Assembly (NCBI GenBank): GCA_003564295.1
Contig: PXFI01000093.1
Span: forward strand, 1-52,806
Reading direction: 5' to 3'
Source: Gemmatimonadota bacterium
Lineage (GTDB): Bacteria; Gemmatimonadota; Gemmatimonadetes; Longimicrobiales; Gaopeijiaceae
DNA length: 52,806 bases
Part shown: positions 1 through 52,806 of the stretch, piece after piece
Layout of the letters: each line of letters starts with the position of its first letter
Position numbering within the stretch: the stretch's first letter is position 1
Program-made: the position numbers and the translations under genes
The notes under the pieces: model-generated
Databases searched by the model: none
Seen by the model: only the letters and a program-made list of their open reading frames with translations
Told to the model about the DNA's origin: nothing

Positions 1-32
1 CGTCGCCGTAGCACCTGATTGCGGACCTCCCC

Positions 33-1076
33 TCAGAGCAAGAAGATGCTGTTGGCCCTGCACTCCCGGACCATCTCATCGGGCCAGATGCTGACCTGGA
101 TCTCGCCGATGTGAGCTTTCCGCAGGTACAGCATGCAGAGCCTGGACTGCCCGATACCGCCGCCGATGGAGAGGGGGAGTTCGCCTGCCAGCAGCCGCCG
201 GTGGAAGAGGAGGCTCTTGCGCTCGACGTTCCCACTGATAGTGAGCTGACGCTCCATAGATCCCGGGTCCACGCGGATGCCCATGGAGGACAACTCGTAG
301 GCGACGTCCAGGAGGGGGTAGTGAACCAGAATATCCCCGTTCAACCCTTTCTTCCCGTCTCCGGTCTCCGTGGTCCAGTCGTCATAGTCCGGGGCCCTGG
401 CATCGTGGGGAACCCCGTCCTTTAGATCCGCGCCGATCCCCATGAGGAACACCGCTCCGTGCTCCCGACAAATCTCCCGCTCCCGCTCTGCCGGCGTGAG
501 GTGGGGAAACCGGTCCCGAAGATCCTCGGTGTGAACGAAGGTGATGTCCTCGGGCAGGATGGGCTCCTCAAGTGCTGGGTACTGCTGGGCAATGTAGCGT
601 TCCGTCCGCGTGATGACACGGTAGATCCTCTCCACGATGTACCTCAGAAAGTCGAGCGTCCGTTCCTCTTGACTGATGATCCGTTCCCAGTCCCACTGGT
701 CCACGTACAGGGAGTGGAGGTTGTCCAGCGTTTCATCGGCGCGAATAGCATTCATGTCCGTGTATAGCCCGGTGCCGTGTTGAAACCCGTAGTCAGCCAG
801 CATCATGCGCTTCCACTTGGCCAGGCTGTGCACGATCTCGGCCTCGGCGTCGTCCATGGACCCGATCTTGAATCGGACCGGCCGCTCCACGCCACTGAGA
901 TCATCATTGATCCCGCTTCCACTCGGGACGAAGATGGGAGCCGTAACCCGGATGAGGTTGAGCTCCACGGCCAGATTGACCTGGAAGAACTCTTTGATGA
1001 GGCGGATCGCCTTTTCCGTCTCCTTGAGATCGAGGATCGGTTCGTATCCTTCCGGAACCCGCAGACTGGTCCTCAC
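33..1076 (-). CDS. asnA: Aspartate-ammonia ligase (AsnA-type asparagine synthetase)
   Basis: Makes asparagine from aspartate, ammonium and ATP (giving AMP and PPi) in the cytoplasm, with a class-II aminoacyl-tRNA-synthetase fold. The 347 residues are the usual AsnA length. The C-terminal block reading LSIGGGIGQSRLCMLYLRKA is the nucleotide-binding signature of the family, and the N-terminal part carries the aspartate-site segment around SGSGINDDLSGVERPV. The gene is complete and single, and is transcribed away from the Xaa-Pro aminopeptidase gene; the two share a 181-bp divergent spacer. This is the ammonia-dependent enzyme, not the glutamine-dependent AsnB, so it uses free ammonium directly. 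Identification is firm. Confidence 0.96.
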   Translation of the reverse strand: MRTSLRVPEGYEPILDLKETEKAIRLIKEFFQVNLAVELNLIRVTAPIFVPSGSGINDDLSGVERPVRFKIGSMDDAEAEIVHSLAKWKRMMLADYGFQHGTGLYTDMNAIRADETLDNLHSLYVDQWDWERIISQEERTLDFLRYIVERIYRVITRTERYIAQQYPALEEPILPEDITFVHTEDLRDRFPHLTPAEREREICREHGAVFLMGIGADLKDGVPHDARAPDYDDWTTETGDGKKGLNGDILVHYPLLDVAYELSSMGIRVDPGSMERQLTISGNVERKSLLFHRRLLAGELPLSIGGGIGQSRLCMLYLRKAHIGEIQVSIWPDEMVRECRANSIFLL

Positions 1077-1257
1077 AGCTCACTCCTTGCGAAGAGGGGA
1101 CGAACCGGAATGTTACAGGCTGTTCGGGTAGGAGGGGAAGGGCACTTCACGATGCAGGCCCCGAAGCCGGCCACCTCGCGGCCTCCACCTTCCGAGGGCT
1201 ATATTGGTCCGATCTTGAGCCTGCAGGATTGAACCCGAACGAGGAGGAAGCGGAGTC

Positions 1258-2640
1258 ATGTTTCCCCGCGAGACCTATGAGAGCCGCAGAAGCACCCTCA
1301 TGTCCCGGTTCGATGGCGGCCTGCTTCTGCTGCTGGGCAATAGCGAAAGCCCCATGAACTACGCCGACAACTGCTACCTTTTCCGGCAAGACAGCACGTT
1401 TCTCTACTACTTCGGGCTGGAGCAGCCGGATCTGGCAGCCGTCATGGACGTGGACGCGGACACCACCATCGTCTTCGGCGAGGAGCACACCATCGACGAT
1501 ATCGTCTGGATGGGAGACCTGCCGAGCCTGGCGTCACGGGCAGAGAGGGTTGGGGCAACGGACACCAGGCCCACGACGGACCTGGCCAAGCTCCTGGGTC
1601 GAGCCGTAACGGCCGGGCGGGCGGTGCACTTCCTCCCCCCCTACCGAGCCGAGACCAAGCTCCGACTCCAGAACCTCCTGGCGCTGGCGCCGGAGGAGGT
1701 GGCGAGGGAAGCTTCGGAGGTCTTCATCAAGGCCGTGGTGGACCAGCGGGCCCGAAAGACTCCTGAGGAGGTGGCAGAGATCGAGCGCGCGGTGGCCACC
1801 TCCGTGGCCATGCACGAGACGGCGATCCGCATGGTCCGGCCAGGGATGAAGGAGATGGAGGTCGCCGCGGAGATGGAGCGGATGGCGCTAGCCGCTGGGG
1901 GCAGGATCGCATACCCCGTCATCGCCACCATCAACGGCCAGACCCTCCACAACCATTACTATGGCAACACACTGTCAGAGGGGGACATCTTTCTTCTGGA
2001 CACGGGGGCCGAAACGGCCATGGGATATGCGGCGGACCTGACGTCCACCTTTCCTGTCGGCCCCCACTTCGACGAGCGCCAGAAGGTCGTCCTCGAGATC
2101 GTCCTGGCGTCCTACGAGGCCGCAGTGTCGGCCCTGGCCCCCGGGGTACCCAACCGGGAGGTCCACTTCACCGCCTGCCGGACCATCTTCGAGGGGATGA
2201 AGGACCTGGGCGTCATGCGAGGCGACACGGAGGAAGCCCTGGCCGCCGGCGCCCACGCCATGGTCATGCCCCACGGCATCGGCCACATGATGGGTCTGGA
2301 CGTCCACGACATGGAGAACCTGGGGGAAGCGTACGTAGGGTATGCCGGGGAGCCCAGGAGCACCCAGTTCGGCTTGAAGTCCCTGCGCCTGGCTCGGCCC
2401 CTGGAACCAGACTTCGTCCTGACCATTGAACCTGGGGTCTACTTCATCCCCCAGCTCATGGACCTCTGGCGGTCCGAGGGACGCCTCGCATCCTTCATCG
2501 ACTACGACGAGCTGGACAAATGGAGGGATGTCGGGGGGTTGCGAACCGAGGAGGATTTTCTCATCACCGCCCATGGCGCCCGCCGTCTCGGACCCCGCAA
2601 GCCCCAGACGGTTCAGGAGATCGAGGAACTGAAGGGCTAG
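1258..2640 (+). CDS. pepP: Xaa-Pro aminopeptidase (M24B family)
   Basis: Releases the N-terminal residue from peptides whose second residue is proline. The 460 residues show an aminopeptidase-P N-domain (about 1-140) followed by the pita-bread catalytic domain. The dinuclear metal ligands are all visible: D248, D260, H343 (in HGIGHMMG), E391 (TIEPGVYF) and E431 (in RTEED), with H350 in the conserved LDVHDME segment. No signal peptide is seen, so it is probably cytoplasmic. The ATG is preceded by a strong GAGGAGGAAG ribosome-binding site. Its TAG stop shares bases with the stop of the convergent ATP-grasp gene (2637-2640). It fits the peptide-degrading theme of the two S9 peptidases in the window. 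Confidence 0.95.
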   Translation: MFPRETYESRRSTLMSRFDGGLLLLLGNSESPMNYADNCYLFRQDSTFLYYFGLEQPDLAAVMDVDADTTIVFGEEHTIDDIVWMGDLPSLASRAERVGATDTRPTTDLAKLLGRAVTAGRAVHFLPPYRAETKLRLQNLLALAPEEVAREASEVFIKAVVDQRARKTPEEVAEIERAVATSVAMHETAIRMVRPGMKEMEVAAEMERMALAAGGRIAYPVIATINGQTLHNHYYGNTLSEGDIFLLDTGAETAMGYAADLTSTFPVGPHFDERQKVVLEIVLASYEAAVSALAPGVPNREVHFTACRTIFEGMKDLGVMRGDTEEALAAGAHAMVMPHGIGHMMGLDVHDMENLGEAYVGYAGEPRSTQFGLKSLRLARPLEPDFVLTIEPGVYFIPQLMDLWRSEGRLASFIDYDELDKWRDVGGLRTEEDFLITAHGARRLGPRKPQTVQEIEELKG

Positions 2641-5600
2641 GAGCTCGGCAGGGCAGTACCCAGAGGCAGAGGATGAGCAGGATCCGTGACGGAGGCGATC
2701 TTCACGCTGTAGCCGGTGCGGTTCTTGATATCCCGATCCGATAGCAGGCGGGCATCTACCAGCCCATCGGCCCGATACCCCGTCCGGATGTAGTTCATCT
2801 CCGCCAGGGATATGCTCCACCCTTCGAGCCACAGGAGAAGATCCTTGCGCTGTTCCTCGGTCCCGGCAAAATGCACCAGAAGATCGATGTCGCTCCCGGG
2901 ACCTGCGGTTCCGTTCTTGGTCCCCCCGAAAACCCACATGGCCTTGACGCCGAAACGCTCCGGGTCCAGGCGGGACGCCAGTCTCTCGGCCATCCGGAAG
3001 CGCCACTGCCAATGGTCCTCCGGCAGGGGCTCCGCGGCTACCAGCCTCCCATGCCTCGCCCTGGGAGCGCTCCCCACCTCCAGGGCCGGGCCGGGCTCGG
3101 CCAGAAGGCCTACGGCTTCCTCCAAGTCGGCATTCAGCAAGACCCGAAGGACCTGGCCCTCTGCCACCCGGGGCACATCCACCACCCGCACCACATGGGA
3201 CAGGTGGGCGAACTCGGGAAGCAGCTCCGGAAGCAGGTTGGCTGAATCCCTGAAGAACGCTTCGTTCAGGATGCTACCATCGTCTCCCGGATACAACGGG
3301 AGGTAGTGGATTTGGGCCTCCACCAGGTCTTGGAAGAAGTGGGTACCGAAGGAGAGGTCCGGAACGTAACTGCCTTTCCGGTAGGCGATCTCCACCAGGA
3401 GGGAGGTGTTGTTGATGTCGGAGTAAGTCACGCTCACCCCCAGGCGGATGTCCCCCCGGCTCCCCCAGCGGCCGGGCCCCATGAGGATGAACTCGCGCTT
3501 GGGTAGGAGCTTGTTGAGCCTGCTCACCGCCCTGCCCACCTCCTTCAACTCCTCCAGCGTCCCCAATTGAGAGTATTCCTCCGGATCCACGTAGACCACA
3601 TGTGTAACGTCCGGCACCCGGCCGTCGGAAACATAGCGATTGGCCGTGAATAGGATCCGGTTCCTGGGAATGTCCCGGGGGATCGGGGAGGGCGCGCTCC
3701 CTTCGATGAAGCTCTGGGAGCGGCACTGGAGCAGGTGGAGGGCATTTCCGTCCGCAGCGAACTCGATGTCCACCGGTGTACCCATGCTTTCCCGGAGCAC
3801 ATTCAGGATGGTGGACATCTGGGCCAGGAAGGGCGTGTCGGCCAGGAGACCTTCAAAGGTGACCACCGCGTCCTGCTTGGAGAAATCCAGGCCCAGGGCA
3901 CCAGGCCTGGTGATCCGGTCCTCTTCCACCACGGAAACAATCTTTCGCACCTGGGGCAGCTCGTTTCCGCACTCCTCCAGGAAATCGGCCACAGGGATGG
4001 TCTCGAAGCTCCGGGTCTCCAGGTTGATGAGGTCCATCATCTTGGGCGAATACCGGAGAACCTCATCCGTGGTGGTGTTGGCCCTCAACCCCGGCTGTCC
4101 CGGAGCCAGGAGAACCGGATAATCGTCCCCCACCCGGTCCACGGCTCGGGTCCCCAGGCCGAGCACCATCCGAACCAGGCCATCCTCCCGCCTGATCCGG
4201 GGAGACCAGCGGAACTCGTTGTTGCTGAAGGCCACTCCCGAGAAGGCCGGAAGGAAATATTTCCCCACTCTCGTTCCCACCACCTCCTGGATCATGATGC
4301 CCATTTCCTCATGAAAGTCCAGGAGATTCCGCTCCTTCCGGTACTCGATGGGATCGGGGCTGAAGATGGAGGCGTAGACCTCCGCCACGGCGTCCAGAAG
4401 GGCCGAGAGCCGCTCCGTCTTGGTGCCCAGGTTCGCCAGGAACAGGCTCTTGTACTTCCCTGAGAACGCAGCCCCGGTGCGGTCTTCCAGGAGGCTGGAG
4501 CTCCGGACGATGAGAGGGCGGTCCCCCAGGTCCTCCAGAGCCCGGGTAAGACCGTTCAGGAGCTCCGGAGGGAAGGTCGCGGACTTGAAGACCTGGACCA
4601 CATAGGGGTACTGCTGGCGGACCTGGTCGATCTCCATGTACTTCCGGTCGTAGACGTCCTCCAGGTTGTTGTGCCGGATGAAGGAGATGACCCCATCCGA
4701 GGCCACATACCAGGTGCGGGGGAATCGGATGCCCTCCAGGACCTCGTTATCCCTCTGCATCCGCTCTACGATCTTCCTGGCCAGAAACACCCCGGCGCTC
4801 TTCCCTCCCAGCTTGCCGTGGCTGTTGGGAGTGTGAACCAGGTGGCGGCTCAGGTCATAGAAGTCTTCGAGGGTGACCAGCTCCTTGGTGATGTTGATGT
4901 AGTCGATCTCCTCCGAGAAGAACCTGCGCACCAGAGCGGCCCGCAGCACCTTCACCACCGAGAATGGAAGCTCGTCCTCCCTCATGCCCAAGACCTGAAA
5001 CCGTCGCAGGGCTTCGGTGATGTCGCCCAGGGAGGAGTCCCCCCATTCCAGAGTGTTGATGAGGAAGCTGAGCCTGTCCCTGTTGGTCCAGGCCTGGATG
5101 AGACCGATGATCTCTTCCTCTTCGCAGTGATTGGCGGCGATCCGGAAGATGGTTTCGGTTGGAATCGGAAGCTCGTCCTCCTCCTGGAGGGTCAGAGGCT
5201 GGTTCTCGTCGCCGAAGGCCGTCTCCAGCACCATGGAGCGCTGGCACCCCGGCAAGCCTTCCAGCTCTGCAACGCCCTTCCAGCGGAGGTGGTTCAGCAT
5301 CCTCCTGCTGATGCGTTGCGCAAGCTGGGCGTCGGCCCTCTGGAGGAAGTCCAGGATGACCTTCCACTTCCTTCCCCTCCTCCGCCCGGGCAGCTGCAGA
5401 TCCTTGTCCATCACCTCCCAGGACCCCTCGATGTCACTGGAAAGGCGAAGCCCGATCTGCTCGGCCACGGCGGAAAGGAGCTTGCGCTCCTGTCTGAGGA
5501 AAGGACCCTCGTCCTCCGGTGGCCGCTCCTCCACATACACCACTTGAAGGAATCCCACCTCCTCGCCCTGGAGTTGGATGGGCTCATTCAGGGCCCAGGG

Positions 5601-5870
5601 CGTGTCGACGAAGCCGGGCGTCTCGAAGGTGTGGCCCCCGAACCCCAGCCGGACCTCACAGATCTCCGTGTGGCGGAACCCTGGCGGAAGAACCTCCAGA
5701 ATCCTCTGGAGCTTGGCGTCCAGCGCCATATCCCTGGCCCGAAGGACCTCCCCCACCTGGTACAGACAGAAGAGCTCTTTGGCCCGGTCTTGGAGACCCT
5801 TGAGTACTTCGTCCAGGGACTGGCTCGGCTCAGCCGTCAAGTCGTCTCTGTTCAACTTCGCTTCACCCAT
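2637..5870 (-). CDS. PEP-synthase-type ATP-grasp protein fused to a nucleotidyltransferase domain
   Basis: A 1077-residue multidomain protein. Residues 30-150 resemble a GAF-type sensor. About 350-730 is the pyruvate-phosphate-dikinase/PEP-synthase ATP-grasp domain, with GKLGGKSAG at 352-360 and VRSSSLLED near 455-463 matching the family's VRSSxxxED segment. The C-terminal 100 residues hold a minimal nucleotidyltransferase signature, GG(982-983) followed by SDID (993-996). I see neither the phosphohistidine swivel domain nor the PEP-binding barrel of true PEP synthase or PPDK, so it cannot be a complete dikinase. The substrate is unknown; a phosphotransferase or nucleotidyl-transfer regulatory role is inference. 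It starts 23 bp after the glutamate dehydrogenase gene on the same strand, so the two are probably cotranscribed. Confidence 0.8.
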   Translation of the reverse strand: MGEAKLNRDDLTAEPSQSLDEVLKGLQDRAKELFCLYQVGEVLRARDMALDAKLQRILEVLPPGFRHTEICEVRLGFGGHTFETPGFVDTPWALNEPIQLQGEEVGFLQVVYVEERPPEDEGPFLRQERKLLSAVAEQIGLRLSSDIEGSWEVMDKDLQLPGRRRGRKWKVILDFLQRADAQLAQRISRRMLNHLRWKGVAELEGLPGCQRSMVLETAFGDENQPLTLQEEDELPIPTETIFRIAANHCEEEEIIGLIQAWTNRDRLSFLINTLEWGDSSLGDITEALRRFQVLGMREDELPFSVVKVLRAALVRRFFSEEIDYINITKELVTLEDFYDLSRHLVHTPNSHGKLGGKSAGVFLARKIVERMQRDNEVLEGIRFPRTWYVASDGVISFIRHNNLEDVYDRKYMEIDQVRQQYPYVVQVFKSATFPPELLNGLTRALEDLGDRPLIVRSSSLLEDRTGAAFSGKYKSLFLANLGTKTERLSALLDAVAEVYASIFSPDPIEYRKERNLLDFHEEMGIMIQEVVGTRVGKYFLPAFSGVAFSNNEFRWSPRIRREDGLVRMVLGLGTRAVDRVGDDYPVLLAPGQPGLRANTTTDEVLRYSPKMMDLINLETRSFETIPVADFLEECGNELPQVRKIVSVVEEDRITRPGALGLDFSKQDAVVTFEGLLADTPFLAQMSTILNVLRESMGTPVDIEFAADGNALHLLQCRSQSFIEGSAPSPIPRDIPRNRILFTANRYVSDGRVPDVTHVVYVDPEEYSQLGTLEELKEVGRAVSRLNKLLPKREFILMGPGRWGSRGDIRLGVSVTYSDINNTSLLVEIAYRKGSYVPDLSFGTHFFQDLVEAQIHYLPLYPGDDGSILNEAFFRDSANLLPELLPEFAHLSHVVRVVDVPRVAEGQVLRVLLNADLEEAVGLLAEPGPALEVGSAPRARHGRLVAAEPLPEDHWQWRFRMAERLASRLDPERFGVKAMWVFGGTKNGTAGPGSDIDLLVHFAGTEEQRKDLLLWLEGWSISLAEMNYIRTGYRADGLVDARLLSDRDIKNRTGYSVKIASVTDPAHPLPLGTALPSS

Positions 5871-5893
5871 GACTCTGAGTGGGCTCCTTCAGC

Positions 5894-7186
5894 CTAGACC
5901 CAGCCCCGATCCCGGCAAGCCCGGGCCACCCGGTCCACCGCGATGAGATAGGTAGCGTCCCTCATATAGAGCTTCTGGTCAGTGGCCACCTGGCTCACAC
6001 CCATAAACGCCTGGGTCATCTTGAGGTCCAGCTTCTCCAGGACTTCGTCCCGGAGCCAGTAGTAGTTGGCGTTGTTCTGAACCTGCTCGAAGTAGCTGCA
6101 GGTCACCCCTCCGGCATTGGCCAGGAGATCCGGAATGACGAAGACCCCTCGCTTGTGAAGGACTGCGTCCGCCTCCGGGGTGGTGGGGCCGTTGGCCCCC
6201 TCCGCTATGACCTTCACCCTCGGTGGAATCTTGCCAACCGTCTCAGCGTTGATCTGGTTCTCCAGTGCGGCAGGAAGAAGGATGTCCACATCCTGCTCCA
6301 GCCACGCCTCTCCCGGCAGCACATCGTACCCGGCAGCTTCGGCCTTGGCCTTATCGATTCCGCCGAAGCGGTTCGTGATGCCCAGCAACTCCTGGAGGTC
6401 GATTCCGTCCATCTTCCGAAAAGCGTAGCCCCTCTGATCCTCCTGGTTCCAGGAAGATACACACACCACCGTCCCACCGAGTTGCTGATACAGCTCGATG
6501 GCGTGCTGGGCCACGTTCCCGAAGCCCTGGACCGACGCCCGGGTGGCCTCCGTCAGGATCCCCAGCTCCTTCAGGGTCTCCCGAATGGTATACACCACAC
6601 CGTAGCCGGTGGCTTCCTTCCTTCCAAGGGACCCCCCCATGCCCACGGGCTTCCCGGTAATGAATCCGGGGAGCTTGGCGCCGTGGATCGCCTCGAACTC
6701 GTCCAGCATCCATAGCATGTGCTGGGGTGAGGTCATGACGTCCGGGGCCGGCACGTCCTGCAGCGGTCCCATGTTCCTGGCGATTTGCCGCACCCACCCC
6801 CGGCAGATCTGTTCCTGCTCCCGGAGGCTCAGATGGTGGGGGTCGCACACGACCCCGCCCTTCCCACCACCCAGGGGAAGGTCCACCACCGCGCACTTCC
6901 AAGTCATCCACATGGCCAGGGCACGGACCGTGTCAAGAGTCTCCATGGGATGGAATCTGATCCCACCCTTGCTGGGACCCCGGGCATCGTTGTGCTGGAC
7001 CCGGAACCCTCTGAAAACCTGGGAAGAGCCGTCGTCCATACGGACCGGAATGGAAAAGCTGTATTCCCGCTGAGCCTCCCGGAGCAAAGCCCGTGCCCCG
7101 GCATCAAGCTCCATTTGCTCGGCCATGCGATCGAACTGGGCCTGAGCCATTGCGAAGGCGTTGTGACCTCCGTTTGTCTGCGCCAT
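5894..7186 (-). CDS. Glu/Leu/Phe/Val-type dehydrogenase, probable glutamate dehydrogenase
   Basis: Reversible oxidative deamination of glutamate to 2-oxoglutarate and ammonium with NAD(P). The protein (430 aa from this start) has the substrate-binding segment GPSKGGIRFHP, the catalytic-lysine block LPLGGGKGGVVCDP, the APDVMT segment, and the Rossmann nucleotide motif QGFGNVAQHA. The length and order fit hexameric GDH. The frame stays open to 7261 with an earlier ATG, adding a His/Asp-rich leader; I prefer the ATG at 7186 (MAQTNGG) because family homology starts there, although its ribosome-binding site is weak. The gene lies upstream of the ATP-grasp fusion (23-bp gap) and downstream of a secreted peptidase, consistent with amino-acid catabolism. 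Cofactor choice cannot be read from sequence alone. Confidence 0.92.
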   Translation of the reverse strand: MAQTNGGHNAFAMAQAQFDRMAEQMELDAGARALLREAQREYSFSIPVRMDDGSSQVFRGFRVQHNDARGPSKGGIRFHPMETLDTVRALAMWMTWKCAVVDLPLGGGKGGVVCDPHHLSLREQEQICRGWVRQIARNMGPLQDVPAPDVMTSPQHMLWMLDEFEAIHGAKLPGFITGKPVGMGGSLGRKEATGYGVVYTIRETLKELGILTEATRASVQGFGNVAQHAIELYQQLGGTVVCVSSWNQEDQRGYAFRKMDGIDLQELLGITNRFGGIDKAKAEAAGYDVLPGEAWLEQDVDILLPAALENQINAETVGKIPPRVKVIAEGANGPTTPEADAVLHKRGVFVIPDLLANAGGVTCSYFEQVQNNANYYWLRDEVLEKLDLKMTQAFMGVSQVATDQKLYMRDATYLIAVDRVARACRDRGWV

Positions 7187-7302
7187 GTTGTGTTCGTCCC
7201 CATGATGATCGTGGTCGGTTGCCGGTACCCCACCCATCCCCAAACCTTTAAAATAGCACATCTACCAGGGACTTGCAGGCATTGGCCGCCCCCCGGATTC
7301 CT

Positions 7303-7318
7303 GTCACCATCCGGTGAC
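7303..7318. other. Small inverted repeat between S9 peptidase and GDH genes
   Basis: GTCACC (7303-7308) and GGTGAC (7313-7318) form a perfect 6-bp stem with a 4-base loop, in the gap just after the S9 peptidase stop. There is no T-run on the minus strand, so a terminator role is only possible; attenuation of read-through into the GDH gene is an alternative. Confidence 0.35.
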
Positions 7319-7345
7319 CTGGTCCATCACAGTTCCAGGCCCTGG

Positions 7346-10300
7346 TCACCCTCCGGTGCCCTCTTGTCCCTCCTCCCTTGCCTCCGTCTTCTCGTCCTTC
7401 TTCTCCTCTGGACGCACCAGGTGGATCCGCTCCTTGAGGTGCTCCTCCATCTCCAGGTGGGGCACGCCGTCGGTCCACCACCCCGGCGCCGGCTCCCCTT
7501 TCAGGTAATGGTCGAAGAATTCCAGCATCCGGACCGTGTAATCCTTCTGGTTGGCCCGCTTGGCCAGTCCGTGGTTCTCCCCCTTGTACTGGAGCATCAC
7601 CACCGGCTTCCGGAGGCGACGCAACGTGTTGTAGTACTCGATTCCCTGGGTGAAATCCACCGCACCGTCCTTGTCGTTGTGCAAGAGGAGGAGGGGGGTG
7701 GATACCTGCTGGGCGAAATACACCGGGGAATTCCGGGTGTAGGCGTCCAGAACCTCCCAGTACCCCCCGGTGAAGCGCCCCTGGCTGCTCTCGAAGATGG
7801 GCTGGTTCGCGCTCCCCGTGTTCCAGTAGATGGAGGAGTACATGGAGATCATGTTGGTGAGGGGCGCCCCCGCCACCGCCGCCGCAAAGGCATCCGTCTG
7901 GGTGATGAGGAAAGACGTCTGGTACCCTCCCCAGGAGTGACCCTGGATCCCCACCCGCTCCCGGTCCACGACTCCTGTGGCTATGGCCGCCTCCAGGGCC
8001 GGCAATACACTCCAGACGGCGCTCATCCCGGGATCGTTGACCCTGTAGGTGATGTCGGGCATGAGGACGGCATAACCCTGGCTTGTGTATACCGACCTGT
8101 TGAAGCCGTTGGCGGTGGGGAAGGCGTAGCTGTTCAGCCCATGGGAGAGGCGTTCGTAGATGTAGACGACGGTGGGATAGCTCATACCCTCCTGATAATT
8201 CGCAGGAAGGAAGAGGGCCCCCTGAAGGCGGTCCCCCTTCTCGCTCTCGTAGTCCAGGAGGATGGAGCCCGAAGACCAGAGATACCTGGCCTGTTCCGGG
8301 AAGGCATCCGTGATCTGCCGAGAGTCCTCGAAAGAGGCGTCCGTCACGTGATAGTTGGGATAGTCCTGCACGGTGGAACGGGTGAACAGGTAGACTTCGG
8401 CCTCCTCGGCCTTCATGGGCACCCCGAAGGAGGCGTCCTCCCAGAAGAGCATCTCCACTCCGGGCCGCCCGCCGGTAAGGCGAGCGATTCCGGCCTTCTT
8501 GGTCCACTCGCCCCGGGGCAGGATGAACAAGGGGGCCGAGAGGTCGAAGCCCGGCCTGCTCTCCGGGTCGTGCCGGATCAGGGCCCGGTAGCGGATCCCG
8601 TCGGCCTTCCCATTCACCGTCAGGTTCAAGCCCTGGTCCCCCTGGATAGACACCCGCCACAGGTCCCAGTTGTCATGCAGGATCACGTAGCGCCCGTCCT
8701 CGGACCATCCCCTGGGGGCCACGGGGGGGTCCACCACGTTGTGGTCGTTTTCCGTGTTCACGAAGGAGGTGGGAACCTCCCGGGTGATGTTGTGCCGGTG
8801 CCCGGTGGCCATCTCGTAGGTGTGGAAATCCCTGTCTTCGTAATAGAGGAAGTGGGTCCCCGCCGGGGACAGATCGTAGGCCCAGCGGGCTCCCTCCAGA
8901 ATCAGGGTGCGTTCGCCCGTCCGCATGTCCATGGCGTACACGTCCCGGAGGCGGCGCCCATCCAGGTTAGCGTCCAGCTCATAGGGCCCCTGGTCAAACC
9001 CAACGGCCCAGTGGCCCCTGGCGGCAGGCGTGACGTTCCGGACCTGATCGTCGGCCAGGCGTAGGAATCGTTGGGTGTCGGGCCAGTAGACGGAGAGGTA
9101 GCTGAAGTCCTGGTCCCACCTCTCCTGGACCTGCTGCATGGCCTGGAGACGGGGATCTTCCCAGTGCCAGAGGACCAGATCCGCCCGTTCCTCGGCTGTG
9201 AGGGTGTCGGGACGGAGGGACGCACCGCCATCGGGACCGGTCTCGGGCTTCGCCTCGACCTCGTGGATCCCGAAGAGGATGCCATCCAGGGCGTCCGTCC
9301 ACTCCGGGGCCCGGTTCGGAGAGATGGTCATCCCCACCGGGAAGCCTTCATCCTGGTGGGGGTCGTAGGCGACCCTCCGGGGTCCGTCCCGGTCGCCGAA
9401 GCCCCTCCAACCCACCACCGAGTGGAGGGGTGCCTCATAGCCCTCGTCCTCCACCGCCTTCAAGACCGCAAGGGCGTCCTGTCGATCCGCCCAGGCCAGG
9501 TGGGAGTAGCGGGCTTCCCCCCCTTCCAGGACCCGGATGATCCCCGTCTCCATGTCACGGAGCTGGATGCCATTGCCCGCCTTCCCCTCCGCGTCCACCA
9601 CCCAGGCCAGCCAGCGGCCCGTCTCGTCGAACCGATACTCGGCCACATTCCCAAGGTTGAGGCGCGTTCCGGTGGCCAGCTCATGGAGGAGGAGGTCCGT
9701 GCCCCGGGGACGGTCGCCATCGGACCCCGCCGACCCTCCGCCGGGAGCCTGGGTCCTGCCACCGGCGGCCGGGAACCGGCTCAGGGCGATCCATCCTCCC
9801 CGCTCTCCGGCGAATGCGAAGGACCGAATGTCGGCAATCTCCGTCATCTCACCCGACGAAAGCTCCAGGAGCCCCACCTTGCTCCGGGCCTGCCGGCCCT
9901 GAGCCCGGGCACGCTCCGACTCCTCCCTGGTGGGTGTGATGGTGAAGGCAAGCCAGCGGGAGTCGGCGGAGAAGGTCACGGCGCCGCCACCCTCTCCCAG
10001 CGGGAACCGGTGCTCCGTGATCTCGCTGGTGCTTCGGACCACCAGCTCGCTGTTACCCTCGGTGGGGCTGAGACGGTAGGCGAACCAGGCTCCGTCTTTC
10101 GAGAGGGTAGCCCCCATGATCCGCGTCCATTCCATGACGTCCGGGACGGTGACGGGACGAGGGGCGGTGTCGGCGGCGGACGACGCTCGGGCCAAAGACG
10201 CTCCCTCCAGTTTAGTGGAGGTGGCCGGCGACGGAAGGGCATCTTGCAACTCCAGGGCCCATGCCCCGGGGGGGAGCAGCAGGAACACTGCCAGGAGAAT

Positions 10301-10348
10301 CATCGTTCCCGGCATCCAAGAGGCGGTGTGGAGGTCCGGCTTCAACAT
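7346..10348 (-). CDS. Secreted S9-family prolyl oligopeptidase-type peptidase
   Basis: A 1000-residue serine peptidase with an N-terminal signal peptide (hydrophobic stretch around residues 16-30 ending in AWA), a long WD/beta-propeller-like region, and a C-terminal alpha/beta-hydrolase domain. The catalytic triad is visible: S805 in GHSWGG, D894 in HNDKDGAV and H926 in GENHGL. It probably acts in the periplasm or outside the cell on oligopeptides. The tail after residue 970 is charged and low in complexity (KKDEKTEAREEGQ) and may be disordered. It is larger than classic POP (about 700 aa) but similar to the long secreted S9 peptidases of Gemmatimonadota and Bacteroidota. An internal ATG at residue 16 could also be the start. 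Confidence 0.92.
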   Translation of the reverse strand: MLKPDLHTASWMPGTMILLAVFLLLPPGAWALELQDALPSPATSTKLEGASLARASSAADTAPRPVTVPDVMEWTRIMGATLSKDGAWFAYRLSPTEGNSELVVRSTSEITEHRFPLGEGGGAVTFSADSRWLAFTITPTREESERARAQGRQARSKVGLLELSSGEMTEIADIRSFAFAGERGGWIALSRFPAAGGRTQAPGGGSAGSDGDRPRGTDLLLHELATGTRLNLGNVAEYRFDETGRWLAWVVDAEGKAGNGIQLRDMETGIIRVLEGGEARYSHLAWADRQDALAVLKAVEDEGYEAPLHSVVGWRGFGDRDGPRRVAYDPHQDEGFPVGMTISPNRAPEWTDALDGILFGIHEVEAKPETGPDGGASLRPDTLTAEERADLVLWHWEDPRLQAMQQVQERWDQDFSYLSVYWPDTQRFLRLADDQVRNVTPAARGHWAVGFDQGPYELDANLDGRRLRDVYAMDMRTGERTLILEGARWAYDLSPAGTHFLYYEDRDFHTYEMATGHRHNITREVPTSFVNTENDHNVVDPPVAPRGWSEDGRYVILHDNWDLWRVSIQGDQGLNLTVNGKADGIRYRALIRHDPESRPGFDLSAPLFILPRGEWTKKAGIARLTGGRPGVEMLFWEDASFGVPMKAEEAEVYLFTRSTVQDYPNYHVTDASFEDSRQITDAFPEQARYLWSSGSILLDYESEKGDRLQGALFLPANYQEGMSYPTVVYIYERLSHGLNSYAFPTANGFNRSVYTSQGYAVLMPDITYRVNDPGMSAVWSVLPALEAAIATGVVDRERVGIQGHSWGGYQTSFLITQTDAFAAAVAGAPLTNMISMYSSIYWNTGSANQPIFESSQGRFTGGYWEVLDAYTRNSPVYFAQQVSTPLLLLHNDKDGAVDFTQGIEYYNTLRRLRKPVVMLQYKGENHGLAKRANQKDYTVRMLEFFDHYLKGEPAPGWWTDGVPHLEMEEHLKERIHLVRPEEKKDEKTEAREEGQEGTGG

Positions 10349-10584
10349 GTCCTCTTCTCCATCTGTGGGTGAGCCTGACTACTCAGGTCTTCCCCGGGAC
10401 GGTGCAACGAAGTCGTCAGGGAAAGAGAACGATCCCTGGTCCGGGCGCAAGGCTCCGGAACCTCTTCGGCGCTCAGGTCCGGCCCCGCCTGGACGAGAAC
10501 GCCGACTGGTGGTTTCTCATGCTGAACGCTTCGTTCTGACCAGCAGGTGGGCTATATTCAGCGCCGACAGTCCGTAGCCGACGG

Positions 10585-12003
10585 GTGACATTCGGCGCCG
10601 ATGGTCCGTGGCCCATGGATGCGGACTTGCACCCCCTACCGACGAGCTTCATGGAAAGACCAATTCCCACGACAGACCCCCCTGAAGACCCCAAGAGCCT
10701 TCCCCGATCCGCTCCCCCCCCGGGACTCAGACTTATTGTCCGACTTGCATGGTCGGCTGCGCTGCTCACCTTGTTTTTGTCGCCGGCGACGGCCCAGGAG
10801 GCTCTGGAGCTAGGGCTGAATCCCGGCGATCCTCCCTCCAGGGAGGAGGCACCCTTCGTCTATTTGGATTGCCGCCGCTGCGACGACGCCCACATTCGGC
10901 GAGAGATCACCTTCGTCAACTACGTGCGGGAGCCCAATCTCGCCCATGTTCATGTTCTCGTCACGACCCAGCCCACGGGGAGCGGGGGAAGGCTGTTCAC
11001 CCTCGCCTTCCTGGGCCGACGGGAGTTCGCCGGATTCGACCAGACCCTGGAGTACAACTCTCCCCAGTCCAATACCGCAGCCCAGGAGCGGGATGGTCTC
11101 ACGCACATGCTGGCGCTGGGGCTGGTGCCTTACGCGGCTCGGACCCCCGTGGCCTCCCAGCTGCGATTGTCGACAAGGGAGACGGCGGCCCAAGAGCTGC
11201 CACCTGTGACCGATCCGTGGAACAACTGGACCATGGAGATCTACGGCGGTGGAAGCTTCAACATGGAATCCACCCAGAGGGCCTGGAACGCCCGGTACGG
11301 CTTCTACGCCAATCGGGTCACGGAGGAATGGAAGATCCGGTTGCGTCCCTACTTCAACAACAACGCCCGGGTGATCCAGAGGCCGGACCGGGATGACGTC
11401 CGGATCTCCCACAGGCGGCACGGCTTCGACAGCTACGTGATCAAGAGCCTGGGGGAGCACTGGGGAGCCGGCATCTTCGGTGACTACATCCACACCACCC
11501 TCGACAACCTCCGCCACCACGTGAGGGTGTCGCCCGCCGTCGAATATAGCCTCTTCCCCTACCGGGAGGCTTCCCGACGGCAGGTCACCGCCTCCTACCG
11601 CATGGGGTTCGACTTCGCGGACTACTTCGAGGAAACCATCTTCGAGCAGACGCGGGAGACTCTCGCCGGACATGCATTGGGTGTCTCCGTCCAGTTCCGC
11701 CAGCCTTGGGGTTCGGTGTCTTCCGGCCTGACGGGCCTGCAGTACTTCCACGACACGAGTCTCTATCGCCTAGTCTTCAACGGCAACGTCTCCCTGCGTA
11801 TCGGGAGGGGTATCTCGCTGAACGTGGGTGGAAGCTACCAGCGGATCAATGACCAGCTCTCGCTGCCCAGGGGCGACGCGTCGTTGGAGGACATCCTTCT
11901 GGAACGCCGGCGCTTGGCCACCGCCTACCGAGGCTCGGGGACCGTCGGGCTATCCTACACGTTCGGTTCCATCTTCACGAACGTGGTGAACCCCCGCCTG
12001 TAG
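10585..12003 (+). CDS. Putative outer-membrane beta-barrel protein of unknown function
   Basis: A 472-residue frame with a secretion signal: a hydrophobic stretch LAWSAALLTLFL ending in an ATAQ cleavage-type site near residue 70. The mature N-terminal part contains a YLDCRRCD pair of cysteines and a VNYVRE segment. The second half is dominated by alternating aromatic and polar strands (YFNNNARV, YGFYANRV, SYTFGSIF) that look like beta-barrel strands. No enzymatic motif is seen. The start is uncertain: the frame opens at a GTG at 10585, but ATGs at 10615 and 10651 would shorten the unusually long n-region. It is convergent with the GltB-like gene and shows no operon partner. The barrel assignment is inference from strand pattern. 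Confidence 0.6.
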   Translation: MTFGADGPWPMDADLHPLPTSFMERPIPTTDPPEDPKSLPRSAPPPGLRLIVRLAWSAALLTLFLSPATAQEALELGLNPGDPPSREEAPFVYLDCRRCDDAHIRREITFVNYVREPNLAHVHVLVTTQPTGSGGRLFTLAFLGRREFAGFDQTLEYNSPQSNTAAQERDGLTHMLALGLVPYAARTPVASQLRLSTRETAAQELPPVTDPWNNWTMEIYGGGSFNMESTQRAWNARYGFYANRVTEEWKIRLRPYFNNNARVIQRPDRDDVRISHRRHGFDSYVIKSLGEHWGAGIFGDYIHTTLDNLRHHVRVSPAVEYSLFPYREASRRQVTASYRMGFDFADYFEETIFEQTRETLAGHALGVSVQFRQPWGSVSSGLTGLQYFHDTSLYRLVFNGNVSLRIGRGISLNVGGSYQRINDQLSLPRGDASLEDILLERRRLATAYRGSGTVGLSYTFGSIFTNVVNPRL

Positions 12004-12050
12004 GGAACGGCCGCTGCGGCCCACCCTTGCCGTGCCCCGTTCTGCGGATC

Positions 12051-13634
12051 CTATCCGGCCAGGATGCTCTCCACTTCCTCGGCGTCCGCCTCCATGACGT
12101 GCGGCAGACCGGTGACCTGGGCAGCCTCCGGAGTCAGGGCCGCCACGTCGTCCCGGGAGATGTAGCCCAGGGAGAACTTCCGGGCGCCGGCCATGATCTG
12201 GCGGAGCCCCTGAGCCAGACGCTCGTAGTAGGTGACCAGGCCGATGGCGCCGGAGGGCAGACGGCGGTACTCCTCTTCGCCCAGCTCATGGCGGAGCTCG
12301 GCCGCGGTCACGAAGATCTCCTCCCGGGTGCGACCGAACCGCTCCACGTAGACGGGCAGCTGCCCCTCGTCGATGGCTCGACCGATGGTCTTGCCCACCA
12401 TGGCTGCGGCGATGGGTCCCCGGGCCATTCCCACCAGCCGCACAAAAGGCGCCCCCAGTGCCAGCCCCTTGAAGATCTGGTCCTCGAAGGTGAGCCCACC
12501 GGCCACGGCGATGGCGGGGATGTGCTCGCCCCGCGCATGCAGCCGGGCAGCGTAGCTGTACAAGAGAGACTGAAGCTCCAGGGGTGGGATACCCCACTCA
12601 TTCATCATCCGCCACGGGCTCATCCCCGTCCCGCCGCCGGCCGCATCCACCGTGAGGAGGTCCAGCCCATACCGTGATGCGAACACAACCGCCCGGGCCA
12701 GGTCGGCGGGACGGAAGGCGCCTGTCTTGAGGAAGAGGTACCGGGCGCCCGCCTCCCGGAGCTCTTCGACCCTCTGGGCAAACCCTTCTTCCGTGACCAT
12801 CCCGACCCGGGAGTGCCGCTCGAACTCCCGGAACATGCCTCGGCGGAATGCCTCGATCACATGCTCCTCCGTCGGGTCCGGCAGGACCACGTAACCGCGC
12901 TCATGGAGGAGCTGGGCCTTCTCCAGGCTCCGTATCTTCACTTCTCCGCCGATGTTCTTGGCGCCCTGACCCCACTTCAGCTCCACGCACTCCACACCCA
13001 GCTCCTGGATGGCGTATTCCTGCACACCGAGCCGGGTGTCTTCGATGTTGCCCTGGAGGATGATGGCGCCCCAGCCGTCTCGTTGATGATCCGTGAAGAG
13101 TCGGACCCTCCGCTCCAGGTCCACCGTCTTGATGATCTTTCCGTTCTGGATGACCGCCTCCGGATCCATTCCCACCACATTCTCGCCGATGGTGAGCCCC
13201 GTCCCGGCGATGGCAGAGCCGATGGCCAGACCCTCCCAGTTGTTGCGTGCGATGTCGGTGGACCCGATCCCCGGGATGACCCACGGGTACCGGAACTTCA
13301 GTCCGTCATCGCTCCCGAACCTGACGGTCAGGTCCACCGCCGGAAAGATGGCCCGGTCACTGTCGGCCTCGATCCCGTGGGCCCCCACCGCCGTCCCCAT
13401 GATGGTGAGGTGGGAGTAATCGACGGGATACATCTTCTCCCCCGCGGTGGTGATGACTCCGAACGGCTGGGGGTAGATGACCTCGTGGCCCCGAAAGGCG
13501 GACTTGCCGATCTCACACATCCCGATGCAGCCGTCCACGCAGGTCACGCACATGCCCGATGTGGGCACTACCGAGTGTTCGGTCCGGTTCTTCGTCAGCG
13601 TTGCCGCCGTGGCGTTCAGTCTGGACAGTGACAT
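12051..13634 (-). CDS. GltB-like FMN-binding glutamate synthase-related subunit
   Basis: 527 residues homologous to the central/FMN domain of the large glutamate synthase subunit. The FMN-barrel segments are clear: VDAAGGGTGMSP for the glycine-rich loop and PAIAVAGGLTFEDQIFKGLA near the C-terminus. Two differences from classical GltB stand out. There is no N-terminal glutamine amidotransferase domain, and the [3Fe-4S] motif that ends in CPVG is not found. Instead the N-terminus has C29-x2-C32-x3-C36-x3-C40, which could ligate a cluster. It is the last gene of a four-gene operon (25 bp after the HoxU-like gene), whose other products supply NADH oxidation and iron-sulfur wiring. The reaction is unknown; ammonium-dependent glutamate synthesis is one option. 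Confidence 0.85.
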   Translation of the reverse strand: MSLSRLNATAATLTKNRTEHSVVPTSGMCVTCVDGCIGMCEIGKSAFRGHEVIYPQPFGVITTAGEKMYPVDYSHLTIMGTAVGAHGIEADSDRAIFPAVDLTVRFGSDDGLKFRYPWVIPGIGSTDIARNNWEGLAIGSAIAGTGLTIGENVVGMDPEAVIQNGKIIKTVDLERRVRLFTDHQRDGWGAIILQGNIEDTRLGVQEYAIQELGVECVELKWGQGAKNIGGEVKIRSLEKAQLLHERGYVVLPDPTEEHVIEAFRRGMFREFERHSRVGMVTEEGFAQRVEELREAGARYLFLKTGAFRPADLARAVVFASRYGLDLLTVDAAGGGTGMSPWRMMNEWGIPPLELQSLLYSYAARLHARGEHIPAIAVAGGLTFEDQIFKGLALGAPFVRLVGMARGPIAAAMVGKTIGRAIDEGQLPVYVERFGRTREEIFVTAAELRHELGEEEYRRLPSGAIGLVTYYERLAQGLRQIMAGARKFSLGYISRDDVAALTPEAAQVTGLPHVMEADAEEVESILAG

Positions 13635-13659
13635 ACCGGAACTCTCTCTCCTTCGCGCC

Positions 13660-14331
13660 TCACCCGAGCTCGCAGGCGACGCATGGGTCCATGAAGCACA
13701 TCATATCGTGAAACTGGGGCTTTCCCAGACAGGGCGGGGTCAGGTTGGCGCACCCACCGCAAATCACCCGATCCGGGTCGGTGTAGGTACAGCGCAGAGT
13801 GCATGCGGGGCAAACGTAGATGCAGCCTCCGCACAGCTTGCATTCCTCCGCCTGCTGGTCATACGGCGTGCCGATGGTCCGGTGCTCACCCCGACCCCGG
13901 AACCCGATGGCCCGGCCCGTCATCTGCTCCGCACACATCCGAACGCAGAGACCGCAAAGAATGCAGGAATCGTGTTCCTGCCGGAACCGTTGCTGGCGCA
14001 CGTCGTGTGCAGCCGCCAGGTCCTGGATGGTCTTGGATTGGGGGCAGGAGGCCAGGAGAAGCTCCAGGACCATCCGTCGCGCCCGGATCACCCGCTCCGA
14101 CGCCGTGCGCACAACGAGCCCTTCCACCGCGGGATAGGTACACGCTGACACCAGCTCCGAGCTTCCCCCCCCACCCAACTCCACCACACAGAGGCGGCAG
14201 GCACCGTAGGACGACAATCCCTCCATGTGGCAGAGGGTGGGAAGGGGGAAGCCGTAGAACTGGGCGACCTCCAGCAGTGTGGAGCCCTCCTCCGCATGCA
14301 CTTCGAGCCCGTTCAGCTGCATGGTGATCAT
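13660..14331 (-). CDS. HoxU/HndD-like iron-sulfur subunit (2Fe-2S plus ferredoxin-type clusters)
   Basis: A 223-residue electron-transfer subunit. The N-terminal plant-ferredoxin-type domain has C34-x10-C45-x2-C48-x15-C64, a [2Fe-2S] site as in NuoG/HoxU/HydA N-termini. A ferredoxin-like part follows with C123-x2-C126-x2-C129-x3-C133 and C164-x2-C167-x2-C170-x3-C174. The tail is unusually cysteine-rich (C177, C181, C192, C195, C201, C212, C217, C220), enough for at least one more metal site. It lacks the H-cluster domain of hydrogenase and any molybdopterin domain. Its start overlaps the stop of the NuoF-GltD fusion by 4 bp (ATGA), which indicates translational coupling. It probably carries electrons between the NADH-oxidising fusion protein and the GltB-like subunit. 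Confidence 0.85.
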   Translation of the reverse strand: MITMQLNGLEVHAEEGSTLLEVAQFYGFPLPTLCHMEGLSSYGACRLCVVELGGGGSSELVSACTYPAVEGLVVRTASERVIRARRMVLELLLASCPQSKTIQDLAAAHDVRQQRFRQEHDSCILCGLCVRMCAEQMTGRAIGFRGRGEHRTIGTPYDQQAEECKLCGGCIYVCPACTLRCTYTDPDRVICGGCANLTPPCLGKPQFHDMMCFMDPCVACELG

Positions 14332-17300
14332 GTGGATACTCCTGCCTCTGCCCGGTCCTTGAGGGCCCCGGCCCCGCTGCCGCTGGCTGTGAACTCCAGG
14401 TCACACCGCAAGCAGCGGGCCGCCTCCTCCCGGGCCTCTTCGCCGGAAAAGGACAGCTCCACCTCATGGAAGCCCTCCCTCCGGTCTGACGCCGCCACTC
14501 GCCGGGGGCTCACCCGCGATACCGGGAGCGAACCCGTCCACGTGGCCGGTTCCACGTAGTCCTTGGGGATGGGGGGCAGGTCCGGCATGGCCAACGCCTC
14601 GCCCCGAAGGTATCGGTCCATCATGGCCGCCGCCCGCTTGCCCGCGGCGATGGCAGCGATCACGGTGGAGGGTCCCGTCGTCACGTCACCGCCCGCGAAC
14701 ACCTGGGGCCTGTTCGTTCGGAGGGTTTCTCGGTCGACTCGCACGGTGCGTGCCCGTTCGTCCACCTCCAGGCGGTTGGCTCCCACCACGGCGAGGCAGT
14801 CCGTGTCGGACCCCTCGCTGATGGCCACGATGAGGGTGTCCAGCCCCAGGTCCAGCACCGCGTCCTCGATGGGGATGGGCCGGCGCCGGCCACTGGCGTC
14901 CCGCTCCCCCAGCCGGTTGCGCACGCACCGGAGCCCCACCAGCTGCCCCCGTTCCACCCGAATCGTCCGCGGTGTCACCAACGCTTCAAGGCGAATCCCC
15001 TCCTCCAGGGCCGCTTCCACCTCATCTGCGAACGCCGGCATCTCGTCCCGGGTCCGGCGGTAGAGGATGGTGACGCTGTCCACATCCGGCTGGCGCAGCG
15101 CCACGCGGGCGGCATCCACCGCCGAGTTGCCACCTCCGATCACGCCGACCCGGCCCTTCGCCATGGACCGCCCCTCCACGTTGAAGGCCTTGAGAAACTC
15201 GATGCTCGGGATCACACCCGTGGCATCCTCACCCTCCAGTCCCAGCCGAAGACTCTCGTGGGCGCCGATGGCAACGAAAACCGCACCGAACCCCTCCTCC
15301 AGGAGGCTGTCTATGGTAACATCCTGGCCCAGCTCCGTGCCGCAACGGACCGTGATGTTATCGTCCAGCAGCGCCTGCACTTCACTGCGAATGACCTCCC
15401 GAGGCAGGCGGTAGGGGGGGATGGCGCTGTACAGCATGCCCCCGGGCTCAGCCTCCTTCTCGATGATGGTCACCCCGTACCCCCGGAGGGAAAGAAAATG
15501 GGCGGCCGTCAGTCCCGCAGGTCCCGACCCGACCACCGCAACCGGCGGCTGGTCGTTGCGAGGCGCCCTGTGGGGCACGTAGGAGGCTGGGTCGCTACGG
15601 TCGGTGATGAAGCGCTTCAGCGCCCGGATCGCCACCGGCGTACCTCCGGCCTGCCCCGCACGGCAGCGAGCCTCGCATGGGTGATGGCAGACTCGTGCGC
15701 AAACGGACGGGAACGGGTTCGCCTCCCGGATGGCCGTGTACGCTTCGGCCAGTTCGCCACGCTGGATATGGGCCACGTACCGCCACGCCTCGGTACCTAC
15801 AGGACAGGCCGTTGCGCATGGCGCCCCCACCAACTCGTGGCAGACGAAGGCGTCACAGCGATGATCTTTGATGTGGCGGCGGTACTCGTCGGCGAAGTAG
15901 CGAAGGGTGCTGAGTACCGGATTCGGAGCAGAGCGGCCGAGGCCGCACATGGAGGTGTCCCGCACCACCTCGGCCAGTTCCTCCAGGAGGTCCAGGTGCC
16001 CGGGCGTCCCGCGGCCGGACACGATGTCGTCCAGCAGCTCGAACATTCTCTGGGTACCCTTCCGGCAGGTGAAGCACTTCCCGCACGATTCGTCCTTCAG
16101 GAACGCCATGAAGTACCGTGCAACGTCCACCATGCAGGTATCCGCGTCCATGACGATCATCCCGCCTGAACCCATGATGGAGCCGGCCGACTTCAGCGTG
16201 TCATAGTCAACGGCCAGGTCGAACAAACGTGCGGGGATGCATCCGCCGGAGGGTCCGCCGGTCTGCACAGCCTTGATGGGCGCTTTGCCAACCGGACCAC
16301 CACCGATGTCGTTGACGATCCGGGCGATGCTCACCCCCATGGGGACCTCTACGAGGCCGGTGTTCAGGACCTGCCCCACCAGGCTGAAGATCTTTGTGCC
16401 GGCGCTTGCGGGCGTACCCAGCGCCGCAAACGCCGCACTCCCCCGTTCGATGACGAGAGGCACGTTGGCCCAGGTCTCCACGTTGTTGATGACGGTGGGC
16501 ATCCCGTCGATTCCCCGCTCCACAGGGTAGGGCGGCCGCTGGCGGGGCTCTCCGACCTTGCTCTCGATGGATCGGACAAGCGCCGTCTCCTCACCGCACA
16601 CGAACGCCCCGGCACCCTTGACCAGATCGACCTGGAAGGAGAACCCGGTGCCCAGGATGTCCTCCCCCAGGAGCCCCAGGGCCCGGGCCTGGCGCATGGC
16701 GATGAGGAGGTGCTTGATGGCCAGTGGGTACTCCGCCCGGACGTAGATCACGCCCTCGTCCGCGCCGGTGGCGAATGCGCCGATGGCCATGCCTTCCAGG
16801 ATGCTGTGGGGGTTGCCTTCCAGCAGGCTCCGGTCCATGTAAGCCCCGGGGTCACCTTCGTCGGCGTTGCAAACGAGGAAGCGACGAGCTCCCGCTTGCC
16901 GGGTGAGGAACTCCCACTTCAGCCCCGTGGGGAAGCCGGCACCGCCACGACCCCGGAGCCGGGACGCCTTCATGCTGTCGATGACCCGTTCCGGATCTCC
17001 CCGTTCCAGTACCGTGGTCAGGGCTGCGTAGCCGCCCTCCCGGATGTAATGGAGCACCCGGATGGGGTCTGCTCGCTCGTTGTGTCCCAGGAGGTTCCGG
17101 GTCTGGTACCGGAAGAAGGGGATGTCGGCCTGGCGGCGGATGCGGCGGCCCGTCTCCTCGTCCACGTAGAGCAGCTCTTCCAGTACCTCGTCCCGGGCCA
17201 CTGCCTCCACGATCCGCGCCATTCCGGCCATGTCGACCCGGGGATAGAAGGTGCCCGAGGGGACCACCAGCACCGAAGGCTCCAGCTCGCAGTATCCGTG

Positions 17301-17510
17301 GCAACCCGTGACCCGGAGGTGCACCTTGCCCACCAGCCCTCGGGCCAGCATCTCCCGCTTCGTCACCCGGATAAGATCGTTGGCGCCGCTGGCCTGGCCG
17401 CATGTCCCGGCCGGGATCACGATACGGGGGATGTGCCGATCGTGCTCTGAAATGATCTGCCGTTGGAGCGCCCTGAATTCCGCGGGCGAACCGAGTCGTT
17501 CCAGGTTCAT
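14328..17510 (-). CDS. NuoF-like / GltD (NfnB)-like fusion flavoprotein
   Basis: A 1060-residue fusion. Residues 1-110 are a thioredoxin-like ferredoxin domain (GTCGQASGA, GCHGYC). Residues 140-545 are NuoF/HydB: the FMN loop RGRGGAGFP near 186-194, the NADH-site segment DEGDPGAYMDRS, and a [4Fe-4S] site C476-x2-C479-x2-C482 with C522. From residue 552 it continues as the GltD/NfnB type: eight cysteines (552, 557, 565, 569, 604, 608, 612, 616) for two clusters, a first Rossmann motif GSGPAG (661-666) for FAD, and GGGNSA (793-798) for the pyridine nucleotide. One polypeptide therefore carries two NAD(P)H-handling flavin modules. It starts 13 bp after the NuoE-like gene. Electron bifurcation is plausible by analogy with HydABC and Nfn, but is inference. 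Confidence 0.9.
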   Translation of the reverse strand: MNLERLGSPAEFRALQRQIISEHDRHIPRIVIPAGTCGQASGANDLIRVTKREMLARGLVGKVHLRVTGCHGYCELEPSVLVVPSGTFYPRVDMAGMARIVEAVARDEVLEELLYVDEETGRRIRRQADIPFFRYQTRNLLGHNERADPIRVLHYIREGGYAALTTVLERGDPERVIDSMKASRLRGRGGAGFPTGLKWEFLTRQAGARRFLVCNADEGDPGAYMDRSLLEGNPHSILEGMAIGAFATGADEGVIYVRAEYPLAIKHLLIAMRQARALGLLGEDILGTGFSFQVDLVKGAGAFVCGEETALVRSIESKVGEPRQRPPYPVERGIDGMPTVINNVETWANVPLVIERGSAAFAALGTPASAGTKIFSLVGQVLNTGLVEVPMGVSIARIVNDIGGGPVGKAPIKAVQTGGPSGGCIPARLFDLAVDYDTLKSAGSIMGSGGMIVMDADTCMVDVARYFMAFLKDESCGKCFTCRKGTQRMFELLDDIVSGRGTPGHLDLLEELAEVVRDTSMCGLGRSAPNPVLSTLRYFADEYRRHIKDHRCDAFVCHELVGAPCATACPVGTEAWRYVAHIQRGELAEAYTAIREANPFPSVCARVCHHPCEARCRAGQAGGTPVAIRALKRFITDRSDPASYVPHRAPRNDQPPVAVVGSGPAGLTAAHFLSLRGYGVTIIEKEAEPGGMLYSAIPPYRLPREVIRSEVQALLDDNITVRCGTELGQDVTIDSLLEEGFGAVFVAIGAHESLRLGLEGEDATGVIPSIEFLKAFNVEGRSMAKGRVGVIGGGNSAVDAARVALRQPDVDSVTILYRRTRDEMPAFADEVEAALEEGIRLEALVTPRTIRVERGQLVGLRCVRNRLGERDASGRRRPIPIEDAVLDLGLDTLIVAISEGSDTDCLAVVGANRLEVDERARTVRVDRETLRTNRPQVFAGGDVTTGPSTVIAAIAAGKRAAAMMDRYLRGEALAMPDLPPIPKDYVEPATWTGSLPVSRVSPRRVAASDRREGFHEVELSFSGEEAREEAARCLRCDLEFTASGSGAGALKDRAEAGVST

Positions 17511-17523
17511 CTCCGGAACCCTT

Positions 17524-18426
17524 TCACCGGGCGTTCGGTGGTGTCTGGTGTGGCCCTTCGGCGTCCCCCTCGAGATCCAGGAGATGACTCCGGCACCCTC
17601 GCCGCGAGCAGATCTGGATCATTCCACCGCCCCGAACCAGAACGGGGACCATGGGCGCCCCACACTCCGCGCAATTCCACGCTCCCATCAGGTCGCCGTG
17701 ACAGTGGGGGCAGAAGAAGTGGGCGACCGTGTCCGCCGGGATCTCCCCGCCGGATTCTATGGTGTAACTGCCGTACAGGGAGGAAAGACGCACCCATCCG
17801 TGCTCCTGGCCGAAGGATACGGTGAACCGGATGGAGGGGTGGCCGTCCACCAGGCGGTCCGGATCCATAAGGGAATGGTTGCACCGGGGGCAGCTCACCT
17901 CCAACGGAAAGACCCGCTCGTCTTCCGCCACAGGAAGGGAGTCCTCCCCCTGGCGGCGGGCCTCCAGGAGGTTCACGGCTCCCGCCGGGTCCACGTTCGC
18001 GGCGTAATCCCCGTCCACCACCAGAATTGGGCCCAGGGCGCACGCTCCCACACAGCGGACCGGCTCCAGGGTGAACGCCCCGTCGGGACTGGTGCCGCCG
18101 TCCCCCCGGATGTCCAGATGGTCCTCCAGGGCCCGGGCCACCGCAGGCGCGCCACGGACGTGGCACGCAGTGCCCAGACACACGGAAACCAGGTGCTTTC
18201 CCCGGGGAGTCAGGCGAAAGGCCTTGTAGAAGGTGGCGATGCCGTAGATGTCCACCAGGCCGCGGCCGGTGAGCTCGGCCACTCGCCGGAGAACCGATTC
18301 GGGCAGGTACCCCTCCCGGGCCTGGATCTCGTCCAGAATGGAGATGAGGGCGCCGCGGCGTCCGCCATGTTTCTCAACCACGGACCGGACGAACATGTCA
18401 ATCACAGCGGACATGGAAACCGACAC
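17524..18426 (-). CDS. NuoE-like [2Fe-2S] subunit with C-terminal zinc-ribbon extension
   Basis: The first 160 of 300 residues are the NuoE/HndA thioredoxin-like [2Fe-2S] domain, with the cysteine pairs CLGTAC (near 83-88) and CVGAC (near 124-128). It would pass electrons to or from the NuoF-like fusion encoded 13 bp downstream. The last 130 residues are an extension not present in ordinary NuoE: CPRC, then CPHC, CAEC and a CSRRGC segment, which look like two zinc ribbons or rubredoxin-like knuckles. It is the first gene of the four-gene operon, and its promoter must lie in the 661-bp divergent spacer toward the efflux operon. The NuoE assignment is secure; the role of the tail is unknown. 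Confidence 0.88.
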   Translation of the reverse strand: MSVSMSAVIDMFVRSVVEKHGGRRGALISILDEIQAREGYLPESVLRRVAELTGRGLVDIYGIATFYKAFRLTPRGKHLVSVCLGTACHVRGAPAVARALEDHLDIRGDGGTSPDGAFTLEPVRCVGACALGPILVVDGDYAANVDPAGAVNLLEARRQGEDSLPVAEDERVFPLEVSCPRCNHSLMDPDRLVDGHPSIRFTVSFGQEHGWVRLSSLYGSYTIESGGEIPADTVAHFFCPHCHGDLMGAWNCAECGAPMVPVLVRGGGMIQICSRRGCRSHLLDLEGDAEGPHQTPPNAR

Positions 18427-19087
18427 GCGCTGAACGTCTTCTCAGGCCCGACCCTGCGTCCACCCAGTGAGCACATGGGCGTTACCGATTCAAATGCCTC
18501 CCCTGCATTCCGGGACCGGCCCGGCAACTGCCAATCCCGTTCCGGGCCCGCCCGGGCTCGGCCGCCAACAACCTGGCACGTGTCTTTCGAACCGGCAAGA
18601 CTCGGGACGGATTTCCAGGAACGCCTCAGACCCGGCAGCCCGGACAGACGTCTGGGCGGAGCTGGTGGTCCCCTGGTTCCGCTGAAGGATCTGTCTGCCA
18701 CCCGCCGACCGAACTTTCTGGAGTCGGCCATCCGAAAGATAGTTGACGCCCTTATCCGCTTTCATTATCCTCCGTCGGGTTGAACGGATACTGGAGGCGA
18801 CTCACAATCGGATTCTCGGAAACCACAGCCTCAGGGCACCGGACATGGGCCAGATCGGCTCGCAACTGTGGGGCCACATCCGTGACTGCGCTCAGGTTGC
18901 AGAGCACCGAACCCTTACGTCTACGCAACTCGCTCTTACAGTGGTGTTTGCGTTCCCTGGGCCGCATCTGGTGGGCAACATTCGCCGACGCGCATCCCCC
19001 CTCATCGGCATGCGTAGCGAGTATTCCGGCTCCCCCCCAGGGATCGGGGGTCGGTGGGATTTGGGACAAAAACCAGGAGCTCCATCC
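18427..19087. other. 661-bp divergent intergenic region
   Basis: Separates the NuoE-like operon (minus) from the metal-efflux operon (plus), so it should carry promoters for both. I see no convincing gene in it. Frames open across it, including an in-frame extension of the TolC gene back to 18743, but they lack a ribosome-binding site and recognisable content. A loose pair TTATCC (18752-18757) and TTATCC (18765-18770), 13 bp apart, faintly resembles the tandem motif of the stress island, but I do not call it a site. Confidence 0.5.
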
Positions 19088-20338
19088 ATGAGAATGGCTT
19101 TGGGCCCGCTCCTGCTGAGGGCAGCAGGAGCGCTGGTATTGATGCTGTTGCCGGTAACGGGGCAGGGGTTCGCCGCTACCCAGCTACCCGACAGCGCCAC
19201 ACTGGAGGATTATCTCGCCTACGCGGAGGAACACAGTCCCGCGTTGAAGGCCGCCCTTGCCCGCTGGGAAGCTGCCGCCCAGGTGGGCCCCCAGCGCCGG
19301 AGTCTGCCGGACCCCATGGTTTCCCTCTCGGCCGCCCAGATGGAGCGCCGCACGGCCGTGGGGCTCTCCCAAATGCTCCCCCTCTTCGGCAAACGGGCTC
19401 TGGCGGGGGGGATGGCTGACGAAGAAGCGGCGGCGGCGGAGCGTCAGGTGGAGGTCGCACGCCTGACGGTCTTCGCCCGGGTGGTGGCCGCCTACTCGGA
19501 GTTCGTATTCGCTTGGCAGGCCCTTGCCAGCGTCCGGGAGAGCCTCGCCCTGGTGCGCCAGCTGGAAGAGGTGACGCTGGCCCGCTACCGGACCGGCGAA
19601 GCTCCTTATGCCGACCTGGTCCGGGCCCAGGTGGAGCGGGGGCGCCTGGAGGATGAGGTGCGAAGCTGGGAGGATCGCCTCCCGGCCGAGGGAGCACTCC
19701 TGAATGCTGCCATGGGCCGCCCGGCTGCCAGCCCCCTGCCGGAGCCGGGAGCCCTCAGTCCCCACCCCCTGAGCCTGGACGAGAGAGACATCCTGGCCGA
19801 GGTCCGTCAGACCAACCCGGAGCTGGCTTCCCTCCGTCATGAAGTGGCGGCGGCTCAACTGGGGATCGATCTGGCCAGACGGGCGTATTATCCCGACTTC
19901 TGGATCGGAATGGAGTATATGCGTTCCGGAGAAATGAACCGGGACGGGCTCGGTGCCATGGTATCCGTCACCCTGCCGGTCAGACGGGAGCGTCTCCGGG
20001 CAGGAGCGCAAGAAGCGAGTGCCCGGCATGAAGCGGCACGGGCACTGGAGCAGGAGGCCGCCAACCTCCTGGAGGCGGAGGCCCGGGGCGCCCTCTTCCG
20101 CTACAACGACGCACTGCGGAAGGCGGTACTTTACCAGGATGAGCTGGTGCCCCAGGCCCGCCAGTCCCTGGAAGCCACCGGGGCGGCCTACCGGGCCGGC
20201 GCGGCAACGTACCAGGACCTCATCGAGAGCTATCGCACGGTGCTTTCCTTCGAGCTTGTGCTGGCCCGGGCAGCAGCGGACCAACTCAGGCACCTGGCCG
20301 AGCTCGAGCTCTATGTGGGCCGGAGGCTGCGGCCCTGA
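19088..20338 (+). CDS. TolC/CusC-type outer-membrane efflux channel
   Basis: Outer-membrane component of a tripartite RND pump. The 416-residue protein starts with a signal peptide (LLLRAAGALVLMLLPVTG, cleavage near GFA) and then shows the repeated long-helix pattern of TolC-family proteins (LEDYLAYAEEHSPAL, QVEVARLTVFARVV, ARYRTGEAPYADLVRAQVE and the matching second half). The start at 19088 is chosen because AGGAG lies seven bases upstream and the signal peptide begins there; the frame is open much further back without support. It is first in an operon with the membrane-fusion protein (145-bp gap) and the RND permease. No lipobox cysteine is seen, unlike E. coli CusC. Confidence 0.88.
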   Translation: MRMALGPLLLRAAGALVLMLLPVTGQGFAATQLPDSATLEDYLAYAEEHSPALKAALARWEAAAQVGPQRRSLPDPMVSLSAAQMERRTAVGLSQMLPLFGKRALAGGMADEEAAAAERQVEVARLTVFARVVAAYSEFVFAWQALASVRESLALVRQLEEVTLARYRTGEAPYADLVRAQVERGRLEDEVRSWEDRLPAEGALLNAAMGRPAASPLPEPGALSPHPLSLDERDILAEVRQTNPELASLRHEVAAAQLGIDLARRAYYPDFWIGMEYMRSGEMNRDGLGAMVSVTLPVRRERLRAGAQEASARHEAARALEQEAANLLEAEARGALFRYNDALRKAVLYQDELVPQARQSLEATGAAYRAGAATYQDLIESYRTVLSFELVLARAAADQLRHLAELELYVGRRLRP

Positions 20339-20483
20339 GGTGAGCGGAGCGGCACCGCTCGGAAGCGGGACCGCACACCCCCGTGTCCCGGGGAGAAGGG
20401 GAAGCGGGCCGGAGCACGCCGGGAGTCCCGTCGAGGATTCGGACGAGAAGTGATGACGCACAACGCAGCGACGGAGTACCCTG

Positions 20484-22514
20484 ATGGACGATCGTAACAG
20501 AAGCGACAGAACGAGAAGGGTCTTTGGGAGCATGAACCGCCGGTGGATGAGTCTCCTGGTGGGCGGACTCGTGGTGGTCCTGGTGGTGGCGGCGTTCCTG
20601 GCGGGCCGGAGCTCCGTGTCGGGAGACCCTCTGGCCCATGACCACGACCACGCCCACGACCATGACCATGACCACGCCGGGGAGGCTGGACCTGCCGATG
20701 CGGAGCAGTGGTTCACCTGCTCCATGCACCCTCAGGTACGCACCACCGACCCCGACGAACGGTGTCCCATCTGTGGGATGGAGCTCATTCCCGTCGCAGC
20801 CGACCTGGAGGACGAAGGCGACCCCACCCTCCCCATCCTTGCGGTGAGCCCTCGCTCGGCGGCCCTCATGCAGGTGGAAACCCACCCGGTGGAGCGCCGA
20901 GAAGTGGAGCGTTCGCTCCGCCTCTACGGAAGGATCGACTACGACGAGACGCGCCTGCGGCGCATCGCCTCCTGGGTCCCCGGCCGCCTGGAGCGGCTGC
21001 ACGTGGACTTCACGGGCCAGGAGGTCCGGGCCGGGGACCCCATGGTTGTGATCTACAGTCCCGCCCTCATTGCGACCCAGGAGGAGCTCCTTCAGTCGCT
21101 GGCGGCTCAGCGCCAGCTCCCTCCCGATCCCTCTCCCGGCCTGGAAGCCGGCACCGCCTCCAGGCTGGAGGCAGCCCGAGATAAGCTGCGCCTCCTGGGG
21201 CTCAGCCCGGAGCAGATCCAGGAGATCGAGAGAGCGGGACGGGTGGAGGAGACCCTGACCCTCCCGGCTCCGGCGAACGGCGTGGTCATCGCCCGTGAAG
21301 CCACCGAGGGGTCCTACGTGGAGACGGGCCAGTCCATCTACACCCTGGCGGACCTTTCCCGGGTGTGGGTGACCCTGGAGGTCCATGAGCGGGACGCGGA
21401 GTGGGTTCGAGTGGGACAGGAAGTTGCTTTCAGCCTCCAGGCCCTGCCCGGGGAGCGCTTCCCGGGGAGGGTGGCCTTCGTCCAACCCACCGTCCATGAC
21501 GACACCCGGACGGTCCAGATTCGGGTGGATCTGCCGAACCCTGCGGGACGTCTCAAGCCGGGGATGTTCGCCACCGGTGAGCTTCGGGCTCCCATCCCCC
21601 CCTCAGCGGGGACCGCCGGGAGGGCGGCTCCCCTGGTCATCCCGGTCTCGGCCCCCCTCCTCACGGGGAAGCGGGCCCTGGTCTACGTCCAGGTCCCTGA
21701 CAGCGACCGGCCAACCTTCGAGGGTCGGGAGGTGGTTCTGGGCCCCCGGGCCGGCGATTGGTACGTGGTTCGGGAGGGCCTCCAGGAGGGGGAACTGGTG
21801 GTGACCCAGGGGAACTTCAAGATCGACAGCGAGCTCCAGATCCGAGGCCGGCCCAGCATGATGGCCCCCCATGGCGGAGGCGCGCCGGTCCATGACCATG
21901 GACCCGCCGCGCCTGCCCACGACCACGGGCCGACAGGAGACGCCCCCCCGGCGGCGGCCCCCCAGCCCCCACCGGAGACCGCCGTGGCGCAGCCTCCGGC
22001 CACCCCGGCAGATGAGCACCATCGGCCAGAGCCCTCCCTCACCCAGGTGCCCCCCCCCTTCGCCGAACAGGTGGGCGCGGTGGTGAAAGCCAACTTCGAC
22101 CTGGTGCGCTGGCTTTCGGGAGACGACCCGGAGGAGTCCAGGAAGGCTGCCGTTTCCGCCCTGGAAGCCCTGGATCAGGTGGACCCCGGCCTCCTGGAAG
22201 GCGCCGCACGGGACATCTGGGCACCCCTCCATGTCCGCATGCGAAACGGCCTCACCGCCCTGGTGGAGGAGTCGGACTTCGAGGAGATGCGAATGCACTT
22301 CGAGGGCTTCTCGGATCCCCTGATCCAGGCGGTCCGGATCTTCGGCACCGGTTCCGTGGCTCCCGTATACCGAGCCATGTGCCCCATGGTGCAGGGGCGG
22401 GAGGCCTTCTGGCTGTCGCCCCGGGATGAGATCACCAACCCCTACCACGGGTCCCGCATGTACTCCTGCGGGAGCATCGTGGAGGTGATGGTGCCGCCGC
22501 CGAACTCTTTCTAG
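20484..22514 (+). CDS. CusB-like RND periplasmic adaptor with heavy-metal-binding modules
   Basis: A 676-residue membrane-fusion protein linking the CusA-like permease to the TolC-like channel. An N-terminal anchor (residues 23-40) is followed by a His/Asp run (52-64), then the heavy-metal-binding domain with C79, M81, H82, C94, C97 and M99 (CSMHP and CPICGM). The HlyD-type lipoyl/barrel core fills about 110-440. A second His-rich, Pro/Ala-rich linker (HDHGP repeated) precedes a C-terminal DUF3347-like domain that repeats a metal-binding look (YRAMCPM, SRMYSCG). Three separate metal-binding elements in one adaptor suggest periplasmic Cu/Ag capture. GGAG before the ATG at 20484 supports this start. 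The permease gene begins nine bases after its stop. Confidence 0.92.
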   Translation: MDDRNRSDRTRRVFGSMNRRWMSLLVGGLVVVLVVAAFLAGRSSVSGDPLAHDHDHAHDHDHDHAGEAGPADAEQWFTCSMHPQVRTTDPDERCPICGMELIPVAADLEDEGDPTLPILAVSPRSAALMQVETHPVERREVERSLRLYGRIDYDETRLRRIASWVPGRLERLHVDFTGQEVRAGDPMVVIYSPALIATQEELLQSLAAQRQLPPDPSPGLEAGTASRLEAARDKLRLLGLSPEQIQEIERAGRVEETLTLPAPANGVVIAREATEGSYVETGQSIYTLADLSRVWVTLEVHERDAEWVRVGQEVAFSLQALPGERFPGRVAFVQPTVHDDTRTVQIRVDLPNPAGRLKPGMFATGELRAPIPPSAGTAGRAAPLVIPVSAPLLTGKRALVYVQVPDSDRPTFEGREVVLGPRAGDWYVVREGLQEGELVVTQGNFKIDSELQIRGRPSMMAPHGGGAPVHDHGPAAPAHDHGPTGDAPPAAAPQPPPETAVAQPPATPADEHHRPEPSLTQVPPPFAEQVGAVVKANFDLVRWLSGDDPEESRKAAVSALEALDQVDPGLLEGAARDIWAPLHVRMRNGLTALVEESDFEEMRMHFEGFSDPLIQAVRIFGTGSVAPVYRAMCPMVQGREAFWLSPRDEITNPYHGSRMYSCGSIVEVMVPPPNSF

Positions 22515-22523
22515 GCTCGCCCC

Positions 22524-25500
22524 ATGGAATCCACTGGTAACGGCCGGTTCGGCCTCGGCGGGCTCATCCACTTCTTCCTGGCCAACAAGCTGGTTACGGG
22601 GCTCCTGGTCCTCCTCCTTGTGGGGTGGGGCGTCTCCGTGGCGCCCTTCGATTGGGACCTGGAGTGGCTCCCCCGGAGACCCGTGCCGGTGGACGCCATC
22701 CCCAACCTGGGGGAGAACCAGCAGATCGTCATGACCGAGTGGCCCGGCCGCTCCCCCCAGGACGTGGAGGACCAGGTCACCTATCCCCTCACCACGGCCC
22801 TTCTGGGGGTTCCAGGGGTCCGGGAGGTCCGGAGCTCGTCGGCCTTCGGGTTTTCCATGGTCTTCCTCATCTTCGAGGAGAACGTGGAGTTCTACTGGTC
22901 CCGGGCCCGAATCATCGAGAAGCTCAACTCACTGCCACCGGACCTCCTTCCCATGGACGCCATGCCGGCCCTGGGCCCCGACGCCACCGCCCTGGGGCAG
23001 GTCTTCTGGTACACGCTGGAAGGGAGGGACCCCCGGGGCCACCCCGTAGGGGGCTGGGACCTGGACGAGCTCCGGAGCGTCCAGGACTGGTTCGTGCGCT
23101 ACGGCCTCATGGCTTCCGAGGGCGTGAGCGAGGTGGCCTCCGTCGGAGGGTATGTCCGGGAATACCAGGTTGACGTGGACCGGGACGCCATGCGGATCCA
23201 CGGCGTCACCCTGGACCAGATCCTGGACGCCGCCGCCTCCGCCAACCTGGACATGGGAGCCGGCACCACCGAGATCAACCGGGTGGAGTACGTCATCCGG
23301 GGCAGGGGGTTCATCCGGAGTCTGGAAGACCTGGAGGAGGCGGTGGTCCGGACCGCCCCCGGCTACCTTCCCATCCGCCTGGGGGACGTGGCGAACGTGT
23401 CCCTGGGGCCGGCGCCCCGCCGGGGCGCCCTCACCGTGGCCGGGGCCGAGGCGGTGGGCGGAGTAGTGGTGGTCAGGGAGGGCTTCAACCCCCTCCAGGC
23501 CATCCAGAACGTGAAGGCCCGCATAGCCGAGATCTCCCCGGGGCTCCCCGCCAAGGCCCTGGTGGACTGGAGCCGCACTGACCGAGCCCGTCTGGAGACC
23601 TTCGCCGCCGCCATGGGGTTCGACGCCTTCGCGGGGGCGGAGGTGAACCACCCGGAGTGGGTAAGCTGGCTTCGAGCCCATCCTCCGGAGGCCTGGCCCC
23701 AGGGCGTCACCCTGAGTCAGCTCGAGATCGTCCCCTTCTACGACCGCACCGGTCTAATCCACGAGACGTTGGGAACCCTCAACGACGCTCTGCTGCAGCA
23801 GATCCTCATCACCATCATCGTGGTCATCCTGATGCTGGTGAACCTCCGGGCGTCGTTCGTCATCAGCTCCATGCTCCCCCTGGCGGTCCTGGGAGCCTTC
23901 ATCGGTATGAAGCTGGCGGGGGTGGAAGCCAACGTGGTAGCCCTGGCAGGGATCGCCATCGCCATCGGCACCATCGTGGACATGGGGCTCATCATCACGG
24001 AAAACGTCATCAAGCACCTGGACGAGGCACCGCCGGAGGAAGACCGCCTCCAGGTGGTATGGCGGGGCTCCCGAGAGGTGGGCTCGGCGGTGCTCACGGC
24101 CATCTCCACCACAATCATCGGCTTCCTGCCGGTCTTCACCATGACGGGGCCCGAGGGGAAGATGTTCACCCCCCTCGCCTTCACCAAGACCTTCGTCCTC
24201 CTGGCTTCCGTGGTCCTGGCCCTGACGGTGGTTCCGTCCCTCATCCACCTCGTCACGGGTCGGAGGATGCAGGGGACGCGGCTGCGGCGGATGCTCAGGA
24301 CGAGCCTCCCTGCCCGGGTGGAGGGCCATGCTCCGGTGGCCTTCAACGTGGCAGTGGCCGTCCTCTTCGTGGCCGTCCTGGCGTCGGTGTGGGAGCCTTT
24401 GGGCCCTGCGGCGGGAGGGATCCGGAACTTCCTCTTCGCCGGAGGACTCATCGCCCTGGTCCTGGGCGCCTTTGCACTGGTACATCGCCACTACGCCGGG
24501 ATCCTGAAGTGGGCTCTGCACCACAAGGCTCTTTTCCTTTCCATCCCCGGGGCCATGGTGGTCCTGGGTCTTTTCGTGTGGCTGGGATTAGGCCGGGTCC
24601 TGGGCTTCATTCCGGCTGCCGTGGACCAGGTCGGGCTTGACGGGGACCGAATCCGCCTGAGCCGGCCGTGGGTGGCGGTGGCTCACGAGTTCCCGGGATT
24701 GGGAAGGGAGTTCATGCCGCCCCTGGACGAAGGCTCCTTCCTCTGGATGCCCACCACCATGCCTCATGCCTCCATCGGCGAAGCCCTTGAGGTGCTCCAG
24801 TACCAGGACATGGCCATCGCCTCGGTTCCCGAGGTGGAGACGGTGGTTGGGAAGATCGGCCGGGCCGAGAGCGCCCTGGACCCGGCTCCCGTCTCCATGA
24901 TCGAGACGGTCATCAACTACAAGCCCGAGTACGTCACCGACCGTTCCGGCCGCCGTGTGCTCTTCCAGTACGATCGGCGCCGGGAGGAGTTCGTTCGGGA
25001 CGAAGACGGTGAGTTGATCCCTGACCCGAGGGGCCGCCCCTACCGCCAGTGGCGGGACCACATCCGGAGCCCTCAGGACATCTGGAACGAGGTCGCGGCG
25101 GCGGCACATCTCCCGGGAACCACTTCCGCCCCCAGGCTCCAGCCCATCGAGACCCGCCTGGTCATGCTCCAGACCGGAATGCGGGCCCCCATGGGAATCA
25201 AGCTCCAGGCCCCGGACCTGGAAACCCTGGATGGCATGGCTCTGGAGCTGGAGCGGCTGGTTCGTGAGGTGCCGGCGGTCCGGCGGGAGACGGTGAACGC
25301 CGAGCGGGTCATGGGCAAGCCCTATCTGGAGATCGAAGTGGACCGGAGGGCCATCGCCCGGTACGGACTGGCCGTCACGGACGTGCAGAGGGCCATGGCC
25401 GCGTCCATCGGGGGGCTGACGGTCACCACCACGGTGGAGGGCCGGGAGCGCTACCCGGTGCGGGTGCGCTACGCCAGGGAGCAACGCTCCGAGATCGAGG

Positions 25501-26411
25501 ACCTGGAGCAGGTCCTCATTCCGGCCATGGACGGTACCCTGGTGCCCCTGGCTCAGGTGGCGGAGATCACCTACGTCCGGGGACCCGACATGATCCGGAG
25601 CGAGGACACCTTCCTCACCGCCTACGTCACCTTCAGCGGCGTGCCGAACATGGCCGAAGTCGAGGTGGTGGAGTCGGTGCAGGCCTACCTGGACTCCCGC
25701 GTCGCCTCAGGGGACCTGGTGGTACCGGCGGGAGTGAGCTGGAGGTTCTCCGGGACCTACGAGAGCCAGCTCCGGGCCGCCGCCACTCTGCGGGTGGTGC
25801 TCCCCGTGGCCCTGGCCATCATCCTCCTGATCCTCTACCTCCAGTTCCGCTCCCTCTCCACCACCCTCATGATCTTCAGCGGCATCGCTGTGGCCTGGGC
25901 CGGTGGGTTCGTCATGATCTACTTCTACGGCCAGGACTGGTTCGCCAACTTCGCCATTTTCGGCGTGAACATGAGGGAGCTCTTCCAGCTCCACGCCATC
26001 AACCTGAGCGTGGCGGTGTGGGTGGGGTTCCTGGCCCTGTTCGGCATCGCCGTGGACGACGGTGTCCTCATGGCCACCTACCTCAGGCAGCGCTTCGGCG
26101 AGACCCGGCCCAGGACAGTGCAGGAGATCCGTGACGAGACCGTCTACGCTGGGCTCAGGCGGGTCCGTCCCGCCCTCATGACCTCCGCCACCACAGTCCT
26201 GGCACTTCTTCCCGTCCTCACCTCCACCGGACGGGGGGCCGACGTCATGATCCCCATGGCCATCCCCACCGTGGGAGGCATGACCCTGGCCGTGGTCACC
26301 ATGTTCACCGTTCCTGTGTTGTGGTCCTGGTGGGAGGAGACGAAGCTCCGGGGGGCAGGAGGCGCAACGCCACCATCTGGGCCTGCCGGGCCAGATCCAC
26401 GGCGTGGGTGA
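22524..26411 (+). CDS. cusA: CusA/CzcA-type heavy-metal RND efflux permease
   Basis: A 1295-residue inner-membrane proton antiporter, longer than the usual 1040 because of extra periplasmic and loop sequence. The TM4 proton-relay segment reads AIAIGTIVDMGLIITEN. Methionines at the positions expected for the CusA copper/silver triad are present in LWMPTT, DPAPVSMIE and RLVMLQTG, which favours Cu(I)/Ag(I) over Zn/Co/Cd. The neighbouring genes supply the adaptor and channel. Its last 107 bp run antiparallel through the end of the nitrite reductase gene; the conserved permease core ends near 26340, so only the tail is affected. The gene symbol reflects family, not proven substrate. Confidence 0.93.
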   Translation: MESTGNGRFGLGGLIHFFLANKLVTGLLVLLLVGWGVSVAPFDWDLEWLPRRPVPVDAIPNLGENQQIVMTEWPGRSPQDVEDQVTYPLTTALLGVPGVREVRSSSAFGFSMVFLIFEENVEFYWSRARIIEKLNSLPPDLLPMDAMPALGPDATALGQVFWYTLEGRDPRGHPVGGWDLDELRSVQDWFVRYGLMASEGVSEVASVGGYVREYQVDVDRDAMRIHGVTLDQILDAAASANLDMGAGTTEINRVEYVIRGRGFIRSLEDLEEAVVRTAPGYLPIRLGDVANVSLGPAPRRGALTVAGAEAVGGVVVVREGFNPLQAIQNVKARIAEISPGLPAKALVDWSRTDRARLETFAAAMGFDAFAGAEVNHPEWVSWLRAHPPEAWPQGVTLSQLEIVPFYDRTGLIHETLGTLNDALLQQILITIIVVILMLVNLRASFVISSMLPLAVLGAFIGMKLAGVEANVVALAGIAIAIGTIVDMGLIITENVIKHLDEAPPEEDRLQVVWRGSREVGSAVLTAISTTIIGFLPVFTMTGPEGKMFTPLAFTKTFVLLASVVLALTVVPSLIHLVTGRRMQGTRLRRMLRTSLPARVEGHAPVAFNVAVAVLFVAVLASVWEPLGPAAGGIRNFLFAGGLIALVLGAFALVHRHYAGILKWALHHKALFLSIPGAMVVLGLFVWLGLGRVLGFIPAAVDQVGLDGDRIRLSRPWVAVAHEFPGLGREFMPPLDEGSFLWMPTTMPHASIGEALEVLQYQDMAIASVPEVETVVGKIGRAESALDPAPVSMIETVINYKPEYVTDRSGRRVLFQYDRRREEFVRDEDGELIPDPRGRPYRQWRDHIRSPQDIWNEVAAAAHLPGTTSAPRLQPIETRLVMLQTGMRAPMGIKLQAPDLETLDGMALELERLVREVPAVRRETVNAERVMGKPYLEIEVDRRAIARYGLAVTDVQRAMAASIGGLTVTTTVEGRERYPVRVRYAREQRSEIEDLEQVLIPAMDGTLVPLAQVAEITYVRGPDMIRSEDTFLTAYVTFSGVPNMAEVEVVESVQAYLDSRVASGDLVVPAGVSWRFSGTYESQLRAAATLRVVLPVALAIILLILYLQFRSLSTTLMIFSGIAVAWAGGFVMIYFYGQDWFANFAIFGVNMRELFQLHAINLSVAVWVGFLALFGIAVDDGVLMATYLRQRFGETRPRTVQEIRDETVYAGLRRVRPALMTSATTVLALLPVLTSTGRGADVMIPMAIPTVGGMTLAVVTMFTVPVLWSWWEETKLRGAGGATPPSGPAGPDPRRG

Positions 26412-27642
26412 GGACCCTGGCCGTCTCCTGGGGTGAGTGGAACCCCATGGAGTTCTCGGCGTCTATGAAATCCCATCGCGTCTGGGCCCGCCGATGGAGG
26501 GACCAGGCTTCCTCCAGAGCATCGTCGGACGCCCCGGCGGCCCGGGCCGCCACGATGGCATCGATGGCGTCGGAGATGGCCACCTCCACCAGAGTGAGCA
26601 TCTCCCTGGTCTTGATCTGGGCGCCCTCCACCCGGTCGATGAGGTCCCGCTCCGGGATCCGGTGACAGACCTGGCAGGCGTTGCTCACCTCGGTCAGGGG
26701 ACTCCGGATCCAGTGGTCGCTGATCTTGACCCCACCCTCCCGAATGTAAGGCATGTGGCAATCGGCGCAGGCCACCCCGCTGGCGTAGTGCACCGAGGTG
26801 CTGAAGAGCTCGAACTCCGGGTGCTGCATCTTGAGCATCCCGCCCCCCGTCTCCGCATGGGTCCAGTCCGTGAAGCCGTACTGCTTGTAGTGCTGCTCCA
26901 TAGAGTCCACCACCAGGCCCCGTGACCATGGGAAGGTGAGGATACGGTCTGGCCCCCTGAAGTAATACTCCACGTGGCACTGGGCGCACACGTAAGTCCG
27001 CATCTCCTGGCGGGTGGCCTTGGAAATGTCGATGCCCAGCTGTTCCAAGCCGATCAACAGGGCCGGACGGGTGATTCTGAGCTCCATGGTGGAGGGGTCG
27101 TGGCAGTCGGCGCAGGAGCTCCCGAGGTGCAGCAGGTGGCGGAGGGAGTCGTAGGGTGTCCTGTTGAAGGCTTCCCATCCCATCTCCCGGATCAGCAGGG
27201 GAGCCTCGGCGGCGTGGCAGTTGACGCAGGCCCCGGGCTGGTCGAACTCCGTGGTCCGTCGGGTCTGCTGCTGGTCGATCTGGGCATAGAAGTGCCCTCG
27301 AGCCTGGTTGTACTCTACGGCGAAGGGGTAGCCGGCCCATGCCTTCCTGCGGAAGGGGTTCGCCTCCAGCTTGTCGTAGGGTGTGCTACCCCCGAACAGG
27401 GTGCGGCCGTAGTCCAGCTCGGTCAGAACGAATCGGTCGTACTGCCGGGGGAAGTTACGCCTCCACACCTCCGGATCCAGCTCGTCCTCCGGGATCTCCA
27501 GGACCAGGCTCGGGGACATGAGCCCTTCCATCTTCCGCTCCTGGATGTTGGTGAGGAGCAATCCGATCCCCACACCTGTCAGCAGGAAGATCACGGTGAC
27601 CAGGACCCATAGTCCCGTCTTGCCCATCCGTTCCGTGCTCAT
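26305..27642 (-). CDS. nrfA: Ammonia-forming cytochrome c nitrite reductase NrfA
   Basis: Pentahaem periplasmic enzyme reducing nitrite to ammonium with six electrons. An N-terminal hydrophobic segment (11-31) exports or anchors it. Five haem motifs are present: C139-C142-H143, C177-C180-H181, C219-C222-H223, C292-C295-H296 and C323-C326-H327. Catalytic residues align with the E. coli enzyme: R129, the tyrosine in VEYYF (226-227) and H274 in MLKMQHPE, with K271 and Q273 at the calcium site. The active-site haem has CxxCH instead of the classical CxxCK, as in a known subgroup. GAGGAA precedes the ATG. The quinol-oxidising partner NrfH is encoded just upstream. The final residues overlap the CusA-like gene. 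Confidence 0.95.
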   Translation of the reverse strand: MSTERMGKTGLWVLVTVIFLLTGVGIGLLLTNIQERKMEGLMSPSLVLEIPEDELDPEVWRRNFPRQYDRFVLTELDYGRTLFGGSTPYDKLEANPFRRKAWAGYPFAVEYNQARGHFYAQIDQQQTRRTTEFDQPGACVNCHAAEAPLLIREMGWEAFNRTPYDSLRHLLHLGSSCADCHDPSTMELRITRPALLIGLEQLGIDISKATRQEMRTYVCAQCHVEYYFRGPDRILTFPWSRGLVVDSMEQHYKQYGFTDWTHAETGGGMLKMQHPEFELFSTSVHYASGVACADCHMPYIREGGVKISDHWIRSPLTEVSNACQVCHRIPERDLIDRVEGAQIKTREMLTLVEVAISDAIDAIVAARAAGASDDALEEAWSLHRRAQTRWDFIDAENSMGFHSPQETARVLTHAVDLARQAQMVALRLLPPGASSPPTRTTTQER

Positions 27643-27753
27643 TCGCCGGTTCCTCGTTCTGACGATTTCGTGATGGTCAACCCCGGGCCACGACCTCCCG
27701 GCGCCGGACCTCCCACTCTCACGACCTTGTCTATTCTCACTCCTGCTACATGG

Positions 27754-28245
27754 TCAATCCACCCCCGGGTGCCCCACGTTCCCGTGGCAGTCCACGCACC
27801 GGAGGTCGTCCCGGGCCGGCCTGTGGCCCAGGAGCATGTCGTTCACCATGGTCTGATGGCAGTTCAGGCAGTTTTCCAGGAGCACAGCTTCGTTCTGCGG
27901 CTTGATCATGATGGGCTCGTGAAAGTCACCGGTTGTGAACTTCACCGAGTGGTTCCACCCGTTGATGGCCTTGCGCGTCCACTTGCCCAGGAAATCGTGT
28001 GGCACGTGACAGTCGTTGCAGGTGGCCCATGCCCGGTGGGAGGAGCGCCACCAGGCCTCGTACTGGTCGCTCATGACGTGGCAGTTCACGCACGCCGCCG
28101 GATCATCCGTGAGGTAGGAGAGGCCTTCGGCATGGAAGGCGGTGAACCCTCCCAGACCCATCACCAGCCCCAGGCTGGCGAAAGCAAACAAGGGGAGAAG
28201 GGTGGCCTTGCTCGAGAGGGGAGTGTTGTCCCGGTTTCTGTTCAA
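27754..28245 (-). CDS. nrfH: NrfH tetrahaem membrane cytochrome (quinol dehydrogenase)
   Basis: A 163-residue membrane-anchored NapC/NirT-family cytochrome that oxidises menaquinol and feeds NrfA. One N-terminal transmembrane helix (about 15-35) is followed by four CxxCH sites at C52, C76, C126 and C150. M58 just after the first haem (CVNCHVM) matches the unusual methionine ligand of NrfH. The reading frame begins with TTG; a strong GAGGAGGG six bases upstream supports that non-ATG start. It precedes nrfA by 111 bp on the same strand, forming the standard nrfHA unit. A long 5' region before it (28246-28429) lies between it and the end of the M20 gene and must hold its promoter. Confidence 0.93.
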   Translation of the reverse strand: MNRNRDNTPLSSKATLLPLFAFASLGLVMGLGGFTAFHAEGLSYLTDDPAACVNCHVMSDQYEAWWRSSHRAWATCNDCHVPHDFLGKWTRKAINGWNHSVKFTTGDFHEPIMIKPQNEAVLLENCLNCHQTMVNDMLLGHRPARDDLRCVDCHGNVGHPGVD

Positions 28246-28429
28246 CGGTGCCCTCCTCGTGCAGGGGCAATTCGTGCAATATACGATACGCTCCCGGGCC
28301 CGGACACTCTATGACGCTCGCCACAGGTGTCCCCCTGGCCCCACCACCGTCTCCCTTCCCCGGGCAAGGTGCACCCAACATCCCCGGCCTCTCTTCCCAG
28401 ACTCGCCATGCATGCCCTTGCCCGCACTG

Positions 28430-29746
28430 TTACCGGCCGGCACCTCCCCCCAGGGCCGCCGCCAGGAGGAATACGTGCTGGGCCGATCGGACCATGGCGG
28501 GCACGTCGGCCCATTCCTCCGGAGTCCCCCGCTCCCCGCCCCGGCTCCCCCCGAGGCCGATAGCCGGCAGGCCTTCTCCCAGGGGAACATTCATGTTGGA
28601 AGACCCGGCGATGCTCAGCTGAGGCTCCAGGCCCAGGTAGCGGGAGATCCCCTCCGCCGTCCGCACCAGCTCCGAGTCCCGAAAGCCCGGAATCTGGCCT
28701 CCGGGAGTGAGTTGCACCGGCTCCATGCGCAGGGCGATCCCCGTCTCCTCCGAGACCTCCGCCAGGATGGCCCGGACCTCTTCCTCCATCCGGTCCACCA
28801 CGGCCCTGTCCAGGGAGCGGAGATCCAGGGAGAACCACCCCGACGCCGGCTTGTGGTTGAATACCTCCCCACTCCGGAGCATGGCCACGTTCACCACCGT
28901 GCGCTGGGGGGGATCCTGGACCTCCGGCGCCCAGGAGAGGATCCGGTCCGCGGCCCTGGCCAGCCCCTGGTTCACGTTGGGCAGCCCCCCGCCCAGGGAA
29001 TGCCCCGGGGGTCCCTCCCCCTCCACCCGCCACCAATGGATGCTCAGGGCACCATAGCTGATGCTCCGCCCATCCCCCAGGATGTCCACGAAGCCCAGGG
29101 CCCGGTCACGATACTCGTTCAGCAGGGCGTGCATCCCCACCAGGCCCGTCTCTTCCTGGGCCACGGCGGCGAAGACCAGGTCGTGCTCTGGGACCAGACC
29201 CGACGCCACGTATGCCTCGGCGGCCATGAGCATGGCCACGGTGATGGAGGAGGTGTTGGTGCCTGGTCCCAACACCCGGTCCCCCTCCACCCGTGGAGGC
29301 CCCGGCGCCCGGCGCTGGTGCTCCGCCACCGTGGCCAGATCGTCCAGGGTGGATACGAAGACCAGGGCCTTGCCCGACCGGCCTGGAATGACCCCGATGG
29401 CGTTGGGGCTCCCGTCCACCCTCACCTGGGACAGGCCTATGCGGCGCATCTCCTGAGCCACCCGCTCCGCCCTCTCGTGTTCGTGGCCTGAAGGGGAGAC
29501 GATGCCCCCGATCTCCGCAAGGAGCTCGGCGCCGGCCGACACTCTTGCGTCCAGTCCCTCCACTCCCGCCCGGACCCGTGGATCCTCCAGGGCCCGCTCC
29601 AGGGCCGACTGGCCGGCGGCCGCACCGGGAAGGAACATAGGCAAGAGAAGGAGGAAGACGACCAGGGCAGAGGCTCCGGGCTGGCGGTATTCGCCAGGGG
29701 AAACACAGGGGTCACCGTTGGGGATGGCTGTCATGCTGGAGACCAT
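28430..29746 (-). CDS. M20-family protein with degenerate metal sites (probable pseudo-peptidase)
   Basis: A 438-residue secreted protein with a signal sequence (ALVVFLLLLPMFLPGAAA, cleavage near residue 45) and the M20/M25/M40 fold, including the lid-domain PPGHSLGGGLPN. Compared with the family pattern, the first metal histidine (HxD) is T133-L134-D135. The bridging aspartate segment (GDD/GDN) is N164-T165-S166. STDAN near the end is S382-S383-N384, and the final ligand histidine of a GGxHS segment is replaced around E405-R406-G407. E198-E199 of the catalytic glutamate pair remain. The protein is full-length without a frameshift, so it looks selected rather than decayed. A non-hydrolytic peptide-binding role is inference. 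The start could also be the ATG four codons later. Confidence 0.75.
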   Translation of the reverse strand: MVSSMTAIPNGDPCVSPGEYRQPGASALVVFLLLLPMFLPGAAAGQSALERALEDPRVRAGVEGLDARVSAGAELLAEIGGIVSPSGHEHERAERVAQEMRRIGLSQVRVDGSPNAIGVIPGRSGKALVFVSTLDDLATVAEHQRRAPGPPRVEGDRVLGPGTNTSSITVAMLMAAEAYVASGLVPEHDLVFAAVAQEETGLVGMHALLNEYRDRALGFVDILGDGRSISYGALSIHWWRVEGEGPPGHSLGGGLPNVNQGLARAADRILSWAPEVQDPPQRTVVNVAMLRSGEVFNHKPASGWFSLDLRSLDRAVVDRMEEEVRAILAEVSEETGIALRMEPVQLTPGGQIPGFRDSELVRTAEGISRYLGLEPQLSIAGSSNMNVPLGEGLPAIGLGGSRGGERGTPEEWADVPAMVRSAQHVFLLAAALGGGAGR

Positions 29747-29796
29747 GAGAAGCTCCGAACCGGAAGAACGGGCCCTGGGCGCTGGCCGAACTGATC

Positions 29797-29847
29797 ACCC
29801 GGGTCCCGAGGAACAGGGTACGGCGGTGCGAGCCGTACGACCCGGGT
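29797..29847. promoter_or_regulatory. Palindromic elements in the divergent promoter region
   Basis: Two identical palindromes ACCCGGGT (29797-29804 and 29840-29847) flank an inverted repeat GTACGGC (29818-29824) / GCCGTAC (29832-29838). The cluster sits between the M20-like gene (minus) and the SLC13-type transporter (plus). The spacing and position suit a dimeric regulator controlling one or both genes, but no regulator gene is adjacent. Confidence 0.4.
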
Positions 29848-29894
29848 AAGTTGGGGTCTCGGGGCAAGACACGCGAGCCCACCTCCCACCTTGC

Positions 29895-31802
29895 ATGCGA
29901 AGTCTCTATCTTTGCCGAATGCAAATGACCGGTCAGATCTTCCTGGTCTACGGAATCCTCGTAGTCACCGTCATCCTCTTCGTCAGCGAAAGGCTGCGGC
30001 TGGACGCTGTGGCCGTCCTGGCTCTGCTGGCCCTGACGCTGAGCGGCATCCTCACTCCCGGGGAGGCCCTGGCCGGTTTCGCCGATCCGGTGGTCATCAT
30101 GATCGCCGCCCTGTTCGTGGTGGGGGACGGACTCTTCCAGACGGGGGTGGCCCAGGCCATGGGCCGGATTCCCGCCAGGCTCGCCGGGAACAGTCAGATC
30201 CGCCTCATGGTCATCCTCATGGTTCTGGTGGCGGTTCTCTCGGGGTTCATGTCCTCCACGGGCACCGTGGCCGTCATGGTCCCGGTGGTCATGGGGCTGG
30301 CGTGGGCCCGGGAGATCTCTCCCTCCAAGCTTCTCCTCCCCGTCTCGGTAGCCTCCCTTCTGGGAGGGATGCTCACCCTCATCGGTACCCCACCCAACAT
30401 CGTGGTGAGTACCCACCTTCAATCCATGGGCCGGGAGCCCTTCCACCTTTTTACCTTCACACCGGTGGGATTGGTCATGGTGGTGGTGGGGATCAGCTTC
30501 ATGGCCCTGGTGGGCCGGAGGCTCCTGCCCGCACGGCCTTCTCCCGGAACCCCCCGTCGCCCAGAGGACACGCCTTCAGTGGGAGAGATGGTGGGCAGTT
30601 GGGAGCTCGAGCCCCACCTCTTCCACCTTCGACTCACCGAGGGCTCCCCACTGGTGGGGCGCTCTCTGGCGGAGGTGGATCTGCCGGGCTCCCTGGGCCT
30701 AACTGTCCTGGAGGTCCGGGGCGAGGATCATGGGGGAGAGATGCGCCTGCCGAACCTCCTGTCCCTGCGCCGAACGGGTGCGAACGGAGAGCATCACCGG
30801 GCCCTGGCAGGCACCGTTCTGCGGGAGGGCCAATCCATCCTGGTGACCGGCTCCGCCGACGGGGTTGCCCGGCTGGTGGGGCGGGGGCACGCGGTGCTCC
30901 TGGACGACCAGGGGGAAGGCGACCCCACCAGTCGCGAGACCGGGATCGCCGAAGTCCTCCTCACACCCAGATCCCGCCTGCTTGGGCGAACCATCAAGGA
31001 CGTGAAGTTCCGGGACCGGTACCGGCTCTCCGTCGTGGGGATAAAGCGGCTGGGTGAGCACCTGGACGAGGACATCCGGCGCGTCACCCTCTCTTTCGGA
31101 GACATGCTCCTGGTCCAGGGAGCATGGGAGAGCATCCGTCTCCTCCAGGGCGAAGACCGGGATTTCGTGGTGGCCATGACCCCCCGGGAGATGGGACCTG
31201 CCCTCCAGCCCCTGAACCGAGCCCCGGCGGCGGTGGGCATCATGCTGGGGATGATGCTCCTCATGGCCTTCGGTGTCCTGCCGGCGGTGACGGCGGTCCT
31301 CCTGGCCGCCATGGCCATGGTCCTCTCCGGATGCGTCAAGGGAGAGGACGCCTATCGGGCGGTGAACTGGGAGAGTGTGGTCCTCATCGCCGGCATTCTT
31401 CCCATGGCCACCGCCCTGGAGAAGACGGGGGGAATGCAGCTCATCGTGGACCGCCTGGGCGCCGCCCTGGAAGGGTCCGGACCTCTCCTTCTCCTGGTGG
31501 TCCTCTTCGTCCTCACCTCGGCTCTGAGCCAGATCATCTCCAACACCGCCACGGCGGTTCTCCTGGCGCCCATCGCCTTCCAGCTCGCACTGGGAATCGG
31601 AGCGGCCCCCGAGCCCTTCATGATGACCATCGCCGTGGCTGCGTCCACCGCCTTCGCCACACCCATGGCCTCCCCTGTGAACACACTGGTCCTGGGCCCG
31701 GGAGGCTATCGCTTCAAAGACTTCTTCAAGATTGGCGTGCTCCTCCAACTGGTGATCCTCGCCGTCACCATTGTGCTCGTCCCGGCACTCTTCCCGTTCT
31801 GA
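29895..31802 (+). CDS. SLC13/DASS-type anion permease with RCK_C (TrkA-C) domains
   Basis: A 635-residue inner-membrane transporter of the ArsB/SLC13 superfamily. Two homologous membrane halves (about 10-205 and 440-635) carry the repeated substrate/sodium segments STGTVAVMVP with LIGTPPN in the first and SQIISNTATAVL with ATPMASPVN in the second. Between them lie two TrkA-C-like regulatory domains (about 235-330 and 350-420; LLGRTIKDVKFRDRY is typical). Such proteins move sulfate, dicarboxylates or similar anions; the substrate cannot be read here. The start is unsure: ATGs at 29895, 29919 and 29925 are in frame and none has a clear ribosome-binding site. A TCTCTATC element sits at 29903-29910, so the transcript may be leaderless from 29919 or 29925. 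Confidence 0.88.
   Translation: MRSLYLCRMQMTGQIFLVYGILVVTVILFVSERLRLDAVAVLALLALTLSGILTPGEALAGFADPVVIMIAALFVVGDGLFQTGVAQAMGRIPARLAGNSQIRLMVILMVLVAVLSGFMSSTGTVAVMVPVVMGLAWAREISPSKLLLPVSVASLLGGMLTLIGTPPNIVVSTHLQSMGREPFHLFTFTPVGLVMVVVGISFMALVGRRLLPARPSPGTPRRPEDTPSVGEMVGSWELEPHLFHLRLTEGSPLVGRSLAEVDLPGSLGLTVLEVRGEDHGGEMRLPNLLSLRRTGANGEHHRALAGTVLREGQSILVTGSADGVARLVGRGHAVLLDDQGEGDPTSRETGIAEVLLTPRSRLLGRTIKDVKFRDRYRLSVVGIKRLGEHLDEDIRRVTLSFGDMLLVQGAWESIRLLQGEDRDFVVAMTPREMGPALQPLNRAPAAVGIMLGMMLLMAFGVLPAVTAVLLAAMAMVLSGCVKGEDAYRAVNWESVVLIAGILPMATALEKTGGMQLIVDRLGAALEGSGPLLLLVVLFVLTSALSQIISNTATAVLLAPIAFQLALGIGAAPEPFMMTIAVAASTAFATPMASPVNTLVLGPGGYRFKDFFKIGVLLQLVILAVTIVLVPALFPF
29903..29910 (+). promoter_or_regulatory. 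Single TCTCTATC element at the SLC13 gene start
   Basis: The exact 8-mer found in the tandem sites of the stress island, followed by T as in three of them. Here it is single (no second half-site 12 bp away) and lies 8-14 bases before the likely ATGs, so it could be part of a promoter or a chance match. Confidence 0.3.
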
Positions 31803-31904
31803 GGGGAGGGATCGGCCCTCACGATCCCGAGGCTGCAAGCCCAGGAGGCAGTCAGCCCCGCTCCTCGTCGAGAGCCCCGGAAGGTGGCCGGTGTGGAGGA
31901 TTTT

Positions 31905-31922
31905 CTATCCGGAGACCTATCC
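31905..31922 (+). promoter_or_regulatory. Tandem CTATC motif upstream of the OmpA-like gene
   Basis: CTATC at 31905-31909 and again at 31917-31921, start-to-start spacing 12 bp, sequence CTATCCGGAGACCTATCC. It lies about 110 bp before the chosen ATG at 32031. It is one of five such sites in the 31.9-44.7 kb island. Confidence 0.55.
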
Positions 31923-32030
31923 ATGGTCTCCATCCCGGTGAATACCTCGGGTGCGACCTTCCTGATAGCCTTCTTCCATGCGCACTCTGACCGAAGAGAA
32001 GCTTCTCACCCTCAGAGAAAGGAAGCCTTC

Positions 32031-32675
32031 ATGTTCTCGTCTCACTCAGGAATCATCACCGTGGGATCCACCTCCGTCGTTCTCTTGTCGGCCATGCTGG
32101 CGGGCTGTGCCACGGTGAGCCCGGACCAGATGGACACCAGACTAGCGACTCTCAGAGACCAACTCCGGGCGGAGATCTCGGAGACGGACAGGAAGGTGAC
32201 GGATCTTGAGGGCCGGGTCGGTACCCTGGAGAACCGTACCACCACTCTGGAGAGGGAGCTGGACAGGCTCGCCCGGGAGTTCAGTGCTACTGTGGAAAGG
32301 CTCGAAAGCGCCCTGCGTTTCAACGTCCCGGTCCACTTCGCCTTCGACGAGGCCGAGCTCACGCATACCACCCGGGAGATTTTGGACAGGTTCGCCAGGG
32401 TGATCAGGGGCCACCACCCGGCTTACCTTATCACGGTGGAGGGATTTACCGACCCCGCCGGCACCGCAGCCTATAACCTGAGGCTGGGACAGAGGCGGGC
32501 CGATGCTGTGAGGGATTACCTGACCACCGAGGGTGGCCTGCCGGCGGATCGAGTCCGGGCCGTGAGTTACGGTGAGGCCCGAAACCGCCTGGTGGCTCCC
32601 CAGCGTCAGGGACCTGGCGAAGAAGGCTGGGAGAACCGGCGGGTATCTCTGGTCGTGGATTACGCAGGGAGGTAG
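32031..32675 (+). CDS. OmpA/Pal-like peptidoglycan-associated lipoprotein
   Basis: 214 residues from this start. A lipoprotein signal ends in the lipobox LAGC, so the mature protein would be acylated by Lgt (encoded in this window). A coiled-coil of heptad type follows (about 35-95; leucines in TLRDQLRAEISE and LENRTTTLERELDRL). The C-terminal 105 residues are the OmpA_C domain that binds diaminopimelate-containing peptidoglycan (HFAFDEAEL, GFTDPAGTAAYNLRLGQRRA). The start at 32031 is preferred over the open frame to 31884 because GGAAG precedes it and the signal peptide begins there. A tandem CTATC motif lies upstream. It probably tethers the outer membrane to the wall, as Pal/OmpA proteins do. 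Confidence 0.88.
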   Translation: MFSSHSGIITVGSTSVVLLSAMLAGCATVSPDQMDTRLATLRDQLRAEISETDRKVTDLEGRVGTLENRTTTLERELDRLAREFSATVERLESALRFNVPVHFAFDEAELTHTTREILDRFARVIRGHHPAYLITVEGFTDPAGTAAYNLRLGQRRADAVRDYLTTEGGLPADRVRAVSYGEARNRLVAPQRQGPGEEGWENRRVSLVVDYAGR

Positions 32676-32693
32676 TGGCCCGTCCCCCGGATC

Positions 32694-32720
32694 CCGGGGC
32701 TGTTCGTCCAACAGCCCCGG
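32694..32720. terminator. Strong stem-loop between convergent genes
   Basis: An 11-bp perfect inverted repeat, CCGGGGCTGTT (32694-32704) and AACAGCCCCGG (32710-32720), with a 5-base loop. It sits 19 bp after the OmpA-like stop and 85 bp after the sigma-factor stop on the other strand, so it can serve both genes. There is no T-run on either side; the call rests on position and stem strength. Confidence 0.6.
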
Positions 32721-32804
32721 CTCCGCTTCGTCCTCCACCGGGTCCATGAAGGGAGAAGCGAACCGGGGACACAAGGGAGGGCGGCAGGAGGTTTCCCCGG
32801 ACCG

Positions 32805-33524
32805 CTATGACCTCAATCGGCCGGATGCCCGTCCCCCAACGGGCTCCCGGTGGCCCTCGGGGAGCTGGCCTTCGCCGGACCCCTCCTCAACGAGGGAGCG
32901 GATCCGTTCAGCAAACTCTGCCCGCGCGCGATGCAGGCGGCTCTTCACCGTTCCGAGACGGATTCCCAGGATATCCGCCAGCTCCTGGTAGCTCTTTCCC
33001 TTCAGTTCCCTTAGCCGGAAGACCCGCTGATGGTTCTCCGAGAGTCCTTCCACCGCTTCCTCCACCAGGCGACGGGTCTCCCTCTTCTGAAAGAGGCGAT
33101 CCGGAGTCATGCTGTAGTCCTCGAACTCCAGGGGTCTGGAATCCGCATCTTCCCGCGATTCCAGTGCCCTGAATGGAACCATGCGGCTCCGGGCCCTGTT
33201 TCGCAGCTCGTTCTTGCAGAGGTTCGCGGTAATGGTGAAGATCCAAGTGGAGAACTTGCGCTCGGTGTCGAACCAGTGGAGGTGGCGCACAACTCTCACC
33301 CAGGTTTCCTGCAGGACGTCGTCAGCCCGCTCGGGGTTTCCCGTCCTCCTGAGGATGAAGCGGGAGAGTCGCCTCTCGTACCGATGGTAGAGCTCCTGGA
33401 AGGCATCGGGCCTACCTTCGTAGTGAAGCAGAACAAGCTCTTCGTCAGGAACGTCTTCCAGTAGAGGAAGATCCCGACGAGGCATCACCTGCATTTGCGT
33501 GACTTCAGATTCGTGTTGTCTCAT
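32805..33524 (-). CDS. ECF-type RNA polymerase sigma factor
   Basis: 239 residues from this start. Region 2 is seen in DAFQELYHRYERRLSRFILR followed by ADDVLQETWVRVVR and FSTWIFTITANLCKNELR; region 4 in LSENHQRVFRLRELKGKSYQ with the DNA-reading helix GIRLGTVKSRLHRAR. Regions 1.1 and 3 are absent, so it is group 4 (ECF). No anti-sigma or zinc-finger gene lies next to it: downstream is the convergent OmpA-like gene, upstream the divergent HtrA gene. The frame is open to 33563; the ATG at 33524 is a compromise, with ATGs at 33494 and 33485 also possible. A single GCTCTATCT element upstream hints at shared control with the HtrA side. Confidence 0.9.
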   Translation of the reverse strand: MRQHESEVTQMQVMPRRDLPLLEDVPDEELVLLHYEGRPDAFQELYHRYERRLSRFILRRTGNPERADDVLQETWVRVVRHLHWFDTERKFSTWIFTITANLCKNELRNRARSRMVPFRALESREDADSRPLEFEDYSMTPDRLFQKRETRRLVEEAVEGLSENHQRVFRLRELKGKSYQELADILGIRLGTVKSRLHRARAEFAERIRSLVEEGSGEGQLPEGHREPVGGRASGRLRS

Positions 33525-33580
33525 GGCTCTACCACCGTAAGGCCGGGTAGAGCAACGCACCATTCATCGGGGTGGAGGGG

Positions 33581-33590
33581 GGAGATAGAG
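33581..33590 (-). promoter_or_regulatory. Single CTCTATCTCC element upstream of the ECF sigma gene
   Basis: On the minus strand the sequence reads CTCTATCTCC, with CTATC at 33588-33584, about 60 bp before the chosen start. The position 12 bp upstream reads CCACC, at best a weak half-site. It may indicate autoregulation or coregulation with the tandem sites. Confidence 0.35.
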
Positions 33591-33707
33591 CTTGAGGTGG
33601 ATTCTTCACAACGACACCTCCGGAGTCCTCCCCCTTGATGAGCCGGGACGGCTTCCCGGATCTCCCTTCACTCTCCGGGACCGCGCACGGGGCCGCTCCG
33701 GTACCTT

Positions 33708-33725
33708 ATATCCAAATCTCTATCT
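33708..33725 (+). promoter_or_regulatory. Tandem CTATC-type motif upstream of the HtrA gene
   Basis: ATATC at 33708-33712 and CTATC at 33720-33724, spacing 12 bp, sequence ATATCCAAATCTCTATCT. It lies 129-146 bp before the HtrA ATG at 33854, in the 329-bp divergent region shared with the sigma factor gene. The rest of that region shows no gene. Confidence 0.55.
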
Positions 33726-33853
33726 TCCTCTTCCAACCCGGTATCTGGTTTCCGGCATGGGCTTCCGTATGGTTCATGGTGATGATGGAGTCTCCGTGAG
33801 CAGATCACGGTTGCAGGGCACTTCTCCCATGGGAACGGCAGAAGGAGGAACCC

Positions 33854-35377
33854 ATGTGGCACCAATCGACGGAGCAGAAGCGCAGGGGTTGCGGATCAGG
33901 AATGGTATTCGTGGCGGCGCTCGTATTGATCGCAGGATGCGCTGAAACCTCAGAGCACCCGGCAAACCTGAACGCCAACGAACCCTCGGAGAGGGCGCCC
34001 TCGGCACCCTGGGCACAGCGGGCGGATCCCGACACGATCCCGGCTGAAACCCTCTCGCTAGCCTTCCGTGCGGCGGCAAACCGGGTTCTTCCCGCCGTGG
34101 CCTATGTGCAAATCGAGAGAACCCGGGTCCGCCAACCCACGCCTCTGCCCATTCCGGAGCCCTTCCGGGAGTTCTTCGGTCTGCCTGAGGGAGAGTTCGA
34201 AGCTCCCCCGGAACGGGGCACGGGCACCGGCTTCCTCTTTGATGATTCGGGCCACGTGATGACCAACAACCACGTGGTGAGGGATGCTGACCGGATCCTG
34301 GTCCGCCTGGCCGACGGCCGGGAATATGAGGCCGTGTTGGTGGGAGGAGACAATGCTACCGATGTGGCGGTCCTGAAGGTGGATGCCGAAGCAGAGTTCC
34401 TGCCTGACGACTTCCTGGGAGATTCGGATGCCCTGCAGGTGGGAGACTGGGTCCTGGCTCTCGGCAATCCTTTGGGGCTGGATTTCACCGTTACGGCCGG
34501 CATCGTGAGCGCCAAGGGCCGACGGCTGACGCCCCAACCCTCTGCGCTGGAAGCATTCATCCAAACGGACGCCGCCATCAACCCCGGGAACTCCGGGGGA
34601 CCCCTCATCGATGTGAGGGGACGGGTGGTGGGTATCAACTCAGCCATCTTCGGTGCCCAGCGTTTCGTGGGATACGGCTTCGCAGTTCCCATCAACCTCG
34701 CCCGGAGGGTGGCCTCCGACCTCATAGAGTATGGGGAGGTAAGGCGTCCCCGACTCGGGGTAACGGTGAGTGACGTCACCGCAGTGGACGCCGAGGCCTA
34801 CGGCCTGGACGCCATTCGCGGCGCCGAGATCAACACCGTCGAGGACGGCTCTCCCGCTCAGGAGGCAGGAATCCAGGTGGGAGACGTGGTCCTGGCCCTG
34901 GACGGAGATTCAATCCAGGACGCCACGGCCCTGACGACCGGACTGGCCGTCAAGGATCCTGGAGACCAAGTGACCCTCACGGTCTTCCGTGACGGCAGAA
35001 CACAGGAGATCGATGTAACTCTCGGAAGGTTCCAGCCCGAGGACCCAGAGCGGGATCGCCCCATGCCGGAAGAGGAACCGAACGAAGAGACGTGGCTCGG
35101 GTTCCGGGTGTCACCCCTCACTCCCCAACTGGCCCGCCGGTACAGCTACGACCGGGAGGTGGGAGTCATCGTATCCGAGGTCGCTCGCTTCGGGGCCGCA
35201 GCCCAGGCTGGGGTTCGCCCGGGTCAGCTCATTCTGGCGATAGGGCGGGAACCGGTGGAGACCGTAGAGGATGTGCGCTCCCTGGCGGCAGTCATGGAGT
35301 CGGGCTCGGTGGTCTCACTCCGGGTGAAGGATCCCGAGATCGGAGAAACCATCATCAACTTCAGGGCCTGGAGGTAG
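33854..35377 (+). CDS. HtrA/DegP-like serine protease lipoprotein with two PDZ domains
   Basis: 507 residues. The N-terminus is a lipoprotein signal with lipobox LIAGC (C29), so the protease is probably membrane-tethered in the periplasm. The trypsin-like domain has H140 (TNNHVV), D170 (ATDVAVLKVD) and S247 (NPGNSGGPL). PDZ1 covers about 295-390 (RRPRLGVTVSDV; AGIQVGDVVLALDGD), PDZ2 about 405-500 (GVRPGQLILAIGREP). Architecture and length match DegP/DegQ. It degrades or refolds misfolded envelope proteins. Its promoter region carries the tandem CTATC motif and is shared with the divergent ECF sigma gene, consistent with an envelope-stress unit. Lipid anchoring differs from soluble E. coli DegP. 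Confidence 0.94.
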   Translation: MWHQSTEQKRRGCGSGMVFVAALVLIAGCAETSEHPANLNANEPSERAPSAPWAQRADPDTIPAETLSLAFRAAANRVLPAVAYVQIERTRVRQPTPLPIPEPFREFFGLPEGEFEAPPERGTGTGFLFDDSGHVMTNNHVVRDADRILVRLADGREYEAVLVGGDNATDVAVLKVDAEAEFLPDDFLGDSDALQVGDWVLALGNPLGLDFTVTAGIVSAKGRRLTPQPSALEAFIQTDAAINPGNSGGPLIDVRGRVVGINSAIFGAQRFVGYGFAVPINLARRVASDLIEYGEVRRPRLGVTVSDVTAVDAEAYGLDAIRGAEINTVEDGSPAQEAGIQVGDVVLALDGDSIQDATALTTGLAVKDPGDQVTLTVFRDGRTQEIDVTLGRFQPEDPERDRPMPEEEPNEETWLGFRVSPLTPQLARRYSYDREVGVIVSEVARFGAAAQAGVRPGQLILAIGREPVETVEDVRSLAAVMESGSVVSLRVKDPEIGETIINFRAWR

Positions 35378-35493
35378 GACTCGCAACCAACCGACTCTCG
35401 GGCACCCCACAGATCTCCCATCGCCCATGGGGAAGGCCATCGGTCAGGGGATTCGTCCCCCTCCCGCCGCTCTCAGCCCTTCTTCCTGAAACC

Positions 35494-36345
35494 CTATCCA
35501 AGAATCAGGAGAGGGCACTCGAGCCCTTCCCGGATACCCGCCGCCACGGCCTCCGATCGCTGCATGGCCGCCCTGGGAATCACCAGGAGTCCGCAAGCGA
35601 GCCTTCTCAAGTGACAGGCCACCTTCCAGGCCGCTTCCCTGGGTACGATGGAGATCTCCGCTCCGGCGTCTTCAGCGGACCTGAGGGAAGAGGCGGCAGC
35701 CTCCACGAGTCGTGCCCTCTCCTCTCCGGGGGCGTCCAAGATGAGGAACAACTCGGAGTCCCGATCCCGGGTGAGCCGGCAAGCCAGAGCCAGGCCCTTC
35801 AGGGCCTCGGGAGAGCCGTCAAACAGGACGCACACACGCTTTCCCATGCGGGCGCCTCTCCAGACCATCATTACAGGCTTCCCCGAGTGTTCGATGACGG
35901 CACGGGCCGAGGAACCGGGGCCCAGGCCCAGGGAATGTCTCCGGACACCGAGGCTGATGAGGTCGGCAGTCTTTGCAGCTTCCAGAAGCTCCGATACGAC
36001 ACGCCCTCGGGTCACGCTGAAGGACCATCGGAGCTGGGTATGAACCAGCACCCGATCCAGGGCGCGGCGGACCCGTGTCGACTCCCAGCGAACCTTCCTC
36101 TCCACCTCCACCGCCTGGAGCTGGCGGATCTCACCCGACAGGGGATCCATCTCCTTGATCCATGGCACACTGGGCAGGCCGAGAAGGTCACTATCCTCCA
36201 CGTGGAGGACCCTCAGCTCCGCATCGAGCAGGGCAGCGATACGAACAGCCGCCTGCAGGGCAGCCAATCCGTACTCCGAACCGTCCACCGCCGCCAGGAC
36301 CGTCCCGATCAGGAGTTCTTCCAATCCTCCCTGCAGGTCAGGCAT
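35494..36345 (-). CDS. Tandem universal stress protein (two UspA-like domains)
   Basis: 283 residues. The first Usp domain (about 10-160) has GTVLAAVDGSEYGLAALQAA and a GLGPGSSARAVIEHS loop, resembling the ATP-binding G-x2-G-x9-G(S/T) pattern with the second glycine missing. The second (about 165-283) is shorter and lacks an obvious ATP loop. It is the last gene of the BON / LonC-like / Usp operon; its start overlaps the LonC-like stop by 8 bp, so the two are translationally coupled. Usp proteins of this layout accompany proteases and CBS-domain proteins in dormancy and hypoxia regulons. The molecular role is unknown. Confidence 0.88.
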   Translation of the reverse strand: MPDLQGGLEELLIGTVLAAVDGSEYGLAALQAAVRIAALLDAELRVLHVEDSDLLGLPSVPWIKEMDPLSGEIRQLQAVEVERKVRWESTRVRRALDRVLVHTQLRWSFSVTRGRVVSELLEAAKTADLISLGVRRHSLGLGPGSSARAVIEHSGKPVMMVWRGARMGKRVCVLFDGSPEALKGLALACRLTRDRDSELFLILDAPGEERARLVEAAASSLRSAEDAGAEISIVPREAAWKVACHLRRLACGLLVIPRAAMQRSEAVAAGIREGLECPLLILG

Positions 36346-38848
36346 GGGGCTGCGTCTCCTGGGATCCGTTCCCGAATCGTCTCATGGTCTCTGCCAGCGC
36401 AAGGAGACGGCTCTCCACGGCAGCGTTCACGGTGTCCTCGGGAAACCCGCCATCCTCCTGAGCCCCCATGGTCCTTCCGGTCAGGATTTCCATCCCCTGG
36501 TCCACCGTCTCCACCGGCCACAGGTGGAACCGGCCGTCCAGAATTGATCTCACCACATCGTCCCGAAGCATGAGGTTCTTCACGTTGGCCGCCGGGATCA
36601 TCACACCCTGCTCTCCCGAAGGGCCTCGCCTGTCGCACACGTCGAAGAACCCCTCAACCTTTTCGTTGATGCCCCCCACCGGCTGGATCTGTCCATGCTG
36701 GTTCACGGAACCCGTCACGGCAATGGACTGCTTCAATGGGATCTCCGACAGGGCCGAGAGAAGAGCGTACAGCTCTGCCGAGGAAGCGCTGTCCCCTTCC
36801 ACGCCACTGTATGATTGTTCGAACACCAGACTGGCGGAAAGAGAAAGGGGACGCTCCCTGGCGTACCGACCCCCGAGAAAGCCCGCAAGAATCAAGACGC
36901 CCTTGGAATGGATCGGTCCGCTCAGCTCCACTTCCCTTTCGATGTCCACCACCTCACCCCTCCCCGGCCGCACTCGGGCCGTAATGCGGGTGGGGTGCCC
37001 GAAGGCGAAGTTGCCCAGTTGAAGGACCGAAAGGCCGTTGACCTGACCAACCCGGGCGCCCTCTGTGTCGATGAAGATGGTGTTCCGTTCAATCTCTTCC
37101 TGGATCCTGTCCCGGAGCCGGCCGGCTCGGTAGATGGAGTGGTCGATGGCCTCCTGGACATGTTCCGGACCGACGGTGTCGGCCCCCGCCTGTTCAGCCC
37201 AGTGGGCCGATTCCCGGAGAAGGTCGAGGATGCTTCGCGTCCGCACCGAGAGCTTCTCGCTGTCCCCGGCCATTCTGGCGCTTCGCTCGATGACCTTCGC
37301 CACGGCTTCCTTCCGGAAGGGCGCCAGCTCCTCCCGGTTCACCGCACCCGCGATGAGCCCGGCGAAGAGCTCCTCGGTCTCCCGAGTGCGCTCCATGCGG
37401 TCATCGAAGTCCGCTTCCACCTTGAAGAGCTCGGGGAAGTCCGGTTCCAGTCCGGCCAGGAGATAGAACAACCTGCGGCTGCCCAGCAGCACGAGCTTGA
37501 TGTCCAGGGCCACGGGGGCCGGCTCCAGGGTCACGGTGCTCATCAGGCCCATCATCTGACCTGGGGACTCTATGCGGAGCTCCCGTGACTGGAGGGCCCG
37601 TTTCAGTCCCTCCCAGGAGAAGGGCTGGAGGAGAACCCTCTCCGCATCCAGGAGGAGATATCCTCCATTTGCCCGATGGAGCGCCCCGGGGCGGATCAGA
37701 TTGAAGTCCGTGACAAGGGCACCCTGAAGCGGCTGGTATTCGACGGATCCGGCCAGGTTCTGGTAGGTGGGATGGTCCAGGTATACCACGGGAGCGTGCT
37801 CCGACTCGCCATGATCCACCGCCACGTTTACGCGATAGCGTCGCAGGATCGGGTGCTCGGATGCCACAGGCCAATGGGCCTCGCCCCCTGTGGCTCGCCC
37901 CAGGCCCACGGGCACCCCGGCCAGGGGGGCGCCCTCTCCCTCCTGTCCTTTCCCTGTCCTTCCCACGTCCTTCAGGATCTCGAGGTTGTCCGCCACATCC
38001 TCCTCGATGGAGTCCAGGTGCTCCTGGATGTCCTTGTTGTCCCCGAAGGCATCCCGGACCTCTTCCAGGAGGTCCTTCACCAGCGTCCGGGCCATGTCCC
38101 GATCCAGGAACCGGATCCGCTCCCTCAGCTCCCTCTTCGCCTTCGGGAGGCGGAGGAAAATTGTCTTGAGCTTTTCCTGCATGGCTTCGATGTCCGCCTC
38201 CACCTTCTTCCGGTCTTTCTCGGACAGTTGCGCCAGGGCATCGGGAGGAATGGGCTCACCGTCCTTCGTGGGAGCGAAAACGAACCCACCGGGAGTTCTC
38301 AGGAGGGCCAGGTTCTTCTCCTGCGTCTCCTGTTGGAGAGCCTCCATGGCCTCCTGCTCCTCCTGGGTCGTTTGTTCCGTCTCGGCCTGAATCCGACTCT
38401 GGTACTCCTCGCTTTCAAAGACGGTGGTCAGAGCCGGCGCCAGCTCTTCCAGGAAGCGATCCATCATGCCCAGGAGCTTTCGCCCGGTGCCCGGGGGGAG
38501 ACACACGGCCTTGGGCCGGCTGGCATCCTGAAAGTTGTTCAGATAGCAGAGGTCTTCGGGAACCGGCTCCTCTCCCGCCCGCTCCTCCAAAAAGTGCCGT
38601 ACGATTTCTCGTTTGTCCGTATCGTCGGGACCCAGGGCAAAGATGTTGAACCCGCTGCCTCGCATCCCGATCCCGAAGCGAACCGCCTCCGCAGCCCGAT
38701 CCTGCCCCGCAAAGGCCACTGAGCCTTCCAGATCCGCGGTGGTTTCGAAGGTCAGCGCCTCCGGATCACACCGACGATAGAGCTTGCCTTCGTCCGCCAA
38801 TCCTCGGGGCACATCAAGCGAATCCCCTGAATTCCTCGTCAAGTCCAT
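36338..38848 (-). CDS. LonC-like (AAA_32/Lon_C) protease with degenerate P-loop
   Basis: 836 residues of the Lon-related family with an AAA_32-type N-terminal half and a C-terminal Lon proteolytic domain. The Ser-Lys dyad is visible: S687 (in EGDSASS) and K730 (in GGINEKVEG), 43 residues apart exactly as in E. coli Lon (S679, K722). The segment that should be Walker A reads LGPDDTDKRE (72-81), with aspartates where the glycines of GxxGxGK belong, so ATP binding there is doubtful. LonC of Meiothermus is a known ATP-independent relative with a non-functional ATPase domain, and I place this gene near it. A coiled helical insert (about 120-290) is rich in Glu and Lys. It is cotranscribed with the BON gene (67 bp upstream) and the Usp gene. 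Confidence 0.87.
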   Translation of the reverse strand: MDLTRNSGDSLDVPRGLADEGKLYRRCDPEALTFETTADLEGSVAFAGQDRAAEAVRFGIGMRGSGFNIFALGPDDTDKREIVRHFLEERAGEEPVPEDLCYLNNFQDASRPKAVCLPPGTGRKLLGMMDRFLEELAPALTTVFESEEYQSRIQAETEQTTQEEQEAMEALQQETQEKNLALLRTPGGFVFAPTKDGEPIPPDALAQLSEKDRKKVEADIEAMQEKLKTIFLRLPKAKRELRERIRFLDRDMARTLVKDLLEEVRDAFGDNKDIQEHLDSIEEDVADNLEILKDVGRTGKGQEGEGAPLAGVPVGLGRATGGEAHWPVASEHPILRRYRVNVAVDHGESEHAPVVYLDHPTYQNLAGSVEYQPLQGALVTDFNLIRPGALHRANGGYLLLDAERVLLQPFSWEGLKRALQSRELRIESPGQMMGLMSTVTLEPAPVALDIKLVLLGSRRLFYLLAGLEPDFPELFKVEADFDDRMERTRETEELFAGLIAGAVNREELAPFRKEAVAKVIERSARMAGDSEKLSVRTRSILDLLRESAHWAEQAGADTVGPEHVQEAIDHSIYRAGRLRDRIQEEIERNTIFIDTEGARVGQVNGLSVLQLGNFAFGHPTRITARVRPGRGEVVDIEREVELSGPIHSKGVLILAGFLGGRYARERPLSLSASLVFEQSYSGVEGDSASSAELYALLSALSEIPLKQSIAVTGSVNQHGQIQPVGGINEKVEGFFDVCDRRGPSGEQGVMIPAANVKNLMLRDDVVRSILDGRFHLWPVETVDQGMEILTGRTMGAQEDGGFPEDTVNAAVESRLLALAETMRRFGNGSQETQPHA

Positions 38849-38915
38849 GACACTCCCTTTCCGACCTCACCCAACTGTGTCTGACCAGGTACGTTTGTGC
38901 CTCCGGCCAGATCTC

Positions 38916-39614
38916 TCAGGCTTTCTCTTCAGTGGGGAACAGTTCCAGCTGGTCCCGAACCTCCAAGGTGCCATGGGCAGCGGACGCCACCTCCCTGGCC
39001 GCGTCGGCCTCATGCCAGCAGGCCACGCAACCATGGAGGGTCACGATGCCGTCCTTCACCCTCACCTTCACGTGGTCTTCGTCCACGAGAGAGTTCCGGG
39101 ACAACGCAGCCGTAATCTCTTCTGCCAGATCCTCATCGGCCACGCTGCGGTCGAGTGCCACCGCCAGGTTATTTCTCACCTCCCTGATTCCCCGAATTCC
39201 CGCGAGGAGCCTTTCGGCATACCTGACCTTCCAATGCTCGTCCACGGTGCCCTGGAGCTCGAGGACTCCGTCCTGGACCACGGCCTGGACGTCACAATCG
39301 TCCATGCAGAGGTGCCAGCCTATGATATCATTTGCCTTTGCCATCAGGTCATCGTCCTGTCCCCCTGGCACGTTCTGCTTCACCACCACCTGGAGAGCAT
39401 CCTCCACATCCAGGACACCCTGGGTAGACCAGGCCTGCTCCACCGCAGCAGCCCGGGCCGTGTAACTCGGGACGGTCCCGGTAAGCCTGACCCGACCTTT
39501 TCGTACTTCCACACGAACATCCGACGCGTCAACCCTGGCATCCCAACGCAGACCCGCAACCACGTCCAGCATGATGTCCTCGTCCGTTCGCCGGCGGGCA
39601 CTTACTCGCACCAT
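38916..39614 (-). CDS. Triple BON-domain protein
   Basis: 232 residues consisting of three BON domains in tandem (about 10-80, 88-155 and 160-228), each with the pattern of hydrophobic-GxVxLxGxV: GRVRLTGTVPS, GVLELQGTVDE, GIVTLHGCVAC. No signal peptide is seen, so unlike OsmY it is probably cytoplasmic. BON domains are thought to bind phospholipid or other interfaces; OsmY-type proteins are stress-induced. The start at 39614 is supported by a GGAGGGAAGAG ribosome-binding site directly upstream; the frame extends to 39800 without support. It is first in the operon with the LonC-like protease and Usp, and a tandem CTATC motif lies about 95-115 bp upstream. Confidence 0.9.
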   Translation of the reverse strand: MVRVSARRRTDEDIMLDVVAGLRWDARVDASDVRVEVRKGRVRLTGTVPSYTARAAAVEQAWSTQGVLDVEDALQVVVKQNVPGGQDDDLMAKANDIIGWHLCMDDCDVQAVVQDGVLELQGTVDEHWKVRYAERLLAGIRGIREVRNNLAVALDRSVADEDLAEEITAALSRNSLVDEDHVKVRVKDGIVTLHGCVACWHEADAAREVASAAHGTLEVRDQLELFPTEEKA

Positions 39615-40059
39615 CTCTCTCTTCCCTCCTTCTCCACGGAAAATGTGGCGAACAACACCTGAGCTTCGTTCTGAGCCTACCTGCGACCTCCCCGCATCAC
39701 CATTCACCCAGATAGAGATGTGGGATAGGCATTCGGATGGGTAGCCCTCGTCCATTCCCGTCCCCGGCCTATGGAGTGGATGACATTTCCCTCCCCCCAA
39801 TGAGCACCCGGCGCGCGTGTTGGACCCGCTGCACCGGTGGGGCCGGGGAATTGACCCTCGACGCCGGGCCCCCGGGCCTTATCTTCCCGGAGGGTGATAG
39901 GCAACCGGTCCACGGCTCGAAGCAGCTTTTCTTTCGCCGGACCCTCCTGAGACGATTGGATGGCAACATGACCCTGGCAGCGCACCAGCACAATGGCAAC
40001 GAGGCCCCGGGTGGCAAGTCCCGACAAGTCGACATGGTTGCCCGATCCCCCCTCTTACC
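39615..40059. other. 445-bp divergent intergenic region
   Basis: Separates the BON operon (minus) from the unknown membrane-protein gene (plus). It contains the tandem CTATC motif for the BON side at 39711-39728. I find no gene in the remainder; frames reading through it in both directions have no ribosome-binding site or family signature. Confidence 0.55.
39710..39728 (-). promoter_or_regulatory. Tandem CTATC motif upstream of the BON operon
   Basis: On the minus strand, CTATC at 39728-39724 and CTATC at 39715-39711, spacing 13 bp (one longer than the other sites). The proximal half is a full TCTCTATCT. It lies about 97-114 bp before the BON ATG. Confidence 0.55.
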
Positions 40060-41622
40060 GTGACCCGCCCTGTGGGCCTACTCGTCCAGTGGTTCCGGGA
40101 ACAGGGACTTCTCCGAGGCCCCTTCCTCTTCGTGGACTATTGGGCCAACGTCCTCGGCCTCGAGGGCGTCACGCCTCAAGAGCACAGCACCCGCGGGTTC
40201 GTCGATCCGGCCCTCTTCCGTCTCGGGATCGACCGTCCCGACCTGGAGATACCCCGACTCCGCTCCTACCTCCTCTTCTTCCTGGCCGGCCCGGTCCTCT
40301 TCGCCTTCCGCTCCTTCCGCCGTCTGGGCCGCTACCGCCTCCGCTTCGGCACGGGGCTGGGCCAGGACGTGCAGGACCGACTCCACCGGTACCGTCTCAG
40401 TCTAGACCCGGGCGCTCACTCCTCCAGCTCCTGCAGCGAGCCCGATTCCCCGGGCCGCTGTCATGTCCGCATCGGCGAAACCGTCATAGCCCGGGATGTC
40501 CTACACCCACACAGGATCGCGGGATTCAGCTCTCTGTTCTGGGCCGCCAACAAACTGCCCCTGGCATCCCTGGTCGGAATCCTGGTCATCGGCATCGCCG
40601 CCCCGGTGCTGGCCAACCTGGGCCTTCTCGAGCTAACCGCCCAGTACTGGATACCCGTAGGGTTCCCCCTCCTGGTACTGGTGCTCTACGCCGTTTTCCG
40701 CGAGCTAGTGACAGCGATCCTCGGGGGAATCCCCATCCTTCTGGGAACCTTCCTGGTGGGCGTGCTGCGGCCGGCAACTCCCACCGACTGGCAGGTGTTC
40801 TTCTGGTCCCTTGCGGGCATCTTCGCTCTCTACCTGCTGGTCGACTGGTTCTTCCTGCCCCGGCCGGTGCCACCAGCCCTGCTTCTCTACACCCGCCACG
40901 GTCCGGGACATCCGTACCTGAGGGAGGAGGATTCGCCCTGGTGGGTCGAGGGCGAGGCTTACTGGGTCTGGCGTTACCTGCTCCTGTCGCCGGCCGAGAT
41001 CAACAAGTTCTGGGAGCGGGACTGGGAGCGGGTGGACCTCTGGATCCGGGCCGACGGTCCCGAAGCCGGACAGCTGGAGTGGGTGGTGACCGATTTCCAT
41101 TACAGGGAGTTATGGACTCCCTACCACAAGCTCGGGGACCCGAAGGACCTGGCGCGGCAGCAGGAGAAGATGAGGGCTGTCACCCGAGAGGAGGGTGCCG
41201 GCGTATGGGTGGTGGAGGTGGACGCGGACCTGGTCTTCCACACGCCCATGTTGCGGGGCGTTTCGTTCCTGGTGGACAGGGGAGGAATCCCGGTTCGGGG
41301 AATCGGGCACATCGGCCGATCCCTCTGGAAACGGGTAAGGGACGACCAGGTGGCCGGACCCCTGATGGCTCTTCACCGCATCCGCCTGGCTCATGGCCTG
41401 GACCTGCTTGGGGACCTGCCCGAGCTCATCATGCGCCGGGCCGAAAAGCGGCTCCTGGAGGAGCCGTGGACCCACTGGCGTTATCCCCTGGGCGCTCACC
41501 GCCGGCGGGGCCTCCGCCTGTACGAGCCCCTGAGCACGGCCGAGCCACCCCTCGTCGCTGATCCGTCCCTTCAGATCAAGGCTTCCCCCGGGCCGGCACC
41601 GGGCCACGGAGGATCAGGATGA
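40060..41622 (+). CDS. Integral membrane protein of unknown function
   Basis: 520 residues from a GTG. Likely transmembrane helices lie near 68-86, 165-190, 196-214, 217-237 and 245-266; the rest is soluble, with a Ser/Cys-rich stretch at 120-134 and a Trp/Tyr-rich C-terminal domain (WVEGEAYWVWRYLLLSP; FWERDWERVDLWI). The C-terminal 250 residues look like a folded cytoplasmic or periplasmic domain, but I recognise no motif. The start is uncertain because no ribosome-binding site precedes the GTG. The 3' end overlaps the convergent lgt gene by 47 bp. No tandem CTATC motif precedes it, so it may be outside the proposed regulon. Confidence 0.7.
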   Translation: MTRPVGLLVQWFREQGLLRGPFLFVDYWANVLGLEGVTPQEHSTRGFVDPALFRLGIDRPDLEIPRLRSYLLFFLAGPVLFAFRSFRRLGRYRLRFGTGLGQDVQDRLHRYRLSLDPGAHSSSSCSEPDSPGRCHVRIGETVIARDVLHPHRIAGFSSLFWAANKLPLASLVGILVIGIAAPVLANLGLLELTAQYWIPVGFPLLVLVLYAVFRELVTAILGGIPILLGTFLVGVLRPATPTDWQVFFWSLAGIFALYLLVDWFFLPRPVPPALLLYTRHGPGHPYLREEDSPWWVEGEAYWVWRYLLLSPAEINKFWERDWERVDLWIRADGPEAGQLEWVVTDFHYRELWTPYHKLGDPKDLARQQEKMRAVTREEGAGVWVVEVDADLVFHTPMLRGVSFLVDRGGIPVRGIGHIGRSLWKRVRDDQVAGPLMALHRIRLAHGLDLLGDLPELIMRRAEKRLLEEPWTHWRYPLGAHRRRGLRLYEPLSTAEPPLVADPSLQIKASPGPAPGHGGSG

Positions 41623-42388
41623 TGGCAATGGCCGCTATCAGGGCCATGCCGCCGGAGAAGATCTGGGACTGAGTGAGGCCGGCAAGAATCCGTTCCTCGT
41701 CACGAAGGAACATGAGATTGAACCGAATTGCGCCATACAGGCCGATGAAGCTCCAGAACACGATGCCGTCCCGAGGCCGGAATATGCGCAGTTGCAGGAA
41801 CAGGAAGCCGGCCAGTATCCAGTTCTTCCCCGCCTCGTAGAGCTGTGTGGGATGCCTGCATCCCTCTGGCGGCACCGCCAGGTGCGGGTTCATGGAGTAA
41901 TCCACACAGAAGGGACCCTCATAGAGCGTGCCGGGCATCTCGGCGTTGATGAAGTTGGCGACGCGTCCCGCACCCAGGGCCACGGCAATCGGTATGACCG
42001 CCCGATCGGCCACCTGAAGAAAAGGCACCTGATAGCGACGGGAGAACCAGTAGGTGGCCAGCACCACGCCCACCAGCCCACCGTGATAGGCCAACCCCCC
42101 TCGCCAGACCGCTATCCATGCGGCCGGATCCATCCCGTACCGATCGAACTCGAACACAAACACATGAAAGAAGCGTGCGCCGAGCAAGGCACCCAGAAAG
42201 GAAGCCAAGACCCAGGTGTCCACCCGTTCCTGCGTCATGTTCCGGATCTCGCCCCGGTCCGTCACACGGCCCAGATACCAGCGGGTCAGCAGGAATCCCA
42301 GTAGATAGGCCATGGAATACCAGCGGATCCCGAATGTGTCCGTGATCTGCCAGAGGAATGGATCCAGGTCGTGGTAGATCCTGGGCAT
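41576..42388 (-). CDS. lgt: Prolipoprotein diacylglyceryl transferase
   Basis: Transfers diacylglycerol from phosphatidylglycerol to the lipobox cysteine of prelipoproteins; inner membrane. 270 residues with about seven hydrophobic segments. Y101-H102-G103-G104-L105 corresponds to the essential histidine block, and GRVANFINAE (141-150) to the Lgt signature with R142, N145 and E150; the usual second glycine of GRxGNF is alanine here. HPTQLYE is the other conserved block. Substrates in this window include the OmpA-like, HtrA and amidohydrolase lipoproteins. It is convergent and overlapping with the unknown membrane-protein gene, and downstream of the CDP-alcohol transferase gene (124 bp). Confidence 0.95.
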   Translation of the reverse strand: MPRIYHDLDPFLWQITDTFGIRWYSMAYLLGFLLTRWYLGRVTDRGEIRNMTQERVDTWVLASFLGALLGARFFHVFVFEFDRYGMDPAAWIAVWRGGLAYHGGLVGVVLATYWFSRRYQVPFLQVADRAVIPIAVALGAGRVANFINAEMPGTLYEGPFCVDYSMNPHLAVPPEGCRHPTQLYEAGKNWILAGFLFLQLRIFRPRDGIVFWSFIGLYGAIRFNLMFLRDEERILAGLTQSQIFSGGMALIAAIAIILILRGPVPARGKP

Positions 42389-42512
42389 GTTCTGGTCTCC
42401 GAAAAGAGTTGTGAGCTGGGCGCACCGTCGCCTGCGTCCCGTCCCTGGAGAAAGTTATCACATGTGCTGATCCGGCGCCTCGCGCCGAAAGGGAGCCTTG
42501 TTCCCCTCCTCC

Positions 42513-43106
42513 TCACCCGCTCTCCTGCCTCCTGAGCCGGGCCTGGCGCAAACTCCAGATGTCGGCTTCCCACCTCGGGAGCGTCAGGCTGACGGCCACG
42601 GCGTGAAGGTTGGCGAGGACTGCGAGACCCAGGGCCCAGGGCACGAGGAACGAGCTCCCGGTCAGGAGGAGTACCAGTGCGGTACAGGCCGCCACCAGCC
42701 ATGCCACCTTGGCGGACCACATGTGATAGCTGGGCAGTCGCCGAAAACGATAAAACCCCACAACCATCGACACCGTCCAGCTTCCCAGAACCGCCAGGAG
42801 CCATCCCATCTGGCTCCGGATGACCTCTCCTTCGAGCCAGAAAAGGGACAGAGCGATGGCGGCATACATGAAGGCATCGACCCCACTGTCAAGGCGGGCC
42901 CCCAGGACCGTTCTCTGGTCCAGGACCTTGGCCAGCATCCCGTCCAGCCAATCGCTCAACAGGAGAGCGATCATGATCCAGAGGAACAGGTCCCGGTGAT
43001 TCTCGTGAGCCGCCCAGAGGAGGGGGAACACTCCCAGCAAGCGGGCGAAGCTGATGACGTTGGGAATGGTCCAGCACCGATCCGCCTCGGGGGATTTCCT
43101 CACCAT
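42513..43106 (-). CDS. CDP-alcohol phosphatidyltransferase family protein
   Basis: 197 residues from this start, with five or six transmembrane helices. The catalytic signature is complete except for one change: D52-x2-D55-G56-x2-A59-K60-x8-G69-x3-D73-x3-D77, where K60 replaces the usual arginine. Members make phosphatidylglycerophosphate, phosphatidylinositol, cardiolipin and related lipids; the alcohol cannot be told from sequence. The ATG at 43106 is chosen because the family N-terminus (WTIPNVISFARLLG) follows closely; the frame runs to 43172. It lies upstream of lgt on the same strand, which fits an envelope-lipid pair, since Lgt consumes phosphatidylglycerol. Confidence 0.88.
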   Translation of the reverse strand: MVRKSPEADRCWTIPNVISFARLLGVFPLLWAAHENHRDLFLWIMIALLLSDWLDGMLAKVLDQRTVLGARLDSGVDAFMYAAIALSLFWLEGEVIRSQMGWLLAVLGSWTVSMVVGFYRFRRLPSYHMWSAKVAWLVAACTALVLLLTGSSFLVPWALGLAVLANLHAVAVSLTLPRWEADIWSLRQARLRRQESG

Positions 43107-43254
43107 ATCCTGGTCCAGAGCAGTTGGGTGATCAGGAAGAAGATGGGAGGAGCCATGGCCATCCTGTAGCACTCATCCGCCGCCTTTCGGGTCAATGTCT
43201 CCAGGAGGACCACTCTAAGCCTGCAGGAGGCCAAACGAAAGACACCAAGGATTT

Positions 43255-43272
43255 CTATCCGAATCCCTATCC
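43255..43272 (+). promoter_or_regulatory. Tandem CTATC motif upstream of the site-2 protease gene
   Basis: CTATC at 43255-43259 and 43267-43271, spacing 12 bp, sequence CTATCCGAATCCCTATCC. It lies about 150-168 bp before the ATG at 43423, within a 316-bp region that otherwise shows no gene. Confidence 0.55.
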
Positions 43273-43422
43273 CATTGCTGTACCTGGACCCGTGGTGGTA
43301 TCCATCCCTCTGAGTATCTTGAGGAAGGTTCCCGTCCGGCAGCACCACGGCTCTTGAGGACAAGCAGGGAGAGTGTAAGCCGGCCCAATCCTGAGGACAC
43401 AGATTCCACGAAAGGAAGAACC

Positions 43423-44580
43423 ATGGGAGGGTTTCGCTTGGGCTCCATCATGGGTTTCGAGATCCGGATCGACGCATCCTGGTTCATCATCTTCTTCCTC
43501 CTCTTCTGGTCCCTCTCCGTTGGTGTCTTTCCGTTCCAGCACCCGGATCTTGCCGCGTCCACCCACTACGTCATGGGTTTCACGACCACCATCCTCTTCT
43601 TCGCCTCCCTCCTGGCTCACGAGATCTCCCACTCCGTGGTGGCCAGGACGAAGGGCATTCCCGTTGAGGGCATCACCCTCTTCATTTTCGGGGGGATGGC
43701 CCACACCCGGATGGAGGCCGAGGAGCCGGGAGACGAGATGGCCATCGCCGGCGTGGGGCCCCTGGCCAGTATCGTCATTGCCGGCTTGTTCGGCGGGATC
43801 GCCTGGGTGGGAAACCGAGCCGACTGGTCCGAGGTCGTGGTGGGCCCTGCCGGATACCTTGCGTTCATCAATCTCCTTTTGGCCGGGTTCAACCTGCTGC
43901 CGGGCTTCCCCCTGGACGGAGGCCGTCTCTTTCGGGCTGCCGTCTGGAAGGTCACAGGGAACCTGACGCAGGCCACACGGTGGGCGTCGGTGGGGGGACA
44001 AGTCCTGGGGTGGCTCCTCATCGGCTTCGGAGCGCTTCAGCTCCTGGCGGGCGCTGCCCTGGGGGGGCTGTGGCTCGTCTTCATAGGATGGTTCCTCAGA
44101 ACGGCGGCCCAGGCATCCTTCCGTCAACACGTGGTCCAGAATGTATTCCGTGGGGTGCCGGCCCGTGACGTCATGACCTCGGACCCCGCCACTGTGGCAG
44201 CGGACCTGACCCTCAGGAAGGTCGTGGACGAGAACTTCCTCCGGCACCGATTCCAGTGTTACCCGGTGGTGGACGTTGATGGAGGCCGGGTTGTGGGGCT
44301 GGTGACCCTGGAACAGGTCAAGGAAGTGGATCAGGAGGATTGGGAGCACACTCGCGTCCGAGACATCATGACACCACGAGAGGAGGTGGAAGTGAAGCCG
44401 GAGCAGCCCATGACCGAGGTACTGGACCGAATGCAGAAAGGGCGGAGACGGGTCCTGGTGGTCCGGGACGGTCAGCTGAAGGGGGTGATCTCGGCTGGAG
44501 ACGTGACCCGCTGGGTCCAGCTTGAGCAGGACCTGGAAGGGGTCCGGCCTTCGGTGATACCCGGACCACGGAAGGCTTGA
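43423..44580 (+). CDS. Site-2 protease (M50B) with tandem CBS domains
   Basis: 385 residues. An integral-membrane zinc protease: H66-E67-x2-H70 in a transmembrane helix and the second motif LLPGFPLDGGR carrying the aspartate ligand. Six hydrophobic segments fill residues 1-235. Two CBS domains follow (about 245-300 and 310-370; ARDVMTSDPATV and VRDIMTPREEV), which bind adenine nucleotides in related proteins and may gate the protease. This is the SpoIVFB/Rv-type S2P-CBS architecture. The start at 43423 is set by GGAAG just upstream and the MGGFRLG family N-terminus; the frame opens at 43354. A tandem CTATC motif precedes it. It could cleave membrane-bound regulators, but no substrate is evident. 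Confidence 0.94.
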   Translation: MGGFRLGSIMGFEIRIDASWFIIFFLLFWSLSVGVFPFQHPDLAASTHYVMGFTTTILFFASLLAHEISHSVVARTKGIPVEGITLFIFGGMAHTRMEAEEPGDEMAIAGVGPLASIVIAGLFGGIAWVGNRADWSEVVVGPAGYLAFINLLLAGFNLLPGFPLDGGRLFRAAVWKVTGNLTQATRWASVGGQVLGWLLIGFGALQLLAGAALGGLWLVFIGWFLRTAAQASFRQHVVQNVFRGVPARDVMTSDPATVAADLTLRKVVDENFLRHRFQCYPVVDVDGGRVVGLVTLEQVKEVDQEDWEHTRVRDIMTPREEVEVKPEQPMTEVLDRMQKGRRRVLVVRDGQLKGVISAGDVTRWVQLEQDLEGVRPSVIPGPRKA

Positions 44581-44650
44581 TCCATACGGACCAGGAGACG
44601 CTGCAGAATCCAGTGCGTCTCAAGAGGTGTTGCCCCACCCGTCTTCCCGG

Positions 44651-44671
44651 TCTCTATCCGAATCTCTATCT
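44651..44671 (+). promoter_or_regulatory. Tandem TCTCTATC motif upstream of the phosphoribosyltransferase gene
   Basis: The best example of the motif: two perfect 8-bp direct repeats TCTCTATC (44651-44658 and 44663-44670) separated by CGAA, giving 12-bp spacing between the half-sites. It lies 129-149 bp before the ATG at 44800, in the 219-bp gap after the S2P-CBS gene, so the downstream gene has its own control region. Confidence 0.6.
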
Positions 44672-44799
44672 GCCCGTCCCATCCCGGGGGGTTGTTTGTA
44701 GCGCCGGCGTCTCCAACCTTGTCACGGAGACCCAAGCCTGGACGGAGGCAGGGCCTGATACCGGATTGCCATTCCTGCGGGACAAGGAGGAGCGAACGG

Positions 44800-45453
44800 A
44801 TGGATCAGTTCAAAGACCGGTCCCATGCCGGGACGGAGTTGGCCCGGCGCCTGAAAGACCACGGCGCAGAGGGTGCATTGGTCGTATTGGGAATGGCGCG
44901 AGGGGGAATACCCGTGGCCTTCCGGGTGGCGGAGGAGTTGGATGCGCCCCTGGACCTCTTCATCGTGAGGAAGCTGGGAGTCCCGGGCCACGAGGAGCTG
45001 GCCATGGGAGCAATTGCCACGGGCGGTATCCGGGTCATCAACGAGGACGTGGTGAGGCATCTCTCCATACCGGAAGACGTTCTCGCCCGAGTGGCGGCCC
45101 AGGAACAGGGGGCGCTGGAAAACCGAGAGCGAAAATATAGGGGCGGCCGCAAGACACCGAATCTCGAAGGGAAGACCGTCATCCTGGTGGATGACGGCGT
45201 GGCGACGGGAGCATCAATGAAGGCAGCTCTCCACGCCATTCGGGAGCAGAATCCGGACCGGATCGTAGTGGCGGTCCCCGTGGCCCATCCCTCCGTCTGC
45301 GAGGAGTTGGAGGAGTTGGCCGACGAGGTGGTCTGCCTTCGGACCCCCCCGGTGATGCAGGCCATCGGGTCCTGGTACCAGGACTTCAGCCAGACTCCCG
45401 ATGAAGAGGTGCGGGATCTTCTGAACCGGGCGAGGAGGCCGGAAGACGCTTGA
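44800..45453 (+). CDS. Phosphoribosyltransferase-fold protein
   Basis: 217 residues of the type I phosphoribosyltransferase fold. The PRPP-binding loop is clear: VILVDDGVATGAS (127-139). The N-terminal LGMARGGIPVAFRVA and IVRKLGVPGHEELAMGAIA segments match the stand-alone family found next to Usp genes, including the Mycobacterium DosR-regulon member Rv0571c. The nucleobase partner is not identifiable, and some members lack classical purine or pyrimidine salvage activity. AAGGAGG precedes the ATG at 44800, which settles the start against the open frame from 44692. The upstream region carries the best tandem TCTCTATC repeat. Confidence 0.88.
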   Translation: MDQFKDRSHAGTELARRLKDHGAEGALVVLGMARGGIPVAFRVAEELDAPLDLFIVRKLGVPGHEELAMGAIATGGIRVINEDVVRHLSIPEDVLARVAAQEQGALENRERKYRGGRKTPNLEGKTVILVDDGVATGASMKAALHAIREQNPDRIVVAVPVAHPSVCEELEELADEVVCLRTPPVMQAIGSWYQDFSQTPDEEVRDLLNRARRPEDA

Positions 45454-45687
45454 GATAGGGTCATTCGCCAGCCGTTGTGGCCCGGATCCGAAACCCCACA
45501 TGCCAGGCCGTATGGTGGCGGAGCCTCCACGTCTTCGACGAAGAGAGAGACGGCCGAAGCCCCGGGCATGTGTGTTGGGTCAGGAGACCATCGCCACCGT
45601 TGACAACGGCCCCGGAAATACGGACCATGCCCCCGGTAAGGGCGATCCCGCCTCCCCCAGACCCGAAGCGCCCCTGGAGGTCCGTCC

Positions 45688-48000
45688 ATGCCCCGACCAC
45701 TCTCCATCGCCTTCGCCACCGTAGCCCATCTCGTCACTCTCTTCTTCCTCTTCCCACTCAGCCCTGCGAACGCCCAGGGGCGGGCCCAGGACTACATCCG
45801 GGCAGACAGTTTTCCCGCCCGGAGCCAGGGGCTGGTGGTGGACGTGGCGGAGACACCCAACTGGATCGAGGAGACCAGTCGGTTCTGGTATCGCAAGTCC
45901 CTGGAGGGAGGCCACGCCTTCGTCCTGGTGAACCCTCTGGTCCCGGAGAAGGGCCCCGCCTTCGACCACCAGCGCCTGGCCACCTCCCTGGCCGCCCTCC
46001 CCTCCTTCCAGGACGACACCGTCTCCGCCGTCACCCTCCCCTTCAGCCGGTTCACCTTCGTGGACGACGAGAGGGCATTGGAGTTCGTGGCGGCGGACTC
46101 CACCTGGCGGTGCGGCCTGGTGGAGTACGCCTGCGAGAACCGGGGGGCCGTGGCCCGGCGGGAGCGGCCGCCCGACCGGGGAAGCGGCGCTCCCTGGCAG
46201 GCCGGCCCAGGCCAACTCTGGCGCAACCTGAGCAACCGCCCCCTCGCCTCCCCCGATGGAGTATGGGAAGCCTTCATCCAGAACTACAACGTGGCAGTCC
46301 GGAAGGTGGGAGAGGAGAACTATACGCTCCTGAGTTGGGACGGCTCCGAGGGAAATACCTACACGGACCGGTCCATGGTTTGGTCCCCGGATTCAAAGAA
46401 GCTGGCCGTTTACCGCGTGATCCCGGGCCAGCCCCGGGAGATCCACTTCATCGCCTCCTCACCCGAGGACCAGCTCCAGCCCAGGCACTCCACCCTCCTC
46501 TACGCCAAGCCCGGGGACGTCCTGGACAAGGAGGACCCGGTGATCTTCCATGTGGAAACGGGAGAGAAGATTCAGGTGGACGACCACCTCTTCTCCAACC
46601 CCTACACCCTTTCCCGCATGGAGTGGAGGGAGGACAGCCGCCGCCTCACTTTCGAGTACAACCAGAGGGGACACCAGGTCTACCGCATCATGGAGGTGGA
46701 CGCCACCACCGGGGAGACCCGAGTCGTGATCTCGGAAGAGCCCGAGACCTTCTTCTCGCACTCCGGCAAGCGTTTTCGTCATGACATGGACGACGGGCGG
46801 GAGATCATCTGGATGAGCGAGCGGGACGGGTGGAATCACCTCTACCTCTACGACGGCGCCACGGGCCAGGTGAGAAACCAGATCACCCGGGGAGAGTGGG
46901 TGGTGCGCAGCGTGGACACGGTGGACGTGGCGGGCCGCCAGATCTGGTTCCAGGCCAGCGGTATGGACCCCGGCCAGGACCCCTACTTCACCCACACCTA
47001 CCGCATCGACTTTGACGGCACGGGCCTGGTGGCCTACACGGAGGCCGACGGGAACCATTCGGTGGATTTCTCCCCGGACCGGGAGTTCTACGTGAACCGC
47101 TGGTCCCGGGTGGACCACCCGCCGGTGGCGGAGCTCCGCAGGACCAGAGACCGCTCGCTGGTGATGGAGCTGGAGCGTGCCGACGCCTCGGCCCTCCTGG
47201 CCACGGGGTGGCGGTACCCGCAGGTCTTCGTGGCCAAAGGTCGGGACGGGGCCACGGACATCTGGGGCATCATCATCCGGCCCACCAACTTCGACCCCGG
47301 CCGTCGCTACCCCGTCATCGAGAACATCTACGCCGGTCCCCATGGCTCCTTCGTTCCCAAGACCTTCAGCACCCAGGCCGACATGCAATCCCTGGCGGAG
47401 CTGGGGTTCATCGTGGTGCAGATCGACGGGATGGGGACCTCCAACCGCTCCAAGGCTTTCCACGACGTGGCCTGGAAGAACCTCAAGGACGCGGGCTTCC
47501 CCGACCGGATCCTCTGGCACCAGGCCGTGGCGGAGCGCTACCCCTGGTACGACATCGAACGGGTCGGGATCTACGGCGGATCGGCAGGCGGACAGAACGC
47601 CATGGGCGCCCTCCTCTTCCATCCGGACCACTACCATGTGGCCGTGTCCTTCGCCGGGTGTCACGATAACCGCATGGACAAGATCTGGTGGAACGAGCAG
47701 TGGATGGGCTGGCCCATCGGCCCCCACTACTCCGCCTCCTCCAACGTGGACAACGCCCACCTTCTACAGGGCAAGTTGCTCCTGGCGGTGCCGGAGCTGG
47801 ACACCAACGTGGACCCGGCCTCCACGCTCCAGGTGGTGAACGCCCTCATCAGGGCCAACAAGGACTTCGACCTTCTCATCTTCCCCGGCGAGGACCACGG
47901 GGCCGGGCGCCGGGGGCCCACCGCGTCCTACGGAGACCGAAAGCGGAACGATTTCTTCGTGAGGCACCTCCTTGGAGTGGAGCCGCCCCCATGGGAGTAG
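45688..48000 (+). CDS. Secreted DPP-IV-type S9 peptidase
   Basis: 770 residues: signal peptide (1-29, cleavage after ANA), beta-propeller DPPIV_N-like domain (about 200-500), and a C-terminal alpha/beta-hydrolase domain. Triad: S632 in GGSAGG, D705 in [10 protein letters not shown] and H737 in GEDHGAGR. It removes dipeptides or processes oligopeptides outside the cytoplasm. It differs from the first S9 peptidase of the window in having the LDTNVDPAS acid block and no C-terminal charged tail, so the two are not recent duplicates. Its final 10 bases overlap the start of the IucA/IucC-like gene, indicating one transcript. Confidence 0.94.
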
Positions 48001-49316
48001 CGCAAACCGCCACGGGAGTGACCTCGGCGGCTTCCCCCGGCCCTGTGCCGATGAGGATACCCGTCGGCCACCCTCCCTTTCTCTACCTGGACCGATACGT
48101 GAACGAGGGGACCCGGGCCTACAGCCCCCATGCCGGGTATACCGAAGCCCGGGAGTCGTACCGCCCCGACTCCTCCCATCCTTCCTTTCACCTGCCGGTC
48201 TTCCAGCTCCCGGCCGAAGCTCTCCGCGTCTTCGAGGCGAACCCTCCCCAGGCACTCCGGGCCCTCTATATCCGGCCGGAAGGGGTGGCTCTCTGTGTCC
48301 ACCCCCAGCTCCTGGAGGAGGCCCCGAAGGATCCCTACCTCCGAAAGACCCTGACTCTGGGGACCTCCCGGGACCCCATCACCGTGGCCCCTTCTTCCTC
48401 CACCAGGACGCTCTACGTCCTGGACATGGAAGACCCGACCCGACTTGCCGCTCCCCATCATGCCCTGAAGGTCCACTTCCCCTTCAGGATCAGCCGTTAC
48501 GGAAGAAAGATGCGGGAAGAAGTGGTGGAACAGGCCCTCAACGTCTCCCTGGAGCTGGAGGTGGGTGTGGCTTCCCTGGACCATCGTTTCGCCTTCCTCC
48601 GTGAGGTTTTGGGGGTTACTCACCTGGACCTGGAGCCCCAGGCTCCCCGGGGAGAGAACTGGGGGTACCTGGTGCGGGACATGACACCCTTCCCCCCCGT
48701 CCAGGAAGCCCGGCGCCTGGTGCCCGCCCATGCCCTCTACGGAAGGGACTTCTTCCACCCGGAAAGACCACCCCTTCTCATGGAGATACTGGCAGGGGAC
48801 CCGGCGGCTGGGGCCGATCCCCGTGCCTTCCTCCTGGAAGCCCTCTTCCTGCCCATCATCCGCCACTGGGTGGATTGCTTCCTGACCTTCGGTTTCATGC
48901 TGGAGCCCCATGCCCAGAACGTCCTTCTGGAGGTGGACGGGGAGGGCGCCCTACGGCGCTTCATTCACCGTGACCTGAGCCTGGGCATCGACATGAGGCG
49001 GCGAAGGGACCTCGGCCTTCCCAACGAAGGGCTGAACGACTACAACCGAATGGAGGATGGGACCTTCGCCAGCATCGCCTACGACAGGATGATGGGGGGA
49101 CACTTCTTCGACCACCTCCTGGCCCCCGTCCTGGCGGCCTTCCCCACGCTGGCCCCGGAGGACTTCCGGGGCCCCTGCCGGGAGGAGTTCGCCCGCCTCT
49201 TTCCGGACCACGAACGGTACTTTCCCCGGACGGTCCATTACTTCAGCGAAGAGCGGGACGAGTTCGGCAAGCCCCTGTACCAGGACACGGGAGGGGGGCC
49301 GGAATGGAGGCCATAG
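47991..49316 (+). CDS. IucA/IucC-like (NIS siderophore synthetase-related) protein
   Basis: 441 residues from the ATG at 47991, which overlaps the end of the S9 peptidase gene; an alternative ATG at 48051 ([10 protein letters not shown]) is also plausible. Similarity is to the C-terminal half of IucA/IucC proteins: [15 protein letters not shown] corresponds to the segment after the ATP loop, and [13 protein letters not shown] with FIHRDLSLG to the conserved HxQN and RD catalytic blocks. It is shorter than full NIS synthetases (about 580-600 aa), and the N-terminal ATP-binding GHPxHPxxK block is only loosely matched ([15 protein letters not shown]). No other siderophore gene is nearby, so a siderophore product is not established. 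Confidence 0.65.
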
Positions 49317-49393
49317 AAGCCTTGGTGAAGTCCCCGGGCCGGAGCCGCGTGCGGCGCCGGGTGCCAACGAGGGGACCGTAGGGAGTTATCTCC

Positions 49394-49984
49394 ATGGCCA
49401 TTCGCTGTCACCAGTGCCGTCGCGAGTACGACGTGACCCTCTTCCAGTTCGGAAGAACCATCCACTGCGCCTGCGGCGCCCGGGTAGGACTGGAAGCTCG
49501 CGTCGGACCGGAAGTTACGCATTCGGAGCCCCGATTCATGGTGGACGCCATGCTGGGCGGGCTGGCCCGTTGGCTCCGGATTCTGGGCTTCGACACGGCC
49601 TATGACCCAGCCATCCCCGACGACGAACTGGCCCGCCGGGGGCTCGTGGAAGGGCGTCATATCCTTACTCGGGACCGTAGCTTCCCGGAGGAGTGGAGGG
49701 TGGCCTCCTGCACCATCCTGGAACATGACGATGTGGACACCCAGCTCAGGGAGGTCCTGGAACGCTTCAACCTGAAGGAGAAGATCCGGCTCTTCTCCCG
49801 CTGCGGGGCCTGCAACACCCTCCTGAAGCCCCTCCCCAGGGAGGAGGCTCGGGATCGAGTTCCCCCACGGGTCCTCGAGAGTTGCGACGACTTCGCCAAT
49901 TGCCCCGGATGCGGCCGGACCTACTGGGAGGGCACCCATACCCGGCGCATACGGGCACGGCTGCGGAGTGTCCTGGAATCATGA
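49394..49984 (+). CDS. Mut7-C RNase-domain protein with zinc ribbons
   Basis: 196 residues. An N-terminal CHQC plus CAC zinc-knuckle pair (5-31) leads into the Mut7-C (DUF82, PIN-like) domain: MVDAMLGGLARWLRILGFDT and HILTRDRSF carry the acidic residues expected for a PIN-type nuclease. A second zinc ribbon closes the protein (CGAC near 137 and CPGC near 175, in a segment with GRTYWEGTH). The N-terminal ribbon is an addition to the usual single-ribbon layout. It is probably a cytoplasmic RNA-processing nuclease; the target is unknown. It lies 77 bp after the IucA/IucC-like gene on the same strand. The ATG lacks a strong ribosome-binding site (GGAG 13 bases upstream). Confidence 0.88.
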   Translation: MAIRCHQCRREYDVTLFQFGRTIHCACGARVGLEARVGPEVTHSEPRFMVDAMLGGLARWLRILGFDTAYDPAIPDDELARRGLVEGRHILTRDRSFPEEWRVASCTILEHDDVDTQLREVLERFNLKEKIRLFSRCGACNTLLKPLPREEARDRVPPRVLESCDDFANCPGCGRTYWEGTHTRRIRARLRSVLES

Positions 49985-50153
49985 GCCACCACACCGGCGG
50001 ATTCTACGGCGACTGTTCCCTCACGCCCGAGGGGCCGGCTTCCCGGCCTCCCAGGGGTGGCACAGAGCCGTCCGGCTGCCGACCTTGTGCAGCACCCGGG
50101 CCTTCCGGAACCATCCTACCGGAGGGCCCTCGACCCGGGAACGGAGCGTACCC

Positions 50154-51716
50154 ATGAGCCGTTGGCCGAACCCCCCGACCGCCAGAACCGCAGCCCACTT
50201 CCCCTTCCTCACCCTCATCCTTCTCCTGGCCGCCGCTTGCGGTGAGCCGGAAGCGGACCCGGCAGGCACCCTGGAGCCCGCCGACATCCTCATAACCCGA
50301 GGTACCGTCATCACCATGGACCCGGAGCGGCGGGTGCTGGAGAACGGGGCCGTGGCCATCGTGGGGGACCGGATCGCGGCCATCGGCCCCTCGGAGGAGC
50401 TGGAGGCACGGTTCGCCCCCCGCCAGCTCCTGGACGCCGGCCGCAGCGTGGTCATGCCCGGCCTCATCGACGGGCACGGTCACGCCGGCCACGGCCTGGT
50501 GAAGAGCCTGGGGACGGACACGGGAGAGTGGTTCGGGGCCTGTGAGACAATCTATGCCCACGGATCCACCGAAGGCTTCTGGCGGGCCGACGCCCTTCTC
50601 ACTGCCGTGGAACGCCTGAGGTTCGGCGTCACCACGGGCCTGGCCTTCTTCGGCGGCGGCGACAGCGTCATGCGCACCGACGACCCCCGCTACGGCGACG
50701 CCTACCTTCAGGCCATCCGGGACGTGGGGGTCCGCTGGATCCTGGCCCTGGGCCCCCGGCGCCCCCCCTTCCCCCGAGTGTTCACCCACTGGGAGGGCGA
50801 GACACGCCACGACGTGGAGGTGACCTTCCAGCAGCAGCTCGAGACCACCGAGACCCTCATTCGGCGATGGCACGGTGAGGGAGACGGCCGCATCCAGATT
50901 GCCATCATGTTCCCCACCCATCACCCCGCAAGGATGCAACTGACCGAGGTCGAATTCCAGGACCTGGTGGCCCGCACCCGGGCCGCCCGGGACCTCTCCA
51001 GGAAGTACGGCCTCCTCTTCACCCAGGATGGACATACTCAAGGGTCGGTGAAGTTCGCCCATGAGATCCTGGACATCCTGGGGCCCGACGCACTCCTCTC
51101 CCACGCCACGGAGCTCACGGAAGAGGAGATCCGGATCTGCGCCGAAACCGACACCCGCATCGTCCACAATCCCAGCGCCATCGCGTCCATCAGGGGACGC
51201 TGCCCGGTTACGGAATTGCTGGACGCAGGAGTTACCGTGATGCTCGGATCGGACGGGGTGGCGCCGGACCGGAGCTACGACATGTTCCGCCACATGTTCC
51301 AGGCCATGCGCTACCACCGCTTTCACTTCCGTGACCCGGACGTCCTTCCGGCAGGGAAGGTCCTGGAGATGGCCACCATCGACGCCGCCCGGGCCCTGGG
51401 GCTGGAAGACGAGATCGGCTCCCTGGAGGTAGGGAAGAAGGCCGACATCATCCTGGTGGACCTGTTCAGGCCCCACCTCTACCCCCCCAACATGCCCCTC
51501 TACCGGGTCGCCTACTTCGCCAACGGTAACGACGTCAAGACCGTCATCGTGGACGGTCAGGTCCTCATGCTGGACCGGCAGGTGAAGACGGTGGACGAAG
51601 CCCGGGTCCTGGAGCTCGCTGACCAAGAGCTCCGGGCCGCCCTGGACCGTACCGGCCTGCACCACCTGGTGGAGACGCCGGAAGGGTTCTGGGGGGAGAC
51701 AAGGCTTCCGCGCTGA
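50154..51716 (+). CDS. Amidohydrolase-family lipoprotein
   Basis: 520 residues. The N-terminus is a lipoprotein signal with AAACGEPE as lipobox, so the enzyme is probably anchored outside the cytoplasm, unusual for ATZ/TRZ-type amidohydrolases. Metal-site motifs are present: DGHGHAGH (first HxH), QDGHTQG, LLSHATEL and SDGVAPD with the final aspartate. The fold segments LITRGTVITMDP and ADIILVDLFRP at the ends are the usual beta-sandwich parts. The substrate cannot be told; candidates include deaminases and imidazolonepropionase-like hydrolases. The start at 50154 is chosen for the signal peptide; the frame opens at 49968 within the preceding gene. Confidence 0.88.
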   Translation: MSRWPNPPTARTAAHFPFLTLILLLAAACGEPEADPAGTLEPADILITRGTVITMDPERRVLENGAVAIVGDRIAAIGPSEELEARFAPRQLLDAGRSVVMPGLIDGHGHAGHGLVKSLGTDTGEWFGACETIYAHGSTEGFWRADALLTAVERLRFGVTTGLAFFGGGDSVMRTDDPRYGDAYLQAIRDVGVRWILALGPRRPPFPRVFTHWEGETRHDVEVTFQQQLETTETLIRRWHGEGDGRIQIAIMFPTHHPARMQLTEVEFQDLVARTRAARDLSRKYGLLFTQDGHTQGSVKFAHEILDILGPDALLSHATELTEEEIRICAETDTRIVHNPSAIASIRGRCPVTELLDAGVTVMLGSDGVAPDRSYDMFRHMFQAMRYHRFHFRDPDVLPAGKVLEMATIDAARALGLEDEIGSLEVGKKADIILVDLFRPHLYPPNMPLYRVAYFANGNDVKTVIVDGQVLMLDRQVKTVDEARVLELADQELRAALDRTGLHHLVETPEGFWGETRLPR

Positions 51717-51717
51717 G

Positions 51718-51738
51718 GAGTCGGGGCCGGAGACTCCA
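51718..51738. terminator. Weak stem-loop after the amidohydrolase gene
   Basis: GGAGTC (51718-51723) pairs with GACTCC (51733-51738) across a 9-base loop, starting one base after the stop codon, in the convergent spacer to the AbiEii-like gene. No T-run follows, so this is tentative. Confidence 0.35.
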
Positions 51739-51847
51739 GGTCCCAGCCTATCCTTCGCGGCCATCCGCCTCCGGGGCTCGCCGCCTCCACGCGGCTCCAT
51801 GGGCTGCGGGGACAGCAGTAGGCCATCCGACAGAGGTATGGTTGGGA

Positions 51848-52678
51848 TCAGGGGTCGTCAACAGGGACCACCTGCGGGATCACGCCGCCCGGCTCCCCGT
51901 AATGCGGCACCATCCCTTGCTGCTCCAGGGGGATTCCGGGTAGGGGGATTCCGAACCGCTCGTGGTCCAGGACGTAGTACAGGCATCCGAGTTCTTCCGG
52001 AGGGCGTTCCCTGGCGAAGGTCTCCGCGTGAGCCAGGGCCGCCAGCCACCTCTCCTTCGAGGCCGCCAGGTCGAAGGGTCCGGCCAGCTGCAGCCGCTCG
52101 AAGTCCTCCGGACGGTGCCGACCCCTGCGCTTCAGCAGCTCCAGCAGCGAGAGAGGGCTGAATCCCGGATCCTTTCCCACCGCCGCCCAGCACAACCCCG
52201 CCAAGGGGAGGATGCGTTCGTGGGCGAACAGGATGTCTACGAAGTCCCGGGCTTCGTGCCGCCCCGCCAGCACAAGGACCTTGTTGATGGCGAGATCCAC
52301 CGGATGGAGAAGCAGACCGCCCAGAGGGTCCCGCACCAGAGGCATGAAACGCCAGGCGGAATCGTGCGCCCAGTCCACACGGGTCGCCCCCCCCTCGCCC
52401 TCGACCACGGCACGCACGAATCCCGGAAGGCTCAACTCGATCCGGACCTGGTAGCCGGCCTCCTCCAACCGGGAGCGGTCGGCGGCAAAGACACCGGCCA
52501 CACGAGCAAGAGCGTCGTGGAAGAAGTCCAGGTCATCGCTGAAGCGGGCCGAGTTGGGAGCGAAATGGAGCGCCGCCCCTCCGGCCAGGTACCGGCCATC
52601 CTTCTCAGGGGGCCCGAGGGTGGCGAGCACCGCTCGCTGGAAATCTGTCAGCGGCACAGCCGGGCTCCGATCGTCCAT
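51848..52678 (-). CDS. AbiEii/AbiGii-type nucleotidyltransferase
   Basis: 276 residues from this start. The nucleotidyltransferase core is clear: YLAGGAALHFAPNSARFSDD followed by LDFF gives the GG-x-(..)-S-DLD pattern of the family, and the downstream block INKVLVLAGRHEARDFVDIL matches the K...R...RD conserved segment of AbiEii/AbiGii proteins. Such proteins can be toxins that block tRNA by nucleotide addition, or related nucleotidyltransferases. The ATG at 52678 is chosen by homology; the frame runs to 52771. It overlaps by 31 bp the end of a second gene upstream on the same strand, so the two form a bicistronic unit cut by the window edge. A toxin role is inference from family. Confidence 0.85.
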   Translation of the reverse strand: MDDRSPAVPLTDFQRAVLATLGPPEKDGRYLAGGAALHFAPNSARFSDDLDFFHDALARVAGVFAADRSRLEEAGYQVRIELSLPGFVRAVVEGEGGATRVDWAHDSAWRFMPLVRDPLGGLLLHPVDLAINKVLVLAGRHEARDFVDILFAHERILPLAGLCWAAVGKDPGFSPLSLLELLKRRGRHRPEDFERLQLAGPFDLAASKERWLAALAHAETFARERPPEELGCLYYVLDHERFGIPLPGIPLEQQGMVPHYGEPGGVIPQVVPVDDP

Positions 52679-52806
52679 GCTTCCCGGTTCCCATACTTCA
52701 TGAGTTGCTCCGCCACCCACGGTACCTCGGCGAGTCCGATCTCCAGGTCGGGCCGGTAGGACCAGAAGCACATGGTCCGGAAACGCCGGAAGGCCCGCCG
52801 GGCCTC
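52648..52806 (-). CDS. C-terminal fragment of an unidentified protein (cut by window edge)
   Basis: Reading the minus strand from the window edge gives 52 codons in frame before a TGA, ending REAWTIGARLCR, with the segment EVPWVAEQLMKYGN before it. The sequence is well-behaved coding sequence and overlaps the start of the AbiEii-like gene by 31 bp. I believe similar short proteins accompany AbiEii-type nucleotidyltransferases, but the fragment is too short to name. Its 5' end is outside the window. Confidence 0.6.
   Translation of the reverse strand, partial: EARRAFRRFRTMCFWSYRPDLEIGLAEVPWVAEQLMKYGNREAWTIGARLCR

Follow-up and report, generated by a model that had tools for sequence, protein, structure and literature searches.

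A predicted secreted M20-family protein of Gemmatimonadota that has lost most of its metal ligands

Genes of the locus and the encoded protein

The gene under study lies within a 52,806-nucleotide stretch of DNA, the whole of which is called the window here. It encodes a protein of the M20 peptidase family, hereafter pseudo-M20, on the minus strand (Table 1), and the plus strand over the same interval gives an unrelated reading with a stop. The gene adjoins nrfH–nrfA and is divergent from a gene for a DASS-type transporter. NrfHA and the transporter were considered as functional partners and set aside, as their recurrence beside orthologues was not seen. The NrfA-like product has five CXXCH motifs and reads as a nitrite reductase of the ammonia-forming type, and CVNCH stands where E. 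coli-type NrfA has CXXCK; the NrfH gene is directly upstream. Further along, a CusB-like adaptor (676 aa), with an additional metal-binding-like N-terminus and a long C-terminal extension, is followed by a CusA/CzcA-type heavy-metal RND pump (1295 aa).

Table 1. Features of the pseudo-M20 gene and neighbouring genes in the window; counts refer to the pseudo-M20 clade and to its canonical M20 relatives (sisters)
Feature	Position	Strand	Content and conservation
Pseudo-M20 protein gene	28430..29746	-	Complete coding sequence and stop, 438 aa (ORF and translation)
N-terminal Sec export signal (predicted), residues 1-45	29612..29746	-	Hydrophobic core ~27-42, end ...AAAGQS (sequence)
T133-L134-D135, former HxD	29342..29350	-	T 29/30 (Met 1), His 21/21 in sisters; D135 30/30
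N164-T165-S166-S167, former bridging-Asp loop	29246..29257	-	N164 27/30, Asp 21/21 in sisters
E198 (general base) and E199 (only ligand kept)	29150..29155	-	31/31 in clade, 21/21 in sisters
L223, third acidic ligand replaced	29078..29080	-	Leu 30/31, Met 1; Asp 21/21 in sisters
H249, dimerisation-domain His	29000..29002	-	31/31 in clade, 21/21 in sisters
N297-H298-K299-P300	28847..28858	-	Ancestral N and P retained; K299 31/31, Ile 21/21 in sisters
S382-N386 (SSNMN), former STDAN	28589..28603	-	N384 31/31, D 20/21 in sisters
G404-G407 (GERG)	28526..28537	-	Position 407: G 27, A 3, V 1, His 21/21 in sisters; R406 31/31
NrfA-like gene	26308..27642	-	Nitrite reductase (sequence reading)
NrfH gene	27757..28245
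CusB-like adaptor and RND pump genes	20484..26408	+	Heavy-metal efflux type (sequence reading)

The product was originally predicted to be a full-length secreted M20 protein, and the reading frame, the Sec signal, the Pfam match and the modelled fold all bear this out. The Pfam models for M20, M20_dimer and M28 all exceed their cut-offs on the window protein, M20 and M20_dimer by a small margin; PF01546 (Peptidase_M20) scores 31.9 bits against a cut-off of 24.6, and PF07687 (M20_dimer) covers residues 235–334, a region with a strand/helix pattern in the AlphaFold prediction. Both PF01546 and PF07687 are matched in 12 of 12 alignment members. Profile-profile comparison by hhalign of the window clade with its canonical sisters gives an E-value of 8e-65. 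None of the NCBIfam models scores above its cut-off, so that they yield no curated name for the window protein, and a search of a plasmid collection with pseudo-M20 returned zero matches. The predicted export signal is conserved among orthologues: a strongly hydrophobic segment (12-residue mean of at least 1.9) occupies the site in 23 of 30, and a weaker one is found in most others.

AlphaFold, run with 50 sequences, predicts an M20 fold with pLDDT 91.2 and pTM 0.86. The top Foldseek match is PahZ2 (7ljh; TM 0.80/0.87, rmsd 2.4), followed by carboxypeptidase G2 (TM 0.70/0.78) and other M20 enzymes. PahZ2, a poly(aspartic acid) hydrolase, is also the nearest solved structure by sequence (phmmer 2e-22; 24% identity), and shares with the window protein the two-domain M20 architecture and the equivalents of D135, E198, E199, H249, N297 and R310. 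However, the PahZ2 structure has zinc, and PahZ2 keeps, in AHLD, GIGDD, MDG and ARAH, the His, Asp, Asp and His ligands that give way to Thr, Asn/Thr, Leu and Gly in the window protein. Similarly, carboxypeptidase G2 and DapE/ArgE (M20A) have the fold, the M20_dimer domain and the catalytic Asp, Glu and His in common with the window protein, but are active di-zinc enzymes.

The former metal site

The metal ligands of M20A enzymes are His, Asp, Glu, Glu/Asp and His (PMC10699109). Of this five-ligand set, which active M20 enzymes require, E199 is the sole member left in the window protein; the other four are replaced, the His by T133, the bridging Asp by N164 or T165, the third acidic ligand by L223 and the last His by G407. 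About 30 orthologues were compared with 21 canonical relatives of the same phylum (L016–L034 and, from the window's own genome, L002 and L003). These sisters are the nearest relatives of pseudo-M20, about 440 aa long and 27–35% identical to it, and all five ligands are intact in 21/21, including the two own-genome paralogues (31–32% identity). The losses, on the other hand, are common to every orthologue, contrary to one of the conditions that would have overturned the original prediction, intact residues in close homologues.

The segments TLD (133–135), NTSS (164–167), E198–E199, SSNMN (382–386) and GERG (404–407) were all found exactly where the original prediction had placed them. Its claim that most metal ligands are replaced stands for four of the five, with two corrections: the Asp of STDAN, which it had counted as lost, is not a listed M20 ligand (PMC10699109), and the replacement at L223 had been overlooked. 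Profile and profile-profile alignments both seat the segments on the M20 motifs. L223 follows strand 216–222, where relatives read xxDG, in a register on which the phmmer alignment with PahZ2 and hhalign agree. The loop N164–S167 is shorter by one residue than that of the sisters, and the alignments differ over its register by one residue, with MAFFT and hhalign favouring N164 and ungapped phmmer T165; neither position is Asp in any clade member.

Catalysis in the M20 family depends on the HxD Asp, on a Glu that serves as general base and on a His that the dimerisation domain carries at its tip and extends into the partner subunit (PMC10699109, PMC10815964, PMC4012986). All three residues are present in the window protein, as D135, E198 and H249, and are invariant in the clade; H249 is the counterpart of the trans oxyanion-hole His (PMC10815964, PMC10699109). 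N297, D308 and R310 are likewise invariant, and the sisters share this invariance at D135, E198, H249, N297 and R310. The part of the original prediction stating that E198–E199 remain extends to the whole clade.

Residues were also gained. D136, N384, K299 and R406, the last adjoining the lost His, are newly invariant in or beside the pocket; the sisters are without them, apart from one exception for N384. From loop position, K299 and R406 would both be placed in the pocket. D221 and D225 are new acidic residues, each found in 30/31 with Glu in the remaining member. Across the clade there is no new invariant His or Cys that could act as a replacement ligand: H188, H237 and H298 are new but variable, H237 being Ser in one lineage and H298 Arg in five members. 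A replacement His site is therefore unlikely, and the alternative histidines that might have overturned the original prediction were not found. On balance, the old site has lost three acidic groups (N164/T165, L223, N384) and gained two basic ones (K299, R406). Mean column entropy of the six pocket loops of the former metal site is 0.44, against 1.12 elsewhere, and a value as low arises in 1 of 364 circular shifts; hence the remodelled site itself, beyond the fold, is under selection.

Orthologues, spread and selection

The orthologues, about 30 in number, are 48–70% identical to the window protein. Pseudo-M20 was found in 28 of 395 genomes sampled from the window's phylum (E <= 1e-80, the window genome counted in), and the carriers belong to the window's own family, another family of the same order and two more of the class. 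It was also found in 3 of 97 genomes of one gammaproteobacterial order; among 274 genomes sampled from the class Gammaproteobacteria there was one, the query genome itself. Named relatives are metagenome bins of Gemmatimonadota and Gammaproteobacteria.

In a maximum-likelihood tree the pseudo-M20 sequences form a monophyletic clade on a long stem with support of 100/100. Long branches join at the base of this clade, which makes the exact sister group uncertain and leaves the unity of the clade secure. The family is best read as monophyletic and vertically maintained. The gammaproteobacterial copies nest within the Gemmatimonadota part of the tree, as would be expected for a likely transfer between phyla. 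Nei–Gojobori dN/dS of close pairs is 0.05–0.17, which indicates purifying selection and was a check proposed with the original prediction; in distant pairs synonymous sites are near saturation.

All orthologues other than two are either complete or truncated where the contig ends. One (L055, G266:C279) has an in-frame TAA about 90 residues into the ORF, either a sequencing error or a sign of a decaying copy, and the copy in L068 (G375) looks frame-disrupted upstream. These lesions may mean that the gene is dispensable in some lineages, or may be assembly errors. L068 and L066, both of family f4, make up a branch of the clade that has diverged further, with motifs MLDDL, AVELQS and GCCNMR; the ligands are also absent there, and E198/E199, K299 and R406 are retained.

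A pseudo-peptidase is marked by catalytic or metal residues lost throughout a group of orthologues that purifying selection maintains, and this is what we observe in this fully supported clade of about 30 orthologues. Pseudo-M20 accordingly fits the coordinated loss of the zinc site without decay that had been proposed for the window copy, given low dN/dS, the signal peptide and a fold predicted with high confidence. It appears to be a long-lived, repurposed relative of an enzyme and not a broken gene. The lesions in L055 and L068 are what a decaying pseudogene or a sequencing artefact has in its favour; against it, the same substitutions recur in about 30 orthologues, almost all of them without interruption, and dN/dS is low. 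Such an explanation is hardly credible for the family; for the window copy, the set of orthologues, the dN/dS values and the intact paralogues of the same genome refute it.

Possible functions of the remodelled pocket

We consider it moderately probable that pseudo-M20 is a metal-free periplasmic homodimer, whose cleft has kept the ability to bind a ligand resembling an amino acid, an acyl-amino acid or a peptide. The protein would assemble as the usual M20 homodimer of catalytic and dimerisation domains, with H249 entering the cleft of the partner and zinc absent. K299 and R406 would take the place of a metal in offsetting the charge of E198, E199 and D135. The ancestral residues N297, R310 and H249, which would recognise carboxylate or amide groups, are kept, and for this reason the cleft most likely still binds a periplasmic ligand of these classes. 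Because of what is known of the M20 family, loss of the ligands would mean that zinc chemistry is absent; metal is thus probably missing in vivo, and the window protein would be without catalytic activity, which we infer from the loss of ligands only. Its role would be to bind or sequester the ligand, not to hydrolyse it.

However, a protein that only binds would not need to retain E198 together with the HxD Asp and the oxyanion His, and their presence gives a hint of chemistry that is either left over or newly acquired. In a metal-independent enzyme, such as an isomerase, lyase, transferase or metal-free amidase, E198 would act as base and H249, K299 or R406 would provide the oxyanion hole. 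We regard this as unlikely, to our knowledge no metal-free hydrolase being known in the M20 family. Invariance of all three non-metal catalytic residues would suit such an enzyme, as would the pocket loops being the best-conserved part of the protein, but ligand binding explains this conservation equally well. The new invariant Lys and Arg could assume the electrostatic role of zinc, and pseudoenzymes that have acquired new chemistry exist in other folds, for example a pseudokinase polyglutamylase (among the references of PMC11266112). A new class of metal-free enzyme on the M20 scaffold, in which Lys and Arg replace the di-zinc centre, the base, the HxD Asp and the trans oxyanion His remain functional, and an exported substrate resembling an amino acid is converted independently of zinc, is slightly more doubtful still. 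Another explanation is an altered metal site, made of the carboxylates D135, D136, E198 and E199 with D221 and D225, for Ca, Mg or Mn. The first four are invariant and the other two nearly so, and named carriers apparently come from soda-lake metagenomes, a habitat read from isolate names. D136, D221 and D225 could form such a hard-metal site, but D221 and D225 lie off the old ligand position in register and the removal of three acidic groups is the opposite of what a hard metal needs, which makes this reading improbable.

The original prediction allowed for a binding or a regulatory role. Its pseudo-peptidase part is supported and binding is plausible, while regulation of a paralogue is argued against. 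As a regulatory subunit, pseudo-M20 would partner a secreted, active M20 paralogue and lend it H249 in trans. The dimerisation domain and H249 are indeed kept, the window genome has the two canonical paralogues noted above, and catalysis by DapE requires its dimerisation domain (PMC4012986). However, the gammaproteobacterial carriers G402 and G403 have pseudo-M20 without a second close homologue (only four M20 hits each), which argues that it is independent of a partner paralogue and disfavours a scaffold or regulator role. Moreover, no paralogue was seen beside the gene in the neighbourhood comparison, and the subunit's own pocket would have no need to be the best-conserved part. We therefore hold a regulatory subunit to be very improbable. 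The best-conserved pocket, with base and oxyanion His kept, points instead to a function centred on the pocket, whether it binds a ligand or performs chemistry without metal.

The best-known pseudo-members in families of co-catalytic metallopeptidases come from animals and belong to M28. In these non-peptidase homologues of clan MH, such as transferrin receptor and nicastrin, the co-catalytic zinc site is lost and the fold is kept. They are eukaryotic and multidomain, whereas the present family belongs to M20, is bacterial and keeps the base and the oxyanion His. Pseudo-M20 thus appears unusual among metallopeptidase pseudoenzymes in keeping every non-metal catalytic residue. We found no description of a pseudo-M20 family in the literature, and those passages of a review of inactive metallopeptidase homologues that mention M20 describe no pseudoenzyme of this family (PMC11266112). 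Here a bacterial M20 branch uncouples the metal ligands, which are gone, from the non-metal catalytic residues, which do not vary either between families of one class or in a second phylum. It offers a natural experiment on the capabilities of the metal-free half of the M20 active site. Automatic labels of 'M20 family metallopeptidase' on these proteins are probably wrong on both metal and activity.

Gene neighbourhoods were compared across about 30 contigs with a simple ORF picker, which left the target gene unpicked in five, and no conserved neighbour was found beyond those common to close relatives. Genes for DUF5916-like outer-membrane proteins, a secreted amidase, an M24-like peptidase and RidA (names from sequence reading) recur in 3–5 loci each. 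In two gammaproteobacterial bins (L037 and L038) the pseudo-M20 gene reads as following a BCCT-type transporter gene, near acetyl-CoA synthetase and in the same order.
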